Of a DNA stretch of 64,000 bases, positions 1 through 64,000 are shown piece by piece. Position numbers and translations under genes: made by a program. The notes beneath the pieces were generated by a model. The model did no database searches and had not been told where the DNA came from. It saw nothing but the letters and a program-made list of their open reading frames with translations. The stretch lies in contig NC_090281.1 in NCBI RefSeq assembly GCF_037392515.1, positions 40,648,645-40,712,644 on the forward strand, read 5' to 3'. Position 1 is the stretch's first letter; every line of letters begins with the position of its first letter. This DNA comes from Haliotis asinina (Eukaryota > Mollusca > Gastropoda > Lepetellida > Haliotidae).

Positions 1-890
1 CAACAGAGTCTCTAAACATGATCCTGGTAAGTGTTTCAGGAGTTGATAATGTATACCATCAGCTCCTGTAGCGGTATTATTAGCTTGTTCAAGAGCATTA
101 TAAAGCTCATGGATAGAAAAGAGTTCGTTTTAATCTTCCCCGTTGTCCGAATGAAAATTGATGGGTTTCTTCTCCTGTTGTTCTTGGTATTTTTGAAATT
201 TTGGAACACAATTAGACGAGGAAGAATGTTTGGCAAGCGTTTCACCCAGTTTATTTGCGATATCGGATCGATCAGTTAACAACTGATCTCCAGATTGTAG
301 ATGGTGGATGCTTGATTTGGTCCCCTTACCTTTTATTTTCTGGATCAAGTTCCAAACCTTTGACATTGGCGTTCGTGAAGTTATTCTTGACACATAATTT
401 TGCCAAGACTTGCGTTTATTTTGTTTAAAAATACGCCGGGCTTTAGCATTTAGTATTTTATATTTATTTAAGTTATGGACCATGGGATGGCGACGGAAAT
501 AATGTTCAGCCTTCTTCCGTGCTTTCCTAGCTTGTTTGCACTCAGCTGTAAACCATGGTTTACGTGTGTGAGAATTTGGAGAGGACTTTGGAATACAATC
601 TTCAGCTATTTTGAGAAGTTCAGCAGAGAAAGATTCTATAGAATCTGCAACATCTGTAAAAGCATCAGATCAGGTGTTAGTTTATTAGTACAAAGAGTTG
701 CATACAAATTCCAGTCAGCCTTAGTAAAATTCCATCTGGATGATGGAGGAACATCAGATGGACACTGTGAGAACAGTAGGAAAATGGTCACTTCCGCACA
801 GGTCATCGTGAACCGACCACTCGAATTCACCCAGTAAATTGGAATCCACTATTGACAAGTCCAGATAAGAGTAACTGCCAGTTCCAGGAT
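1..890 (-). pseudogene. LINE copy A, ORF2 middle fragment (endonuclease C-end to linker)
   Basis: Minus-strand fragment of the retrotransposon ORF2 polyprotein. It includes the endonuclease signature CGSDHFPT near 775-800 and the conserved linker (QNYVSRITSRTPMSKVW, then KGKGTKSS) around 310-420. The reading frame changes near 245, 483 and 750, so it is not translatable. It stops at 890 in the TYLHPGTG part of the endonuclease; the missing upstream half resumes at 13121 on the far side of the copy B insertion. The RT, RNase H and 3' end lie before the window. Confidence 0.9.
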
Positions 891-903
891 GAAGATAAGT
901 GTA
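891..903. repeat. TSD of copy B, left copy
   Basis: gaagataagtgta is repeated exactly at 13108-13120. The two copies bracket element B and lie in the endonuclease coding sequence of element A, so they mark the integration point of B. Confidence 0.95.
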
Positions 904-1452
904 GTGTGAGTGAGTGAGTGAGTTAATATTTAACGTCACATCGGCAATATTTCAGCCATATCGTGACGAGAACAGATTTGAAATCGGAATGGGTTATGGC
1001 TATATGATAAAAACCTGTCATCAAAGGACAGTAAAACGACTAGAATATCACAGTTGCGGGTAAAACTAGTGTGGAACGATAAAACTGATATAACTATTTG
1101 GACAAGACAAGGTAAAACACGGGCTATATACGTCACCAGCAGCTGAAGGTAGATCACCATGCGAGGGTCCATGGGGGCTTACAGTACCTTTGCTACCTGC
1201 ATGGACCCTAGTTGGATTTACACCATCCCTTCAGCCACTGGCGATGATATGAAGATTTAGCCAGAATTTAAAAGAACAAAAATACTACGACTAAAAAGTA
1301 TGGCTGGGCAAAATTGACTTTGAAAGTTGTTGGGACTTACGTACCCTCTCGGTACTACTTCAACCCCCTTTGAGGGTACAGCCACTAACGATCGCAGATG
1401 CTATTTTACAATACCATGATTAAAATATATATTATCTATGTACAATATATAT
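904..1452 (-). other. Copy B 3'UTR with tail and terminal hairpin
   Basis: Non-coding 3' region after the ORF2 stop. The end is a (GTGA)n run (plus-strand reading) followed by a hairpin with arms cgtcac (934-939) and gtgacg (963-968). The same layout ends copies C, E, G and H. A conserved block at about 1330-1390 (cttacgtaccctctc, then aaccccctttgagggtaca) is also shared by all long 3'UTRs in the window. Confidence 0.8.
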
Positions 1453-4400
1453 TCAGAATTTATGTAGCAATTCTATTTCCTTTAAAAATTCAATTATTAA
1501 ATGATGATTAACATTATAAAAAAGATCCTTTATAGTTTTCACATTGAAATATTTATCCCTTGTGATGGCAAAATCAACACAGTCAAGCAGGACATGCTTG
1601 ACCGTGATTCTTTCATCACAAGGGATACAAAACGGAGGATCCTCACCTTTTAACAAGTATTCGTGAGTATATCGCGTATGGCCAATGCGACATCGTCGCA
1701 TAATAACCTCTTCAAATCTGGACTGACAACCCATGTAGGTATAACCGATATAGGGCTTTATACCATGTAATTTATTGATACCTACTTGGGTGTCCCACTT
1801 CTTTTGCATTAGATCTCGGATATATGATCTTATAACGGCTTTATAATCAGAATAAGGGAGCAGAAGCGGTGTCACAGATTTGTTGAGAGCGGCTTTGGCA
1901 GCAAGATCGGCCATTGTGTTACCAGAGATTCCAACATGGCTGGGTAACCAACAGAAGACGATGTCGAATTGGCCAGTAGCAAGATCATTATACAATTCAA
2001 CGATGTCAGCTAAAAGTGGATGTTGAGAAGATACATTCTTAATAGCCTGGAGGCATGAAACTGAGTCTGAATAAATGATATATTGTTTATACTTAGGGTG
2101 TTTTTTAATATATTTTAGGGCTGTTAATATGGCATGTGCTTCTGCTGTGAAAATGGAACTGTTATTTGGTAATCTAGAAGATATTGTTCTGGATCCAATG
2201 ACAGTGGCACAAGCCACAGCGCCACCATCCTTGGACCCATCTGTAAATAAGGATTTATACGTACTATACCTATCTTTCAATTGATTATATTCCTGTTTGT
2301 ATTGTAATTCATTAGTATCTGATTTTTTATATTTACTTAATGTAAGATCAACTTGTGGTCTAACCAGCTGCCACAGAGGAGAAGAAAACAAGCGAGAAGG
2401 AGCTACATTTTCTAGTTCAATGCCAGCAGCAGAAAGGAAAGATTTCACTCTTAGCCCAAGAGGTGGAGCAAGAGAAGACTTCTTATTGTACAAATCCCCA
2501 TACAAGGGATTGAAGACACAGTTGTATGCAGGGTTGGACTTATTTGAAGACAGTTTAGCGAGATACTGTAAGGATAGTTTAATACGACGGTGGTCAAGAG
2601 AAGGTTCATCTGCTTCAACGTATAGACTGTCAACAGGAGAAGTTCGAAATGATCCAAGACAAAGCCTCAGACCTTGGTGATGGATAGAATCAAGTATTTT
2701 GAGGTTGCTTTTACAGGCTCCACCATAGACAATGGAGCCGTAATCCAGTTTAGATCTGATGAGTGACCGATATAAATGTAGAAGGGTTGTTTGGTCTCCT
2801 CCCCACGTTGTATTTGAAACGACTTTCAACAGATCGAGCGCCTTCAGGCATTTGTTTTTTTAGGTATTTAAGATGTGGCAGAAAGGTTAAGAGTGAGTCA
2901 AAGATGAGACCAAGAAACTTAGCTTCCTTGACAACTTTGATGGGTGCACCATTCAAAGATAAGTCAGGGTCTTTATGAGGTTTGTATTTTCGACAGAAGT
3001 GAATGCAGTTGGTTTTAGATTGAGAAAATTTAAACCCGTTCTCAAGGCACCATTTATGAATTTTGTTGAGACAGATTTGCAACTGTCTCTCAATGGTTCG
3101 CATGTTTGTGCCACGACAAAAAATATTAAAGTCATCCACGAAAAGGGAACCGTTGATTGAATCTGTTAACACTTTTGAAAGACTATTTTAATACTAAACA
3201 AAGTGACAGACAAAATGCTGCCTTGTGGAACACCCTGATCCTGACTGTAATGATCAGACAGGGTAGAACCCACACGGACTTGAAATTGCCTGTCATTTAA
3301 AAAGTTGGATATAAATTGGGGCAAGCGGCCTCGCAATCCAAAGTCATGTAAGTCTCTTAAAATCCCATGTTTCCAGGTTGTGTCGTATGCTTTTTCTAAA
3401 TCGAAAAATATTGACACTGCATGTTGCTTATTAATGATGGCATTCTTCACAAACGATTCTAAACGCACTAAATGATCAACAGTACTTCTGTTTTTACGGA
3501 AACCACATTGAATATCTGTTATTAAGTTATTTGTTTCCAAGTACCAAACAAGTCGATTATTTATCATGCGTTCCATGGTCTTGCAAACGCAGCTAGTTAA
3601 TGAAATCGGCCTATAATTGGAAGGATCAGTGTGATCACGTCCAGGTTTAGGAATGGGCACAATTATAGCATCACGCCATGAAGAAGGAAAATTTCCAGAC
3701 GTCCAAATACCATCGAAAATATGAAGAAGCGTCTCTAAAGATGATTCTGGTAAATGCTTCAGGAGTTGATAATGTATGTTATCAGCTCCTGAAGCAGTAT
3801 CGTGAGTCTGGTCAAGAGCAGTATGGAGTTCATTAATCGAAAATACTTCATTATAATCTTCACCATTATCGGAAGTAAAATTAATAGGTTTTTTTTCCTG
3901 CTGATTTTGATACTTTTGAAATTGAGGTACATAGTTTGATGAAGAAGAATGTTTCGCCAGTGTTTCACCAAGTTTATTAGCAATATCGGATTTATTTGTC
4001 AGCAACTGGTTTCCGTCTTTAAGATGGTGAATGCTAGATCTAGAACCCTTACCCTTGATCTTCTGGATCATATTCCATACTTTAGAAATTGGTGTACGTG
4101 CATTGATTTTAGAGACAGGTTCGCCAAGATTGGCGTTTATTTTGCCTAAAGGTACGCCGTGCTTTTGCATTTAAAATTTTCAATTTGTTCAAGTTATGGA
4201 CCATTGGATGGCGACGGAAATAATGCTCAGCTTTTCTCCGTGCCTTTCTGGCTTGTTTGCAGGTATCATTAAACCATGGTTTTCGAATGTGTTGATTTGT
4301 GGAGGACTTAGGAATACATTCATCGGCTATCTTCTTCAGTTCATCTGAAAATAGTTGTACAGGGTCGGCGATGTCAAGAAATAGATCAGGTTTAAATGTA

Positions 4401-5134
4401 CTAGAAGCAAGCAGTTGAAATAAAGACAAGTTGGCCTTGGAAAAGTTCCATCTTGTATTAGGAGGAACATCTGAAGGAGTCACAGTTTTCACAATAGTAA
4501 GGAAGTGGTCACTTCCACAGAGATCCTCGTGGACAGACCATTCAAATTCGTTTAATAATGCTGAATCTGTAATTGCTAAATCAATAGCAGAGTAAGTTCC
4601 TGTGCCGGGATGTAAATAGGTGTTTGAGCCATCATTAAGTATGCATAAGCTATTGTTAGAAATGAAATCTTCTAAGAGCTTCCCTTTAGTATTCGTCTGA
4701 GCACCACCCCAAAGGGGGTTGTGTCCGTTTAGGTCACCCGTAATAATGCAGGGCTTGGGGAGTTGGTTATAGAGATCTTGAAGTTCAGACTGTTGTATAC
4801 AAGCAGATGGTGGAAGGTACAGTGAACACAATGTAAACGCAATGTGCAAAGTTATACGGAGTGCTACAGCTTGAAGCACAGTATTTAGATGGACAGGACT
4901 ATGGATGATGCCATTTTTTAATAAGATGGTTGAACCTCCAGTCGCTTTAGGCCCAGGAGGGGAAAAGACATTATAGGAAGTATAGCCTCTTACGTCAAAT
5001 TTATCAGTGTTTTTGTAGTATGTCTCTTGTAAACAGATGGCCGATGGTTAAAAATCTTGAATTAAGAGTTGTAAATCATTTAAATTATTCATAAGACCTC
5101 TACAATTCCACTGGATTACTGGATTGGTGGTCAT
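1453..5134 (-). pseudogene. Copy B ORF2 (EN-RT-RNase H), frameshifted
   Basis: Retrotransposon polyprotein. The start ATG at 5134 follows the ORF1 stop directly (TAAATG). It begins MTTNPVIQWNCRG, the first endonuclease motif, and has an in-frame stop about 30 codons in. Recognisable parts are the endonuclease (GDLNGHNPLWG, CGSDHF), RT (NYRPISLTS, FVDDFNI near 3135), RNase H (LFTDGSKDGG near 2245, WLPSHVGISGN near 1940) and the C-terminal CIPC...H...C motif near 1610-1640. Frame changes fall near 2780-2830, 3170 and 4110-4170. It would act in target-primed reverse transcription if intact; here it is a dead copy. Confidence 0.93.
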
Positions 5135-5194
5135 TTAAGGGGGAGTTATGGGAGACCGCTCACGATCTTTTTTCTTTGGAGAATGACTCCGGGA
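5135..5194 (-). pseudogene. Copy B ORF1, last codons
   Basis: The 3' end of ORF1 of copy B, cut off from the rest by the insertion of C. It encodes the basic tail SRSHSPKKKDRERSPITPP and a TAA that abuts the ORF2 ATG. Copy D has the same tail and the same TAAATG junction. Confidence 0.9.
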
Positions 5195-5207
5195 GCGGGT
5201 GTTTTGA
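5195..5207. repeat. TSD of copy C, left copy
   Basis: gcgggtgttttga, repeated exactly at 11327-11339. It lies in ORF1 of copy B and brackets copy C. Confidence 0.95.
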
Positions 5208-5747
5208 GTGAGTGAGTGAGTTAATATTTAACGTCACATCGGCAATATTGCAGCCATATCGTGACGAGAACATACGTGACAAAAAGAATATATATGCATA
5301 TTATGAAGAACCTGTCGACGAAGGACAGTAAAACCACTAGATTATCACAGTTATTATTAAAACTAGTGTGGAAACTTAAAAAATAATAGTATCATTATTG
5401 GGACAGTACAATGTAAAAACAGGCCGTAGATCACCAACAACAGAGGGTAGATCACCATACTAGGGGCCATGGGGACTTACAGTACCTCTGCTACCTGCAT
5501 GGTCCCTAGCTGGGTTTACACCATCCCTCAGCTGCTGGCGACTGTATGCAAGATTAGCCAAAAATTACGATGACACATATACTACAGCTAAAAAATGTGG
5601 AAGATTAAATCTGATTCCAAATGTTTTGGGACTTACGTACCCTCTCAGGAGGACAATAATTTTACGGTACTTCAACCCCCTTCGAGGATACAGCCACTAA
5701 CAATGTTATCTGCTGATTCAACTTCCAATCATAAAATGGTTATCTAT
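5208..5747 (-). other. Copy C 3'UTR with tail hairpin
   Basis: The (GTGA)n tail at 5208-5220 is followed by hairpin arms cgtcac (5232-5237) and gtgacg (5261-5266) around the gcaatattgc core. A second potential stem flanks the ggacttacagtacc block (about 5462-5510). The conserved cttacgtaccctctc block is at about 5630. The terminal hairpin is a plausible recognition site for the element's own reverse transcriptase (inference). Confidence 0.8.
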
Positions 5748-8700
5748 TTACAAGTTCTGAAACAGGTCTAATTCTTTTAAAAACGCAATGATTAAATGAC
5801 AACTAACATTACTAAAAAGATCCTTCATACTTCGTGATGTAAAATAGTTATCCCTTGTGATGGAATATTCAACACAGTCAAGCAAAACATGCTTGACTGT
5901 GATTCTTTCATCACAAGGGATACAAAACGGAGGATCCTCACCTTTTAACAAGTACTCATGTGTATACCGCGTATGGCCAACGCGACATCGTCGCATAATG
6001 ACCTCCTCAAATCTGGACTGACAACCCAAGTAGGTGTAACCAATATACGGTTTTATCTCATGTAATTTATTGATACCTACTTGAGTGTCCCACTTCTTCT
6101 GCATTAGATCACGGATATAAGATCTAATTGTAGGTTTATAATCTGAATATGGAATAAGAAGTGGAGTCACGGATTTGTTGAGTGCCGCCTTGGCAGCAAG
6201 ATCAGCCAGTGTATTCCCTGAAATGCCTACGTGGCTGGGTAACCAACAAAAGACGATGTCGTATTGGCCAGTAGCAAGATCATTATACAATTCAATAATT
6301 TCTATTAAAAGTGGATGTTTACAAGAAATATTTTTAATAGCCTGAAGGCAAGAAAGAGAGTCGGAGTAGATTATATATTGTTTACGTTTAGGGTGTCTTT
6401 GAATATATCTGAGAGCTGTTAATATGGCGTTTGCTTCTGCAGTAAAAATAGAGCTGTTATCTGGAATTCTAGAAGATATTGTTCTGGATCCAATGACAGT
6501 GGCACAAGCCACTGCGCCACCGTCCTTGGATCCATCTGTAAATAAGGGTTTGTAATTGCTATATTTAGTTTTTAATTGATTATATTCTTGTTTATATTGT
6601 AATTCATTAGTTTCTGATTTTTTAAAAGAAGTTAATGTGAGGTCGACTTGTGGCCTAACCAATTGCCAAGGAGGAGAAGAAAGGAGACGGGAGGGAGCTA
6701 TATTTTCCAGCTCAATGCCGGCCGAAGAAAGAAAGGGTTTAATTCTGTGCCCGAGAGGTGGAACAAGGGAAGACTTTTTGTCATACAAATCTTCATAAAG
6801 TGGGTTGAACACACAGTTGTATGCAGGATTAGAATCATTAGAGTATAATTTAGTAATGTATTGTAAGGATAATTTTATACGACGTTGTGCAAGAGATGGT
6901 TCGTCGGCTTCAACGTAAAGACTGTCAATAGGTGAAGTTCGGAAAGACCCAAGACAAAGTCTTAAACCTTGGTGGTGTACAGAATCAAGAAGTTTAAGGT
7001 TGCTTTTGCAAGCTCCACCGTATACGATGGAACCGTAATCAAGTTTCGAACGGATCAATGATCGATAAAGTTGTAGGAGGGTAGCTTGGTCCCCTCCCCA
7101 CTTACAATTAGAAATGACTTTCAAAAGGTCAAGTGCCTTCAGGCATTTAGCTTTAAGGGATTTGATATGGGGAAGAAACGTTAAATGCGAGTCAAAAATC
7201 AATCCCAAGAACTTGGCCTCTTTTACAACTTTAATAGCAGTGCCATTTAGAAATAGTTCAGGGTCGTTATGCGGTTTATATCGTCTACAGAAATGTATAC
7301 AATTAGTTTTTGATTTAGAAAATCTGAAACCGTTCTCAAGACACCATTTATTAATTTTGTTTAAACACAGCTGCAGTTGCCTCTCAATAGTATGCATATT
7401 TTTACCACGACAAGAGATATTAAAATCATCCACAAAAAGTGATCCGTCAATCGAATCATTTAAAACTTTGGATAAACTGTTGATTTTAACGCTAAATAAA
7501 GTAACAGACAAAATACTCCCTTGTGGAACACCTTGATCCTGATTATAATGATCAGACAGGGTAGAACCCACCCGGACTTGAAATTGCCTGTCATTTAAAA
7601 AGTTGGATATAAATAGAGGCAATCGGCCTCGCAATCCAAAGGCATGTAAATCTTTTAAAATGCCGTATTTCCATGTAGTGTCATACGCTTTTTCTAAATC
7701 AAAAAAGATAGACACTGCATGTTATTTATTAATTATAGCGTTTTTCACAAAAGACTCCAAACGCACCAAGTGATCAATGGTACTTCTGTTTTTACGAAAG
7801 CCACACTGAATATATGTTATGAGGTTATTGGTTTCTAAGTACCAAACTAGTCTATTGTTTATCATGCGTTCCATGGTTTTGCAAACGCAGCTTGTGAGAG
7901 AAATTGGGCGATAATTTGAAGGATCGGTATGGTCACGTCCAGGTTTAGGTATTGGGACTACTATAGCATCTCGCCACGATGACGGAAATCTCCCTGACGT
8001 CCAAATATCATCAAAAATATTTAGAAGAGTTTCTAAACAAGATTCTGGTAAGTGCTTCAGAAGTTGATAATGTATGTTATCAGCTCCTGTAGCAGTATCG
8101 TGGGCCTGGTCAAGAGCAGTATGGAGTTCATGAATTGAAAATACCTCGTTATAATCTTCCCCGTTATCTGAAGTGAAATTTATAGATTTCTCTTCTTGCT
8201 GTTGTTGATACCTTTGGAACTCAGGTACATAATTTGTGGAAGAAGAATGTTGTGCCAGTGTTTCACCAAGTTTATTAGCAATATCAGATGTATTAGTTAA
8301 CAACTGGTCTCCATCTTTGAGATGGTGAATGCTAGATCTAGAGCCCTTACCTTTGATTTTCTGGATCATATTCCATACTTTAGAAATCGGCGTGCGTGAA
8401 TTTATTTTAGATACATAGTTTTGCCAGGACTGACGTTTATTTTGTTTAAAAGTACGCCGTGCTTTAGCGTTTAAGATTTTACATTTGTTCAAGTTATGGA
8501 CCATAGGATGACGACGGAAATAATGTTCAGCTTTTTTCCGTGCCTTGCGAGCCTGTTTGCATTCAACATTAAACCATGGTTTTCGTATGTGTGGAATTAC
8601 TGAGGACTTTGGGATACACTGATCAGCTATGTCGTTCAGATTATTAGAAAAACATTTAATAGCATCAGGAACATCAATGAAAAGTTCAGGTTTAAGTTTG

Positions 8701-9437
8701 TCAATGAAGAGAGTCTCATATAAACTCCAGTTGGCCTTTTCAAAATTCCATCTAGATGATGGAGGGACATCAGATGGGTTCAGGGGTTTTAAGATTGTTG
8801 GGAAATGGTCACTTCCACAAAGGTCGTCGTGGACTGACCATTCAAACTCACTCAATAGACCAGAATCAGCAAGTGACAAATCAAGAGCTGAATAGGTTCC
8901 TGTGCCAGGGTGTAAATATGTATTTGAACAATCATTATATATGCATAAATCGTTGTTTGTAATAAACTCCTCCAGTACTTTCCCTTTAGTATTAACAGTT
9001 GTACCACCCCAGAGTGGGTTGTGGCCATTAAAATCACCCATAATAATACAGGGTTTCGGGAGTTGATTGTAAAGGGTTTGAATATCAGCCTCCTGAAGAG
9101 CTGAAGATGGTGGAATATATAGCGAGCAGAGAGTAAAAGTAACATGCAAAGTAAGTCGTACTGCAACAGCTTGAAGATTAGTTTTAAGGATAACAGGGCT
9201 TTGGAGTACATTATGTCTCACAAGGATGGATGATCCTCCCGTGGCCCTATCACCCGGAGGAGAAAAAGAATGATATGCATTGAAGTGACGCAGGCTGAAA
9301 TTATCTGTCTGCTTTAAATATGTTTCTTGAAGACAGAATGCTGATGGACTAATGTCCTGGACCAATAGCAGTAAGTCGTTAAAGTTGGTCTTCAGTCCTC
9401 GGCAATTCCACTGTATAATATTGTTTGGAGAATCTAT
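5748..9437 (-). pseudogene. Copy C ORF2 (EN-RT-RNase H), one premature stop
   Basis: A 1230-codon frame with the full set of domains. Endonuclease: QWNCRG at the start, LQET, GDFNGHNPLWG, CGSDHFPT. RT: NYRPISLTS, KNRSTIDHL, FDLEKAYD, GVPQGSILS, FVDDFNIS near 7430. RNase H: LFTDGSKDGG near 6540, TAEANAILTAL, YSDSLSCLQAI, WLPSHVGISGN. C-terminal zinc-like motif: CIPCDERITVKH. One TAA within 7716-7721 interrupts an otherwise open frame, where other copies have Gln (INKQHAVSI). No ATG lies near the start. The frame opens at an ATA overlapping the ORF1 stop (ATAG, 9437-9434), the position of ATG in copies A and H. Confidence 0.95.
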
Positions 9438-10702
9438 CTTTTGGGAGGTATGACTGGGGATCTACCCCGTACCTTTTTAGAGGGCGATACGCTTTGCGCC
9501 CGTGGCTGGATGGTTTCAGCCACATCCATTCTTTCAAGAGATCCAAACCTATTAAATAGTTGGATCGAATTATCTGACCCCTTTGAAATCCTATCACTTT
9601 GTCCTTTCGAAGATTCAGTTCTTGATTTGCTTTGTTTCACATTTCTTTGAGATATTTGTGGTTTTTGGGCTTGAGACTTCTTCTGAGTGAGAGATGATGA
9701 TTGACCTTGAGAAAGAGTCTGTATGTCAGAGCGTGAATCAGATGTTTGAGTTGACTGTTCATTTGAATATATTTGAGGCGCTTCAGAGTTCAACCACGTC
9801 AAGTCTGTCTGGCAGTCCACAGATAATGTTGTGACTTTGGTTGTTATTTCAGGGGTTGTCTGGAGGACAGACGCATACGTTTCCGTGCCTTCCTCAGACT
9901 GAACAAGTTTCTTTGCTTCAGAAAAACTGATGTTTCTGGAAAATTTAATTCTATTTATTTTCATGTGGTGTTTCCAGACAGGACAGTCTTTAGAGTATGA
10001 TGAGTGACTCCCTGAACAGTTGGTACATTTTTTAGCATCATTGTCACAGTCTTCCGTTGTATGAGTTTGTTCACCGCAATGAGCACATGTGACAGATCTT
10101 GTGCATGTATTGACGCCGTGGCCAAATCTTTGACATTTGAAACACCTTAATGGGTTTGGAATAAAGGTGTCAACTTTGATATTGCTGTAACCTGCTTTGA
10201 CTGATGTCGGAGCAGTCGGCGTTGAAAATGAAAAAAGGTACGTGTTGGTTGGTTGTGTTTGTGAGTTCTTTCGTGTTGAGAACCGTTTAACAAACATAAC
10301 GTCTTGATCTCTCATCTCAAACACTATGTCAGCTTCCGCCATATCAGCAAACAACTGATCCCTGTCTCGTACAATTCCTTTACTGGTATTGAGCGTTCTA
10401 TGTGCTGTAACTAAAACAGGAACGCCGACAAATGAAACTGTTGACATAAGGTTGGTAGATTGCTGTTTCCTGTTGCATTCTATCAACAAAGAACCTGATC
10501 GTAATCTTCGGACGTTTTTAACTTCACCAGCTATGCCTTGAATACCCTTAGATATGGCAAAAGGGTTAAGTTTGAGAGGTGTTTTGTCAACTGTCTCAAG
10601 CACTAAAAATCGTGGCCAATGTTCTACAGATTTTAATGGTCTTTGCTCATCTTCATTATCCAGTGGACGTTTTGTTTTTTTGGAAGGGGTTTGGTATTCC
10701 AT
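9434..10702 (-). CDS. Copy C ORF1, zinc-knuckle RNA-binding protein
   Basis: 422-residue ORF1 protein, open throughout. After an acidic/basic N-terminus it has a conserved region (WPRFLVLETVD, PLKLNPFAISKGIQG, RLRSGSLLIEC) reminiscent of an RRM-type fold. Three CCHC-type knuckles follow near residues 190-240 (CFKCQRFGHGVNTC, CAHCGEQTHTTEDC, CTNCSGSHSSYSKDC). The C-terminus has the conserved FGSLERMDV box and a basic SP-rich tail ending GRSPVIPPKR. ORF1 proteins of this group bind element RNA to form the retrotransposition particle (family knowledge). The ATG at 10702 gives MEYQTPSKKTKR, matching the start of copy G. Confidence 0.95.
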   Translation of the reverse strand: MEYQTPSKKTKRPLDNEDEQRPLKSVEHWPRFLVLETVDKTPLKLNPFAISKGIQGIAGEVKNVRRLRSGSLLIECNRKQQSTNLMSTVSFVGVPVLVTAHRTLNTSKGIVRDRDQLFADMAEADIVFEMRDQDVMFVKRFSTRKNSQTQPTNTYLFSFSTPTAPTSVKAGYSNIKVDTFIPNPLRCFKCQRFGHGVNTCTRSVTCAHCGEQTHTTEDCDNDAKKCTNCSGSHSSYSKDCPVWKHHMKINRIKFSRNISFSEAKKLVQSEEGTETYASVLQTTPEITTKVTTLSVDCQTDLTWLNSEAPQIYSNEQSTQTSDSRSDIQTLSQGQSSSLTQKKSQAQKPQISQRNVKQSKSRTESSKGQSDRISKGSDNSIQLFNRFGSLERMDVAETIQPRAQSVSPSKKVRGRSPVIPPKR

Positions 10703-11268
10703 GTTTGTTGGTTATATGGTTCATCATCCGAGCTCCCCACCCACCACGGAGTATCACAAGGACAATGCTAAATACAAGTGGGTCTCCAACTTGCAGCACC
10801 AAGGATACCCGGATGATATACTCCAGCAGAAACATTAAAAGATTAACAATTCTACCAGATTGGCCCATGAGCCACCGCCTTCTGGGCATAAGACTCTAGG
10901 CAAAGTTCAAAACATCATATTGAAAGGTCGTTGACATTTGATATAAACAAATGTGCCAAGTCCAAAAGTAAACTTTCTCAAATTACATTTGTGTAATGAC
11001 TTACAAGTCCATACACAGGGCTTGGCGTGACCAGCCGATTGATAGAATCGGGCCGATTCTACCACCCGTCTAGGTGAAGTAAGGGCCGAAGTGGTGTGTT
11101 GGGCAACAGGAACACGATTCAGGCTCCTATTGCCCTCAACCACCAGACTACCGTCCTCCACCGACACGGGACGCAACCCACGGCAAACAGGTTGCCCAAT
11201 TCGGTCGCTCCTTGCGACCAGCAATGGGGTGCTATGGACCTATTTGACCCGGGTCCACACGGGGATTG
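10703..11268 (-). other. Copy C 5'UTR downstream of the ribozyme
   Basis: Untranslated leader between ribozyme and ORF1. It is shared by all full-length copies: blocks reading (minus strand) CCCGTGTGGACCCGGG, GGGCAACCTGTTTGCCGTGG, GGTGGAGGACGG and GGCTGGTCACGCC recur at the same distances. Related elements drive transcription from internal promoters in this region; no specific promoter motif can be shown here. Confidence 0.7.
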
Positions 11269-11326
11269 GAACGGCTCTTGGCGTTACCCAGCACCCACCA
11301 CGAGGAGGTGGCCGTTCACGGGTGCC
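11269..11326 (-). ncRNA. HDV-like self-cleaving ribozyme at the 5' end of copy C (predicted)
   Basis: Numbered from the element's first base (G1 at 11326). P1 pairs GGCACCC (1-7) with GGGTGCT (31-37) and ends in a G1.U37 wobble. P2 pairs GAACGGC (10-16) with GCCGTTC (52-58). P3 is a short CAC/GTG helix (17-19/26-28) that could borrow one more pair from the end of P2; its loop is CTCCTC. G38-G40 then TAA follow, and C46 with YAAG is the candidate catalytic cytosine. P4 is essentially absent, as in known minimal versions. Cleavage before G1 would give exactly the observed 5' end, next to the TSD. Copies B and H keep the fold with compensatory P2 changes. Activity is inferred. Confidence 0.82.
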
Positions 11327-11339
11327 GCGGGTGTTTTGA
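11327..11339. repeat. TSD of copy C, right copy
   Basis: Identical to 5195-5207. The ORF1 sequence of copy B resumes after it. Confidence 0.95.
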
Positions 11340-12500
11340 AGAGAGGACACGTCCATGTCCTCTAGCACCCCAAACTTGTTACACAGAAAAGTGGTGTTTT
11401 TCTGTGCTTTAGGAACACGATCAGATTGTGGTTTTTTCTTCGAATAATTAACATTGGCGTTAGTGTTCTTATCTCTGGAAACAGGAGTTGTCTGTGAAGC
11501 AGATGTCCTCTGACCGGGTTGAATCTGGATAGGTGGAGGCAGTAAAGTAGGAGCCGAAGAGTCAGTCCAAGTGTAGTCAGTCTGGCAACCAATTGCACGA
11601 ATTGCACGAAATGGCTCTAGAATCTGTGCTAGAAGTTCGAGTGGACGTGGAAACAGCAGCAGCATATGATGGCCCTGGTGATTCTTGGGCAAGAACAAGT
11701 TTCTTTGCATCAAGGAAAGATATGTTACGTTCATGCTTGATGCGTAAAATTTTAGATTGTACCTTCCAAGTTGGACAGTCTTTGGATGAAGAAGGGTGAT
11801 TGCCAGAACAGTTTACACAAGAAGGAGATTTGTCACATATTGTGCTATTGTCACATTTCCCTCCACATCTATGACAGGCAGCTGGGTTTCGGCAAGATTT
11901 TGAGCCATGTCCATATTTTTGACAAGAGTAGCATCTAAGGGGATTTGGTATAAAAGCATCTACCCTTAAATTGCAATAGCCTGCTTTGAGTGAATCCGGG
12001 CGTGTTGGGACACCAAAGGTAAACAAATACGTATTGGTGTTCGTGACTTCATTGTCTTTTCTGGATGTGAATCGCTTTACATCAGTTACTCCTTGTGAGT
12101 GAAGTTCTGAAACAATGTCATACACATTCATGTCTGATAGGCATCGTCCAACATCGCGAACAATGCCTTTACTGTTGTTTAATGTTCTATGAGGTGAAAT
12201 CTCAACAGGAACATTTGCCAGTGATTTGGTAGAGAGTAAAATTTGAGACTGGATCTGTTTCTTACATTCTATCAGTAGAAGTCCAGATCGAAGCTTTTTG
12301 ACCTCCTTTACGTCTCCAGCTAAGCCTTCAATGCCTTTAGCAATAGCAAAGGGATTTAACTTTAGAGGACTACCATCGGGAGAAGACATAACGAGAAACC
12401 GTGCCCAATGATCAAGATTTTTTGGAAGTGTTATAACATCATCATCTGAAGAGCACGAATCATCCGATTCGTGTGAACGTTTTTTTTGTGGGGGTGCCAT
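11340..12500 (-). pseudogene. Copy B ORF1, main part
   Basis: Starts at the ATG at 12500 (MAPPQKKRSHES, like D's MAPKTNSKK). It runs through WARFLVMSSPDG and PLKLNPFAIAKGIEG to the zinc knuckles (CYSCQKYGHGSKSC, CHRCGGKC, CVNCSGNHPSSSKDC). The frame shifts near 11600, beside a duplicated attgcacga. The second frame continues GCQTDYTW, then NANVNY and CNKFGVLEDMDVS. The C insertion interrupts the reading 20-odd codons before the stop, which is now at 5135. The C-terminal part is clearly closer to copy D than to C, E or G. Confidence 0.9.
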
Positions 12501-13049
12501 GGTTATATTGGATAGAATTCATCCTCCTAGCTCCTCACCCACCACGGAGTGTCTACATGGACGATGTCTTATGTCTGTGGACCTCCAACAGACGACACCA
12601 AGGATACCCGGAGGGTATACTCAAGCAGGAATATATCTTAAAAAAGATATGTCCTACCAGATTGGCCCATGAGCCACCGCCTTCTGGCATAGGACTCTAG
12701 GCAATGTAAGTATATGACATGGTTAGAACACACAAAGTGAAAATGGTCGAAAGTGTCCTAAACTTTTCTCAATTATCAAAATTAACGTTCATGCGCAGGG
12801 CATGGCGTGACCAGCCGATTGATAGAATCGGGCCGATTCTACCAACCGTCTAGGTGAAGTAAGGGCCAAAGTGGTGTGTTAGGCGAAAGGAACACGTTCG
12901 CAGGCTCCCATTGCCCTCAACCACCAGACTACCGTCCTCCACCGACACGGGACGCAACCCACGGCAAACAGGTTGCCCAATTCGGTCGCTCCTTGCGACC
13001 AGCAATGGGGTGCTATGGACCTAGTTGACCCGGGTCCACACGGGGATTT
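12501..13049 (-). other. Copy B 5'UTR
   Basis: Leader between the ORF1 ATG and the ribozyme, collinear with the 5'UTRs of C, D, E, G and H. No open reading frame of note. Confidence 0.7.
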
Positions 13050-13107
13050 GAACAGCTCTTAGCGTTACCCAGCACCCACCACGAGGAGGTGGCTGTTCAC
13101 GGGTGCC
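13050..13107 (-). ncRNA. HDV-like ribozyme at the 5' end of copy B (predicted)
   Basis: Same 58-nt layout as in copy C. P1 is GGCACCC/GGGTGCT, the P3 loop is CTCCTC, then GGGTAACGCTAAG. P2 is GAACAGC/GCTGTTC, so an A-U pair replaces the G-C pair of copy C on both strands. G1 abuts the TSD at 13108. Confidence 0.82.
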
Positions 13108-13120
13108 GAAGATAAGTGTA
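13108..13120. repeat. TSD of copy B, right copy
   Basis: Exact copy of 891-903. Copy A's endonuclease coding sequence continues from here. Confidence 0.95.
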
Positions 13121-13634
13121 AGAACCATCATTAAAAAATACATAAATCATTGTTTGAGAAAAACTCCTCTAAGATTTTACCGTTTGTATTGATGTTAGTA
13201 CTACCCCAAAGAGGGTTATGACCATTTAAATCTCCCACGATGACACAGGGCTTCGGTAGCTGGTCATATAATGCTTGAAGGTCAACCTGTTGGAGACAAA
13301 ACGAAGGTGGAATATATAAAGAACAAAGAGTAAAAACAATATTCAGGGTTACGCGTACAGCGACAGCCTGGAGAGGGGTATTAAGAGGAACAGGACTGTG
13401 AATAACACCCTGCCTCACCATAACAGAAGATCCTCCAGTAGCTTTATAACCTGGAGGGGAAAAGTGATGGTAAGAAGTATATGATCTCAAGTCAAAATTA
13501 TCTGTAGCTTTAAGGAAAGTTTCCTGTAAGCAAAAGGCTGATGGTTTTAGATCTTGTATTAATAGCTGAAGATCATTAAAGTTTTTACGAAGTCCTCTAC
13601 AATTCCATTGAAATAAAGTAGTGGAAGAAGTCAT
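13121..13634 (-). pseudogene. Copy A ORF2, N-terminal endonuclease part
   Basis: The ATG at 13634 opens MTSSTTLFQWNCRGLRKN. Endonuclease motifs follow: LQETFLK, then GDLNGHNPLWG. An extra T in a T run near 13131-13137 breaks the frame just before the B insertion point. The ATG overlaps an ORF1-frame TGA (ATGA), the same junction as copy H. Confidence 0.92.
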
Positions 13635-13675
13635 GGTGGTTCAATTGGAGATCGAGCACGTGGAGAAGGTCTTCG

Positions 13676-14944
13676 CTAATCTGATAGCGATGGCGTGACC
13701 TCCATGTCCAGAGGTTCAAAAGTGTTGTGAACCTCTACAGGAACAGTTAAAGGAAGAGACACTTCTATGTGCTTAAGTGCCCTAGTTTCTTTCTTTTTGA
13801 GTTGTTTCTGTTGTTTGTTCGTAAGACGTTTAGGTTTGTTTACCGATGCTGGCTGTACTTCGGGGTCTGAAAGAACTTCAGGTGCTGGCGATGTAGTGGC
13901 GGTTAATGGTGCGGGAGACATTGCTGGAAGCATATGGTCAGCTTCAGTCTCTGTCAGAGTGGCAGCACCATTTCTGGCACCAGAAACACTGTACAAAACA
14001 GTTTGGTCATCTGAGACCCAGGTGATCGCAGTTTGACAGCCCTGATCAACCTTTGTACAAGGAGTAGAAACAGCTAGCGCTACTGCGTACGTTTTTGCAG
14101 ACGACATGTGACTTCTAACTGGTAAAAGTTTCTTTGCTTCATTGAAGGATATATTGTTGGTGTGCTTCAATTTCAAAATTTGTGCTTGTCTGTCATATGC
14201 TGGACATGATTTGGAAAATGACATATGGTTACCATTGCAGTTCGCACATTTTATTTCATTTGCGCAGTTGACATTTTCATGTTTCCCACTACAACGGGAG
14301 CAAACTGGGGAGCTGTGACATGACTTAGCTCCATGTCCAAACTTTTGACATTTGAAACATCGAAGCGGATTGGGAATATACACTTCCACTTCAATGTTAA
14401 AATAACCAGCTTTTATTGATTTTGGTAAGGACGTGAGGCAGAAAGTAAACAGATATGTATTCGTCCCAATGATATCATCACCTATTTTCCTAGAGAATCT
14501 CTTGACAGAGGTGACACCCTGGGACTTCAGTTCAGAAGCAATTTCGCCTTCTGACATGTCAGCAAGACATTTTGCCCGATCACGTATGATGCCTCTGCAC
14601 GAATTAAGAGTTTTATGAACGGAAACAGTAATCCCAGTATTCGCAAACTGACGAGCTGCGAGCAAATTAACAGATTGCTGTCTCTTTGCACATTCAACTA
14701 ACAGAGAACCTGTCCTGAGACGTGTTACATTTCTCACTTCACCACATATTCCAGCAATGGCTTTTGATATGACAAAGGGGTTAAGCTTCAAGGGTTGTCC
14801 ATCAATTCCGTCCACAACTAAAAATCGCGGCCAGGATTCACTACTGACTGCAGTAGAGTCATCATCAGAAGATGATAAACCATCTGTTTCAACATGTCGC
14901 CTTTTTGATTTTGATCGAGAACCAGTTAGATTGGGGGTAGCCAT
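13676..14944 (-). pseudogene. Copy A ORF1, shortened by an early stop
   Basis: Opens MATPNLTGSRSKSKRRH at the ATG at 14944. It has the conserved WPRFLVVDGIDG and PLKLNPFVISKAI region, CCHC knuckles (CFKCQKFGHGAKSC, CSRCSGKHENVNC, CANCNGNHMSFSKSC) and the FEPLDMEV box. It ends SLSD at a TAG. The same frame would continue 14 codons through a basic tail (RRPSPRARSPIEPP) to the TGA overlapping the ORF2 ATG, so the TAG is probably a recent nonsense change. With FEPLxMEV in place of FGxLEDMDV, A groups with H. Confidence 0.9.
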
Positions 14945-15574
14945 AATGAAGAAAGGATATTCGACAACCCTGCTCCCCACCCACCATGGAGTGTCAACAA
15001 GGACGGTGTCGAAGTGGAAACCGACTCCAAACCACCAGGGTTACAGGGTTGTTATACTCTAGCAGTACAGACACAGGTAGCTAAAATTGTCAAACAGAAG
15101 AAAAGTCAGGCTGGTTCCGCCCATGGCTATTATCTGAAGACACATAAAACCCGGAGGTCAGTATTGCCAGATTGGCCTATGAGCCACCGAATGCTGGCAT
15201 AGGACTCTAGGCATAGCAGCAATTTTCAAACATGAGAGTATCACAAAAATATTTCGTGGAAAAGATACAAAGATATACAAAATCCACATTTGATGTTGAC
15301 CATGCACAGGGCATGACATGACCAGCCGATTGGTAGAACCGGGCCAGTTCTACCTCCCGTCTAGGTGAAGTCAGGGCCAAAGTGGTGTGTTGAGCAATAG
15401 GCACACGGTTGCAGGCACCCATTGCCCTCAACCACCAGGATCCCTTCCTCCACCGACACAGGGTTGCAACCCACGGCAAACGGGTTGGTGGACCAAATAC
15501 CCCCCCCCCCCCCCCGGGTCCACAACGGGGGTGTCGGCGAGGTCTTGGCGTTACCGTGGCTCGCCACGGGTGCC
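14945..15574 (-). other. Copy A 5'UTR with degraded ribozyme
   Basis: The leader matches the other copies. At the 5' end GGCACCC and the P2 arms (GGCGAG/CTCGCC) remain, but the part holding the P3 loop and the 3' arm of P1 (about 20 nt relative to H) is missing. A self-cleaving fold is therefore not possible. A run of 16 C at about 15499-15514 is also present. Confidence 0.75.
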
Positions 15575-16438
15575 TGTTGTAATCTGATAATCCCTTCCCG
15601 AAGGTAAAATAAACATCTAGTGTAATCTTGACACTGTCCATTTCTTTTGGGATAATTTAATTCGTATGAAAGACGGGATCATTATAAAAGTGAAACAAAT
15701 TCCGCATTATAGATTACCATTTTCATCAACAATGCAGTATTGACCATAGAGAATTATCAAGCGAACATCAACTTTGTGTTATGATATGCTAAATTCCTTG
15801 TTCACACGTCATAAACCAGCACATTGCAACTTTCACCACGTAAACAACCCACTCCTCGGCGCATTATCGCGATGATGTCACTGCAAGATGTTAAACCAGC
15901 CTACAACTCAGCAGAAACAATTTCAAAATGGCCATTCTGTGTTTTTACAGGCATAAGGTGGATAAGAACCTTGGTGTTACCAAACTAGTATTTCGTGTTC
16001 AGTGATAAATCTACAAAGTCAGCTGCCTGAGTCCTGGGACTTGCAGAGCTGAATATATATGAGTCCAGTCTGAAATAGATGAGTCCCTCAGAGCTAGTGA
16101 ACCCCTTACAAAAATGAATGCCACAACTATTATTCAAACTGGTTTCTATTTACTGTATATAGGTTACACAGGTGAGTTGCATGTTTCACAGAGCTGTTAG
16201 TACCTTATCAGTCCGAACCTGCAACATGTACCATATGCAAAGAAGTAGGTAAAATGGTAGATGACATCTTACTTCGATGTAAAAACAAGCAATAACATTT
16301 GTGAACAAACTAGTGGAAGACATGTTCCAGAACAGAATCAATGAATGGAACAACATCATCAGGCAGGGAGAGGAGCAGCTTCATGCAAGGGTTACCAGAA
16401 GCACTGAACAATACCACTTGCCAGTAACAGAATCAAAG
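15575..16438. other. Unassigned flank and 3' side of the hAT-derived gene
   Basis: AT-rich sequence without convincing coding signal. It lies downstream of the last hAT exon (minus strand) and presumably includes its 3'UTR. No repeat family is recognised. Confidence 0.4.
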
Positions 16439-17003
16439 CTACTTGTATTGTTTGAGTTCATAGAGTCGTCTTTCTTTCTCAGTTTTCCATTTGTTCAGAC
16501 TAGCTTCAAACTTAAAAGCTTTTCTTGATGGACCCAGTTTCACTCTCATCAAGCTGTCTTGTTTCTGTACAGTCATTCTATTTCTTGATGCAGTTAGGGT
16601 TTGATTTTTTACAGAAAACCCTCTTTCACACCCTGCTGTGTGCACAGCCAGTGTGAGAGCCAACTGACCAAGTTTAATCATGTTGGGGAAATCCTGAGCA
16701 TGGTAGGTGTGAATCAGTTGCCACAATTCACAGGAAGAGTCTCTAGGGTAATGCTGGGCAAGGACAACCTTCTTTAACAGAGCCCATTCTTTGATAGTTT
16801 GCTCGCTGTTGATGATGGGTGGTGTTGTTTTGTGCAGGGTTTTACCATCCTCCTTCCATGTCATTATTTGGTCTTCACCATAGTGCTGACAGAGTTTATC
16901 TATTTCATTTTGCCCATAGTCATCCAGCTGCTGTTCATTCAAGAAGCTGATTGGTCTCATGGAGAGGATACCAAGTGATGTCAGCAGATCATCAGAAGGA
17001 AAT
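16439..17003 (-). CDS. hAT-derived ZNF862-like gene, last exon (dimerisation domain)
   Basis: Begins after a TTCTTTCAG acceptor at 17004 and ends with TAG at 16439. It contains the hAT C-terminal dimerisation block: LALTLAVHTAGCERGFSVKN, then ASRNRM and LMRVKLG. In hAT transposases and their domesticated relatives this block mediates oligomerisation. The phase joins correctly to the exon at 17344-17537. The structure matches ZNF862/KIAA1586-like genes, which are intron-containing, so this is either a domesticated gene or an intron-bearing relic. The D insertion upstream may have disabled it. Confidence 0.85.
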
Positions 17004-17343
17004 CTGAAAGAACAATTCATTATCTGTGTGCAAGTTCATTGTTTTGTTTGTAATAAAAAAAACAGGTTCATCATATGTTCAGTGTTGTGTGCTGATTTAA
17101 GTGTTATTATGTTTTACAGATGAAGATAGAAATGCAGCAGAGAGGGTTCGAGTGTAGTCATTATTGTTTTACAGATTAAAGAGGGCTTGGGTGATCCTGG
17201 CACAGTCATCCTGGTAGCGCTCATCATCAGCTCAGGGTCCTCACCCCCTCTACATGCAGCCCAGACAGCGAATTATTACGCTATGTTGTATCATTACTGC
17301 GTGGCATTTACGATATGGAAACTGAAGCTGCATTGTAACTTAC

Positions 17344-17537
17344 CTCGATAGAATGTTGTCCACCAAGGCAGTTATGAAAGTATCAACTAAGCTCTGAAGA
17401 TTGAAGCCAGGTGTCTTGAGAATGTGATGATCATCTTTGAAAGTTTCATTCTTCAGATCTTCTGATAGTTGTTTAAGATGTCCTGTTTCCATTGACTTTA
17501 CTTTCAAGAGTTCCTTCACACAAAAGTCAAGCTTTAC
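17344..17537 (-). CDS. hAT-derived gene, internal exon
   Basis: Flanked by a TGCAG acceptor (ending 17538) and a GAG|GTAAGT donor. 194 nt, open, encodes VKLDFCVKELLKVKS through FITALVDNILS. Phase compatible with both neighbouring exons. Confidence 0.82.
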
Positions 17538-17659
17538 CTGCATAAATTGAATATAAGTTTAATAATAAAAGAAAAATGAAATTTTGTTTCAGCTTTTCAT
17601 AATGACACAGTCATTAAGTTGAATAATGATTATTTTTTAAATAAAATACATAGATTTAC

Positions 17660-17773
17660 CTTCACCAAAGCGACATCAATATTTTCCTTCTGGAAGAACT
17701 GAGAGAGGGCTGTGACTGGGGCCATAGCATCCATCATCATGTATGTGATGGAAATGAACTTCTGACTGCCTAC
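17660..17773 (-). CDS. hAT-derived gene, internal exon
   Basis: Exactly 38 codons between a TTTAG acceptor and an AAG|GTAAAT donor. It encodes VGSQKFISITYMMMDAMAPV and continues to DVALVK. In phase with both neighbours. Confidence 0.82.
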
Positions 17774-17925
17774 CTAAATGGGAAGATTAGAGTAAAAAGC
17801 AAAGAATTAATTTCAAGAAAGATCAAAATATTGTCCTCATTAAAGGTTGAGGTAGGATAAACTAAATATAATTGCTAATGATTTTAAGAAATAAATATGA
17901 TGTTAGTTAAAAAGGTAAGACTCAC

Positions 17926-18287
17926 CTTCCTTTTCAGTCCATTAGCAATATGATCACTGGTTGTGCCAAATTCTGACAGGTAAGTAAGCAGACTGTCCAG
18001 AGTTAAATACACACAGCTCAATGCCTCAAAATAAGACAGCCATCTGACAGAGTGAATCTCTTTATATGTCAGTTTTGGGTCTTCAAGTATTTTCTGAATT
18101 TCATGTATTCTGGATGCTCGCTTACTGCTGGCACGAAAGTAATAAAACAGATCTGTCAAAACTTGCTGATGATCCTTCAAATGCTGAATGCCGGATGCAG
18201 CCTGAGATGTACAAAGGGCAAGTTTGTGAGCTATACAGTGTATGTTGACACAGTGTGGATTTTGTCGTTTTATGATGGCAGCTGCAC
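17926..18287 (-). CDS. hAT-derived gene, exon cut at its 5' edge by copy D
   Basis: The acceptor AG is at 18289-18288 and the donor AAG|GTGAGT at 17926/17925. It encodes AAIIKRQNPHCVNIHCIAHK followed by LAL, the conserved CxxH(K)LAL region of hAT proteins, then IHSVRWLSYFEAL. The first four exon bases and the acceptor lie in the 15-bp TSD of copy D, so a second copy of this splice site exists at 23957-23971. Confidence 0.85.
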
Positions 18288-18298
18288 CTAATATTAAT
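18284..18298. repeat. TSD of copy D, left copy
   Basis: gcacctaatattaat, repeated exactly at 23957-23971. Confidence 0.95.
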
Positions 18299-18469
18299 GA
18301 ATGAATGAATGTTGTTTAACGCCGCATCAGCAATATTGCAGCTATTCGCGGCGAGAAAAAGTCTCTCGTTGTACAACACTTGGAAAACAATAAAAAGTGA
18401 TGCTGAAAATCACTAAAATATCAGCTACGTATCACATGGAATGGTAAGATCTGATCTCTGAAATAAAAG

Positions 18470-21400
18470 CTATATTTTTTCATATAGTTTGATTTCTTTT
18501 AAATATGCTAAAATTAAGTGGCTAGAAACTTTGTTAAAAAGTGCACATAAAGTAGGAACATCGTCATAAAAACGCTTTCTGATATGAGCAAAGACAATAC
18601 ATTCAAGAAAAATGTGCTTGATAGTAATCGGTCTATGGCACGGAATGCAAAATGGTGGGTCTTCACGTTTCAAGAGAAAGGAATGTGTATAGTAACTATG
18701 ACCGATACGACATCGCCGTAGCACAACCTCATCGTGACGTCTAAGTCCAGTACATGGATTTTGTCCAATATTGGGTTTGATGGAATCAAGCTTATTTGAG
18801 GCTTGATCATCCCAGTTCTGCTGCCACTGATCTGTTATATATTGTCGAATAGCAGGTTTGAGGTCAGAAAAAGGAAGGGTAGTGTTGGTAACTGAACTTT
18901 GTAGAGCTTCTTTAGCTACGGAATCCGCTAGAGAGTTACCTCTTATACCAGAGTGGCTTGGAAGCCAACAAAACACAAGAACCTTCCCAGCCATAGATAT
19001 GTCTAAATGGCGACTTAAAATCTTGTCTAAAAACGGGTGATTATGTTTGCGGTGTTTGATTGCCTGCAAACAGGACAAACTATCGGAAAAAATGATGAAA
19101 TGGTTGTTCCGAGATGTTTCAATAAACTGCAATGCTAATAAAATTGCCATAGACTCCGCTTTAAAAATGGAACTTCCATCAGTCAGTCTGAGGGATAAGG
19201 TGTTATCACCAGCAACAGCAGCTGCTGACACCTTATTGCCATCTTTTGATCCATCTGTGTAAAGGCTTTGGTAAGAGGAGTATTTGTCTTTAATTTCTAA
19301 GAATGCTTGTTGGTACAATAATGTATTTGTAGCAGCTTTCTTCAGTTTTGTCATATCTAAATTGACATCCGGCTGTATGGCCTGCCATGGCGGTATTTCT
19401 GAAATGTTGAATGGTGATATATTCTCAAAATTTAAATGGGCATCCCTGATATGGGACTGTATACGAATACCAAGAGGTGGAATTGATTTGGGTTTATTAG
19501 CATATAAATCCTTATAGGAAGGATTGAATACACAGTTGAAAGCGGGGTTAGATGGACTTGAGTGAAGCTTAGCAGTATACTGAAGCGCGAGTTTGATTCT
19601 CCGTAACTTTAAGCACGGTTCGTTTGCTTCAACCAACATACTCTCGATTGGGGAGGTTCTGAAGGCTCCCAAACACAGCCTGATACCTTGATTATGAATG
19701 GAATCGAGCTCTCTGAGATATGACTTGCGAGCTGAACCATAGATAAAGCAGCCATAGTCAAGTTTGGATCTGATCAATGATCTATAAAGGTGAAGTAGTG
19801 TAAGTTGATCTCCACCCCATTTGACATTGGAAACAACTTTCAGAATGTCAAGAGCCTTTAAACACCTTGTTTTGAGATTTTTGATGTGGGGTATAAAAGA
19901 TAATTTATGATCAAACGTAATGCCCAGAAATTTAGCTTCTCTGACAATTTTTATGGGAGTGGTATTAAGGAATAACTCAGGATCTTTATGCATTTTATGT
20001 TTGGTACAAAAATGAATGCAACATGTTTTAGTTTTCGAAAACTTAAAACCGTTTTCCAGTGACCATCTATGTACCTTGTTTAAACAAAGTTGCAGTTGTC
20101 TTTCAATACTATTCATGCTGGAACCCCGACATGACATATTAAAATCATCAACGAATAGAGAGCCATCGACATTGCCATTGAGAACTTTAGCCAGACTATT
20201 AATTTTGATGCTAAAAAGAGTGACAGATAAAATACTTCCTTGTGGAACTCCCATTTCCTGATCATAGATGTCAGAAAGGGTGGATCCAACTCTTAACTGT
20301 CTACCGTCTAAAAACCGTGAAATAAAATCAGTCATGCGACCACGAAGGCCCATCATATGAAGATCTTTCAAAATACCATATTTCCAAGCAGTGTCATATG
20401 CTTTTTCTAAATCAAAGAAAATAGAAACAACATGCTGCTTTTTAATAAAACCATCACGAATAAATGACTCTAATCTGACAATATGATCCATGGTACTCCT
20501 CCGGTGTCTGAAGTCACACTGGATGTCTGCAATAAGGTGATTTGATTCCAGATACCAGACTAGGCGAGCATTTATCATACGTTCCATGGTCTTACAAACA
20601 GAGCTAGTTAGAGCTATAGGGCGGTAATTAGTAGGATTTGTATGATCCCTGCCTGGTTTTGGCACTGGTATAATCATTGCTTCATGCCAGGAAGGGGGAA
20701 AATCTCCAGTTTCCCAGATATTATTGAAAATATTTAATAACGTGATGAGAGATTCATCAGGTAGGTGTTTCAATAATTGGTAATGTATATCATCAGGCCC
20801 TGATGCTGTATCATGAGCTTTCTGAAGAGCCTCTTGTAATTCACTAAGGGAAAAAGGTTCATTATAATCTTCTGAATTATCAGATTGAAAACTCAGATGT
20901 CTCTTCTCCTGCTGCTTCTGGTATTTTTGAAAGGCAGGATCGTAATTAGAAGAAGAAGAATTCTGACTGATCGTTTCGCCCAATGTATTAGCAATGATCT
21001 TTTCAGATGTTACTACATTGCCATCTATCTTGAGATGTTGCACAGTGTTACCGGAACCTTTACCTTTGATTTTGCGTATCATATTCCACACTTTGTTAAG
21101 CGGAGTACGAGTATTTATTTTAGAAACAAATTGTTTCCAACTCGTACGTTTACATTGCTTTATGCATCGACGAGCCTTAGCTCGTGTAACCTTGACATTA
21201 TTCAAATTATCCGGGGAGGGAGCTTTGTTGAATATTCTCTCAGCTTTTTTCCTCGTTTTCCTGGCCTTTCTGCAATCGTCATTGAACCATGGTGTGTTAA
21301 CTCGTGGATTAACCGAGGTCTTAGGGATAGTTTTGGTAGCAATAGTAAGCAGTGTTTCGGAAAATGTTTGAATCTCATCCATTTTATTAACAAAAGTTTC

Positions 21401-22150
21401 AGAATTCAAATTTACACGGCACAGAGTATTAAAAGTCTGCCAATCAGCTTTTGTAAATTTCCATTTTGATATGGGTAGATCCTGTGAAGGACTGATGGTC
21501 TTAAGTATTGTGGGAAAATGATCACTACCACATAAATCATAGTGAACGGACCATGTAAATTCATTATATAGTGAAGGGTCAGTCACCGATAAATCCAGCG
21601 CTGAATACGTTCCCGTTGCCGCGTGTAAATACGTATTAGTACCATTGTTAAATATGCAAAGATTCTGTTTACCAAGAAAATCTTCGAGAACTTTACCTCT
21701 ATTATTATAACTGGACGAACCCCACAAAGGATTATGCCCATTCAAATCACCGACGAGTATAAAGGGCTTTGGGAGTTGATCAGTCAAATTATCAAGTTTC
21801 TTAACAGTAAGTGGTGACGATGGGGAAACATACAACGAACAAAGTGTTATAGCAATGTGGAGAGTTAGACGGACAGCCACAGCCTGTAGGGTCGTATTTA
21901 ATGACACAGGACTGTGGAGTGTCCCCTGTTTAACACAAATGCAGGATCCACCAGATGCTTTACCATTATTGGTCTTTGCATACACGTTATACATGTTATA
22001 ATGACGTAAGGTAAGTTGATCATTTTCCTTTAAATACGTTTCTTGGAGACATAATGCTACAGGATCATAATCATGTGCAAGAAGTTTCACTTCATCATAA
22101 TTAGCCCTAAAACCTCGGCAGTTCCATTGTATTAATGTATGGTGAGTCAT
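18470..22150 (-). CDS. Copy D ORF2, intact EN-RT-RNase H polyprotein
   Basis: 1226 residues without interruption. Endonuclease near residues 1-215 (LIQWNCRG, LQETYLK, GDLNGHNPLWG, CGSDHFPTIL), which nicks target DNA. RT near 490-760 (NYRPIALTS, FDLEKAYD, GVPQGSILS, FVDDFNMS near residue 668). RNase H near 965-1110 (LYTDGSKDG, KAESMAILLAL, FSDSLSCLQAI, WLPSHSGIRGN). C-terminal HSYYTH...CIPC...H...C motif near 1155-1190. The ATG follows the ORF1 TAA directly in the same frame (TAAATG), so readthrough or termination-reinitiation could supply it. Confidence 0.96.
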   Translation of the reverse strand: MTHHTLIQWNCRGFRANYDEVKLLAHDYDPVALCLQETYLKENDQLTLRHYNMYNVYAKTNNGKASGGSCICVKQGTLHSPVSLNTTLQAVAVRLTLHIAITLCSLYVSPSSPLTVKKLDNLTDQLPKPFILVGDLNGHNPLWGSSSYNNRGKVLEDFLGKQNLCIFNNGTNTYLHAATGTYSALDLSVTDPSLYNEFTWSVHYDLCGSDHFPTILKTISPSQDLPISKWKFTKADWQTFNTLCRVNLNSETFVNKMDEIQTFSETLLTIATKTIPKTSVNPRVNTPWFNDDCRKARKTRKKAERIFNKAPSPDNLNNVKVTRAKARRCIKQCKRTSWKQFVSKINTRTPLNKVWNMIRKIKGKGSGNTVQHLKIDGNVVTSEKIIANTLGETISQNSSSSNYDPAFQKYQKQQEKRHLSFQSDNSEDYNEPFSLSELQEALQKAHDTASGPDDIHYQLLKHLPDESLITLLNIFNNIWETGDFPPSWHEAMIIPVPKPGRDHTNPTNYRPIALTSSVCKTMERMINARLVWYLESNHLIADIQCDFRHRRSTMDHIVRLESFIRDGFIKKQHVVSIFFDLEKAYDTAWKYGILKDLHMMGLRGRMTDFISRFLDGRQLRVGSTLSDIYDQEMGVPQGSILSVTLFSIKINSLAKVLNGNVDGSLFVDDFNMSCRGSSMNSIERQLQLCLNKVHRWSLENGFKFSKTKTCCIHFCTKHKMHKDPELFLNTTPIKIVREAKFLGITFDHKLSFIPHIKNLKTRCLKALDILKVVSNVKWGGDQLTLLHLYRSLIRSKLDYGCFIYGSARKSYLRELDSIHNQGIRLCLGAFRTSPIESMLVEANEPCLKLRRIKLALQYTAKLHSSPSNPAFNCVFNPSYKDLYANKPKSIPPLGIRIQSHIRDAHLNFENISPFNISEIPPWQAIQPDVNLDMTKLKKAATNTLLYQQAFLEIKDKYSSYQSLYTDGSKDGNKVSAAAVAGDNTLSLRLTDGSSIFKAESMAILLALQFIETSRNNHFIIFSDSLSCLQAIKHRKHNHPFLDKILSRHLDISMAGKVLVFCWLPSHSGIRGNSLADSVAKEALQSSVTNTTLPFSDLKPAIRQYITDQWQQNWDDQASNKLDSIKPNIGQNPCTGLRRHDEVVLRRCRIGHSYYTHSFLLKREDPPFCIPCHRPITIKHIFLECIVFAHIRKRFYDDVPTLCALFNKVSSHLILAYLKEIKLYEKI

Positions 22151-23407
22151 TTATGGTGGAGTTATGGGTGAGCGTTCTCTGTCTTTCTTTTTAGGAGAAT
22201 GACTCCTTGAACGAGTGGCTTGTGGTGCAGAAACATCCATATCTTCTAGTACTCCAAATTTATTGAACAGCAATGCAGGATTTCTCTGAGCTTTTGGTAG
22301 ACGATAGGAATGTTTAACCTGTTTCGTGTAATTCACATTTGCGTTCTTTTTCTTCTCAGATTTTGAATCATCTGTTACTTGCTGGACTTTTGTAGGGGAT
22401 GTCTGAACTGAAACTGAGGGTGCATTAGATGACTGATGTGGGGTCTGAGAAAGATACGTAGGCGTATCTTTTGTTACCCATGTATAATCAGTTTGACAAG
22501 AAACAGAACTGGTCACAGGTTTTATTGCTGCCGCATACGTTTTCTTAACTGTTCCTGCAGAATGTGTACCAGCAACTAGTTTGCGTGCATCAGTGTAGCC
22601 AATGTTTTGCTCTGTTTTGACTCGTTGCACTGCTGCCTCAAATTTAAAAACTGGACAATCAGAAGAGGATGCCATGTGAGGTTCGCCACAGTTAGAACAC
22701 TTGACTGTGGCATTACACGTAGAGCCTTCATGATCTCGCTCTCCACAGCGATAGCAGACAACATGATTTCTACAGGCATTTTGACCGTGGCCGAACTTTT
22801 GGCATTTGAAGCAGCGGATTGGACGGGGTACAAACCTATCAATCCTCATAGCAAAACAGCCTACTTTTAAACGCTCTGGTAGGTTTGGTGTATCAAACGT
22901 TAGTAAGTACGTATTAGATGGTAAGACTTTGCCATCTTTCCTAAATGTAAAACGTTTAGCTTCAAGGACACCTTGATCTCTGAGTTCAGAAACAATTTGT
23001 TCCACAGAGAGTTCATGCAAACTGTGATCACGATCGCGGATGATCCCTTTGCTAAAGTTAAGGGATTTATGCGCGTAGCTTTTGATCTTGATATCAGCCA
23101 GTTTAGTTGATTCCAGAAGTGTTACGGCCTGCGTACGTGACTTGCATTCAATCAGTAGAGCGCCAAACTTCAGCTTTTTCACATCAGATACATCTCCAAC
23201 TTTACCTTTAATGGCTTTTTGTAACAGAAAAGGAGAAAATGATGTCAATTTACGATCTCCTGATGCTTCAAGGACAATAAACTTAGGCCAGGTGTCTCGC
23301 TCTGAATAACACAGTCGGCCAACAATTTCATCATCTGAGGAGTCAAGTTCACTATCTGAGTCAGAGTGTGTTCTTTTCGCCTTTTTAGAGTTCGTTTTGG
23401 GTGCCAT
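22151..23407 (-). CDS. Copy D ORF1, zinc-knuckle RNA-binding protein
   Basis: 418 residues from the ATG at 23407 (MAPKTNSKKAKRTHSDSDS). This start is preferred over an in-frame ATG 18 codons upstream because the other copies begin at the matching place. Acidic DSDSELDSSDDE stretch, then WPKFIVLEASGD, then three CCHC-type knuckles (CFKCQKFGHGQNAC, CYRCGERDHEGSTC, CSNCGEPHMASSSDC). The C-terminus has FNKFGVLEDMDVS and a serine/arginine/lysine-rich tail ending ERSPITPP. Confidence 0.95.
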   Translation of the reverse strand: MAPKTNSKKAKRTHSDSDSELDSSDDEIVGRLCYSERDTWPKFIVLEASGDRKLTSFSPFLLQKAIKGKVGDVSDVKKLKFGALLIECKSRTQAVTLLESTKLADIKIKSYAHKSLNFSKGIIRDRDHSLHELSVEQIVSELRDQGVLEAKRFTFRKDGKVLPSNTYLLTFDTPNLPERLKVGCFAMRIDRFVPRPIRCFKCQKFGHGQNACRNHVVCYRCGERDHEGSTCNATVKCSNCGEPHMASSSDCPVFKFEAAVQRVKTEQNIGYTDARKLVAGTHSAGTVKKTYAAAIKPVTSSVSCQTDYTWVTKDTPTYLSQTPHQSSNAPSVSVQTSPTKVQQVTDDSKSEKKKNANVNYTKQVKHSYRLPKAQRNPALLFNKFGVLEDMDVSAPQATRSRSHSPKKKDRERSPITPP

Positions 23408-23956
23408 GATGATAAGAATATGTTTCATCAATCCTGCTCCCCGCCCACCATGGAGCGCCAATTGAGCGATGTTAAACGTCAGCGGATTTCCAGCAGACTA
23501 ACACCAAGAGGCTACAGGAATGATATACTCCAGTATGGTATCATACCAGATTGGCCCATGAGCCACCGACTACTGTGCTCTAAGTAAGTAATTCTAATCA
23601 ATATATTCCATATTCAATAAAACAATAGTAAATTTCAATGACTTTTCAACCACGACCAAGATACATTTAACTCCAAAGTCAAATTTGTGCAAATCAATAA
23701 ACTGCACAGAGCCTGGCGTGACCAGCCGATTGATAGAACCGGGCCCATTCTACCACCCGTCTAGGTGAAGTAAGGGCCAAAGTGGTGTGTTGGGCAAAGG
23801 GACACTGTTTCAAGCTCCAGTTGCCCTCAACCACCAGGATCCCGTCCTCCACCTACACGGGACGCAACCCACGGCAAACAGGTTGCCCAATTTGGTCGCC
23901 TCTTACGACCAGCAATGGGGTGCTGTGGACACATTCTGTCCCGGGTCCACACGGGA

Positions 23957-23971
23957 GCACCTAATATTAAT
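23957..23971. repeat. TSD of copy D, right copy (carries a duplicate splice acceptor)
   Basis: Exact copy of 18284-18298. On the minus strand it reads ...ATATTAG|GTGC, so it retains the original intron 3' end, now leading into the 5' end of D. Confidence 0.93.
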
Positions 23972-24271
23972 AAAGAAGAATACTACTAATGTCTTTCAGT
24001 TCAAACTTGAAACATGAAATATTTAGCAAGTCTACGTCTCTTTGCTACTACCTATTCTATTAAATATTTTTAATTGTTTATGCTGTGACTATGAAATTAT
24101 TGAAAATCATTAATAAAATTTCCTGATCAGATAATGTGTATTATAATTAGTATAAACAAAATATTTGTTCAGTTATATTTCACTCTCATCTGTGATAAAT
24201 GTTTTCTTAAGTATACTGATATTTCACTTCATACATGTATATATGGAATGTCATTGAAAATATTCAATTAC
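23972..24271 (-). other. Intron remnant of the hAT-derived gene
   Basis: AT-rich, no coding signal. It lies between the donor at 24271 and the duplicated acceptor. The flanking exons are not phase-compatible if joined directly (the upstream one ends with two extra bases, the downstream one expects one), so a small exon is missing or the gene is damaged. Confidence 0.5.
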
Positions 24272-24850
24272 CATTGTACTTCTCTGTCATCGCAGATGCA
24301 CTGGGGTTTCTCTGGGGGGATACCACGTTTCTTCAATTGATCTAGAATTTCCCTTGCAATTCCTTTCCCTGTCGTATCTGTGCACTCAATGTTGGTGACA
24401 AAATGAGTGCTCGGCACCATATCAAGTATTATTTGGCAGTAAATGACAAGGCGTTTGTGATTGCTGATGTCAGTACTCTCGTCTGCCAAGGCCGTAACAA
24501 ATGGGGAATTTTCCATTTTAATTTGTAAGTCATCCTCAATGACATCAGACATAGATGTTAAGAGATCAGTGGCAGTAGTTGGAGAATCATAATGTATTTT
24601 ACCCTCCTTGAGCATTTGAATGTCTTTGGTTTCGAATTCATGTAAAAATTCAACAAAACTCTTAAATTTTGTCAGTGGAATATTTTCTGATGCTAACCAG
24701 TGAACTGACTTCATTAGGGCCACATCTGCTCTGTCCTGTTTCTCATGTATGTGTGAAGTTGCAACTTGCAAATCATCTCTGAGTTTGGGAGCCTGAATGG
24801 ACAGTTTATGGTCATTATTTATATTCCGCCAATCAGCTATCGCGTTTCAA
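24272..24850 (-). CDS. hAT-derived ZNF862-like gene, upstream exon
   Basis: Open frame ending at an ATG|GTAATT donor (24271). It encodes RNINNDHKLSIQ, LMKSVHWLASENIPLTKF, FVTALADESTDISNHKRLVI and GKGIAREILDQLKKRGI. The LADESTD...KRLVIY segment corresponds to the first catalytic-aspartate region of the hAT RNase-H-like core. The 5' limit is uncertain; an in-frame stop lies near 24851. Interpretation as a domesticated transposase gene is family knowledge. Confidence 0.78.
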
Positions 24851-24893
24851 AGAAATTGTTATTTTTAAACACAAACTTTCCTGGAGTATGTCC
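24828..24893. repeat. Dispersed repeat, copy 1 (paralogous empty site of copy E)
   Basis: ccgccaatcagctatcgcgt through cctggagta matches the sequence formed by joining 25160-25186 to 31055-31090, that is, the DNA into which copy E inserted. The two repeat copies are about 330 bp apart. Identity is roughly three quarters by eye. Confidence 0.6.
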
Positions 24894-25174
24894 GACACAC
24901 TTGGTGTGACCTATTTTTGAAAACAGGGAAATGAACAGAATATCATGCGAATGAAAGCAGCGATCGTTTTAAAATTACTGTGTAGTTATTAGCGGACGTC
25001 TATTTGAGAATGGAAGTAACTGACACCAAATGAAGAAGTTGCCAATTCATAAATCTGTTGTTATTTTATCGAAAATTCACTCGCACATGTTAGCGATGTA
25101 GAGCACAGTAGCCATGGTAGTATACAAGCTTGTGTCTGATTGGCTGCTTACTTATTGTCCGCCAATCAGCGGTC
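24894..25174. other. Non-coding spacer
   Basis: No gene seen. Inverted CCAAT-type pairs (gattggc near 25138, gccaatc near 25162) occur near the end; they could be promoter elements or part of the dispersed repeat. Confidence 0.35.
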
Positions 25175-25186
25175 GCGTGTGGAAGA
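25175..25186. repeat. TSD of copy E, left copy
   Basis: gcgtgtggaaga, partner gcgtatggaaga at 31043-31054 with one mismatch. This is the only imperfect TSD in the window, suggesting an older insertion. Confidence 0.85.
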
Positions 25187-25732
25187 GTGAGTGAGTTAGT
25201 ATTTAACGCCACATCGGCAGTATTGCAGCCATATCGTGACGAGAACGATTAATTATAAAAAATACAAATGAATTACTAGTACGTACATTGTAAAACCCGG
25301 TCAACGAAGGACAGTAAAACTGACTAGAATATCACAGAATAGAATATAAAACTAGTGAATAGACCTAAAACAATGTATCTATAGAGGACAGTACAATATA
25401 AAAATGAGCTATAGGTTGCCAACAACTGAAGGTAGATCACCATACTAAGGACCATGGGGACTTACAGTACATTTGCTTCCTGCATGGACCCTAGCTGGAT
25501 TTACATCATCCCCTCAGCTGTTAGCAATTTAGACAAATCTAGCCATAAAGTAAAAACACACTTATTCTACGATTAAAAAGCTGGAAAACTGAAATTTACG
25601 TCAAATGTTTTTGGACTTACGTACCCTCTCAGGAGGACAATTATTTTACGGTACTTCAACCCCCTTTGAGGGTACAGCCACTAACGATTTGAGTTACTAA
25701 TTTAATCTTCCAATTTTAAAATATTTATCTAT

Positions 25733-28700
25733 TTACAGTTCGGTTAACAAATTTAATTCCTTTAAAAATGCAATAATTAAATGAGGACTAACACTGTTAA
25801 AAAGATCCTTCATAGTATGTGAATTAAAATACTGATCCCTTGTGATGGAATACTCAACACAGTCAAGCAAGATATGCTTGACTGTGATTCTTTCATCACA
25901 AGGGATGCAGAACGGAGGATCCTCACCTTTCAAAAGGTATTCATGTGTATATCTGGTGTGGCCAATGCGACATCGCCGCATGATGACCTCTTCAAATCTG
26001 GACTGACAACCCAAGTAGGTGTAACCAATATAGGGTTTTATTGCATGTAATTTATTTATGCGCACTTGGGTGTCCCACTTCTTCTGCATCAGATCACGGA
26101 TGTAAGTTCTAATGCTGGCTTTATAATCAGAGTATGGAATAAGAAGCGGTGTCACAGATTTGTTGAGTGCTGCCTTGGCAGCAAGGTCGGCCATTGCGTT
26201 ACCGGAAATACCTACGTGGCTGGGTAACCAACAAAAGACGATGTCGTATTGGTCAGTGACAAGATTATTATACAATTCAATAATTTCTATTAAAAGTGGA
26301 TGTTTACAAGAGATATTTTTAATAGCCTGAAGGCAAGAAAGAAAGTCGGAATAGATTATATATTGTTTACGTTTAGGGTGTCTTTGAATATATTTGAGAG
26401 CTGTTAATATGGCGTTAGCTTCTGCTGTAAAAATAGAACTATTATCGGGTAATCGAGAAGATATTGTTCTGGATCCAGTGAGAGTGGCACAAGCAACTGC
26501 GCCACCGTCCTTGGACCCATCTGTAAATAAGGATTTATAATTGCTATATTTATGTTTCAGTTGATTATATTCTTGTTTATACTGTAATTCATTCGTTTCT
26601 GATTTTTTAAAAGTCGTTAATGTTAGGTTAACTTGTGGCCTAACCAACTGCCAAGGAGGAGAAGAAAGAAGACGGGAAGGAGCTATGTTTTCCAGCTCAA
26701 TGTTGGCAGCAGAAATAAGTGGTTTTATTCTTAAACCAAGAGGCGGAACAAGAGAAGATTTCTTTTTGTATAAATCCTCATACAGGGGATTGTAAACACA
26801 GTTATATGCAGGGTTGGACTCATTTGAATATAGTTTTGTTACATACTGTAAAGCTAATTTTATACGTGGCTGCTCAAGAGATGGTTCGTCAGCCTCGACA
26901 TACAGGCTGTCAACAGGTGAAGTTCTAAAGGAGCCAAGACAAAGTCTTAGACCTTGATGATGGACTGAATCTAATAGTTTTAAGTTGCTTTTGCAGGCTC
27001 CACCATAGACAATGGAGCCATAATCGAGTTTCGAACGTACGAGAGATCGATATAGATGGAGAAGGGTAGCTTGATCCCCTCCCCATTTTGAATTTGAAAC
27101 CACTTTCAACAAGTCAAGTGCTTTCAGGCATTTAGTTTTAAGTGATTTATTATGTAGTAAAAACGTTAAGTGTGAGTCAAAAATGAGACCCAAGAACTTA
27201 GCTTCCTTCACAACTTTAATTGGTGTGCCATCTAGAGATAGTTCAGGGTCTTTATGTGGTTTATATTTACGACAAAAATGTATACAGTTAGTTTTCGATT
27301 TGGAAAATTTAAAGCCGTTTTCAAGACACCATTTATTAATCTTGTTTAAACACAACTGCAATTGCCGTTCAATGGTATGCATATTTTTACCACGACAAGA
27401 AATATTAAAATCATCCACAAATAACGATCCATCAATTGAATCGTTTAAAACTTTTGATAAACTGTTTATCTTTATACTAAAAAGTGTGACTGACAAAATA
27501 CTGCCTTGTGGAACACCCTGATCCTGATTGTAATGATCAGACAGGGTAGAACCCACTCGGACTTGAAATTGTCTGTTATTTAAAAATTTGCCTATGAATT
27601 CAGGCAAACGACCTCGCAAACCGAAATCATGTCAATCTCTCAGAATGCCATACTTCCAGGTTGTGTCATATGCCTTCTCAAGATCCAAAAAGATAGACAC
27701 AGCATGTTGTTTATTAATCAGCGCGTTTTTCACAAATGATTCTAAACGCACTAAATGATCAGGTTTAGGTATGGGTACTACTATAGCATCACGCCATGAA
27801 GAAGGAAATTTCCCGGAAGTCCAAATATCATCAAAAATTGACAAGAGCGTCTCTAAACAGGATTCCGGTAAGTGCTTCAGGAGCTGATAATGGATGTTAT
27901 CAGCTCCAGTAGCAGTGTCATGAGCCTGATCAAGTGCAGTATGGAGTTCATAGATAGAAAAAGTTTCATTATAATCTTCCCCATTATCAGAATTGAAATT
28001 AATAGTTTTCTTTTCTTGTTGTTTTTGATATTGCTGAAATTTAGGTGTATAATTCGAAGAGGAAGAGTGTTTAGCGAGAGTTTCACCCAGTTTATTCACA
28101 ATATCTAATTTATCAGTAAGTAATTGATCTCCATGTTTAAGATGATGGACAGTAGATTTAGTACCTTTACCTTTAATTTTCTGGATCATGTTCCATACCT
28201 TGGACATGGGTGTCCGAGAATTTATTTTGGACACATAATTTTGCCAAGATTGGCGTTTGTTCTGTTTTAAAGTACGCCGCGCTTTAGCATTTAAAATTTT
28301 AAATTTATTTAAATTATGCACCATGGGATGGCGACGGAAATAATGTTCTGCCTGTTTCCTTGCCTTCCTAGCTTGTTTGCACTCATCGTTGAACCATGGT
28401 TTTCTTATGTGTGGAACTGCAGAGGAATTTGGTATACACTCATCAGCTATGGAGTTCAGTTGATCAGAAAAGCATTTAATAGCATCAGGAACGTCAATAA
28501 AATGTTCGGGTTTAAGTTTCTCAGCACACTGTGTTTCATATAAAGCCCAGTTAGCCTTTTTAAAATTTCGCCTTGATGATGGAGGAACATCAGATGGAGT
28601 TACAGCTTTTAATATAGCAGGCAAATGGTCACTTCCACAGAGGTCATCGTGGACTGACCATTCGAATTCATTTAGTAGTACTGAATTTGTCAATGACAAG

Positions 28701-29257
28701 TCAAGAGCAGAATAGGTCCCCGTACCAGGGTGTAAATATGTGTTGGAACCATCATTATAAATACATAAATCATTGTCAGAACAAAAGTCCTCCAACAATT
28801 TCCCTTTAGTGTTTGTTGTTACACTACCCCAGAGTGGGTTGTGCCCATTTAAATCTCCCATTATAATACAGGGCTTTGGGAGTTGGTCATATAGAGCCTG
28901 AAGATCAGTTTTGGCAAACGGTGAAGACGGCGAAATATAGAGAGAGCACAGCGTAAACGCTACATGTAAAGTAAGTCTCACAGCAACAGCCTGCATATTA
29001 GTATTTAGTGAAACAGGGCTTTGAATAACGTTTTGTCTGACTAGAACGGATGACCCGCCAGTGGCTCTATGACCCGGAGGTGAAAAAGAATAATATGCAT
29101 TATAATGACGAAGGTCAAATGTATCTGTTTGTTTTAAATATGTCTCTTGGAGACATAACGCTGAAGGTGTAAAATCCTGGACTAATAGCTGTAATTCATG
29201 TAAATTAGTCCTCAATCCTCTACAGTTCCACTGTACAATATTATTGGAGTAAACTAT
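25733..29257 (-). pseudogene. Copy E ORF2, in-frame deletion plus nonsense codon
   Basis: 1175-codon frame, 55 codons shorter than copy C. The missing part lies at about 27763: VVPIPKP is followed directly by DHLVRLESF, so the first RT blocks (NYRPISLTS, CGFRKNRST) are lost. A TGA at 27634-27632 replaces a Leu codon found in other copies. Endonuclease, the FVDD box (near 27415), RNase H and the C-terminal CIPC motif remain. ORF2 opens at an ATA overlapping the ORF1 TAG. Confidence 0.93.
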
Positions 29258-30503
29258 CTTTTGGGGGGATTTATTGGGGATCTACCCCGCACTTTTTTGG
29301 AGGGCGACAAGCTATGTGCCCTAGAATGGACGTTTTCAGAAACGTCCATGTCCTCGAGAGACCCATATTTGTTAAACAATTGTATTTTGTTCTGTGACCC
29401 TTTAGGAGCTCTGCCACTTAGTTTTTTCATAGGATCTGGCCTTTTAGGTTTAGTTTTAACAGTTTCTGAACATTTTGGAGTTGATTGAGAAGACTCATGA
29501 TCAGAGGATGCTACTGATTGGATTTGAGACGAAAGTGACTCTGGCGTTTGAGTAGATATTGCAGGTGAAAAAATCAGAGGAGCTTCTGATGTAATCCAAG
29601 TCAAGTCAGTTTGACAGCTTGCGGTTGATTTTGTACTTGCTTCCGACGATGTTTTAGTAATGGAAGCATAGCTTTCTTTAGGTTCAGAACTTTGGACCAG
29701 TTTTTTGGCATCTGCAAAACTAATGTTTCGGGTGAATTTTAGTTTGTTGATCTCCATGTGATACTTCCAGACAGGACATTCTTTGGAAAACGATGAATGG
29801 GCACCAGTGCAGTTCGTACAGTTCTTAACGTTACTGTCACAATCTTCCGTTGTATGTGTCTTTTCACCACAGTGAGCACAAACAACAGACAATGTGCAGT
29901 TATTAACCCCATGGCCGAACTTTTGGCATTTGAAACATCGAAGAGGGTTTGGAATGTACATTTCAACGTTGATGTTACAGTATCCTGCTTTCAATGATTT
30001 TGGAACATTTGGAGAAGAGAAAGAAAACAAATATGTATTTGTGTTGACAGTAGCATTATTTCTACGGGTTGTAAAACGTTTGACAAAAAGGACACCTTGC
30101 TCCTTCATCTCTGAGGCGATGTCAAGTTCTGACATGTCAGCAAACAAACGTTCACGGTCCCTGACAATTCCTTTGCTCGTGTTAAGTGTTTTGTGAGCCG
30201 AGATCGTAACTGGAATACCGACAAAAGATTTAGTACTCATAAGATTGGTGGCTTGCTGTCTTTTTGCACACTCAACCAGAAGGGCACCGGAACGTAATCG
30301 CCTAATGTTTTTAACACCACCAGCGATGCCTTGTATACCTTTAGCTACGGCAAAATGATTCAACTTTAAAGGGGTCTTGCCAATAGTCTCAACAACAAGA
30401 AAACGTGGCCAGTAATCAATTGAGTTGGGCAGTCTGTGGTCAGTTTCAATGGGATCAGTATCAAGCTGACGTTTGCTCTTTTTTGAGGGGTTTCGTAAGC
30501 CAT
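29254..30503 (-). pseudogene. Copy E ORF1, frameshifted near the start
   Basis: The ATG at 30503 gives MAYETP, then the frame is lost within about eight codons (two bases missing relative to copy G). The remainder is open: SIDYWPRFLVVETIGK, knuckles CFKCQKFGHGVNNC, CAHCGEKTHTTEDC, CTNCTGAHSSFSKEC, YGSLEDMDVS and tail GRSPINPPKR. Confidence 0.92.
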
Positions 30504-31042
30504 GTTTAGTTAGTTAGATTTCATCATCTGAGCTCCCCACCCACCACGGAGTATCACGAGGACAATGCTGAATGCAAGTGGGTCTCCGACTTGGGTCTCC
30601 GGAAGAATTAAAAATAACTAATCCACAAGATTGGCCCATGAGCCATCGCCTTCTGGCATAAGACTCTAGGCAAAGTTCATACGATCATAATTCAAAATAA
30701 AAAGGTTACAAATCAACAGTAGTGCCAAGACCGAATTTCAAAAACAATTCCAAATATCAAAATTGTGCAATGACACAGACACAGTCCATGCATAGGGCTT
30801 GGCATGACCAGCCGATTGGTTGAATCGGGCCAATTCAACCACCCGTCTAGGTGAAGTAAGGGCGGAAGTGGTGTGTTGGGCAAATGGAACACAGTTAAAA
30901 GCCCAACTGCCCTCAACCACCAGGATCCCGTCCTCCACCGACACGGGACGCAACCCACGGCAAACAGGTTGCCCAATTTAGTCGCCTCTTACGACAAGCA
31001 ATGGGGTGCTGTGGACACATTCTGTCCCGGGTCCACACGGGA

Positions 31043-31054
31043 GCGTATGGAAGA
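31043..31054. repeat. TSD of copy E, right copy
   Basis: gcgtatggaaga; see the left copy at 25175. Confidence 0.85.
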
Positions 31055-33585
31055 AAATTATTATTTTTAGACACGGAATTTCCAGGAGTACGAATATTTT
31101 GTCATCTATACTTCGCGGGGACACTTCGTGCATAACGGCGATAATGCCTCTCCACAAAATTTATCATTAGGTTTCCATCAAAATCTTGCGTCCTTGAGGA
31201 CGCACATGTAAAAAAATAATGAGTCCTGCCAGAATTTATTGCGTCAGGGACGCGGGACGCGGGGGTAGATTTATCAGATTTAACACGGTGTTACCACTAT
31301 TGATCACGAGATAAACAAAACCCATATGAAATATCAACATGTCAAATATTCCACCACTATTAGTACTAGTAACACATATTCCATTATATCATTTCTGCTG
31401 TTTGTAGGAAAACAAATAAAAAACATTTTTAAGCGGACAATCGCGATTCAAAAGTGCATTATGTTGTATTTGGGCTTACTTCCCTCGTAACGAAACCCGA
31501 GGGGGAGTCCAAAGTGTAACGACAGCTACCGATTGGCTGGTTCATTTGCTGATACGTCGAGGCTCATAGTGTGTTCAGAAAGATGATGTGTTTGATGGGC
31601 ATTTTAGAAGTATGGCGAGTCACAAGAAAGTAAGATTCTTCATGATAACAACTTTTTGTATTGTATTTGATGCGTCGTTTCAGTATGGATTGACATACCG
31701 TTGTTAAACAAAATCATATACACTATGTTGTTACCCATAAAGAATGTACGTAGTGATGTTGGGTTTTGTAAATCCATCTCTGAATTTGCGTTCAATACAA
31801 TCAAAAATCATTTCAGCAGAGATGGTGAACTGCTGGAAACTGTCATTTGTCCAAGTACAAAGCAGGACTTGAAACTGACAAGCGTTTGCACCAGTTTCCG
31901 TAAGATCCAGTCATCCGAGAAAAATGGATGTAGTTTCTTTGCAGCCCACAGACATAAAAACATATCACATGTACAAGTATCACACCTGCTTAATTACATA
32001 ATGTGGCAGAGACAGGACTCGGGTGCACGAGTCATAAATCAATTTATTTTGTTAATGGCGTAAGGCCTGATAGGAGTTAAGTTCAAATTGCATGTGGTCA
32101 ATGATTGAAGCAGTGTATTGCATATTGTCTTTAGCACACAGGCAGACAAACATATAGCGTCAATATACCAGACATTAAGCTTTCTCTGTGACAGAGGCTG
32201 CTTCTTATAATCAACATGTTTTTTTTTATGTAACAAGTAGATTATTTACTTGTTTGTGCAGACAACCAAGATTAGACTACTGCTGACGACCTCACACTCC
32301 GGGCATGCATACTGTTTCAAGCTCCGCGAACCTATTCACTGCGCATGCGTTATGGGCGCAGCACAGCACAGCTGTTAAAACAACTTCTTCCCTCGGCGCT
32401 GGAGGAAATGTAGTGAATCGCTTGAACTCCGATTTCGCGGTTTTTTCATCTTGTTTTTTTCAACTTTATAGGTTGAATTGGCATTTTGTATGATTTGTTT
32501 CGGTAACTGCATACTGAAAGATATCACTATCTGCAAAGTTGTGTTTTCCGTTGCATGTGACCTTTAAGAAAGTTTCGTTCCATGAGATACCCCATCAAAA
32601 TAATACAACATATCAATAATGCCCTGTGTTCCAGGGTGGGCAGTTCTCTCTGAAGGTCATGACGTTATTTTTCCTTTGGGAACTGTGGCCAGCATTATGT
32701 TGCACCATGTTCAGTTTATTAATTTGCGTCTCCAGTCGAACATGAAATTTATCATCTCGAAAACGTTGGATTGGGCTTTCCCAACAAGTTACTTTAGCCT
32801 CTCATGCCAACCCTCCTGTTATTTGTCCTGGACACATTTCTGTCATGGGGTTCCATTCCTGAAGGTTATTGTTTAGTTATGTTAAATATAGCAGTATGTG
32901 TTAAATGCAACTAGCCCATGCACAACAGGTGTAGTCCCACGAAGCCTAACATTATTCAGTTATGTAGGTAAGTTCATTCATGCCTCAATGATTTTATGGG
33001 ATTATGGTGGATTGTTGCTGGACTGGCCCAATATTGACCACAGAAAAGATGACTTACCAGAAACAACAAAAATCAAATATGATCGTGAAAAATTTCAAAA
33101 GGTGATCTATCCCATCTGTATCACTGGTTCCATTGGTAAAGGTTGGATCGACCACAGAATTCATAGCAACATATATTGTCACGTGTTATGTTACCACAAC
33201 ACAATCTCTATCATTTAGCATATTATCAGAGGTGACAAGGTGATATTGTTTAAGGTTATTGTTATTCACTGTTCCCAGACACAAAATAAGTGGGGTACTG
33301 AGTCGGAATTCGTTTCTAAACAGCTTGCGCATAGTGAAAGAAACACCCATGCATCTTCACTCCACCAAAAACTGTAGTAAGAGCATCAGCATCCTACCCC
33401 TAACAGAGTGACACCTGTCTATCGAACAGTGGTCTGTCCCACTCTTATTTCACGACCCAATAACCTCATTCATTCTGTCATGGAGTCAAACTGTAATTAG
33501 CCTTTGGGATTTATTAGGTGTGAATTTGAGGCCTTGCGAATCGTTTTACCATCACCCACCGGTTATCTCCCCTTGTGGATCTTTC
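31055..33585. other. Mostly anonymous sequence with a dispersed repeat at 31410-31620
   Basis: Short open frames exist, but none has a recognisable domain. A block at 31410-31620 resembles 41733-42020 (shared caatcgc, tcaaaagtg, ttactNccctcg, tttagaagt in order). Within it a short ATG segment (MASHKK) is followed by a gtaaga donor-like site near 31630, which could be a first coding exon. No further exon could be linked. Confidence 0.35.
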
Positions 33586-33652
33586 TAAATTGTAAATGTC
33601 TTGTAAACATCATCTTTCCAAAATTGTAAATGTATTGTAAACATCATCTTTA
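33586..33652. repeat. Two-copy tandem repeat
   Basis: aaattgtaaatgt followed by ttgtaaacatcatctttNc occurs twice in tandem, unit about 33-34 bp. Confidence 0.7.
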
Positions 33653-34116
33653 AAAAAGATTTACAAGCTTGTAAATGTTGACTTTTTTCCAGTGAAGACC
33701 TGACCAGAAGGATCGATCATGTCTGATAATAGAGCACACCACCCTCGTACCTCTCTTAATCGTTTATACATGCCAATCAATTCAGGAGTTCGGGGTTTGA
33801 TTAATGTGGAAGCTCTTCATGATAGAATTTTATTGTGTATGTTCGCACATATTTATTTATCGGTGATCCTCTGGTGATGCATGTCAAGACTCATGATAAA
33901 TGCAAGGAATTCCACAGCTATTTTAAGCGTGTCAAGGTTGTTGGACACAATCTTAAATTTGAAGTTGATTTTGTTGATGGCGATGTACTGCTGGACGGTA
34001 GAGTGATGGGAAGGTGAAGTCCTTTACCAAGTTTGCCCAGAGTCCTTTGTTGAGAAGCCATTTCATCGTGTGTACATGCAGTGTGTGGAACAGAGCGGCA
34101 ATCGGCTGATCTCAAA

Positions 34117-34258
34117 AGTGAGGGCTTCCTTTTTGCTGCTCAGGACCAGTCACTTCCCACTTGGAATCGCGAGAACGTGATTCGAAACCAAACTCTGAAC
34201 ATGAAATGTCGTCTTTGCAATGAATTTACGGAGACTATCCAACACCTTGTCAGTGGAT
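34117..34258 (+). pseudogene. Fossil of a different LINE, C-terminal zinc-motif region
   Basis: Plus-strand frame KSEGFLFAAQDQSLPTWN, then MKCRLCNEFTETIQHLVSG and a stop where Cys would be expected. The CRLC...ETIQHLVSxCP pattern is the usual end of several LINE reverse-transcriptase proteins. The upstream RT is not recognisable. Confidence 0.6.
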
Positions 34259-34373
34259 GACCTGAGCTGATGATGAGCTTTACCAGCCTGACTGTGCCTG
34301 GATCACCCAAACCCTCTCTGCTGCATTTCTATCTCAATGTGTAAAATATAATAAGAGTATTTATATGTGGTTC

Positions 34374-34484
34374 ATCCACATCACTAAGGGACATGCTCTA
34401 AGCACATAACATATACAAAGGTTCTATATACAGGAAATTTGGTGTTCAAAGGCAACTCTTGAAGAGATGAGTTTTGAGCTTGGA
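34374..34484 (-). pseudogene. L2/CR1-like LINE fossil, 3' end
   Basis: After the G insertion the reading continues SKLKTHLFKSCL and a stop, then a short 3'UTR. The matching upstream part is at 40184-41553; together they give the FKSKLKTHLF ending typical of L2/CR1-type elements. Confidence 0.8.
34473..34484. repeat. TSD of copy G, left copy
   Basis: tttgagcttgga, exact partner at 40184-40195, inside the coding end of the L2/CR1-like fossil. Confidence 0.93.
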
Positions 34485-35099
34485 GTGAGTGAGTGAGTTA
34501 ATATTTAACGTCACATCGGCAATATCGCAGCCATATCGTGACGAGAACAAATATCACAAAAAATAATACATATGGATATTATGAAGAACCTGTCTACGAA
34601 GGACAGCAAAACCACTAGACTATCACAGTTAGTATTAAAACTAGCGTGGAAACTTAAAAAATGATAGTATCACTATTTGAACAGTACAATACAAAAACAG
34701 GCTATAGATCGCCAACAACAATGTTAGACCTAAAACAATGTATCTATAGAGGACAGTACAATATAAAAATGAGCTATAGGTTGCCAACAACTGAAGGTAG
34801 ATCACCATACCAGGGACCATGGGGACTTACAGTACCTCTGCTACCTGCATGATCCCTGACTGGATTTACACCATCCCCTCAGCTGTTGGCGACTGTATGC
34901 AAGACTAGCCACAAATTAAAATGACACATATTCTACGATTAAAAAAAAGTGGAAGATTCAATCTGACTTAAACCGTTTTGGGACTTACGTACCCTCTCAG
35001 GAGGACAATACTTTTACGGTACTTCAACCCCCTTCGAGGATACAGCCACTAACAATCTTAGCTGCTAATTGAATTTCCAATCATAAAATACTTATTTAT
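34485..35099 (-). other. Copy G mosaic 3'UTR
   Basis: Longer than the other 3'UTRs. A stretch up to about 34720 (aaaacaggctatagatcgcc) looks like copy C, then a second version of the same stretch (agacctaaaacaatgtatc, then atgagctataggttgccaac) looks like copy E. The segment around cagtacaatanaaaaa is therefore present twice. Confidence 0.7.
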
Positions 35100-38000
35100 T
35101 TACATGTCAGTCAATATATTCAATTCTTTTAAAAATGCAATAATTATATGAGAACGTACGTTACTAAAAAGGTCCTTCATAGTTCTTGATTTAAAATAAT
35201 TGTCCCTTGTGATGGAATATTCAACACAGTCAAGTAAGACATGCTTGACCGTGATGATTTCATCACAAGGGATGCAGAACGGAGGAGCCTCACCTTTCAA
35301 AAGATATTCATGCGTATACCTAGTGTGGCCAATACGACATCGTCGTAGTATGACCTCTTCAAATCTGGACCGACAACCCAAGTAGGTGTAACCAACATAT
35401 GGTTTTATTGCATGTAATTTATTGATACCTACTTGGGTGTCCCACTTCTTCTGCATCAGATCACGGATGTAAGATCTAATTTTAGCTTTATAATCAGTAT
35501 AGGGAATATGAAGTGGTGTCACAGATTTCTTGAGCGCTGCCTTAGCAGCAAGGTCAGCCAAAGTGTTACCAGAGATTCCAACATGGCTGGGTAACCAACA
35601 GAAGACGATGTCGTATTGGCCAGTCGCAAGATAGTTATAAAGTTCAATAATTTCTATTAAAAGTGGATGTTTACATGCTAGATGTTTAATAGCCTGAAGG
35701 CAAGAAAGAGAGTCTGAATAGATTATGTACTGTTTATGTTTCGGATGTCTATGAATATATTTAAGAGCTGTCAATATGGCGTTAGCTTCTGCTGTAAAAA
35801 TAGAACTATCATCTGGTAATCTAGAAGATATTGTTCTGGATCCAATGACAGTGGCACAAGCCACTGCGCCACCGTCCTTGGACCCATCTGTAAATAAGGA
35901 TTTATAATTGCTATATTTATGTTTCAATTGATGATATTCTTGTTTGTATTGTAATTCATTAGTTTCTGATTTTTTAAATGTAGTCAATGTTAGGTCGACT
36001 TGTGGCCTAACCATCTGCCAAGGAGGAGAAGAAAGAAGACGGGAAGGAGCTATGTTTGCCAGCTCAATGCCAGCCGAAGAAAGAAAGGGTTTAATTCTGT
36101 GCCCGAGAGGTGGAACAAGAGAAGACTTTTTGTTGTACAAGTCCTCGTAGAGAGGATTGAAAACACAGTTATATGCAGGGTTAGATTCGTTAGAGTATAG
36201 CTTTGTTATATATTGTAAAGATAATTTTATACGGCGTTGTGTTAGAGATGGTTCATCGGCTTCAACATACAGACTGTCAACAGGAGAGGTTCTAAAGGAC
36301 CCAAGACAAAGTCTTAGACCTTGATGATGAACAGAATCTAATAATTTTAAGTTGCTGTTGCAGGCTCCACCATATACGATGGAGCCATAATCAAGTTTAG
36401 AACGGACAAGTGATCGATATATGATGAAAATACTGCCTTGTGGAACACCCTGATCCTGATTGTAATGATCAGACAGGGTAGAACCCACGCGGACCTGAAA
36501 TTGTCTATCATTTAAAAAGTTGGCTATGAATTGCGGCAAACGACCTCGCAAACCGAAGTCATGTAAGTCTCTTAAAATACCATGTTTCCAAGTTGTGTCA
36601 AATGCTTTTTCTAAATCAAAAAAGATAGACACGGCGTGTTGTTTTTTAATTAGTGCGTTTTTAACAAATGATTCCAAACGCACTAGGTGATCGACAGTAC
36701 TTCTATTTTTACGGAAACCACATTGTATATCAGTGATAAGGTTATTAGTTTCCAAGTACCAAACAAGTCGATTATTTATCATGCGTTCCATGGTCTTGCA
36801 AACACAGCTAGTCAGTGAAATAGGTCGATAATTAGACGTATCAGTATGATCACGTCCAGGTTTAGGTATTGGTACTACTATAGCGTCACGCCATGAAGAC
36901 GGAAATTTACCTGAAGTCCAAATATCGTCAAAAATAGATAAGAGTGCCTCCAAACAGGACTCTGGTAAGTGCTTCAGGAGCTGATAATGGATGTTATCAG
37001 CTCCAGTAGCAGTGTCATGAGCTTGATCAAGAGCAGAATGGAGTTCATGAATAGAAAATGTTTCATTATAATCTTCCCCATTATCTGGGTTGAAATTAAT
37101 ACTTCTTTTTTCTTGTTGTCTTTGATACGTTTGGAATTTAGGTACATAATTAGAAGAGGAAGAGTGTTTAGCGAGGGTTTCACCTAGTTTATTAGCAATA
37201 TCTGATTTATCAGTAAGCAATTGGTTTCCATGTCTAAGATGATGGACAGTAGATTTAGTACCTTTACCCTTAATTTTCTGGATCATGTTCCATACCTTGG
37301 ACATGGGTGTCCGAGAATTTATTTTGGATACATAATTTTGCCAAGATTGGCGTTTGTTCTGTTTAAAAGTACGCCGTGCTTTAGCATTTAAAATTTTAAA
37401 TTTATTTAAATTATGAACCATAGGATGGCGTCGGAAATAATGTTCTGCTTTTTTCCTTGCCTTCCTAGCTTGTTTGCATTCATCACTGAACCATGGTTTC
37501 CGTATATGTGGAACTGCAGAGGAATTTGGTATACATTCATCAGCTATGGAGTTCAGTTCATCCGAAAAGCATTTAATAGCATCTGGAACGTCGATAAAAA
37601 GTTCAGGTTTAAGTTTTTCAGCACACAGTGTTTCATATAAAGCCCAGTTAGCCTTTTTAACATTCCGCCTTGATGATGGAGGAACATCAGATGGAGTTAC
37701 AGATTTTAGTATAGTAGGAAAATGGTCACTTCCACAGAGGTCATCGTGCACTGACCATTCGAATTCATTTAGTAGTTCTGAATTTGTGACTGACAAGTCG
37801 AGAGCAGAATAAGTTCCTGTACCAGGATGTAAATATGTATTGGAGCCATCATTATAAATACATAAATCGTTATCTGAACAAAATTCCTCCAGTACTCTAC
37901 CTTTACCATTAATTGTTGCACTACCCCAGAGTGGGTTGTGTCCATTTAAATCTCCCATAATAATGCAGGGTTTTGGGAGTTGATCATATAGAGCTTGAAG

Positions 38001-38354
38001 ATCGAGTTTGTGAAACGTTGAAGACGGAGAAACATACAGAGAACATAATGTAAACGCAACGTGCAAAGTTAGTCGCACTGCAACAGCCTGAAGATTAGTA
38101 GTAAGTGTAACTGGGCTATGGATAACGTTCTGTTTAACTAGAATGGAAGACCCTCCAGTGGCCCTGTCACCCTTAGGCGAAAAACAATGGTATGCACTGA
38201 ACGAACGTAGGTTAAGAACATCTGTCTCTTTCAAATATGTCTCCTGCAGACAAAACGCTGAGGGCGATAAATCTTGGATTAAAAGTTGTAATTCATGGAA
38301 ATTATTCCTTAGTCCCCTACAGTTCCACTGTATAATAGGATTATGATAATCTAT
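35100..38354 (-). CDS. Copy G ORF2, open frame without the FVDD active site
   Basis: 1085 codons, fully open from an ATA overlapping the ORF1 TAG (first ATG at 38234). Endonuclease, early RT blocks (NYRPISLTS, CGFRKNRST, FDLEKAFD, GVPQGSI), RNase H (LFTDGSKDGG, WLPSHVGISGN) and CIPC motif are present. Near 36425 GVPQGSI is joined to IYRSLVRSKLDYG: 145 codons relative to C are missing, including FVDD and the thumb region. It could cut DNA and perhaps bind RNA, but not reverse transcribe. Confidence 0.93.
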   Translation of the reverse strand: MDYHNPIIQWNCRGLRNNFHELQLLIQDLSPSAFCLQETYLKETDVLNLRSFSAYHCFSPKGDRATGGSSILVKQNVIHSPVTLTTNLQAVAVRLTLHVAFTLCSLYVSPSSTFHKLDLQALYDQLPKPCIIMGDLNGHNPLWGSATINGKGRVLEEFCSDNDLCIYNDGSNTYLHPGTGTYSALDLSVTNSELLNEFEWSVHDDLCGSDHFPTILKSVTPSDVPPSSRRNVKKANWALYETLCAEKLKPELFIDVPDAIKCFSDELNSIADECIPNSSAVPHIRKPWFSDECKQARKARKKAEHYFRRHPMVHNLNKFKILNAKARRTFKQNKRQSWQNYVSKINSRTPMSKVWNMIQKIKGKGTKSTVHHLRHGNQLLTDKSDIANKLGETLAKHSSSSNYVPKFQTYQRQQEKRSINFNPDNGEDYNETFSIHELHSALDQAHDTATGADNIHYQLLKHLPESCLEALLSIFDDIWTSGKFPSSWRDAIVVPIPKPGRDHTDTSNYRPISLTSCVCKTMERMINNRLVWYLETNNLITDIQCGFRKNRSTVDHLVRLESFVKNALIKKQHAVSIFFDLEKAFDTTWKHGILRDLHDFGLRGRLPQFIANFLNDRQFQVRVGSTLSDHYNQDQGVPQGSIFIIYRSLVRSKLDYGSIVYGGACNSNLKLLDSVHHQGLRLCLGSFRTSPVDSLYVEADEPSLTQRRIKLSLQYITKLYSNESNPAYNCVFNPLYEDLYNKKSSLVPPLGHRIKPFLSSAGIELANIAPSRLLSSPPWQMVRPQVDLTLTTFKKSETNELQYKQEYHQLKHKYSNYKSLFTDGSKDGGAVACATVIGSRTISSRLPDDSSIFTAEANAILTALKYIHRHPKHKQYIIYSDSLSCLQAIKHLACKHPLLIEIIELYNYLATGQYDIVFCWLPSHVGISGNTLADLAAKAALKKSVTPLHIPYTDYKAKIRSYIRDLMQKKWDTQVGINKLHAIKPYVGYTYLGCRSRFEEVILRRCRIGHTRYTHEYLLKGEAPPFCIPCDEIITVKHVLLDCVEYSITRDNYFKSRTMKDLFSNVRSHIIIAFLKELNILTDM

Positions 38355-39619
38355 CGTTTGGGAGGATTTATTGGGGATCTTCCCCGTACCTTTTTGGCGG
38401 GCGACAAGCTGTGTGCCCTGGAGCGGACGTTTTCAGTCACGTCCATGTCCTCAAGGGATCCATATTTGTTGTATAAATTGATTTTATTGTCTGACCCTTT
38501 GGGTGCTCTACCACTAAGTTTTTTCAAAGAATCTGGCTTTGTACCTTTGCCCTTAGAGAGTTGTTTAGACTTTGTAGGCTGAGATGATGCGTTAAGATCA
38601 GAGGATGTTTCACATTGGCTTTGAGATGTACTAGGAACTGATTCTGTTGTTTGGGTCGATATTGCAGGTGAGAATATCAGAGGAGATTCCGTTTTAACCC
38701 AGGTCAGGTTTGTCTGACAGCATACAGATGACGTTGTTGTTTTAGCGGTTACTGTTTCTGACGATGTTCTGGTGATAGAAGCATAGCTTTCCTTATGCTC
38801 TGAGCTTTGAACTAGCTTTTTAGCTTCAGCAAAACTAACGTTTTGAGTGAATTTTATCCTATTTATCTCCATTTGATGTTTCCAAACAGGACAACTTTTA
38901 GAGTTGGAGGAGTGCTCACCCGCACAGTTTGTACATTTTTTAACATTACTGTCACAATCTTCTGTTGTATGTGTCTTTTCGCCACAGTGAGCACATACAA
39001 CAGACAATGTGCAAGTATTGACGCCATGACCGAACTTTTGACATTTAAAACACCGCAAAGGGTTTGGAATGTACATGTCCACATTGATGTTACAATAACC
39101 TGCTTTAAGAGATTTTGGAGCAGCTGGTGAGGAAAAGGAGAACAGGTAAGTATTGGTGTTAGTTACAACATCATTCTTCCGGATTGTGAAACGTTTTACA
39201 TTGAGTACACCCTGATCTTTCATCTCAGAGATGATGTCAAGCTCTGTCATATCCGCAAACAATCGGTCACGATCTCTGATGATTCCCTTGCTCGTATTCA
39301 GTGTTTTATGAGCCGTAACCGTGACTGGAACGCCGACAAACAATTCTGTGTTCATAAGGTTTGTGGCTTGTTGCCTTTTCCCACATTCAACCAACAAAGC
39401 ACCGGAACGCAAACGTCTAATATTCTTGACATCACCTGCAAGGCCCTGTATACCCTTGGATATGGCAAAAGGGTTCAACTTTAATGGAGTCTTGTCAACA
39501 GTTTCAATTACAAGAAATCGTGGCCAGTATTCAATTGACGTGGGCAGTCTTTGATCAGTTTCAATTGGATCAGTGTCTAGTTGTCGTTTGGTTTTTTTAG
39601 GAGGGTTTTCATAAGCCAT
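38351..39619 (-). CDS. Copy G ORF1, zinc-knuckle RNA-binding protein
   Basis: 422 residues, open, from MAYENPPKKTKRQ. WPRFLVIETVDK and PLKLNPFAISKGIQG region, knuckles CFKCQKFGHGVNTC, CAHCGEKTHTTEDC, CTNCAGEHSSNSKSC, then a Ser/Thr-rich linker, YGSLEDMDV and the basic tail GRSPINPPKR. Very close to the E protein. The stop TAG overlaps the ORF2 ATA. Confidence 0.95.
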   Translation of the reverse strand: MAYENPPKKTKRQLDTDPIETDQRLPTSIEYWPRFLVIETVDKTPLKLNPFAISKGIQGLAGDVKNIRRLRSGALLVECGKRQQATNLMNTELFVGVPVTVTAHKTLNTSKGIIRDRDRLFADMTELDIISEMKDQGVLNVKRFTIRKNDVVTNTNTYLFSFSSPAAPKSLKAGYCNINVDMYIPNPLRCFKCQKFGHGVNTCTLSVVCAHCGEKTHTTEDCDSNVKKCTNCAGEHSSNSKSCPVWKHQMEINRIKFTQNVSFAEAKKLVQSSEHKESYASITRTSSETVTAKTTTSSVCCQTNLTWVKTESPLIFSPAISTQTTESVPSTSQSQCETSSDLNASSQPTKSKQLSKGKGTKPDSLKKLSGRAPKGSDNKINLYNKYGSLEDMDVTENVRSRAHSLSPAKKVRGRSPINPPKR

Positions 39620-40183
39620 GGTTAATTTCTAATAGTTCGTCATCCGAGCTCCCCACCCACCACGGAGTATCACAAGGACAATGCTAAAAACAAGTGGGTC
39701 TCCAACTTGCAGCACCAAGGATACTCGGATGATATACTCCAGCAGAAGAGTTATTAATAACACATCTACCAGATTGGCCCATGAGCCACCGCCTTCTGGC
39801 ATAAGACTCTAGGCAAAGTGCAAAACATAATACATCAAAATCATAAACATGTTTAGAGAACAATTCTGCCAAGACCAAAAGTAACACATTTTCCAAAAAG
39901 ATTAGTATATTGACAAAAACGTAAGTCCATACACAGGGCTTGGCGTGACCAGCCGATTGATAGAATCAGGCCGATTCTACCACCCGTCTAGTTGAAGTAA
40001 GGGCCAAAGTGGTGTGTTGGGCAAATGGAACGCAGTTTAAAACCCATCTGCCCTCAACCACCGGGATCCCGTCCTCCACCGACACGGGACGCAACCCACG
40101 GCAAACAGGTTGCCCAATTTAGTCGCCTCTTACGACAAGCAATGGGGTGCTGTGGACACATTCTGTCCCGGGTCCACACGGGA

Positions 40184-40195
40184 TTTGAGCTTGGA
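40184..40195. repeat. TSD of copy G, right copy
   Basis: Exact copy of 34473-34484. Confidence 0.93.
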
Positions 40196-40502
40196 CTTAA
40201 AGACTGGCAGTGATGGAGAGGTTTTAAGACCAGATGGTAGAGAGTTCCAAAGAATGGCAGCAGGGTGGGAGCCGGGAGATCTTTCCGGTTTGGACAGTGT
40301 TATCAAGTCCTGGAGGTAAGTTGGGCCAATTCTATTAATAGTCTGATAAACAAGGGAAAAAACTTCAATCCTCTTGCGGATCCGTAGCCAATGAAGAGAA
40401 CTGAGAGCTAGCGAAATATGTGATCGTAGCTTTGTTCTTGTGACGATGCGTACAGCATGGTTCTGTATATTCTGAAGGGCCTGTAATTGTTCATCAAAGA
40501 TA

Positions 40503-40586
40503 CCAAATAGCAGACTATTACAGTAGTCTAAACGTGATAAAATGCCAAATAATAGACTATTACAGTAGTCTAAACGTGATAAAATT
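40503..40586. repeat. 42-bp tandem duplication in the L2/CR1-like RT
   Basis: ccaaatagcagactattaca and the rest of the unit occurs twice with few changes, duplicating the peptide LSRLDYCNSLLFGI in frame. Confidence 0.85.
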
Positions 40587-41553
40587 AGAGTCCAAAAGAG
40601 TCCAAACGTGGCCGCTGCTTCCATACTTAAGATCTCACGTATGGAGTCAATGTTTCTGAGATGGAAGTGACATGTTTTGCATAAGTGGCTGATATGACTT
40701 TTCATAGTTAGATTTGAGTCGAAATAAACACCAAGGTTTCTTACACAGTCAGAGAACCGGATTGAGGTTTGTCCAATGGAAATAGAAGAGAGCTGACACT
40801 TCTGCTGTGTTTGACGTGAAGCAATAATGATGACTTCTGTTTTGCTATGATTTAAGACCAGTTTGTTGTTTGTCATCCAGGACTTGACATCATTCAGAAA
40901 ATCTTCCATGTTATCCTTGGTCTTCTGCTGACTGCCTGGACTTGGTTTAAGGCTGTCCATCAGTTGAGAGTAGTCCGCATAAAAGTGCAGCCCAATGCGA
41001 CGATCAGAGATCAGTTGTCCATGAGGATTGGTGTACATAATGTACAGTATCGGTCCCAAAACTGAAGACCATGGCTTTCTGAAAATGTCCTGTTAATTTG
41101 AACAGACTGTACACGATCTTCCAGATATTTTGAGAACCACCTCGGGACTGTGTCGTTTAGTGAATATTATATCTGTAGTCTTGATAAGACCGTTGTATGG
41201 TCAATGGTATCAAAGGCGGCGAGGTCTAAAAGGACGAGCAGGGCAATATTACTCACGTCTACGGACATCTTGATATTGTCCAGAACACCATTGAGAGCTG
41301 TTTCGGTGGTATGTGCAGTCCTGTAGGCAGACAGATACTTATCAATCAGATCGAAGTTCGGTAAATGCCCAAGCAGCAGACGTTTGACAACTTTTGCGAG
41401 GAGTTTAGAAAGGAAAGAAAGATTAGACACTGGGCGGTAATTGCTGAGGTTTTCGGGTTCCAATGATGGCTTTTTTAACAAAGGTTGTATTACTGCCTGT
41501 TTAAAGCACTTAGGAAAATGTGTGCTAGATGTAGTCAGGAAACATATATGCAT

Positions 41554-42225
41554 CTGTGATTAAGAACACTTTACTACTCCTGTCAACATTGTTTGAATGG
41601 TGACACCCTGTACAGTCTATGTATTCATTCACTGATAACTAAATCCATAAAAGTTTTAAATATAAATGTGATTAAAACACAATCATCACTTATTCATAGC
41701 ATATAAGATAAACTGCTGATTGTGAAAAAACCCAAACAAATAAACATTATCATAGGCTCACAATCGCAAATCAAAAGTGAAATATTTTGTTCTAGGGTTT
41801 ACTGCCCTCGAAAGGAAGCAGCTGGGATATGGAACCCAGTCTGAGTGGGTGGACGTGCACTTAAGTGTAGTGAAGTCTTTCATTTGCAGGTCCATTTGTC
41901 GATACTCTGCGGGCTTTTTGAGTGAACTACTGTGTGGCTGGAAACAGTTGTTCATCCATGTAGATATCAGGACTAAGAAAAGGCTATGGAGAAATAATGG
42001 GTTTTAGAAGTGATTTGAAGAGGTCAGTAATTCGGCACATTTGATATCACCTGGCAGTGAATATCAAAGCAATGCGGCAGTGTAGGCAAAGGTGCCCATC
42101 TATCTGATAATAGAGACTGTACATATGTGCTGATTGTGGGATCTTAGACATCTTGCAGCGATGAACAGTGTAAGAGGTTCACATGGATACCCTGGAGCTT
42201 GACTGTGGAGACACTTGTATACAAA
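41554..42225. repeat. Non-coding; contains second copy of the 31410-31620 repeat
   Basis: 41733-42020 shares ordered blocks with 31410-31620 (see there). No gene is recognised in the remainder. Confidence 0.45.
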
Positions 42226-43062
42226 TTACAGGATTTTGAAGTTCACACGGTCCTTAACAGGGATCCATTGTAGGAAAATGAGTGATAAAGTGATGTGATC
42301 TCGCTTAAATTTCAGACACACAATACGGACAGCAGCATTTTGAACTGTTTGGAGTTTCTGTACTTGCATAGAGTTCAATCCAAGGTGGATGCTGCATGCA
42401 ATAGTCATGTTGAGAAAGCACAAGAGATCTTACTAAGGCATGGGCACAGTCTATGGTGATGTATCGGCGGATTGAGCTAATGATTCTGAGGTGGTGATGG
42501 TAGACTTTATGTAGATGGTTGATCTGGGCATCGAGTGAGAGATTAAAGTCCATGTACACACAAAGCTCCTTGGCAACACAGCAAGGTTGAATGACAAAGG
42601 ATGCTACCTTCACACCAGAGACCGATACTCCCTTATGGCTGCAGGCTATCACCAGTTCTGTGTTACTTTCATCAACTGCAGCATTCTAGAGGCCACCCAT
42701 CTCTTTATATCAGACAGACAGTCATCCACAATCTGAAGGTTTGCTAGAAGTGAGGTTAGTCTCAAGATGGTAGTGAGCTGGGTGTCATCTGCATATCCAT
42801 AGTGACTGCAACCATGCTTTTTGATATTTGCTGGTAGTGAGTTCACACAAAACAGGAACAGAATCGGCCTAAGGACCAACCCTTGAGGAACTCCATAGGT
42901 TATGTAATAGTAGGCAAGAAATAATTGCAGTTTATTTCGCGGCTGGCGCCACAACCAGTGGCGAGTTGCTTCTCTTGGACAGACTGGCAAGAAAAAGATG
43001 AATGGTGTGATGTCTGTTGATAATGAGTGTATCCTGGAAACGTGATTGTTTTGACAGTCCAT
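42226..43062 (-). pseudogene. Second L2/CR1-like RT fossil
   Basis: Broken minus-strand frames with YGVPQGLVLRPILFLFCVNS, YADDTQL, WVASRMLQL, then LSLDAQINHLHKVYHHHLR, RSLVLSQHDYC, VRIVCLK and LQWIPVKDRVNFKIL. This is the RT core and thumb order of L2/CR1 elements, with at least two frameshifts. Confidence 0.8.
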
Positions 43063-43417
43063 GGTGCATACTTATGAGGTAATGTATTATGAGTGCGAAG
43101 AAATGAGTGGATCAGTAAACAACAATGAAGCATTTAAGTTTGCATCCTTTTTCACGCACAGAGTTAAATGCGTACAGGCCAACCACTGTTGATGCAATAA
43201 CAAATGCCGTGTCGCTTGTCTTTTCTCCTCATGAACCTGTCTATAGATTCTAAGATTGGTAAGTGACTTGAGAAATATTCTGGATTCTGGAAATAGTGTA
43301 TATGTCAGTCAAGTGTCGAAGTCTAGTGCTAGCTGAATGTTGCTACAGGTTAAGTAAAGTTCCGATGAAGTAACACCCATAAACGACACTTCTTGGCTCT
43401 GAGTATTTCCTCTCACT

Positions 43418-43615
43418 TCAACTAGCAAAATCTGGGATGACTATTTCTAATAGTTGTTTGTGTTCTACAGTGTCAAACGCTTCGCTGTAATCAATCAACG
43501 CGAGGTCAAGATTGACAAACTTTATGGATAACAACTTCTTTATAAGATAGTGCAACGTGTCGGTACAGATTCTTGCACTGTTGTCAAGCAGGAATGTAAA
43601 AGACAGTGGTGGCAA
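43418..43615 (-). pseudogene. RT fossil fragment
   Basis: FLLDNSARICTDTLHYLIKK, then LALIDYSEAFDTVEHKQLLE, the F/YxxAFDTV block of reverse transcriptases. It probably continues the 42226-43062 fossil or belongs to another LINE. Part of the DNA (tggataNcaacttcttta) resembles the arms of the hairpin at 49489-49645. Confidence 0.55.
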
Positions 43616-44406
43616 ACGTATATAAATAATGAGGCTTACAAAGACAGCAAGATAAGAAGGTAATTAACACAAAACCTGCTTACTCGTTTGCTCCCACGAC
43701 GCTGTGTTCTACAACATGGCTCAACACCTTACCCAAGTACTCTTTCCTTTAGGCAAATCTGCTAACTCATTCATCAGTAACATAGGGTCTTGTACAAACG
43801 TCACGATGCGTGATGTTTATGAAAGTGATATTTATCTTTTATGTATGTCAGTTTACAGATATTACATATTCTGTCCTAGTCACTCCAAAATACCTACCTG
43901 TTTCTGATCGTAGTTTATGAAACGTCCATCCAAACTGACCATGTGCACGTGTGACTTTAAAACAACTGACTGTCTGAACACAGGTTAAAACAGAGAGTAC
44001 CCAAACGTTTTTTGCCTTGTACTAGAGCAGTTTTGAAATCCTCTTGAGCTTCATGCACGAACATTGTTTATATTTGTGACGTCCACTTATGGTATTACTT
44101 GCCTTCTATATGTGTCACTTTTATGCTCAGTTAAGAAACATTTTCTAAGAACTTCGTTTTCACAATATTTCAGAATATTCTCCCATTCATCTGCATTGTT
44201 TGCTAGATCATATTCATTGTTTATCCTGATTTTATTGTAAGTGCAGAGTCGATAACAAACAACAGAAAAAATGTTGATAAAACTTAATGAAATTCAAGTC
44301 ATCTGGACTTATATCATTCATAATTAAGAAAGCCCATCCTTTCCCGATATTTTGTTCGCGAAAGGAATAACTACATACAGTGGTATACGGAATGGGGGTA
44401 CGGGAC
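43616..44406. other. No feature recognised
   Basis: AT-rich, only short random open frames. Confidence 0.4.
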
Positions 44407-46333
44407 CAGGGGCCCGTTTCAGAAAGCCCTATTACCGGTCTGACCTCGTAAAGAAAGTCGTAGACCACCTCTTACTTTTTTACTTCACAAAGACCTCGTA
44501 CATTTACACAGCCCCAAATTTAGGACCCCGATTGACCTGTCGTAAATGCTTTAGGAGGTCGTAAACACTACTAGTACAAACATGGCGTCAACGACTATGT
44601 TACAGCAAGTGATTAAAACACGCTAACTAATAAGGCCTGAGAAATTTTGAGATCATGATTCACAGCATTATTTTGTGTACGGTATGATTTCAAATGCGGA
44701 AATCGGACAATTACTATGATTATTTGATTTAAAAATAACATGCGAACGATCACTGATATCAGTTTTTCATGTTATTTCCAAAAATAAATCTGAAACGCAG
44801 CCGATGAACCTAGAATCGGTTAAGATGCTTTCGAAACTATACTCAAACGAACGCCTAAGTGCGGTTTCCGCCATATTGGAGTGTGTTTACAAAATCTCGT
44901 TTCGGAAGGCCTGTATTGAGACCTATTACATCATGAATATTCCATAGTCAGCTGTGACAAACGCATCAATAAATTACCGATTCACGTTAACATGATATTA
45001 CATCTGGTCTTTGCCACCAATACCAACAGTCTACATAAAATAAAACGAAACATACAGGGGGTGAAAACAAAAACTGCGCTAGTTTGAAACGTAAACAAAC
45101 AAGAATTCCGATTTTACATTGTGTAGCACTTTATAAACAAATTCCGACATCCAACCGGCTCTCCATTTCTTTGAATGACTCAATACCTATATGCATAGAA
45201 AGAGTATGAAAGAAGTAAAGAGGAAAATAAAAACAGATACAATTCAAAGATTTGATAATTCATAAGTAATTGTCAAAGTTTCCGTGCAGCGTGATGCCAT
45301 AACAGAAGCAAAATCACGCAGAGCAACAGTAATTATCAGTGTTTCTGGCTCTTTCTCTTACTTACAATGAAAACGATGAAAACATAACAACACACAGATA
45401 GTCAGAGTCATTCTGATTACTTACATATCATATTTATGCTCAAACGATCCCTGAATCGAGGGAAGAGTCCTTGCAAAGTCCTGTGTACCCTTGTCAGCGA
45501 AGCTGCCATTTCGCAAGAAATCGGTCATCGGTTGTGTTGTCATATGTCACCATTGTTGTACATATTCTTTGAGGTGAAGGTCGGATGGACAAGAGTAAAC
45601 AAAAAAGTTTCCGATAACATTTTCAGTAAGTACTAAGAAGTATATTTAGCGTATGGTCCAGATATTTTTTTCATGAAACCAATTTCAGTATCTTTTCAAT
45701 GTCACATCAAACGTGGATATAGGTATACGTTTTCATTCTTTGAAAGTGTTTGATTGATTGAATAAAAGTTACGAAAGAAACCGACACATTGAGAGTAGCG
45801 GACAATATTTAAACCTTTACATAAGTGTTAGTAGATCGAACGTAGTCATATCGGCAACATGTACTTTAGTTCCTCTGATGTACAATATTCAATACATTGG
45901 GACACATATACTGCAGTTTTATATGAACAGGCTAATGGACAGCGATTAATTCAGATAAAGAGATAATATTAATGGAAATTATTCATACATTTCATCTTGT
46001 AATTTTCAATCGAATTTAGTGAGAGAATCCAATTAACCTGTACCTTCAATTAAAAACATGACATTTGCACTGTTACTGAAACTGTGTTTCTAATTTGAAA
46101 TACTTTGGGAATAACAAGACACGCAGGAGCCTGTTTGGTCTCGCTGTATGCGTTGCTATGCAACAAAGTACATCATAAACGATATGCGACATGGATTTAG
46201 GACCCCGTGGTACGACATGGATACGACGTCTTTGTGAAACGGTCTTAAAGGAGGTCGGAAGAGGGTCGGAAGAGGGTCGTAAAGAAGGTCGTATGGGCTC
46301 CTAATTTTAGGCTTTTTTGAAATGCAGCCCAGG
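44407..46333. mobile_element. Possible non-autonomous TIR element
   Basis: The left end (ggggcccgtttcagaaagcc at about 44408) and the reverse complement of the right end (gggctgcatttcaaaaaagcc, ending near 46333) resemble each other. Both ends also carry repeated gtcgta/gaggtcg blocks. No transposase is seen inside and no clear TSD was found. Alternatively two separate fragments of a common repeat. Confidence 0.3.
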
Positions 46334-46555
46334 TCCGTCCAAATGCCTCAATTTAAAACTTGGGCTGGACCTTAATCCCATGCACCCATTCCCTATGCTA
46401 CTGCAGAGATGCATGCAAAATTTCAAAAACATCAGATGAATATTGCAGGAAATATTGACTTTTAAGAGAGCATGGGGTCGGTCTGGTAGAGGACAAAATA
46501 TCAACATTTTCTCGAAATTAGGCCTTAATCGAACAACATCAATCGAAACTTGTTT

Positions 46556-46801
46556 CTAGTGCTGTATTGCTAAAGCGTAACCATCTGCAGAGAGGTAATC
46601 TCTGGGGCAACAATCCAAAGCATTGTAGAACTTGCTATATATTAGCGAGGGTATGTGTCCTAAGGCAAATGAAATGCAGCTCTCGGCAGCCTCCCGAGCT
46701 GTCTTGCAGTCATCACGTCGGAACATGTTTTGTAGTGAGGTGAGAGTTGTATGAAGGTGACTGTCTTGCATATAGTGCCAAATCAGGGCACAATTTTTAG
46801 A
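46556..46801 (-). CDS. Exon-like open frame, unknown protein
   Basis: Minus-strand open stretch ending in TAA with a protein-like composition (DSHLHTTLTSLQNMFRR, AAESCISFALGHIPSLIY, NALDCCPRDYLSADGYALAI). I do not recognise the family. Its 5' side is replaced by the tail of LINE copy I at about 46802, so it may be a 3' exon of a gene cut by that insertion, or a chance frame. Confidence 0.35.
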   Translation of the reverse strand, partial: SKNCALIWHYMQDSHLHTTLTSLQNMFRRDDCKTAREAAESCISFALGHIPSLIYSKFYNALDCCPRDYLSADGYALAIQH

Positions 46802-48662
46802 GTGAGTGAGTGAGTGAGTGAGTGAGTTAATATTTAACGTCACATTGGCAATATCTCAGCCATATACAGGACAGTAAAACAACTAGAATATCACAATTTG
46901 AACTAAAACTAGCATGAAAAAGTTAAAACTAATATCACTATTTAGACAATACAATATAAAAACATGCTATAGGTCGCCAACAACAGAAGGCAGATCACCA
47001 TACTAGGGACCATGGGGACTTACAGTACACTTACACCATCCCTTCAGCCACTGGCGAGTGTACACAATGATAGCCCAAATTAAAACAACAAGAATACCAC
47101 GATTAATAACCTGGTAGACTTAACTTTACTGTGAACTTACGTACCCTCTTAGGAGGACAATAATTTTGCAATGCTTCAACCCCCTTTGAGGGTACAGTCA
47201 CCAACAATTCAAGTTACTAATCCAAACTACCAATCATTTAAATAAATATATTTACAGAACATACTATTCAAAATTCAACCAAAAAATCAATTCCTTTTAA
47301 AAAGCCAATTATTAAATAAGAACTAACGCTGGTAAAAAGATCCCTAAATGTTTTAACTGTAAAATACTTGTGATGGAAATTTCAATACAGTCAAGCAAAA
47401 TATGCTTGACCGTGACTCTTTCATCACAAGGCATACAAAACAGGAGATCCTCAACTTTCAATAGGTATGCATGTGTATACCTTGTATGACCAATACGACA
47501 TCGTCGTAGTATGAACTCGTCAAATCTGGACTGACAACCCAAGTGGGTATAACAAATGTAATGTTTTATCTCATGTAATTTATTGATACCTACTTGGGTG
47601 TCCCACTTCTTTTGCATCAGATCATGGCTATAAAATATAATGGTAGTTTTATAATCTCAGTATGGAATAAGAAGTGGAGTCACAGATTTGTTGAGTGCTG
47701 CCTTGGCAGCAAGGTCAGCCAGTGTATTCCGTGAAATGCCTACGTCGCCGGGTAACCATCAAAAGACGATGTTGCATTGGCCAGTGGCAAGATCATTATA
47801 CATTTCAATAATTTCAATGAAAAGTGGATGTTTACAAGACAAATTTATAATAGCCTGAAGGCAAGAAAGAGAGTTGAAATAGATTAGATACAGTTTATGT
47901 TTAGGGTGTCTTTGGATATATTAAAGAGCTGTTAATATGACGTTTGCTTCAGCAGTAAAATAGAGCTGTTATCTGGAATTGTTCTCGATCCAATGACAGT
48001 GGCACAAGCTACTGCACCACCGTCCTTGGAACCATCTGTAAATAAGGGTTTGCATTGGCTATATTTAGTTTTTAATTGATGATATTCTTGTTTATATTGT
48101 AATTAATTAGTTTCTGATTTTTTTTAAAAATGAAGTTAATGTTAGGTCGACTTGTGGCCTTACCAATTGCCAAGGAGGAGAAGAAAGAAGACGAGAGGGA
48201 GCTATGTTGTCCAAATAAAGAAAGGGTTTTGTTCTGTGCCCTAGAGGCAGAACGAGCGAAGACTTCTTGTACAAATCCTCATAAAGTGGACTGAACACAC
48301 AGTTATAAGCAGGGTTAGATTCATTAGAGTATAATTTAGTAATGTATTGTAAGGATAATTTTATACGACGTTGTGTAAGAGATGGTTCATCGGCCTCAAT
48401 GTAAAGACTGTCAATAGGTGAAGTTCTGAAAGACCCAAGACAAAGTCTTAAGCCTTAATGGTGGACAGAATCAAGAAGTTTAAGGTTGCTTTTGCAGGCT
48501 CCACCATATACGATGGAGCCATAATCGAGTTTTGAACGGACCAGTGATCGATGTATGTGTAAGAGGGAAGTTTGATCTCCTCCCCACTGTGAGTTGGAAG
48601 GAACTTTCAACAAATGTAGTGCCTTCAGCCATTTACCTTTAAGGGATTTATTAAGGGGTAAG
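46802..48662 (-). mobile_element. I/Nimb-like LINE copy I, 5'-truncated and decayed
   Basis: 3' tail of (GTGA)n at 46802-46826, the first hairpin arm cgtcac (46838-46843) but the second arm lost, a 3'UTR, then ORF2 C-terminal remains (CDERVTVKHILLDC near 47400-47430, GDVG...MADLAAK-like RNase H near 47700, RPQVDLTL near 48150). It ends in the RT region near 48662. Many frameshifts; the most degraded copy here. No TSD found. Confidence 0.85.
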
Positions 48663-48675
48663 TAGGTATAAAATA

Positions 48676-48765
48676 CCGCTTACACACACATTCCATAGGT
48701 TAAAAACCGCTTATACACAAATTCCATAGGTTAAAAACCGCTTATACACAAATTTCACAAATATG
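48676..48765. repeat. 31-bp tandem repeat, nearly three copies
   Basis: Units start at 48676, 48707 and 48738 with ccgcttatacacaaattcc followed by ataggttaaaaa. Confidence 0.9.
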
Positions 48766-49172
48766 TAAAGTTAACATAGTTGAAGCTATTTTGTGTCATT
48801 TATCTTTAATAAAGGTGATACCGTCTTCACTCAATGACATTTATGTCATCTTTGCATTATGAATTATAGGGAGGGAAAGTTTCAAAGCTAGTGTATCACG
48901 ATTTTCAACTTGATGAATTTAGAAACATGACAGGCGTAGACTCTCGGTGACGTTAGTGTCAACTCAACCATTTTAAAATCATATTCCTCATATTTTGTGG
49001 AACACAGTGAAGCGTATTTCCCGTTGTGGTTGTTTCTTGTCTTAGGATCGCACATGTGAATTTTGACACTGGATACTATTGTTGTCCTATAATACACGTG
49101 CTCACAATTTCATTGACAAACATTGAATCTGTCATTCATATTCAGCAGAAAGTTTCCAATTCATTTGTGACA

Positions 49173-52100
49173 ATGTCAAATGTCTGGATTATACTGTTGA
49201 CGATTTTCACCTGTGCTGAGGCTAAATCCCAATATTTCTCTCGTTATTGTGCTATGCAGACTAGTCAAGTGATTGTATGTGAAGGGACAACGCACATGTT
49301 AATTCATCAGACTGGAAACAATTATACTCAAGCAAAATATCTAATATTACAATCATCATTCATGGATATAGGAATAGACATCTTGCTGTTTCCAGTTTTG
49401 AAGGTAGGAAGTTAATTTCAACACGATTTATTATCTTTCATATTATTACAGCTTCAAGTCTTTGAATGTCATTTAGAAGTGAAAATACATAAGAATGAAG
49501 ATTTTTATGGATATCAACTTCTTTATGAGAGAACACAACGTTTCGGAGTTAATGCTTACTCCTGATCATCAGGAGTAAGCATTAACTCCGAAACGTTGTG
49601 TTCTCTCATAAAGAAGTTGATATCCATAAAAATCTTCATTCTTATTACAGCTTGATTTTTTATTCTTAATCAATAATCAATTTATCTATAAGTGATCAAG
49701 TTTACAATAATATTTTAGTAATTGGTACACGTCACTGTTTATTTTTTTATCAGTGATCTTAAAGTGACAATGGTAGATATAACATATTTCTTTATCACAT
49801 TTATGTTGTATCGTTCAAGATTTTATGCATCCAAGCAATATTGTGAACCTCTGTGAAAATAAAAGTAGGTACTTTGTAGATGATTGAAAACGAATTTTTT
49901 GTTTGCTGAAAGAGAGACAACTCCAACCATGCACCTTTAACTTCTGTAACCTTATTGTTTCACTCCATAAATTAATTCTGTGTGGTTTATTATGTTTTTC
50001 TATCACATCAAATTTGTTGAAAAAACATTTACATGAACATCATAATAGAACTTAGCAGCACATCTTCGATATTTAAACATTTGATTGAATCAATATTCAT
50101 GTTCTGGCTTTAATTATCAAGCATGAATTTAACTCATAAGATGTAAGCAAAGGATAATTTTAAAGGATAGTGCAAAATATGAAATTATAATTTATTTAAC
50201 AGACCATCACAGGAGGGAAGGCTTCATGTGAAAGTGTACTGTCTTTACAGTCTGATGTCTCCAGGATTATTACCATAAATGGAAAGAAGTGTATCTGTAG
50301 GTATTTTGTATTTCATTGCACCAATATTTTGTCAAATGTTATGAAGAGATCGATGATGCACTATGTCATTTTACTCTCACAAATGTTTAGTCAAAGGACA
50401 AATATTTCTTATTTAAAACTATAATTATCACTTACATTTTCTGATGGGAGTCTATCCTAGCTTTCTTTTTAATTTTTACTGCTTGTCAAAGAACAATTTG
50501 TTTTAAAACACATTTTACTGATAAGATAACCCCCAGCCCCTCGACTTGATAATGGATAACATTACACACTCATCTTTCTACCCTCCCGTCTACATCCCAG
50601 ACAGGTCAAGGGAGGGAGGGAGGGAGGGAGGGAGGGAGGGAGGAATGATTCCCCCATTACAACTCTGTCTCCTGAGGAGGATTCCAATCCCATCTAGTGA
50701 CACTTTGACATTGCAAGGACAATATATCAATCAATTTATACCCAAAAGATTTCACATAAATATTAGTTTTTAGTTCTTCATGCCTCACTATCATGAACTT
50801 TTTGTCTTGTTAATTGAGTTACCATGTTTATTTTATCACTTATTTATCTCATACATCTGATATCATGATATTGATAAAATATTATTTCAATTATCGTTTC
50901 ATGTTAGTTTTATTTACTAAATTGTTATTTCCACTTTACTTGTTTGTTTATGTTTTACAGTTAATACTACGTTAACTTCTACCAGATCTCCAATTCCATC
51001 TACAAGCAATGAACCATTTGTTTCCTTGACTACTACACAAACAAGTACTGATAATACTCTTACTTCTGTTACTACCTTAACACATACAGCATATAATATG
51101 TCCACACTTCATACCACAACACGACTGTCAAGAATAATTACACATGTTTCCTCCACAATAACTAAGTGGACACCTACCACTTTGATACCTACACCACGCA
51201 CTACTACTTTAAAACATGCATCACATAGGACAACTATTGCCTTCATCAGCACTAGTCAGGAGCCTACTACAACGTCCACAGCCTCAATCATAACCACAGC
51301 TATTTCAACTTCAACTGATAAGTATATAACAGGTATTGCTGCTGCTGCTGATCACAGTATTTTGGTTCGCTGTACTTTGTATTATTTTGACTATGCATAA
51401 AAATACGAGATCAGGAGCCCTGTCAATAAACTTTTATGTAGTAAGATATAATGTTCAAGTTGAAGACAAATTTTGAAAGATACAAAAAGGATAAATCATG
51501 AGTAAGGTATCATCATGACAAACAAAACAATATTCAAATATATTTGCATATAAATTCCTTTACTTTATCCATGGATCAACTCGTCCTCTCCTTCAGTTCA
51601 GCATACAGATGACAACTATGACATTAATGATGATGGTGGTGATGACATTGAAGGTGTTAGAACTGCAATTGATACAACTGGTAGGTACAGCAAAACATGA
51701 ACCACATTGTACCTTTGTAAAATTTTCAGTAAAACTTGAATGATATCTAGTTTTAAAGTTATATAGGCACACTTAGTCACATTTTAGATATCTTAAAAAA
51801 AAGTCATACTCATATTTTAGTTTCACTTATTTACAGTTTACCTCGTTTCAGGTCAGATATTGGCAGCAATTTTGGGTATAGTGTCACTCATGTTGCTGAG
51901 CGCTTTGATATGGTTGATAAGAAGAAATAGACAACGTCTACAAGAAATCATCCATAGATGTCACCTTCCTCATCGACGTCAACATAATCTTGAACCCGAG
52001 GTGGAGATGAACGTACTTCGAAGCCGTTTACAGTCGCCAATATACACCACCCGCTCTCCATATCCCCCTCACGTACAGTTTATCCCAACAGCTGCAGGTG

Positions 52101-52547
52101 AGACTACTCGATAGACTGTAGCTGCTACAAGCAGCTGTTATGACAGCGACGCATACGACCGACGCTACTCCAATCACAACATCTAAGCCCATCCAGACAT
52201 CTGCTTCTAAATCAGTTCACTTTGTAGTAAATTCCAATGAGGATACCATGAATGACATGAGATCAAACGAGTTAGAGCCTCCAAACAATTGTTGTACAAA
52301 TGGAGAAATGTTTATGAAATTTTCTTTTTGTATATTTTTTATTCCACAATATATACTTCATGTATGAGGTTTGTTGTTGTTGAAACTTTTTGAAACTTGC
52401 TTACACTTGACATCTTACATGTTGTTGGTGCGTTCTTCAGGTTGTGCATTCCATCAACCGTCTTCATCACACTCCCTCCTGGCTTCCAGCTTATCTAACT
52501 ATGATTCTGATGACATGTATGAGTCTGACTTTGACTCTGACAACTAG
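49173..52547 (+). CDS. Thr/Ser-rich single-pass membrane glycoprotein, six exons
   Basis: Exons 49173-49403, 50203-50296, 50961-51332, 51597-51680, 51852-52097 and 52441-52547 join in frame into 377 codons plus TAG, all with GT-AG borders. The ATG opens a signal peptide (MSNVWIILLTIFTCAEA). A small Cys-containing ectodomain (exons 1-2) follows, then a mucin-like Thr/Ser stretch with proline (exon 3), an acidic linker (DDNYDINDDGGDDIE), one membrane helix (AAILGIVSLMLLSALIWLI) with a basic stop-transfer RRNRQR, and a cytoplasmic tail ending YDSDDMYESDFDSDN. Likely a cell-surface receptor or mucin-type protein. The family is not recognised. The first intron is phase 0, the others phase 1. Confidence 0.75.
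49455..49641. mobile_element. Hairpin insertion with 12-bp flanking repeats in intron 1
   Basis: ttattacagctt at 49443-49454 and 49642-49653 bracket a long inverted repeat: arms 49489-49566 and 49568-49645, 78 bp each with a one-base loop and essentially perfect pairing (the last few bases run into the right flanking repeat). Each arm contains ccgaaacgttgtg and the ggag/ctcc stem; the centre reads ctgatgatcagg on the minus strand. This resembles two head-to-head copies of a hammerhead-ribozyme-containing (retrozyme/Penelope-type) unit. Confidence 0.65.
50609..50642. repeat. (GGGA)n microsatellite
   Basis: About eight uninterrupted agggagggaggg-type units in intron 2 of the membrane glycoprotein gene. 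Confidence 0.95.
52152..52290 (+). other. Possible alternative exon of the glycoprotein gene
   Basis: After an acceptor-like ctgttatgacag the phase-1 frame reads ATHTTDATPITTSKPIQ and NSNEDTMNDMRSNELEPPNN, similar in composition to the gene. A usable downstream donor was not identified. If exon 5 is not spliced at 52097 the protein would instead stop at 52114. Confidence 0.3.
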
Positions 52548-52825
52548 AACCACCACTATCTTCTTACACACACACAATGTCAACTAGTGTAGTATCCCAG
52601 CATGGATCCATTTCCAATATTTCATGTATGAATTGGTGAGTGTAATTAAGTCTATGAATTACACAAATACAACATACTATTAAAAACTGAAGACACATTA
52701 TCACAGATCATATAAGCTTAAGTGCTATAAAGTAGAAATAATTAGTTTTGAATTATCTCTTTGATAAATGTCAGTGATCAACACATCTTAATAACCCATG
52801 TATTCATTTTATCCATTGTATCTTG

Positions 52826-52831
52826 AATAAA
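52826..52831 (+). terminator. Polyadenylation signal of the glycoprotein gene
   Basis: AATAAA about 280 bp after the TAG at 52547, followed by a T/G-rich stretch. Confidence 0.6.
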
Positions 52832-53084
52832 TGTTCATTTAGTCTCCTTGTCTTTCTTTCACCTATTATTGTTCAGTCTCATGTTGATTGAGATATTCGC
52901 ATAGATAAAAAAATACATCATAAAAATAAAAATGTAGTTTTAGCAATTATTATGTATCAAATTAAGAACTTGTATATTTTTAACTTTGCGAATATCTCAA
53001 TATTTCATGTTGCTTGTATGTCATAAATGGTCAGTTTCTCACATGTAATTACTTATAATATGTATAAACATAAGAAAGCATCCA

Positions 53085-53177
53085 TTTAAAATTTTACAAC
53101 TTTATTTTTTCTTTTCTGAGTGAGCCACAGCAAGTGAGTCAATGTTCCAAGTGAGTCAATGTTCCCAAGTTCATCAT
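53085..53177 (-). other. Terminal 3'UTR exon of the PC4-like gene
   Basis: A donor GCTG|GTAAGT at 53651/53650, four bases after the stop codon, and an acceptor ATTTCAG at 53178 define a 473-bp 3'UTR intron. The terminal exon carries AATAAA at 53106-53101 (minus strand). Because the junction is so close to the stop, nonsense-mediated decay would not be expected. Confidence 0.55.
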
Positions 53178-53654
53178 CTGAAATGATTACATAGATACTA
53201 TTAGATATAATTAAATGACTTAATGTCATACATGCATGGACAGTATCTCAAGGAACTATTTAAAATTATAGTGTAAACTAAAATATGATTTAAACTAACT
53301 TAGTCAAAGTTGCTGTTACATTTACCAGATAAGAAATTATACAACATAAATTTCACCAGATATGAAATCAGCTCAGTTTTGAAAACAGTGTGTTAAACAT
53401 ATTTAGGTGTGTCTCATATGCTCCAACTTACAGGTATTACTTCACCACAGTCTGCACAATATCTTGCACACCACAAAATTGTGGTATTTTCAGTCAAAAC
53501 ACTTAATCCTGATTAATAAGACATTTGTCGTTTTTCTAACCACAAAAATTCTTCTGGTAAAACTGTCCCTTGAACTTGTAATATAATGCTCATAGTCACA
53601 GTACATTAATTAAACCTAATCACAAATATTATAAATGTATAATGACTTACCAGC

Positions 53655-54110
53655 CTATTGTTGGTTAGGATAAGGCGGCGGAGACATGAGGTTCATTTGG
53701 TACCCTCTTCCATGTCCTGCAGGTGGCATAAACCCACCCTGAACCCCAGCAGACAGGAGTTGTGTTGACTGTGTATGTCCATCCAGTGGTCCATGTGACC
53801 TTACTCGTGCACCAGTCTCAGCAGAGGGAGGCTGCCGAGCTGCTGACATCATTTCAGGCTGAGGCAACTCAGGCTGGGGCACATCTTCGTCATTTTGAAT
53901 GTTGTTTTCATATTTGTCAAGTTGAGTGATGTAATCGTTGTTAGTGGCAATGAAGTTTCTGAAAACCTCCGACGTCATAGATATTGTTTTTTTCATCCCT
54001 TTTGCATTCCAGTTCGATAGATGCACATATACAACACCATTGAAGTAATTGATGCTCATATAATGCTTGTCCGCGAATTGGTAGATGACTTCTGATGGTG
54101 TTCTGCTCAT
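53655..54110 (-). CDS. Small protein with PC4-like N-terminal domain and PPPY tail
   Basis: 151 residues in one exon. Residues about 15-60 (YMSINYFNGVVYVHLSNWN, then KKTISMTSEVFRNFIATN) have the strand-turn-strand plus helix pattern of PC4/p15 single-stranded-DNA-binding coactivator domains. The rest is proline/glutamine-rich and ends MSPPPYPNQQ, with a PPxY motif. A TATA box lies about 80 bp upstream. It is transcribed away from the DNA polymerase gene at 61312, sharing the upstream region 54200-54790. Small PC4-like proteins occur in large DNA viruses and related elements, so a link with the polymerase gene is plausible. The fold call is by eye. Confidence 0.55.
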   Translation of the reverse strand: MSRTPSEVIYQFADKHYMSINYFNGVVYVHLSNWNAKGMKKTISMTSEVFRNFIATNNDYITQLDKYENNIQNDEDVPQPELPQPEMMSAARQPPSAETGARVRSHGPLDGHTQSTQLLSAGVQGGFMPPAGHGRGYQMNLMSPPPYPNQQ

Positions 54111-54190
54111 GATGAATATAGCTTGTTGAATATATAGTTGTAGCTTCTAGTGGATGCAAGAAGTTGTACTATCAAGCAGAGCCACAAACC

Positions 54191-54198
54191 TATTTATA
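54191..54198 (-). promoter_or_regulatory. TATA box of the PC4-like gene
   Basis: Minus strand GAGTATAAATAGG, a consensus TATA element 81 bp upstream of the ATG at 54110, predicting a 5'UTR of about 50 nt. Confidence 0.7.
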
Positions 54199-54209
54199 CT
54201 CAAACAGTT

Positions 54210-54362
54210 TCATCATGTGATGTTTGAAATATTCTGGAATGTTGTTTTTCACCTTCAAATTTGTTAATTATTCATTTATATAACCTAATGTCGTCATGTG
54301 ATAGACATAATGTTGCTTTTCACCTTGAAATGTGCTGATTCTTCATGTTATATAAGCTACTT
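54210..54362. repeat. Two diverged promoter-like repeats
   Basis: Two units of about 75-80 bp share the order tcatgtgat, aatgttgNttttcacctt, attcttcat/attattcat, ttatataa. They lie between the two divergent genes and each contributes a TATATAA-type element. Confidence 0.5.
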
Positions 54363-54790
54363 TACATCATGTCAAAGACAGAAAGTCGGGTATATGACGT
54401 CACGAACACGTTAAAGTGACTTTTACATAAGGAAAAGGTTACGGAAAAGCTTCAACCGGTTTTATTGCCAGTCACTTTTACATACCAAACTTACTTAATC
54501 ACCATCACGTGAGATAACTATTCAAATTTCACGACACTTTTGTCACGACATCATGTTTTCAGTTGATGCAAAATGACATCATAAAACATGCTCTATGGTT
54601 TATGGAAGTATATTTTATGGTGTTTTGTCTTTCTCAAGGTGACATTACCGTTAGGACGTTTCAAGCATAACCATGCTACAGGCTGTCTGGTTTCTTTCGA
54701 AGCATTTCTTTCGTAACCCATCACATATATGAAGGTGTAAAAGGTGGGACTTCACCATTTTTCATCACATATGCTTGAAGACATTCTATC

Positions 54791-54826
54791 CCTCTATATT
54801 TGAAACAACAGAAAGAGAACAGAAAG
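54791..54826 (+). other. 5' non-coding exon of the DNA polymerase gene (predicted)
   Basis: A TATA-like ctatatttg near 54793 precedes a perfect donor AAAG|GTAAGT at 54826/54827. The matching acceptor is ttttttcacttag at 61256-61268, with a long pyrimidine tract. The transcription start is not known and may be earlier than 54791. Confidence 0.5.
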
Positions 54827-54994
54827 GTAAGTCTGTGTCATTTTTTCATATGCTTATTGACTGAAATTTGTTATATTGTTCCTTTAATCATGATGAGAAA
54901 TAGTTTTTTGTTAAACTGAATATTCAACCATTCTCAGTTAACTTTACTTTTACTTTACCAAGACCAACATTGTTTCACCATCAGTTACCACTAG

Positions 54995-55007
54995 TGTAAC
55001 ATGTCTA
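54995..55007. repeat. TSD of copy H, left copy
   Basis: tgtaacatgtcta, exact partner at 61135-61147. Confidence 0.95.
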
Positions 55008-55544
55008 GTGAGTGAGTGAGTGAGTTAACATTTAACGTCACATCGGCAGTATCTCAGCCATATCGTGACGAGAACATTTAATTCTGAAATGAACTATATG
55101 CCTATTATAAAACCTGTCAACGAAGGACAGTAAAACAACTAGAATATCACAGAGTAGAATATAAAACTAGTAACTATACCTAAAACAATTTATCAATAGA
55201 GGACAATACAAGATAAAAATGGGCTATAGATTGCTAACAACTGAAGGTAGATCACCATACTAGGGACCATGGGGACTTACAGTACCTGCGCTACCTGCAT
55301 GGACCCTAGCTGGATTTACATCATCCCCTCAGGAGTCAGCAATTGGGGAAATCTAGCCATTCAGTAAAAAGACACTTATTGTACGATTAAAAACATGGAA
55401 AGTTTGAATTTACTTTGAATGTTTGTGGACTTACGTACCCTCTCAGGAGGACAATAGTTTTACAATACTTCAACCCCCTTTAAGGATACAGCCACCAACA
55501 AGCACAGTTACCAATTTAAACTTCCGATAATAAAAATTATCTAT

Positions 55545-58500
55545 TTACAATTCATTTAATAAATCTAATTCTTTTAAAAATCCAATAATTAAATGAGAAC
55601 TGATATTAGTAAAAAGGTCCTTCATACTACGTGATTTAAAATAGGTATCCCTTGTGATGGAATACTCAACGCAGTCAAGCAAGACATGCTTGACCGTGAT
55701 TCTTTCATCACAAGGGATACAAAACGGAAGATCCTCACCTTTCAAAAGGTATTTATGCGTATATCTGGTGTGACCAATACGACATCGTCGCATAACGACC
55801 TCTTCAAATCTGGACTGACAGCTCAAGTAGGTGTAACCAATATACGGTTTTATTTCATGTAATTTATTTATACCTACTTGGGTGTCCCACTTCTTTTGCA
55901 TCAGATCACGTATATAAGTTCTAATATTCGCTTTGTAACCTGAGTATGGAAGAAGAAGTGGTGTCACAGATTTGTTGAGTGCTGCCTTGGCAGCAAAATC
56001 GGCCATTGTGTTCCCTGAAATGCCTACATGGCTGGGTAACCAACAGAAGACGATGTCGTATTGGCCAGTAGCAAGGTCATTATATAATTCAATAATTTCA
56101 ATTAAAAGTGGATGTTTACAAGAAAGATTTTTAATCGCCTGAAGGCAAGAAAGAGAGTCGGAATAGATTATATATTGTTTATGTTTATGGCGTCTTTGAA
56201 TATATTTAAGAGCTGTTAATATGGCGTTAGCCTCAGCGGTAAAAATAGAACTGTTGTCTGGTAATCTAGAAGATATTGTTCTGGATCCAATGACAGTGGC
56301 ACAAGCTACTGCGCCACCGTCCTTGGACCCATCTGTAAATAAGGATTTATAACTGCTATATTTATGTTTCAATTCATTATATTCTTGTTTATACTGTAAT
56401 TCATTAGTTTCCGATTTTTTAAATGTGGTCAATGTTAGGTCCACTTGGGGCCTAACCAACTGCCAAGGAGGAGAAGAAAGAAGACGGGAAGGAGCTATGT
56501 TTTCCAGCTCAATGCCGGCAGCAGCAAGAAATGGTTTAATTCTTAAACCAAGAGGCGGTACAAGCGAAGATTTTTTATTGTATAAGTCCTCACACAGAGG
56601 ACTGAAAACACAGTTATATGCAGGGTTTGACTCACTGGAATATAATTTTGTTACATACTGTAAAGCTAATTTGATACGTCGCTGCTCAAGAGATGGCTCA
56701 TCGGCCTCAACGTACATGCTGTCAACAGGTGAAGTTCTAAAGGAGCCAAGACAAAGTCTTAGACCTTGATGGTGAACAGAATCTAAAAGTTTCAGGTTGC
56801 TTTTACAGGCTCCACCATATACAATGGAGCCATAATCAAGTTTTGACCGGATCAGTGATCGATAAAGTTGCAGGAGGGTAGTTTGGTCCCCTCCCCATTT
56901 AGAATTTGAAACGACTTTCAACAAGTCAAGTGCCTTCAGGCATTTAGTTTTGAGGGATTTGATATGTGGTAGGAACGTTAAATGCGAGTCAAAAATTAAT
57001 CCCAAGAACTTGGCCTCCTTTACAACTTTGATGGGAGTGCCATCTAGAGATAGTTCTGGGTCCTTATGTGGCTTATATGTTCTGCAAAAATGTATACAAT
57101 TAGTTTTGGACTTCGAAAATTTGAAGCCGTTTTCAAGACACCATTTATTTATTTTGTTTAAACACAACTGCAGTTGCCGTTCAATAGTATGCATATTTTT
57201 ACCTCGGCAAGAAATATTAAAATCATCCACGAAAAGCGATCCATCAATTGAATCGTTTAAAACTTTTGATAAACTGTTGATCTTGATGCTAAAAAGAATG
57301 ACAGATAAAATACTGCCTTGTGGAACACCCTGATCCTGATTGTAATGATCAGACAGGGTAGAACCCACACGGACCTGGAATTGTCTGTCATTTAAAAAGT
57401 TGGCAATAAATTGAGGCAAACGACCTCGCAAACCAAAATCATGTAAATCCCTCAAAATACCATGTTTCCAGGTTGTGTCATATGCTTTTTCAAGATCAAA
57501 AAAGATAGACACAGCATGTTGTTTATTAATTAGTGCATTTTTAACAAATGATTCTAAACGCACTAAGTGATCAACAGTACTTCTGTTTTTGCGGAAACCA
57601 CACTGTATATCAGTTATAAGGTTATTTGTTTCCAAGTACCAAACAAGTCGATTATTTATCATGCGTTCCATGGTCTTGCAAACACAGCTAGTTAGTGAAA
57701 TAGGTCGATAATTGGACGGATCCGTATGATCACGTCCAGGTTTAGGTATTGGTACTACTATGGCGTCACGCCATGAAGGAGGAAAGTTACCCGATGTCCA
57801 AATATCATCAAAAATATTGAGAAGAGTTTCTAGGCAGGATTCTGGTAAGTGCTTCAGGAGTTGATAATGTATGGTATCAGCTCCAGTAGCAGTGTCATGA
57901 GCTTGATCAAGAGCAGTATGGAGTTCATGAATAGAAAACGTTTCATTATAATCTTCCCCATTATCTGAATTGAAATTAATAGTTTTCTTTTCTTCTTGTT
58001 TTTGATATTGCTGGAATTTTGGTACATAATTTGAAGAGGAAGAATGTTTAGCAAGTGTTTCACCCAGTTTATTAGCAATATCTGATTCATCAGTAAGTAG
58101 CTGATCTCCATGTTTAAGGTGATGGACAGTAGATTTAGTACCTTTACCTTTAATTTTTTGGACCATGTTCCATACCTTGGACATTGGTGTCCGAGAATTT
58201 ATTTTAGATACATAATTTTGCCAAGATTGGCGTCTGTTCTGCTTAAAAGTACGCCGCACTTTAGCATTTAAAATTTTAAATTTATTCAAATTATGCACCA
58301 TAGGATGGCGACGGAAATAATGTTCTGCTTTTTTCCTTGCCTTCCTAGCTTGTTTGCAGTCATCGTTGAACCATGGTTTTCGAATATGTGGAACTGCAGA
58401 GGACTTTGGAATACATTCGTCAGCAATCTTTTTGAGTCCATCCGAAAACAATCGCACAGGGTCAGAAACATCTCTGAAGAGTTCAGGTTGTAATATGTTT

Positions 58501-59231
58501 GAAGACATTATTTCAAACAAAGGCCAGTCAGCCTTTGAGAAATTCCATCTGGAACACGGAGGAACATAAGACGGAGTGACAGCTTTTAGAATGGTTGGAA
58601 AATGGTCACTTCCACACAGGTCATCATGGACTGACCAATCAAACTCATTCAGGAGATCAGAGTCTGTTATGGATAGATCGAGAGAAGAATATGTACCCGT
58701 TCCAGGATGTAAATATGTGTTAGAGTTATCATTAAAGAGACACAGATTGTTGTTACAAAGAAAATCTTCCAGTACTTTCCCTTTACAGCTGGTATGTGTA
58801 CTTCCCCATAAGGGATTGTGACCATTCAAGTCACCCATAATGATACATGGCTTGGGAAGTTGGTCGTAGAGTTCTTGAAGATGAGCGGGAAAGAGTGAAG
58901 AAGAAGGGGGTACATAGACTGAGCACAAAGTAAAAACAATATGCATGGTCATACGAACCGCAACAGCTTGAAGTGCAGTATTCAGAGGAACAGGACTATG
59001 TATTATGTCTTGTCTCACTAATATCGAAGACCCACCCGTGGCCTTTGGCCCTGGAGGTGAATAATAATTGTATGAATTATACTGTCGTACATCAAAATGA
59101 TCATTTTCTTTAAAATAGGTTTCCTGTAGGCAAAATGCTGACGGTTTGAAATCTTGTATAAGTAAATGTAAGTCATTGAGATTATTCCTTAATCCCCTAC
59201 AATTCCATTGAATGATGGCATTGGAGCTCAT
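55545..59231 (-). CDS. Copy H ORF2, intact EN-RT-RNase H polyprotein
   Basis: 1228 residues, no interruption, from the ATG at 59231 that overlaps the ORF1 TGA (ATGA). Endonuclease: IIQWNCRGLRNN, LQETYFK, GDLNGHNPLWG, CGSDHFPTIL. RT: NYRPISLTS, FDLEKAYD, GVPQGSILS, FVDDFNIS at about residue 669. RNase H: LFTDGSKDGG, TAEANAILTAL, YSDSLSCLQAI, WLPSHVGISGN. C-terminal HTRYTHKYL...CIPC...H...C. It is close to C, E and G over most of its length although its ORF1 is quite different. Could act in trans on other copies. Confidence 0.96.
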   Translation of the reverse strand: MSSNAIIQWNCRGLRNNLNDLHLLIQDFKPSAFCLQETYFKENDHFDVRQYNSYNYYSPPGPKATGGSSILVRQDIIHSPVPLNTALQAVAVRMTMHIVFTLCSVYVPPSSSLFPAHLQELYDQLPKPCIIMGDLNGHNPLWGSTHTSCKGKVLEDFLCNNNLCLFNDNSNTYLHPGTGTYSSLDLSITDSDLLNEFDWSVHDDLCGSDHFPTILKAVTPSYVPPCSRWNFSKADWPLFEIMSSNILQPELFRDVSDPVRLFSDGLKKIADECIPKSSAVPHIRKPWFNDDCKQARKARKKAEHYFRRHPMVHNLNKFKILNAKVRRTFKQNRRQSWQNYVSKINSRTPMSKVWNMVQKIKGKGTKSTVHHLKHGDQLLTDESDIANKLGETLAKHSSSSNYVPKFQQYQKQEEKKTINFNSDNGEDYNETFSIHELHTALDQAHDTATGADTIHYQLLKHLPESCLETLLNIFDDIWTSGNFPPSWRDAIVVPIPKPGRDHTDPSNYRPISLTSCVCKTMERMINNRLVWYLETNNLITDIQCGFRKNRSTVDHLVRLESFVKNALINKQHAVSIFFDLEKAYDTTWKHGILRDLHDFGLRGRLPQFIANFLNDRQFQVRVGSTLSDHYNQDQGVPQGSILSVILFSIKINSLSKVLNDSIDGSLFVDDFNISCRGKNMHTIERQLQLCLNKINKWCLENGFKFSKSKTNCIHFCRTYKPHKDPELSLDGTPIKVVKEAKFLGLIFDSHLTFLPHIKSLKTKCLKALDLLKVVSNSKWGGDQTTLLQLYRSLIRSKLDYGSIVYGGACKSNLKLLDSVHHQGLRLCLGSFRTSPVDSMYVEADEPSLEQRRIKLALQYVTKLYSSESNPAYNCVFSPLCEDLYNKKSSLVPPLGLRIKPFLAAAGIELENIAPSRLLSSPPWQLVRPQVDLTLTTFKKSETNELQYKQEYNELKHKYSSYKSLFTDGSKDGGAVACATVIGSRTISSRLPDNSSIFTAEANAILTALKYIQRRHKHKQYIIYSDSLSCLQAIKNLSCKHPLLIEIIELYNDLATGQYDIVFCWLPSHVGISGNTMADFAAKAALNKSVTPLLLPYSGYKANIRTYIRDLMQKKWDTQVGINKLHEIKPYIGYTYLSCQSRFEEVVMRRCRIGHTRYTHKYLLKGEDLPFCIPCDERITVKHVLLDCVEYSITRDTYFKSRSMKDLFTNISSHLIIGFLKELDLLNEL

Positions 59232-60503
59232 GGCGGCTTAATTGGAGTTCTTGATTGGGAGTGGGGTCTGTTCCCATGGCTTGGGACTGTGGGACTGACC
59301 TCCATCTCTAAAGGTTCAAACGGATTGTGAACCTCTACAATAGATGACCCAGAGGGCACATCAACGTGTTGGAGAGCCCTGGTGTTTCTCTTTATCTTTT
59401 TCTTTTCACTCTTTGACAGTTGTGCATGGCTACTGGCATCTTTACCGTTTTGAAAATCTGGTTCAGATGTAACGTCATTTATGGAGTCCGACAATAACTC
59501 TGTCTGAGAACATGATACGGATGTGTCTGTCTGTTTCATGGATATCTGAGAAACGTCATCTAGAAGGAGTCGATCTGCAACCCAAGAAATTGATGTCTGA
59601 CACATGACGGATGTGGTGGCAACTTTAACAACAGGAGGTGGGGAAGAAATGACAGTGGAATATTTAATGGTAGGAGTCTCAGAAGGATTTTGGAACCATT
59701 TTTTTTGCTTCAAGAAAAGAAATATTTTGGGTATATTTGATTTTAAGAATTTGGGATTCTCGCTGGAAAAAGGGACAAGTCTTGGATGAGGCCAAATGTT
59801 CTCCATTGCAGTTAGCGCACTTGATAGCATTTGTGCACCCAGTGCTTTCATGGCTACCACTGCAACGAGAGCACACCGTGTCATTTCGACAAGTTTTTGT
59901 TCTATGTCCAAATCGCTGGCATTTATAGCATCGGAGGGGATTTGGAACATAAACTTCCACGACGAGATTGAAATAACCAGCTTTAATTGATTTTTAAAGG
60001 ACTGCAAGACCAAAGGTAAAGAGATAAGTGTTTGTTTTGACAACTTCATCATTTTGTTTTCTGGTAAAGCGTTTAACGGCCGTAACTCCTTGATTCTTTA
60101 GTTCAACTGCGATTTCCTCCTCGCTCATGTCTGACAGACAACGAGCTCGGTCTCTGATGATCCCTCGACATGAGTTAAGCGTCTTATGCTCCGAGACAAC
60201 AACTTCAGTGTTAACAAACTGTTTTAAGGACAGTAGATTAACTGATTGTTGTCTCCTTGCACATTCCACTAGGATAGAACCACCTCGGAGCCGTGAAACA
60301 TTCTTGACATCGCCACAGACACCTTTAATGCCTTTGGCAATGACAAATGGATTGAGTTTTAACGGAGTGCCATCTTCAGATGCAATGATGAGAAATCTCG
60401 GCCAAGAATCTGTGACAGGTTGAATAATTTCTTCGTCAGATGATGAACCATCAACATGACGGCGCTTGTGCTTTGATGAACCAGGAAAAGTATTTAGAGC
60501 CAT
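59228..60503 (-). pseudogene. Copy H ORF1, one stop and one frameshift
   Basis: Starts MALNTFPGSSKHKRRH at 60503. WPRFLIIASEDG and PLKLNPFVIAKGIKG precede a TAA at 59996-59994; the same frame then continues through the knuckles (CYKCQRFGHRTKTC, CSRCSGSHESTGC, CANCNGEHLASSKTC). A run of eight A (59706-59699, minus strand) marks a frameshift. The C-terminal part (FEPLEMEVSP, tail SRTPIKPP) is in the second frame and ends at the TGA overlapping the ORF2 ATG. Confidence 0.92.
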
Positions 60504-61076
60504 GGTTATAGTAATGTGATTCGACACTTCTGTTCCCCACCCACCATGGAGTGTCAACAGGGACAATGTCGCAGCGGAAACCAATCTGCGATATTAGGGT
60601 TACAGGGGTGTTATACTCCAGATATAAAAACATGAAAAGCTGTAAGGACTAAAGGAATAAATGCCAGGCTGGTTCGGCCCATGACACCATTCCCAAGAAA
60701 TACAGAATTCAGAGGTTCGTATATCCAGATTGGCCCATGAGCCACCGCCTTCTGGCATTGGACTCTAGGCAGTGTAATTAAACAAAAGGTCATTAGTAAA
60801 CACTGTGTGATAGACCTGCCATAAACAGTATCTGTGAACTACATGCTGTCCATACACAGGGCATGGCGTGACCAGCCGATTGATAGAATCGGGCCAATTC
60901 TACCACCCGTCTAGGTGAAGTAAGGGCCAAAGTGGTGTATTGAGCAACAGGAACACGGTTGCAGGCTCCCATTGCCCTCAACCACCAGGATCCCGTCCTC
61001 CACCGACACAGGGGCGCAACCCACGGCCAACAGGTTGGTGGACCAAATATGCCCCCGGGCCCACAACGGGGGTGTT

Positions 61077-61134
61077 GGCGAGCTCTCAGCATTACCCAGC
61101 ACCCACCACGAGGAGGTGGCTCGCCACGGGTGCC
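61077..61134 (-). ncRNA. HDV-like ribozyme at the 5' end of copy H (predicted)
   Basis: Same layout as in C and B: P1 GGCACCC/GGGTGCT, P3 loop CTCCTC, GGGTAATGCTGAG. P2 is GGCGAGC/GCTCGCC, which differs from C at four of seven base pairs yet stays fully paired. G1 abuts the TSD at 61135. Confidence 0.84.
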
Positions 61135-61147
61135 TGTAACATGTCTA
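61135..61147. repeat. TSD of copy H, right copy
   Basis: Exact copy of 54995-55007. Confidence 0.95.
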
Positions 61148-61255
61148 ACAATGTATCAGCTGAAAATCATCTTAGAAATATAGAAAAGAGCAATGTATTG
61201 ATTGCAATATAGATGTTGTGTTTAGTAAAATATTGTATTTAATCTATTCTTTCTT

Positions 61256-61268
61256 TTTTTTCACTTAG
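61256..61268 (+). promoter_or_regulatory. Splice acceptor ahead of the DNA polymerase coding exon
   Basis: A long T/C tract followed by cacttag, 43 bp before the ATG at 61312. It pairs with the GTAAGT donor at 54827. Confidence 0.6.
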
Positions 61269-61311
61269 ATCCACGCTGTCATACATATTATTCTGGACAA
61301 ATAACCTAATA

Positions 61312-64000
61312 ATGTCAAATCATACAACTTGTTCAGTCTTCATTTGTGGACATTGTAATTATCGCTTCAGTTATAAATCCAGTTTAGTACGTCATATTAA
61401 AAATTGTGGAAGAACAGGTTCGTTATTTACCTGTCAGTTTTGTGAAAAGACTTTTAATCAAAAAGATAACTTGCATCAACATGTCAAAACCTGCAAAAAG
61501 CGATTTATCTATTGCCGTCAATGCTCACACTGCTTTCACAATTTTCTAAATGAGACTGATTTTCAAAATCATCACTGTGTAACATCAAACAGCACAACTG
61601 GTTCAAATGCTAACACCAGTCACATTTGTCAAACATGTCATCAATCTTTTCCTACATCTAAAGCCTTGCAAATGCACAAAAGCCAATCAGGTCATCATAT
61701 GATAGGACATGGCAAAGGCAAGGCTAAGAAAAAAATTAAGCCAGCAACTGTGTCAGTAGCACCTCCCAATTCATCACTTCTAACCTCTCCACCCTCTACT
61801 TCTACACAATCTAGTCAACCCAAAGATCATTCAAAACCATGTGTTTCTGAAGCTTTAAAAGGTGAAGCTAGAGTATACGATTTTGAAGGTGGAAATGCTT
61901 CTGATGTTTTGGAATTTCTTGTTAGTGAACAGAACAATGTTATAGTTGCTCTTGAATCTGAAATAGCAGAGAAGAAGTCAATTAAATGGAGTTTGTGTTT
62001 ACACATCAAAATGGAGAAACCAAGTGAAGATGCTCCTTCACATTTTCATGAAGCCTACTTTAGATCAGAAATGCAAATTCCAACAAAAAGTACTGATTTA
62101 CTGGAACAATATGTTCAAGCTATGAACAAAATGCTTCAAACATTAGATGATTATGAAGGAGTTCATTCAGGATTAAATGTCTCTGCAATTATCCTTTTGA
62201 AACTCAGTGTAGTAAAGTTCAACCCCTTTAGAGGAGGTAGTTACATCCCACTCCCACCAGCACTGGCAAAACATACTCATTGTATAACCAATATAAAAAA
62301 TGAGGGTAATGATTTATGTTTTCCTTTATCCATTCTTGTCAAATTGTATCCAGCTCGTCAGAATAAACAGAGACAGACACACTACCTTCCATATTTGAAT
62401 CAGTTGAACTTGGAAGGTTTTAGTTTCCCCATGACATTAAAACAAATCCCACGTTTTGAACAGGTAAACCAGTTGAGCATCAATGTGTATGGATTTGAAG
62501 ATGGGACATTGTATCCATTGTACATCAGTGATGTACAGAATGTACAAGTTGACAGACAAATAGATTTATAGCTTTTGTCAGAAGAAAGTCAACCAGATGA
62601 TTTTGAGGGCATATTAGGGATGGAAGATCATGAGGAAGTCATGGAGATTGATAGTCTGCCAAATACACACTTTTGTCTCATCAACAATTTGTCTGGATTA
62701 ATCAGAAGCACTCACAGCGATTGTGAACACCATATTTGTAGAAAGTGTTTATGCTCATTTTCATCTGAGAGAGTATTAGAAAATCACAAACCTTACTGTT
62801 ACACAAAGGCACAAAGAGTTGATTTACCTAAAAAAGAGGAGGCTGTTTATCAGTTTGGTTTAAGATCACAAAGCAAAAGTGAAAGGTCTAAGGTCTTGAT
62901 TTTGGCCGACTTCGAAAGTTTATTACTAGCGGAACAAGTCAATGATAAGAACCTTTTGAATAAGCATGTCCCCTGTGCTTATGCCTACAAAATAGTATGC
63001 ACTGACAAGCAGTATTCTAAACCTATTCAAGCTTATGTAGGAGAAAATGCAGCAGAACATTTATTGAAACTATTTTGAAAGAATATGATGAAATCATGAA
63101 TTTGTTTGATTCAGTTAAACCTATGCAGCTTACCAATCAGGAGCATCTTATAATAGCTAACACAACTCATTGTGGTTTATGTGGTGAGCTGCTGGGCACT
63201 GATAGAGTGTTGGATCATGATCACTTGTCAGGCAAATTCCGTCAGGTTTTACATAACAAATGCAATCTAAATTTTCAGCTTAGAAAGAAGGTGGTGGTCA
63301 TGTTTCACAATTTGGAACATTATGATGCACATCTTTTGTTGGAGGTGGCACAAAAATGTGGTGATCGCGAAATTGAAGTCATACCTCATACTGCTGAAAA
63401 AATTCTATCTTTTACTGTGGACAAAAATCTCATCTTTCTTGATTCATATAAATTTTTACAAAGTTCATTAGATAAATTAACAAAAAATCAGTTAGACAAA
63501 GGAGCAGATACCTTTGTGTATCTAAATGAACATTTTGGAGACAAAGCACATCTTCTCACAAGAAAACTAAACTTTCCTTATGAATATATGCAATCATGGG
63601 AAACTTTAGAGGAGACATCACTGCCACCTAAGGAAGCATTTTACAGTTCACTCAATGAACAAGGTATCAGTGATGAAGAATATGCTTATACTCAGAAATT
63701 ATGGCAAACATTTCAATGTAAAACCATCAGTGACTTCACAAAACTCTATGTCAAAACAGACGTATTACTGCTTACAGATATTGTTGAAACATTTCGAACC
63801 GGTTGTTTGAATGACTATGGACTTGATCCAGCACACTATTATAGTATGCCAGGATTCTGTCTAGATGCAGCTATGAAAATCACAGGAGCAAAATTAGATC
63901 TGTTTACAGATGTAGACTCTTACAATTTCATTGAAAATTCTATCAGAGGTGGGGTGTCAGTCATTGGCAAGAAATATGCGGAAGCCAACAACAAACACAT
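61312..64000 (+). pseudogene. Protein-primed family-B DNA polymerase, N-terminal part (continues past the window)
   Basis: Replicative polymerase of the Polinton/Maverick-adintovirus type. The N-terminus has C2H2 fingers (CGHCNYRFSYKSSLVRH, CQFCEKTFNQKDNLHQH and others), with one more near 62740. Exonuclease motifs follow: DFE at 62908-62916, FHNLEHYDAH at about 63304, YVKTD at about 63747. Between ExoI and ExoII lies an endonuclease-VII-like zinc/HNH segment (CGLCG, then DHDHLSGK near 63217). IRGGVSVIGKKYAEAN near the window end leads toward the polymerase palm, which lies outside. Breaks: an in-frame TAG at 62569-62571 and a one-base frameshift near 63057; the frame is then open to 64000. 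Probably an inactive integrated copy. Confidence 0.82.

Follow-up and report, generated by a model that had tools for sequence, protein, structure and literature searches.

What does a LINE gain from beginning, to the base, with a sequence that can fold like the ribozyme of hepatitis delta virus (HDV)? The question is raised by the first 58 nucleotides of a LINE copy (copy C; 5208-11326, minus strand) in a window of 64,000 nucleotides, the whole stretch of DNA analysed here, which belongs to the 1.143-Gb assembly of Haliotis asinina (159 contigs). We consider it highly probable that these nucleotides are a minimal HDV-like self-cleaving ribozyme, which would free the LINE RNA at its first base, G1, for retrotransposition. 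Copy C is nested inside a second copy, X, and X in turn inside a third, D. Elsewhere the window carries a perfect 78-nt inverted repeat with a 1-nt spacer (49489-49645) and a hAT transposase C-terminal dimerisation region (16439-17020, minus strand).

A predicted P4-less HDV-like fold in the first 58 nucleotides

Between 11326 and 11269, read on the minus strand, copy C begins with the segments GGCACCC, GT, GAACGGC, C, ACC, TCCTCGT, GGT, GGGTGCT, GGG, TAACG, C, CAAGA and GCCGTTC. A preliminary description of this DNA had recognized in them the nested double pseudoknot of the HDV family, and complementary segments for P1, P2, P3 and P1.1 are indeed all present in the HDV order. P1 pairs GGCACCC with GGGTGCT (11320-11326 with 11290-11296) and includes a G1.U37 pair, and P2 pairs GAACGGC with GCCGTTC (11311-11317 with 11269-11275); the GGGTAA segment and the candidate catalytic base C46 (11281), ahead of YAAG, are found as described. 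P3, described there with the loop CUCCUC, is better drawn as a helix of ACC and GGT (11307-11309 with 11297-11299) closed by an L3 of TCCTCGT (11300-11306). With this arrangement C22-C23 of L3 can pair with G38-G39 (11288-11289) to form P1.1, and the 3' strand of P3 abuts that of P1. The same P3 register is found in the alignment to Rfam family RF02682. The predicted cleavage site lies 5' of G1, at 11326.

No P4 helix is present in copies C, X and H, as is characteristic of the minimal drz ribozymes; in each of them five nucleotides (TAACG in copy C) lie between GGG and C46. The cytosine at the C46 position is catalytic in HDV. In the available portion of PMC10879173 a catalytic role of that cytosine is also given for the minimal drz ribozymes.

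A strict P4-less structure descriptor, of the kind that the preliminary description had called for, was applied to both strands of the window with a P2 of at least 7 bp. It matches exactly three places, 11326, 13107 and 61134, each of which is the first base of a LINE copy on the correct strand; in 212 simulated windows it produced 12 matches. With a P2 of at least 5 bp the same three places were recovered, with five matches in 20 simulated windows. The three matches are not independent, since the LINE copies that carry them are related. The strict descriptor replaced a first, loose one, which had given 6,249 raw fits on the plus strand.

Searches with the Rfam HDV models were also proposed at the outset. 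The nearest family, RF02682 (HDV-F-prausnitzii), aligns to copies X and C from end to end, and the scores (32.6 bits for X and 27.0 bits for C) lie below its curated cut-off of 44 bits. Copy H has no RF02682 match among the matches listed, and a further five loci of 10 kb, which contain seven ribozyme-type copies, one of them truncated, gave no HDV-family Rfam match at E <= 1. A genome search with RF02682 returned nothing at E <= 0.001, in a run that scored only 62 of 52,330 candidates and in which the control genomes were also without a match.

Element boundaries, coding capacity and genomic copies

The boundary between element and target-site duplication (TSD) was described as falling exactly at G1, and it does so. 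The 13-bp TSD of copy C, TCAAAACACCCGC (11327-11339, minus strand), ends at G1 and is repeated exactly at 5195-5207, past the (ACTC)n tail. Copy X, which is interrupted by C, starts with a ribozyme at 13050-13107 (minus strand; P2 GAACAGC/GCTGTTC) that is preceded by the TSD TACACTTATCTTC (13108-13120), with the 3' duplicate at 903-891. The ribozyme of copy H (61077-61134, minus strand; P2 GGCGAGC/GCTCGCC) is preceded by TAGACATGTTACA (61135-61147), with the 3' duplicate at 55007-54995. Thus in C, X and H alike the 13 bases preceding G1 recur exactly past the LINE 3' tail, which in this group has the form ...GATGTGACGTTAAATATTAACTCACTCAC(n). As a literature query, the 3' tail stretches gave no match. 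Copy D retains a ribozyme remnant with an internal deletion (15536-15574, minus strand), and the second copy of its TSD, TCAGATTACAACA, lies beyond the window.

We extended this analysis to 264 kb, consisting of the window and 200 kb of flanks, which contain 11 ribozyme-type (type I) 5' ends; a truncated copy and the internally deleted D are counted among them. Seven of the 11 have their best TSD junction at G1 (one of them through a 9-bp match only), and in two more it is at +2 or +4, where shared or one-mismatch bases make the junction compatible with G1. One of the remaining ends has a weak 9-bp match at -5 only, and the other has no TSD match. In the window (904-61134) every detected copy of the group is on the minus strand, and the flanks carry copies on both strands. 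We counted 15 5'UTR cores in the 264 kb. Every one of them has a type I start (in one case a deleted ribozyme) or a start of the ribozyme-less type II considered below. ORF2 C-terminal matches number 22, weak ones included, and the LINE copies here seem for the most part to have kept their 5' ends.

The element was described as a two-ORF LINE, and both reading frames are present. In copy C, ORF1 (9434-10702, minus strand) encodes 422 amino acids without a Pfam match, and ORF2 (5748-9365, minus strand) encodes an endonuclease, a reverse transcriptase (RVT_1) and an RNase H, with one in-frame stop. The ORF2 of copy H (55545-59231, minus strand) has the same domains and is open over 1228 amino acids. 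The endonuclease of this group is of the Exo_endo_phos type. Two ORFs, with endonuclease, reverse transcriptase and RNase H in ORF2, are features of the I superfamily, and the present elements have this layout. As far as the available text of PMC10294476 goes, the molluscs studied there have no I-superfamily clades other than Nimb, Ingi and one unknown clade, and the RNase H and two ORFs fit this picture; assignment to Nimb, based on the layout, is plausible.

Among the best 120 of 294 and 322 protein relatives there are unnamed proteins with up to 61% identity over the full length, a protein (62-64% over 86%) that its label assigns to a Desulfocapsa metagenome bin and, as the nearest named animal protein, one from the limpet Patella caerulea (53%). 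Searches of viral contigs with ORF2 and with the endonuclease found no relatives, and the solved structure ranking first for ORF2, human LINE-1 ORF2p, is uninformative for the clade. A further relative lies in a record of the bacterial gill symbiont of Solemya velum (L002), which contains a LINE-type element with two ORFs, probably as host DNA in the symbiont assembly. This element has no Rfam match and shares no TSD-like word of at least 8 bases between the stretches compared. A 5'UTR core (11000-11220, minus strand) is kept in seven aligned window copies and in the Solemya element (L002:4990-5225), with long unchanged stretches although the endonuclease domain has only 47% amino-acid identity; this core may be a promoter or a structured RNA.

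Genome-wide, the 28-nt core of the ribozyme has at least 7,372 matches with up to three mismatches, while the reversed control has none; this amounts to thousands of copies, on average about one core per 155 kb. Scans for the exact core in viral and in bacterial and archaeal collections gave no matches. To examine conservation we assembled 80 ribozyme sequences from the window and flank copies, 30 genome-search loci and 40 further stretches, and dropped 10 with duplicated flanks. Most of the 70 that remain lie in the first part of contig C1 and were chosen by an exact match to nucleotides 16-43. The conservation of P1', P3 and L3 is therefore not independent evidence; what is independent of the selection is the conservation of C46, of the 5' strand of P1 and of almost the whole of P2. 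P1 is complete in 64 of these copies, P2 in 60 and the C ahead of N-R-A in J4/2, C46, is present in 68; 57 have all of these together with G1. The two copies without C46 in place are one with an insertion (L007) and a truncated one (L008, minus strand); the base is invariant in the other 68. Each of the 20 positions upstream of G1 carries at most 0.49 bits (the maximum is at -13) and G1 itself 1.89 bits. Copies at unrelated insertion sites therefore become alike from G1 onward.

The P2 helix varies among these 70 copies in a compensated manner. Its four main sequences, GGCGAGC/GCTCGCC (44 copies), GAAGAGC/GCTCTTC (six), GAACGGC/GCCGTTC (five) and GAACAGC/GCTGTTC (one), each occur with the matching partner strand, and 14 copies have variants. 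In an alignment of 68 sequences (39 distinct; the L007 and truncated L008 copies were left out), 97.6% of P2 cells pair, compared with 31-48% in slid controls, and 29 cells are changed on both sides, a number reached by none of 500 shuffles. The P2 paired percentage and covariation score were also each reached by none of 500. Two of the five measures are unexceptional: four pairs are changed on both sides (128 of 500 shuffles as high) and there are 11 further pair types (319 of 500), and in a nine-copy alignment the same two were likewise matched, by 96 and 438 of 500 shuffles. The expectation of covariation across genomic copies is thus borne out for P2 (four pairs) by the cell-based measures and not by the other two. 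The signal is carried by P2 alone, because P1 and P3 are nearly invariant, and the P2 types may be a few ancestral events inherited by many copies. Taken together, the anatomy of the element, the TSDs, the covariation in P2 and the genome-wide copies support an HDV-like ribozyme as the exact 5' end of a two-ORF, RNase H-encoding LINE.

Ribozyme-less 5' ends and the proposed role of the ribozyme

That the ribozyme forms the 5' end of this LINE group, as first described, is true of the type I copies; other copies are without it and begin exactly where it ends. There are six of these type II copies in the 264 kb, starting at TCCCGTGTGGACCCGGG. A TSD junction is found in four of the six (three at 0 and one at +1 through a shared T), with two of the matches no better than one mismatch, and none is found in the other two. 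Within the window, copy F starts with TCCCGTGTGG at 31042 (minus strand; TSD TCTTCCA(T/C)ACGC), copy G starts at 40183 (minus strand; TSD TCCAAGCTCAAA) and copy E starts at 23956 (minus strand), where no TSD was found. In GAAGAGC-type ribozymes TCCCGTGTGG directly follows the 3' strand of P2 with zero spacer, so that a type II copy resembles the element with precisely the ribozyme removed.

The type II copies start at a second fold, a possible H-type pseudoknot just 3' of the ribozyme, which in copy C spans 11234-11263 (minus strand) and combines CCCG/CGGG with GTGGACC/GGTCCAT. All seven window copies examined can form this pseudoknot, and for every one of them none of 60 plain shuffles did as well; the stretch does not differ among E, F and G. 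In the Solemya relative (L002) the corresponding search was not significant, with 12 of 60 shuffles as good.

Genome matches number 1,629 for the 32-mer beginning with TCCCG and 1,157 for the ribozyme end joined to TCCCG. Of the first 100 exact TCCCG 32-mers listed, all on contig C1, 55 are preceded by an exact ribozyme end; the other 45 are not, and some of these may have mutated ribozyme ends. An earlier impression that most TCCCG copies are without a ribozyme (1 of 11 versus 22 of 31) was rejected, as many carry a ribozyme end with an inexact core. The ORF2 sequences of 15 copies were placed in a tree, in which, for example, h (type II) and j (type I) share 92.8% identity. Copy II_k, which yielded no ORF2, is absent from this tree, the row for I_i mixes two neighbouring copies and several nodes are weakly supported; with these limits, the branching suggests an interleaving of the two types and hence that 5' ends have been lost, regained or exchanged. 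Copy E (23700-23956, minus strand) is 91% identical to F over its first 256 nt, and its ORF2 DNA is only about 64-71% identical to that of other copies, a pattern that suggests 5' end exchange or strong constraint.

We favour, as an unproven origin of the type II copies, the arrest of reverse transcriptase, which proceeds from 3' to 5', at the edge of the folded ribozyme. A broader and tentative proposal is that the ribozyme is a detachable 5' cassette, and that LINE families have switched repeatedly between a ribozyme 5' end and a start at its 3' edge, on the second pseudoknot. The switches could have either of two sources: the folded ribozyme may halt the reverse transcriptase of its own element, or families may exchange their 5' ends. 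If this proposal is correct, the same set of loci shows the ribozyme as both cutter and stop signal.

For the ribozyme itself, we infer cleavage and a role in the life cycle by analogy with R2, whose ribozyme frees the element from a co-transcript. The element would be transcribed within a longer RNA, either a host transcript or that of an upstream LINE, as in the nest of D, X and C. Since the copies detected in the window are all on the minus strand, a transcript of D, if one is made, would run through both the X and the C ribozyme. The ribozyme would fold behind the polymerase and cut the backbone 5' of G1, and the freed LINE RNA, with a 5' hydroxyl at G1, would serve as the template for target-primed reverse transcription. 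An RNA starting at G1 would account for a full-length new copy that again begins at G1 beside its TSD.

The existence of type II copies implies that the ribozyme may be dispensable. The elements may thus carry a real, cleaving ribozyme that is not needed for amplification, with an internal promoter allowing type II copies to spread equally well; we regard this as rather unlikely, and it is compatible with the main reading. It is consistent with the TSDs at four of the six type II starts, the apparent interleaving of the two types in the ORF2 tree (h and j) and the 45 of 100 TCCCG 32-mers that have no exact ribozyme end just upstream. However, the possible mutated ends among those 45 and the limits of the tree weaken these arguments, type II copies may be dead truncations left where reverse transcriptase stopped at the folded ribozyme, and ribozyme-type ends outnumber type II ends in the 264 kb by 11 to 6.

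It is improbable that the 58 nucleotides are instead a conserved promoter or structured 5'UTR leader, with G1 as a transcription start and no self-cleavage behind the sharp boundary. According to the available part of PMC3774820, there are LINEs whose internal promoter starts transcription precisely at the 5' end, and both the strong conservation of the downstream 5'UTR core and the type II copies would be in keeping with such a function; yet it leaves unexplained the compensating changes in P2, the conserved C46 and a complete HDV-like layout that occurs nowhere else in the window. Least probable is chance likeness combined with shared ancestry, a GC-rich repeat that happens to fit the HDV layout: the relatedness of all copies, the near-constancy of P1 and P3, the Rfam scores below cut-off and the pair and pair-type numbers within the shuffle range would allow it, but the slid controls, the cell-based P2 measures, the descriptor background (12 per 212 simulated windows) and C46 in 68 of 70 copies argue against it.

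Comparison with known ribozymes and LINEs

The preliminary description knew of no account of such a ribozyme in this molluscan group. Our literature search, judged by titles, abstract openings and term counts, found among the matches listed no paper on a molluscan I/Nimb LINE that begins with an HDV-like ribozyme. The claim needs correcting as regards the ribozyme as such: the available text of PMC3774820, citing Webb and Luptak (2011), reports an HDV-like ribozyme from the abalone Haliotis discus in which five nucleotides replace P4. Like the H. discus ribozyme, the present one is HDV-like and has five nucleotides instead of P4 (here TAACG, between GGG and C46). The two may well be the same.

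The P4-less double pseudoknot is shared with drz-Mtgn-1 and the phage theta ribozymes among the minimal drz (PMC10879173, in part). According to the same part, nearly 99% of theta and minimal drz sequences were found in phages, many of them beside tRNAs, and the eukaryote set comprised human, mouse and protists, whereas the present ribozymes lie at the 5' ends of animal LINEs. The RF02682 consensus has the same L3-P3-P1' register and the same GCUAAGA joining segment, but a longer stretch at the position of P4.

HDV-like ribozymes at LINE 5' ends are already known from R2, R4/Dong, RTE and L1Tc, and the novelty of the present one is limited; the pattern of type I and type II copies is the fresher lead. 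What the locus adds is the link between a P4-less HDV-like ribozyme and the precise 5' end of a numerous RNase H-encoding LINE group, together with natural P2 variants for testing. Closely related LINEs with and without the ribozyme could be used to test whether it is needed for amplification and whether its fold arrests reverse transcription.

Trypanosomatid ingi belongs to the I superfamily, under which Ingi and Nimb are both listed for molluscs in the available text of PMC10294476. The Pr77 sequence of L1Tc/ingi likewise places an HDV-like ribozyme in a LINE 5' end, and differs from the present ribozyme in its hosts, its sequence and its additional promoter activity (PMC4035085, in part). 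As far as the available text of PMC3774820 describes them, the HDV-like ribozymes of R2, R4/Dong and RTE lie at or near the element 5' end and cut the element from its co-transcript, and the Bombyx mori R2 ribozyme structure is also without a P4 stem. R2 inserts into 28S rDNA, whereas the present LINEs are found at varied target sequences. The two also differ in coding capacity: the ORF2 described here combines an Exo_endo_phos-type endonuclease with an RNase H, and the endonuclease of R2 is of a different type.
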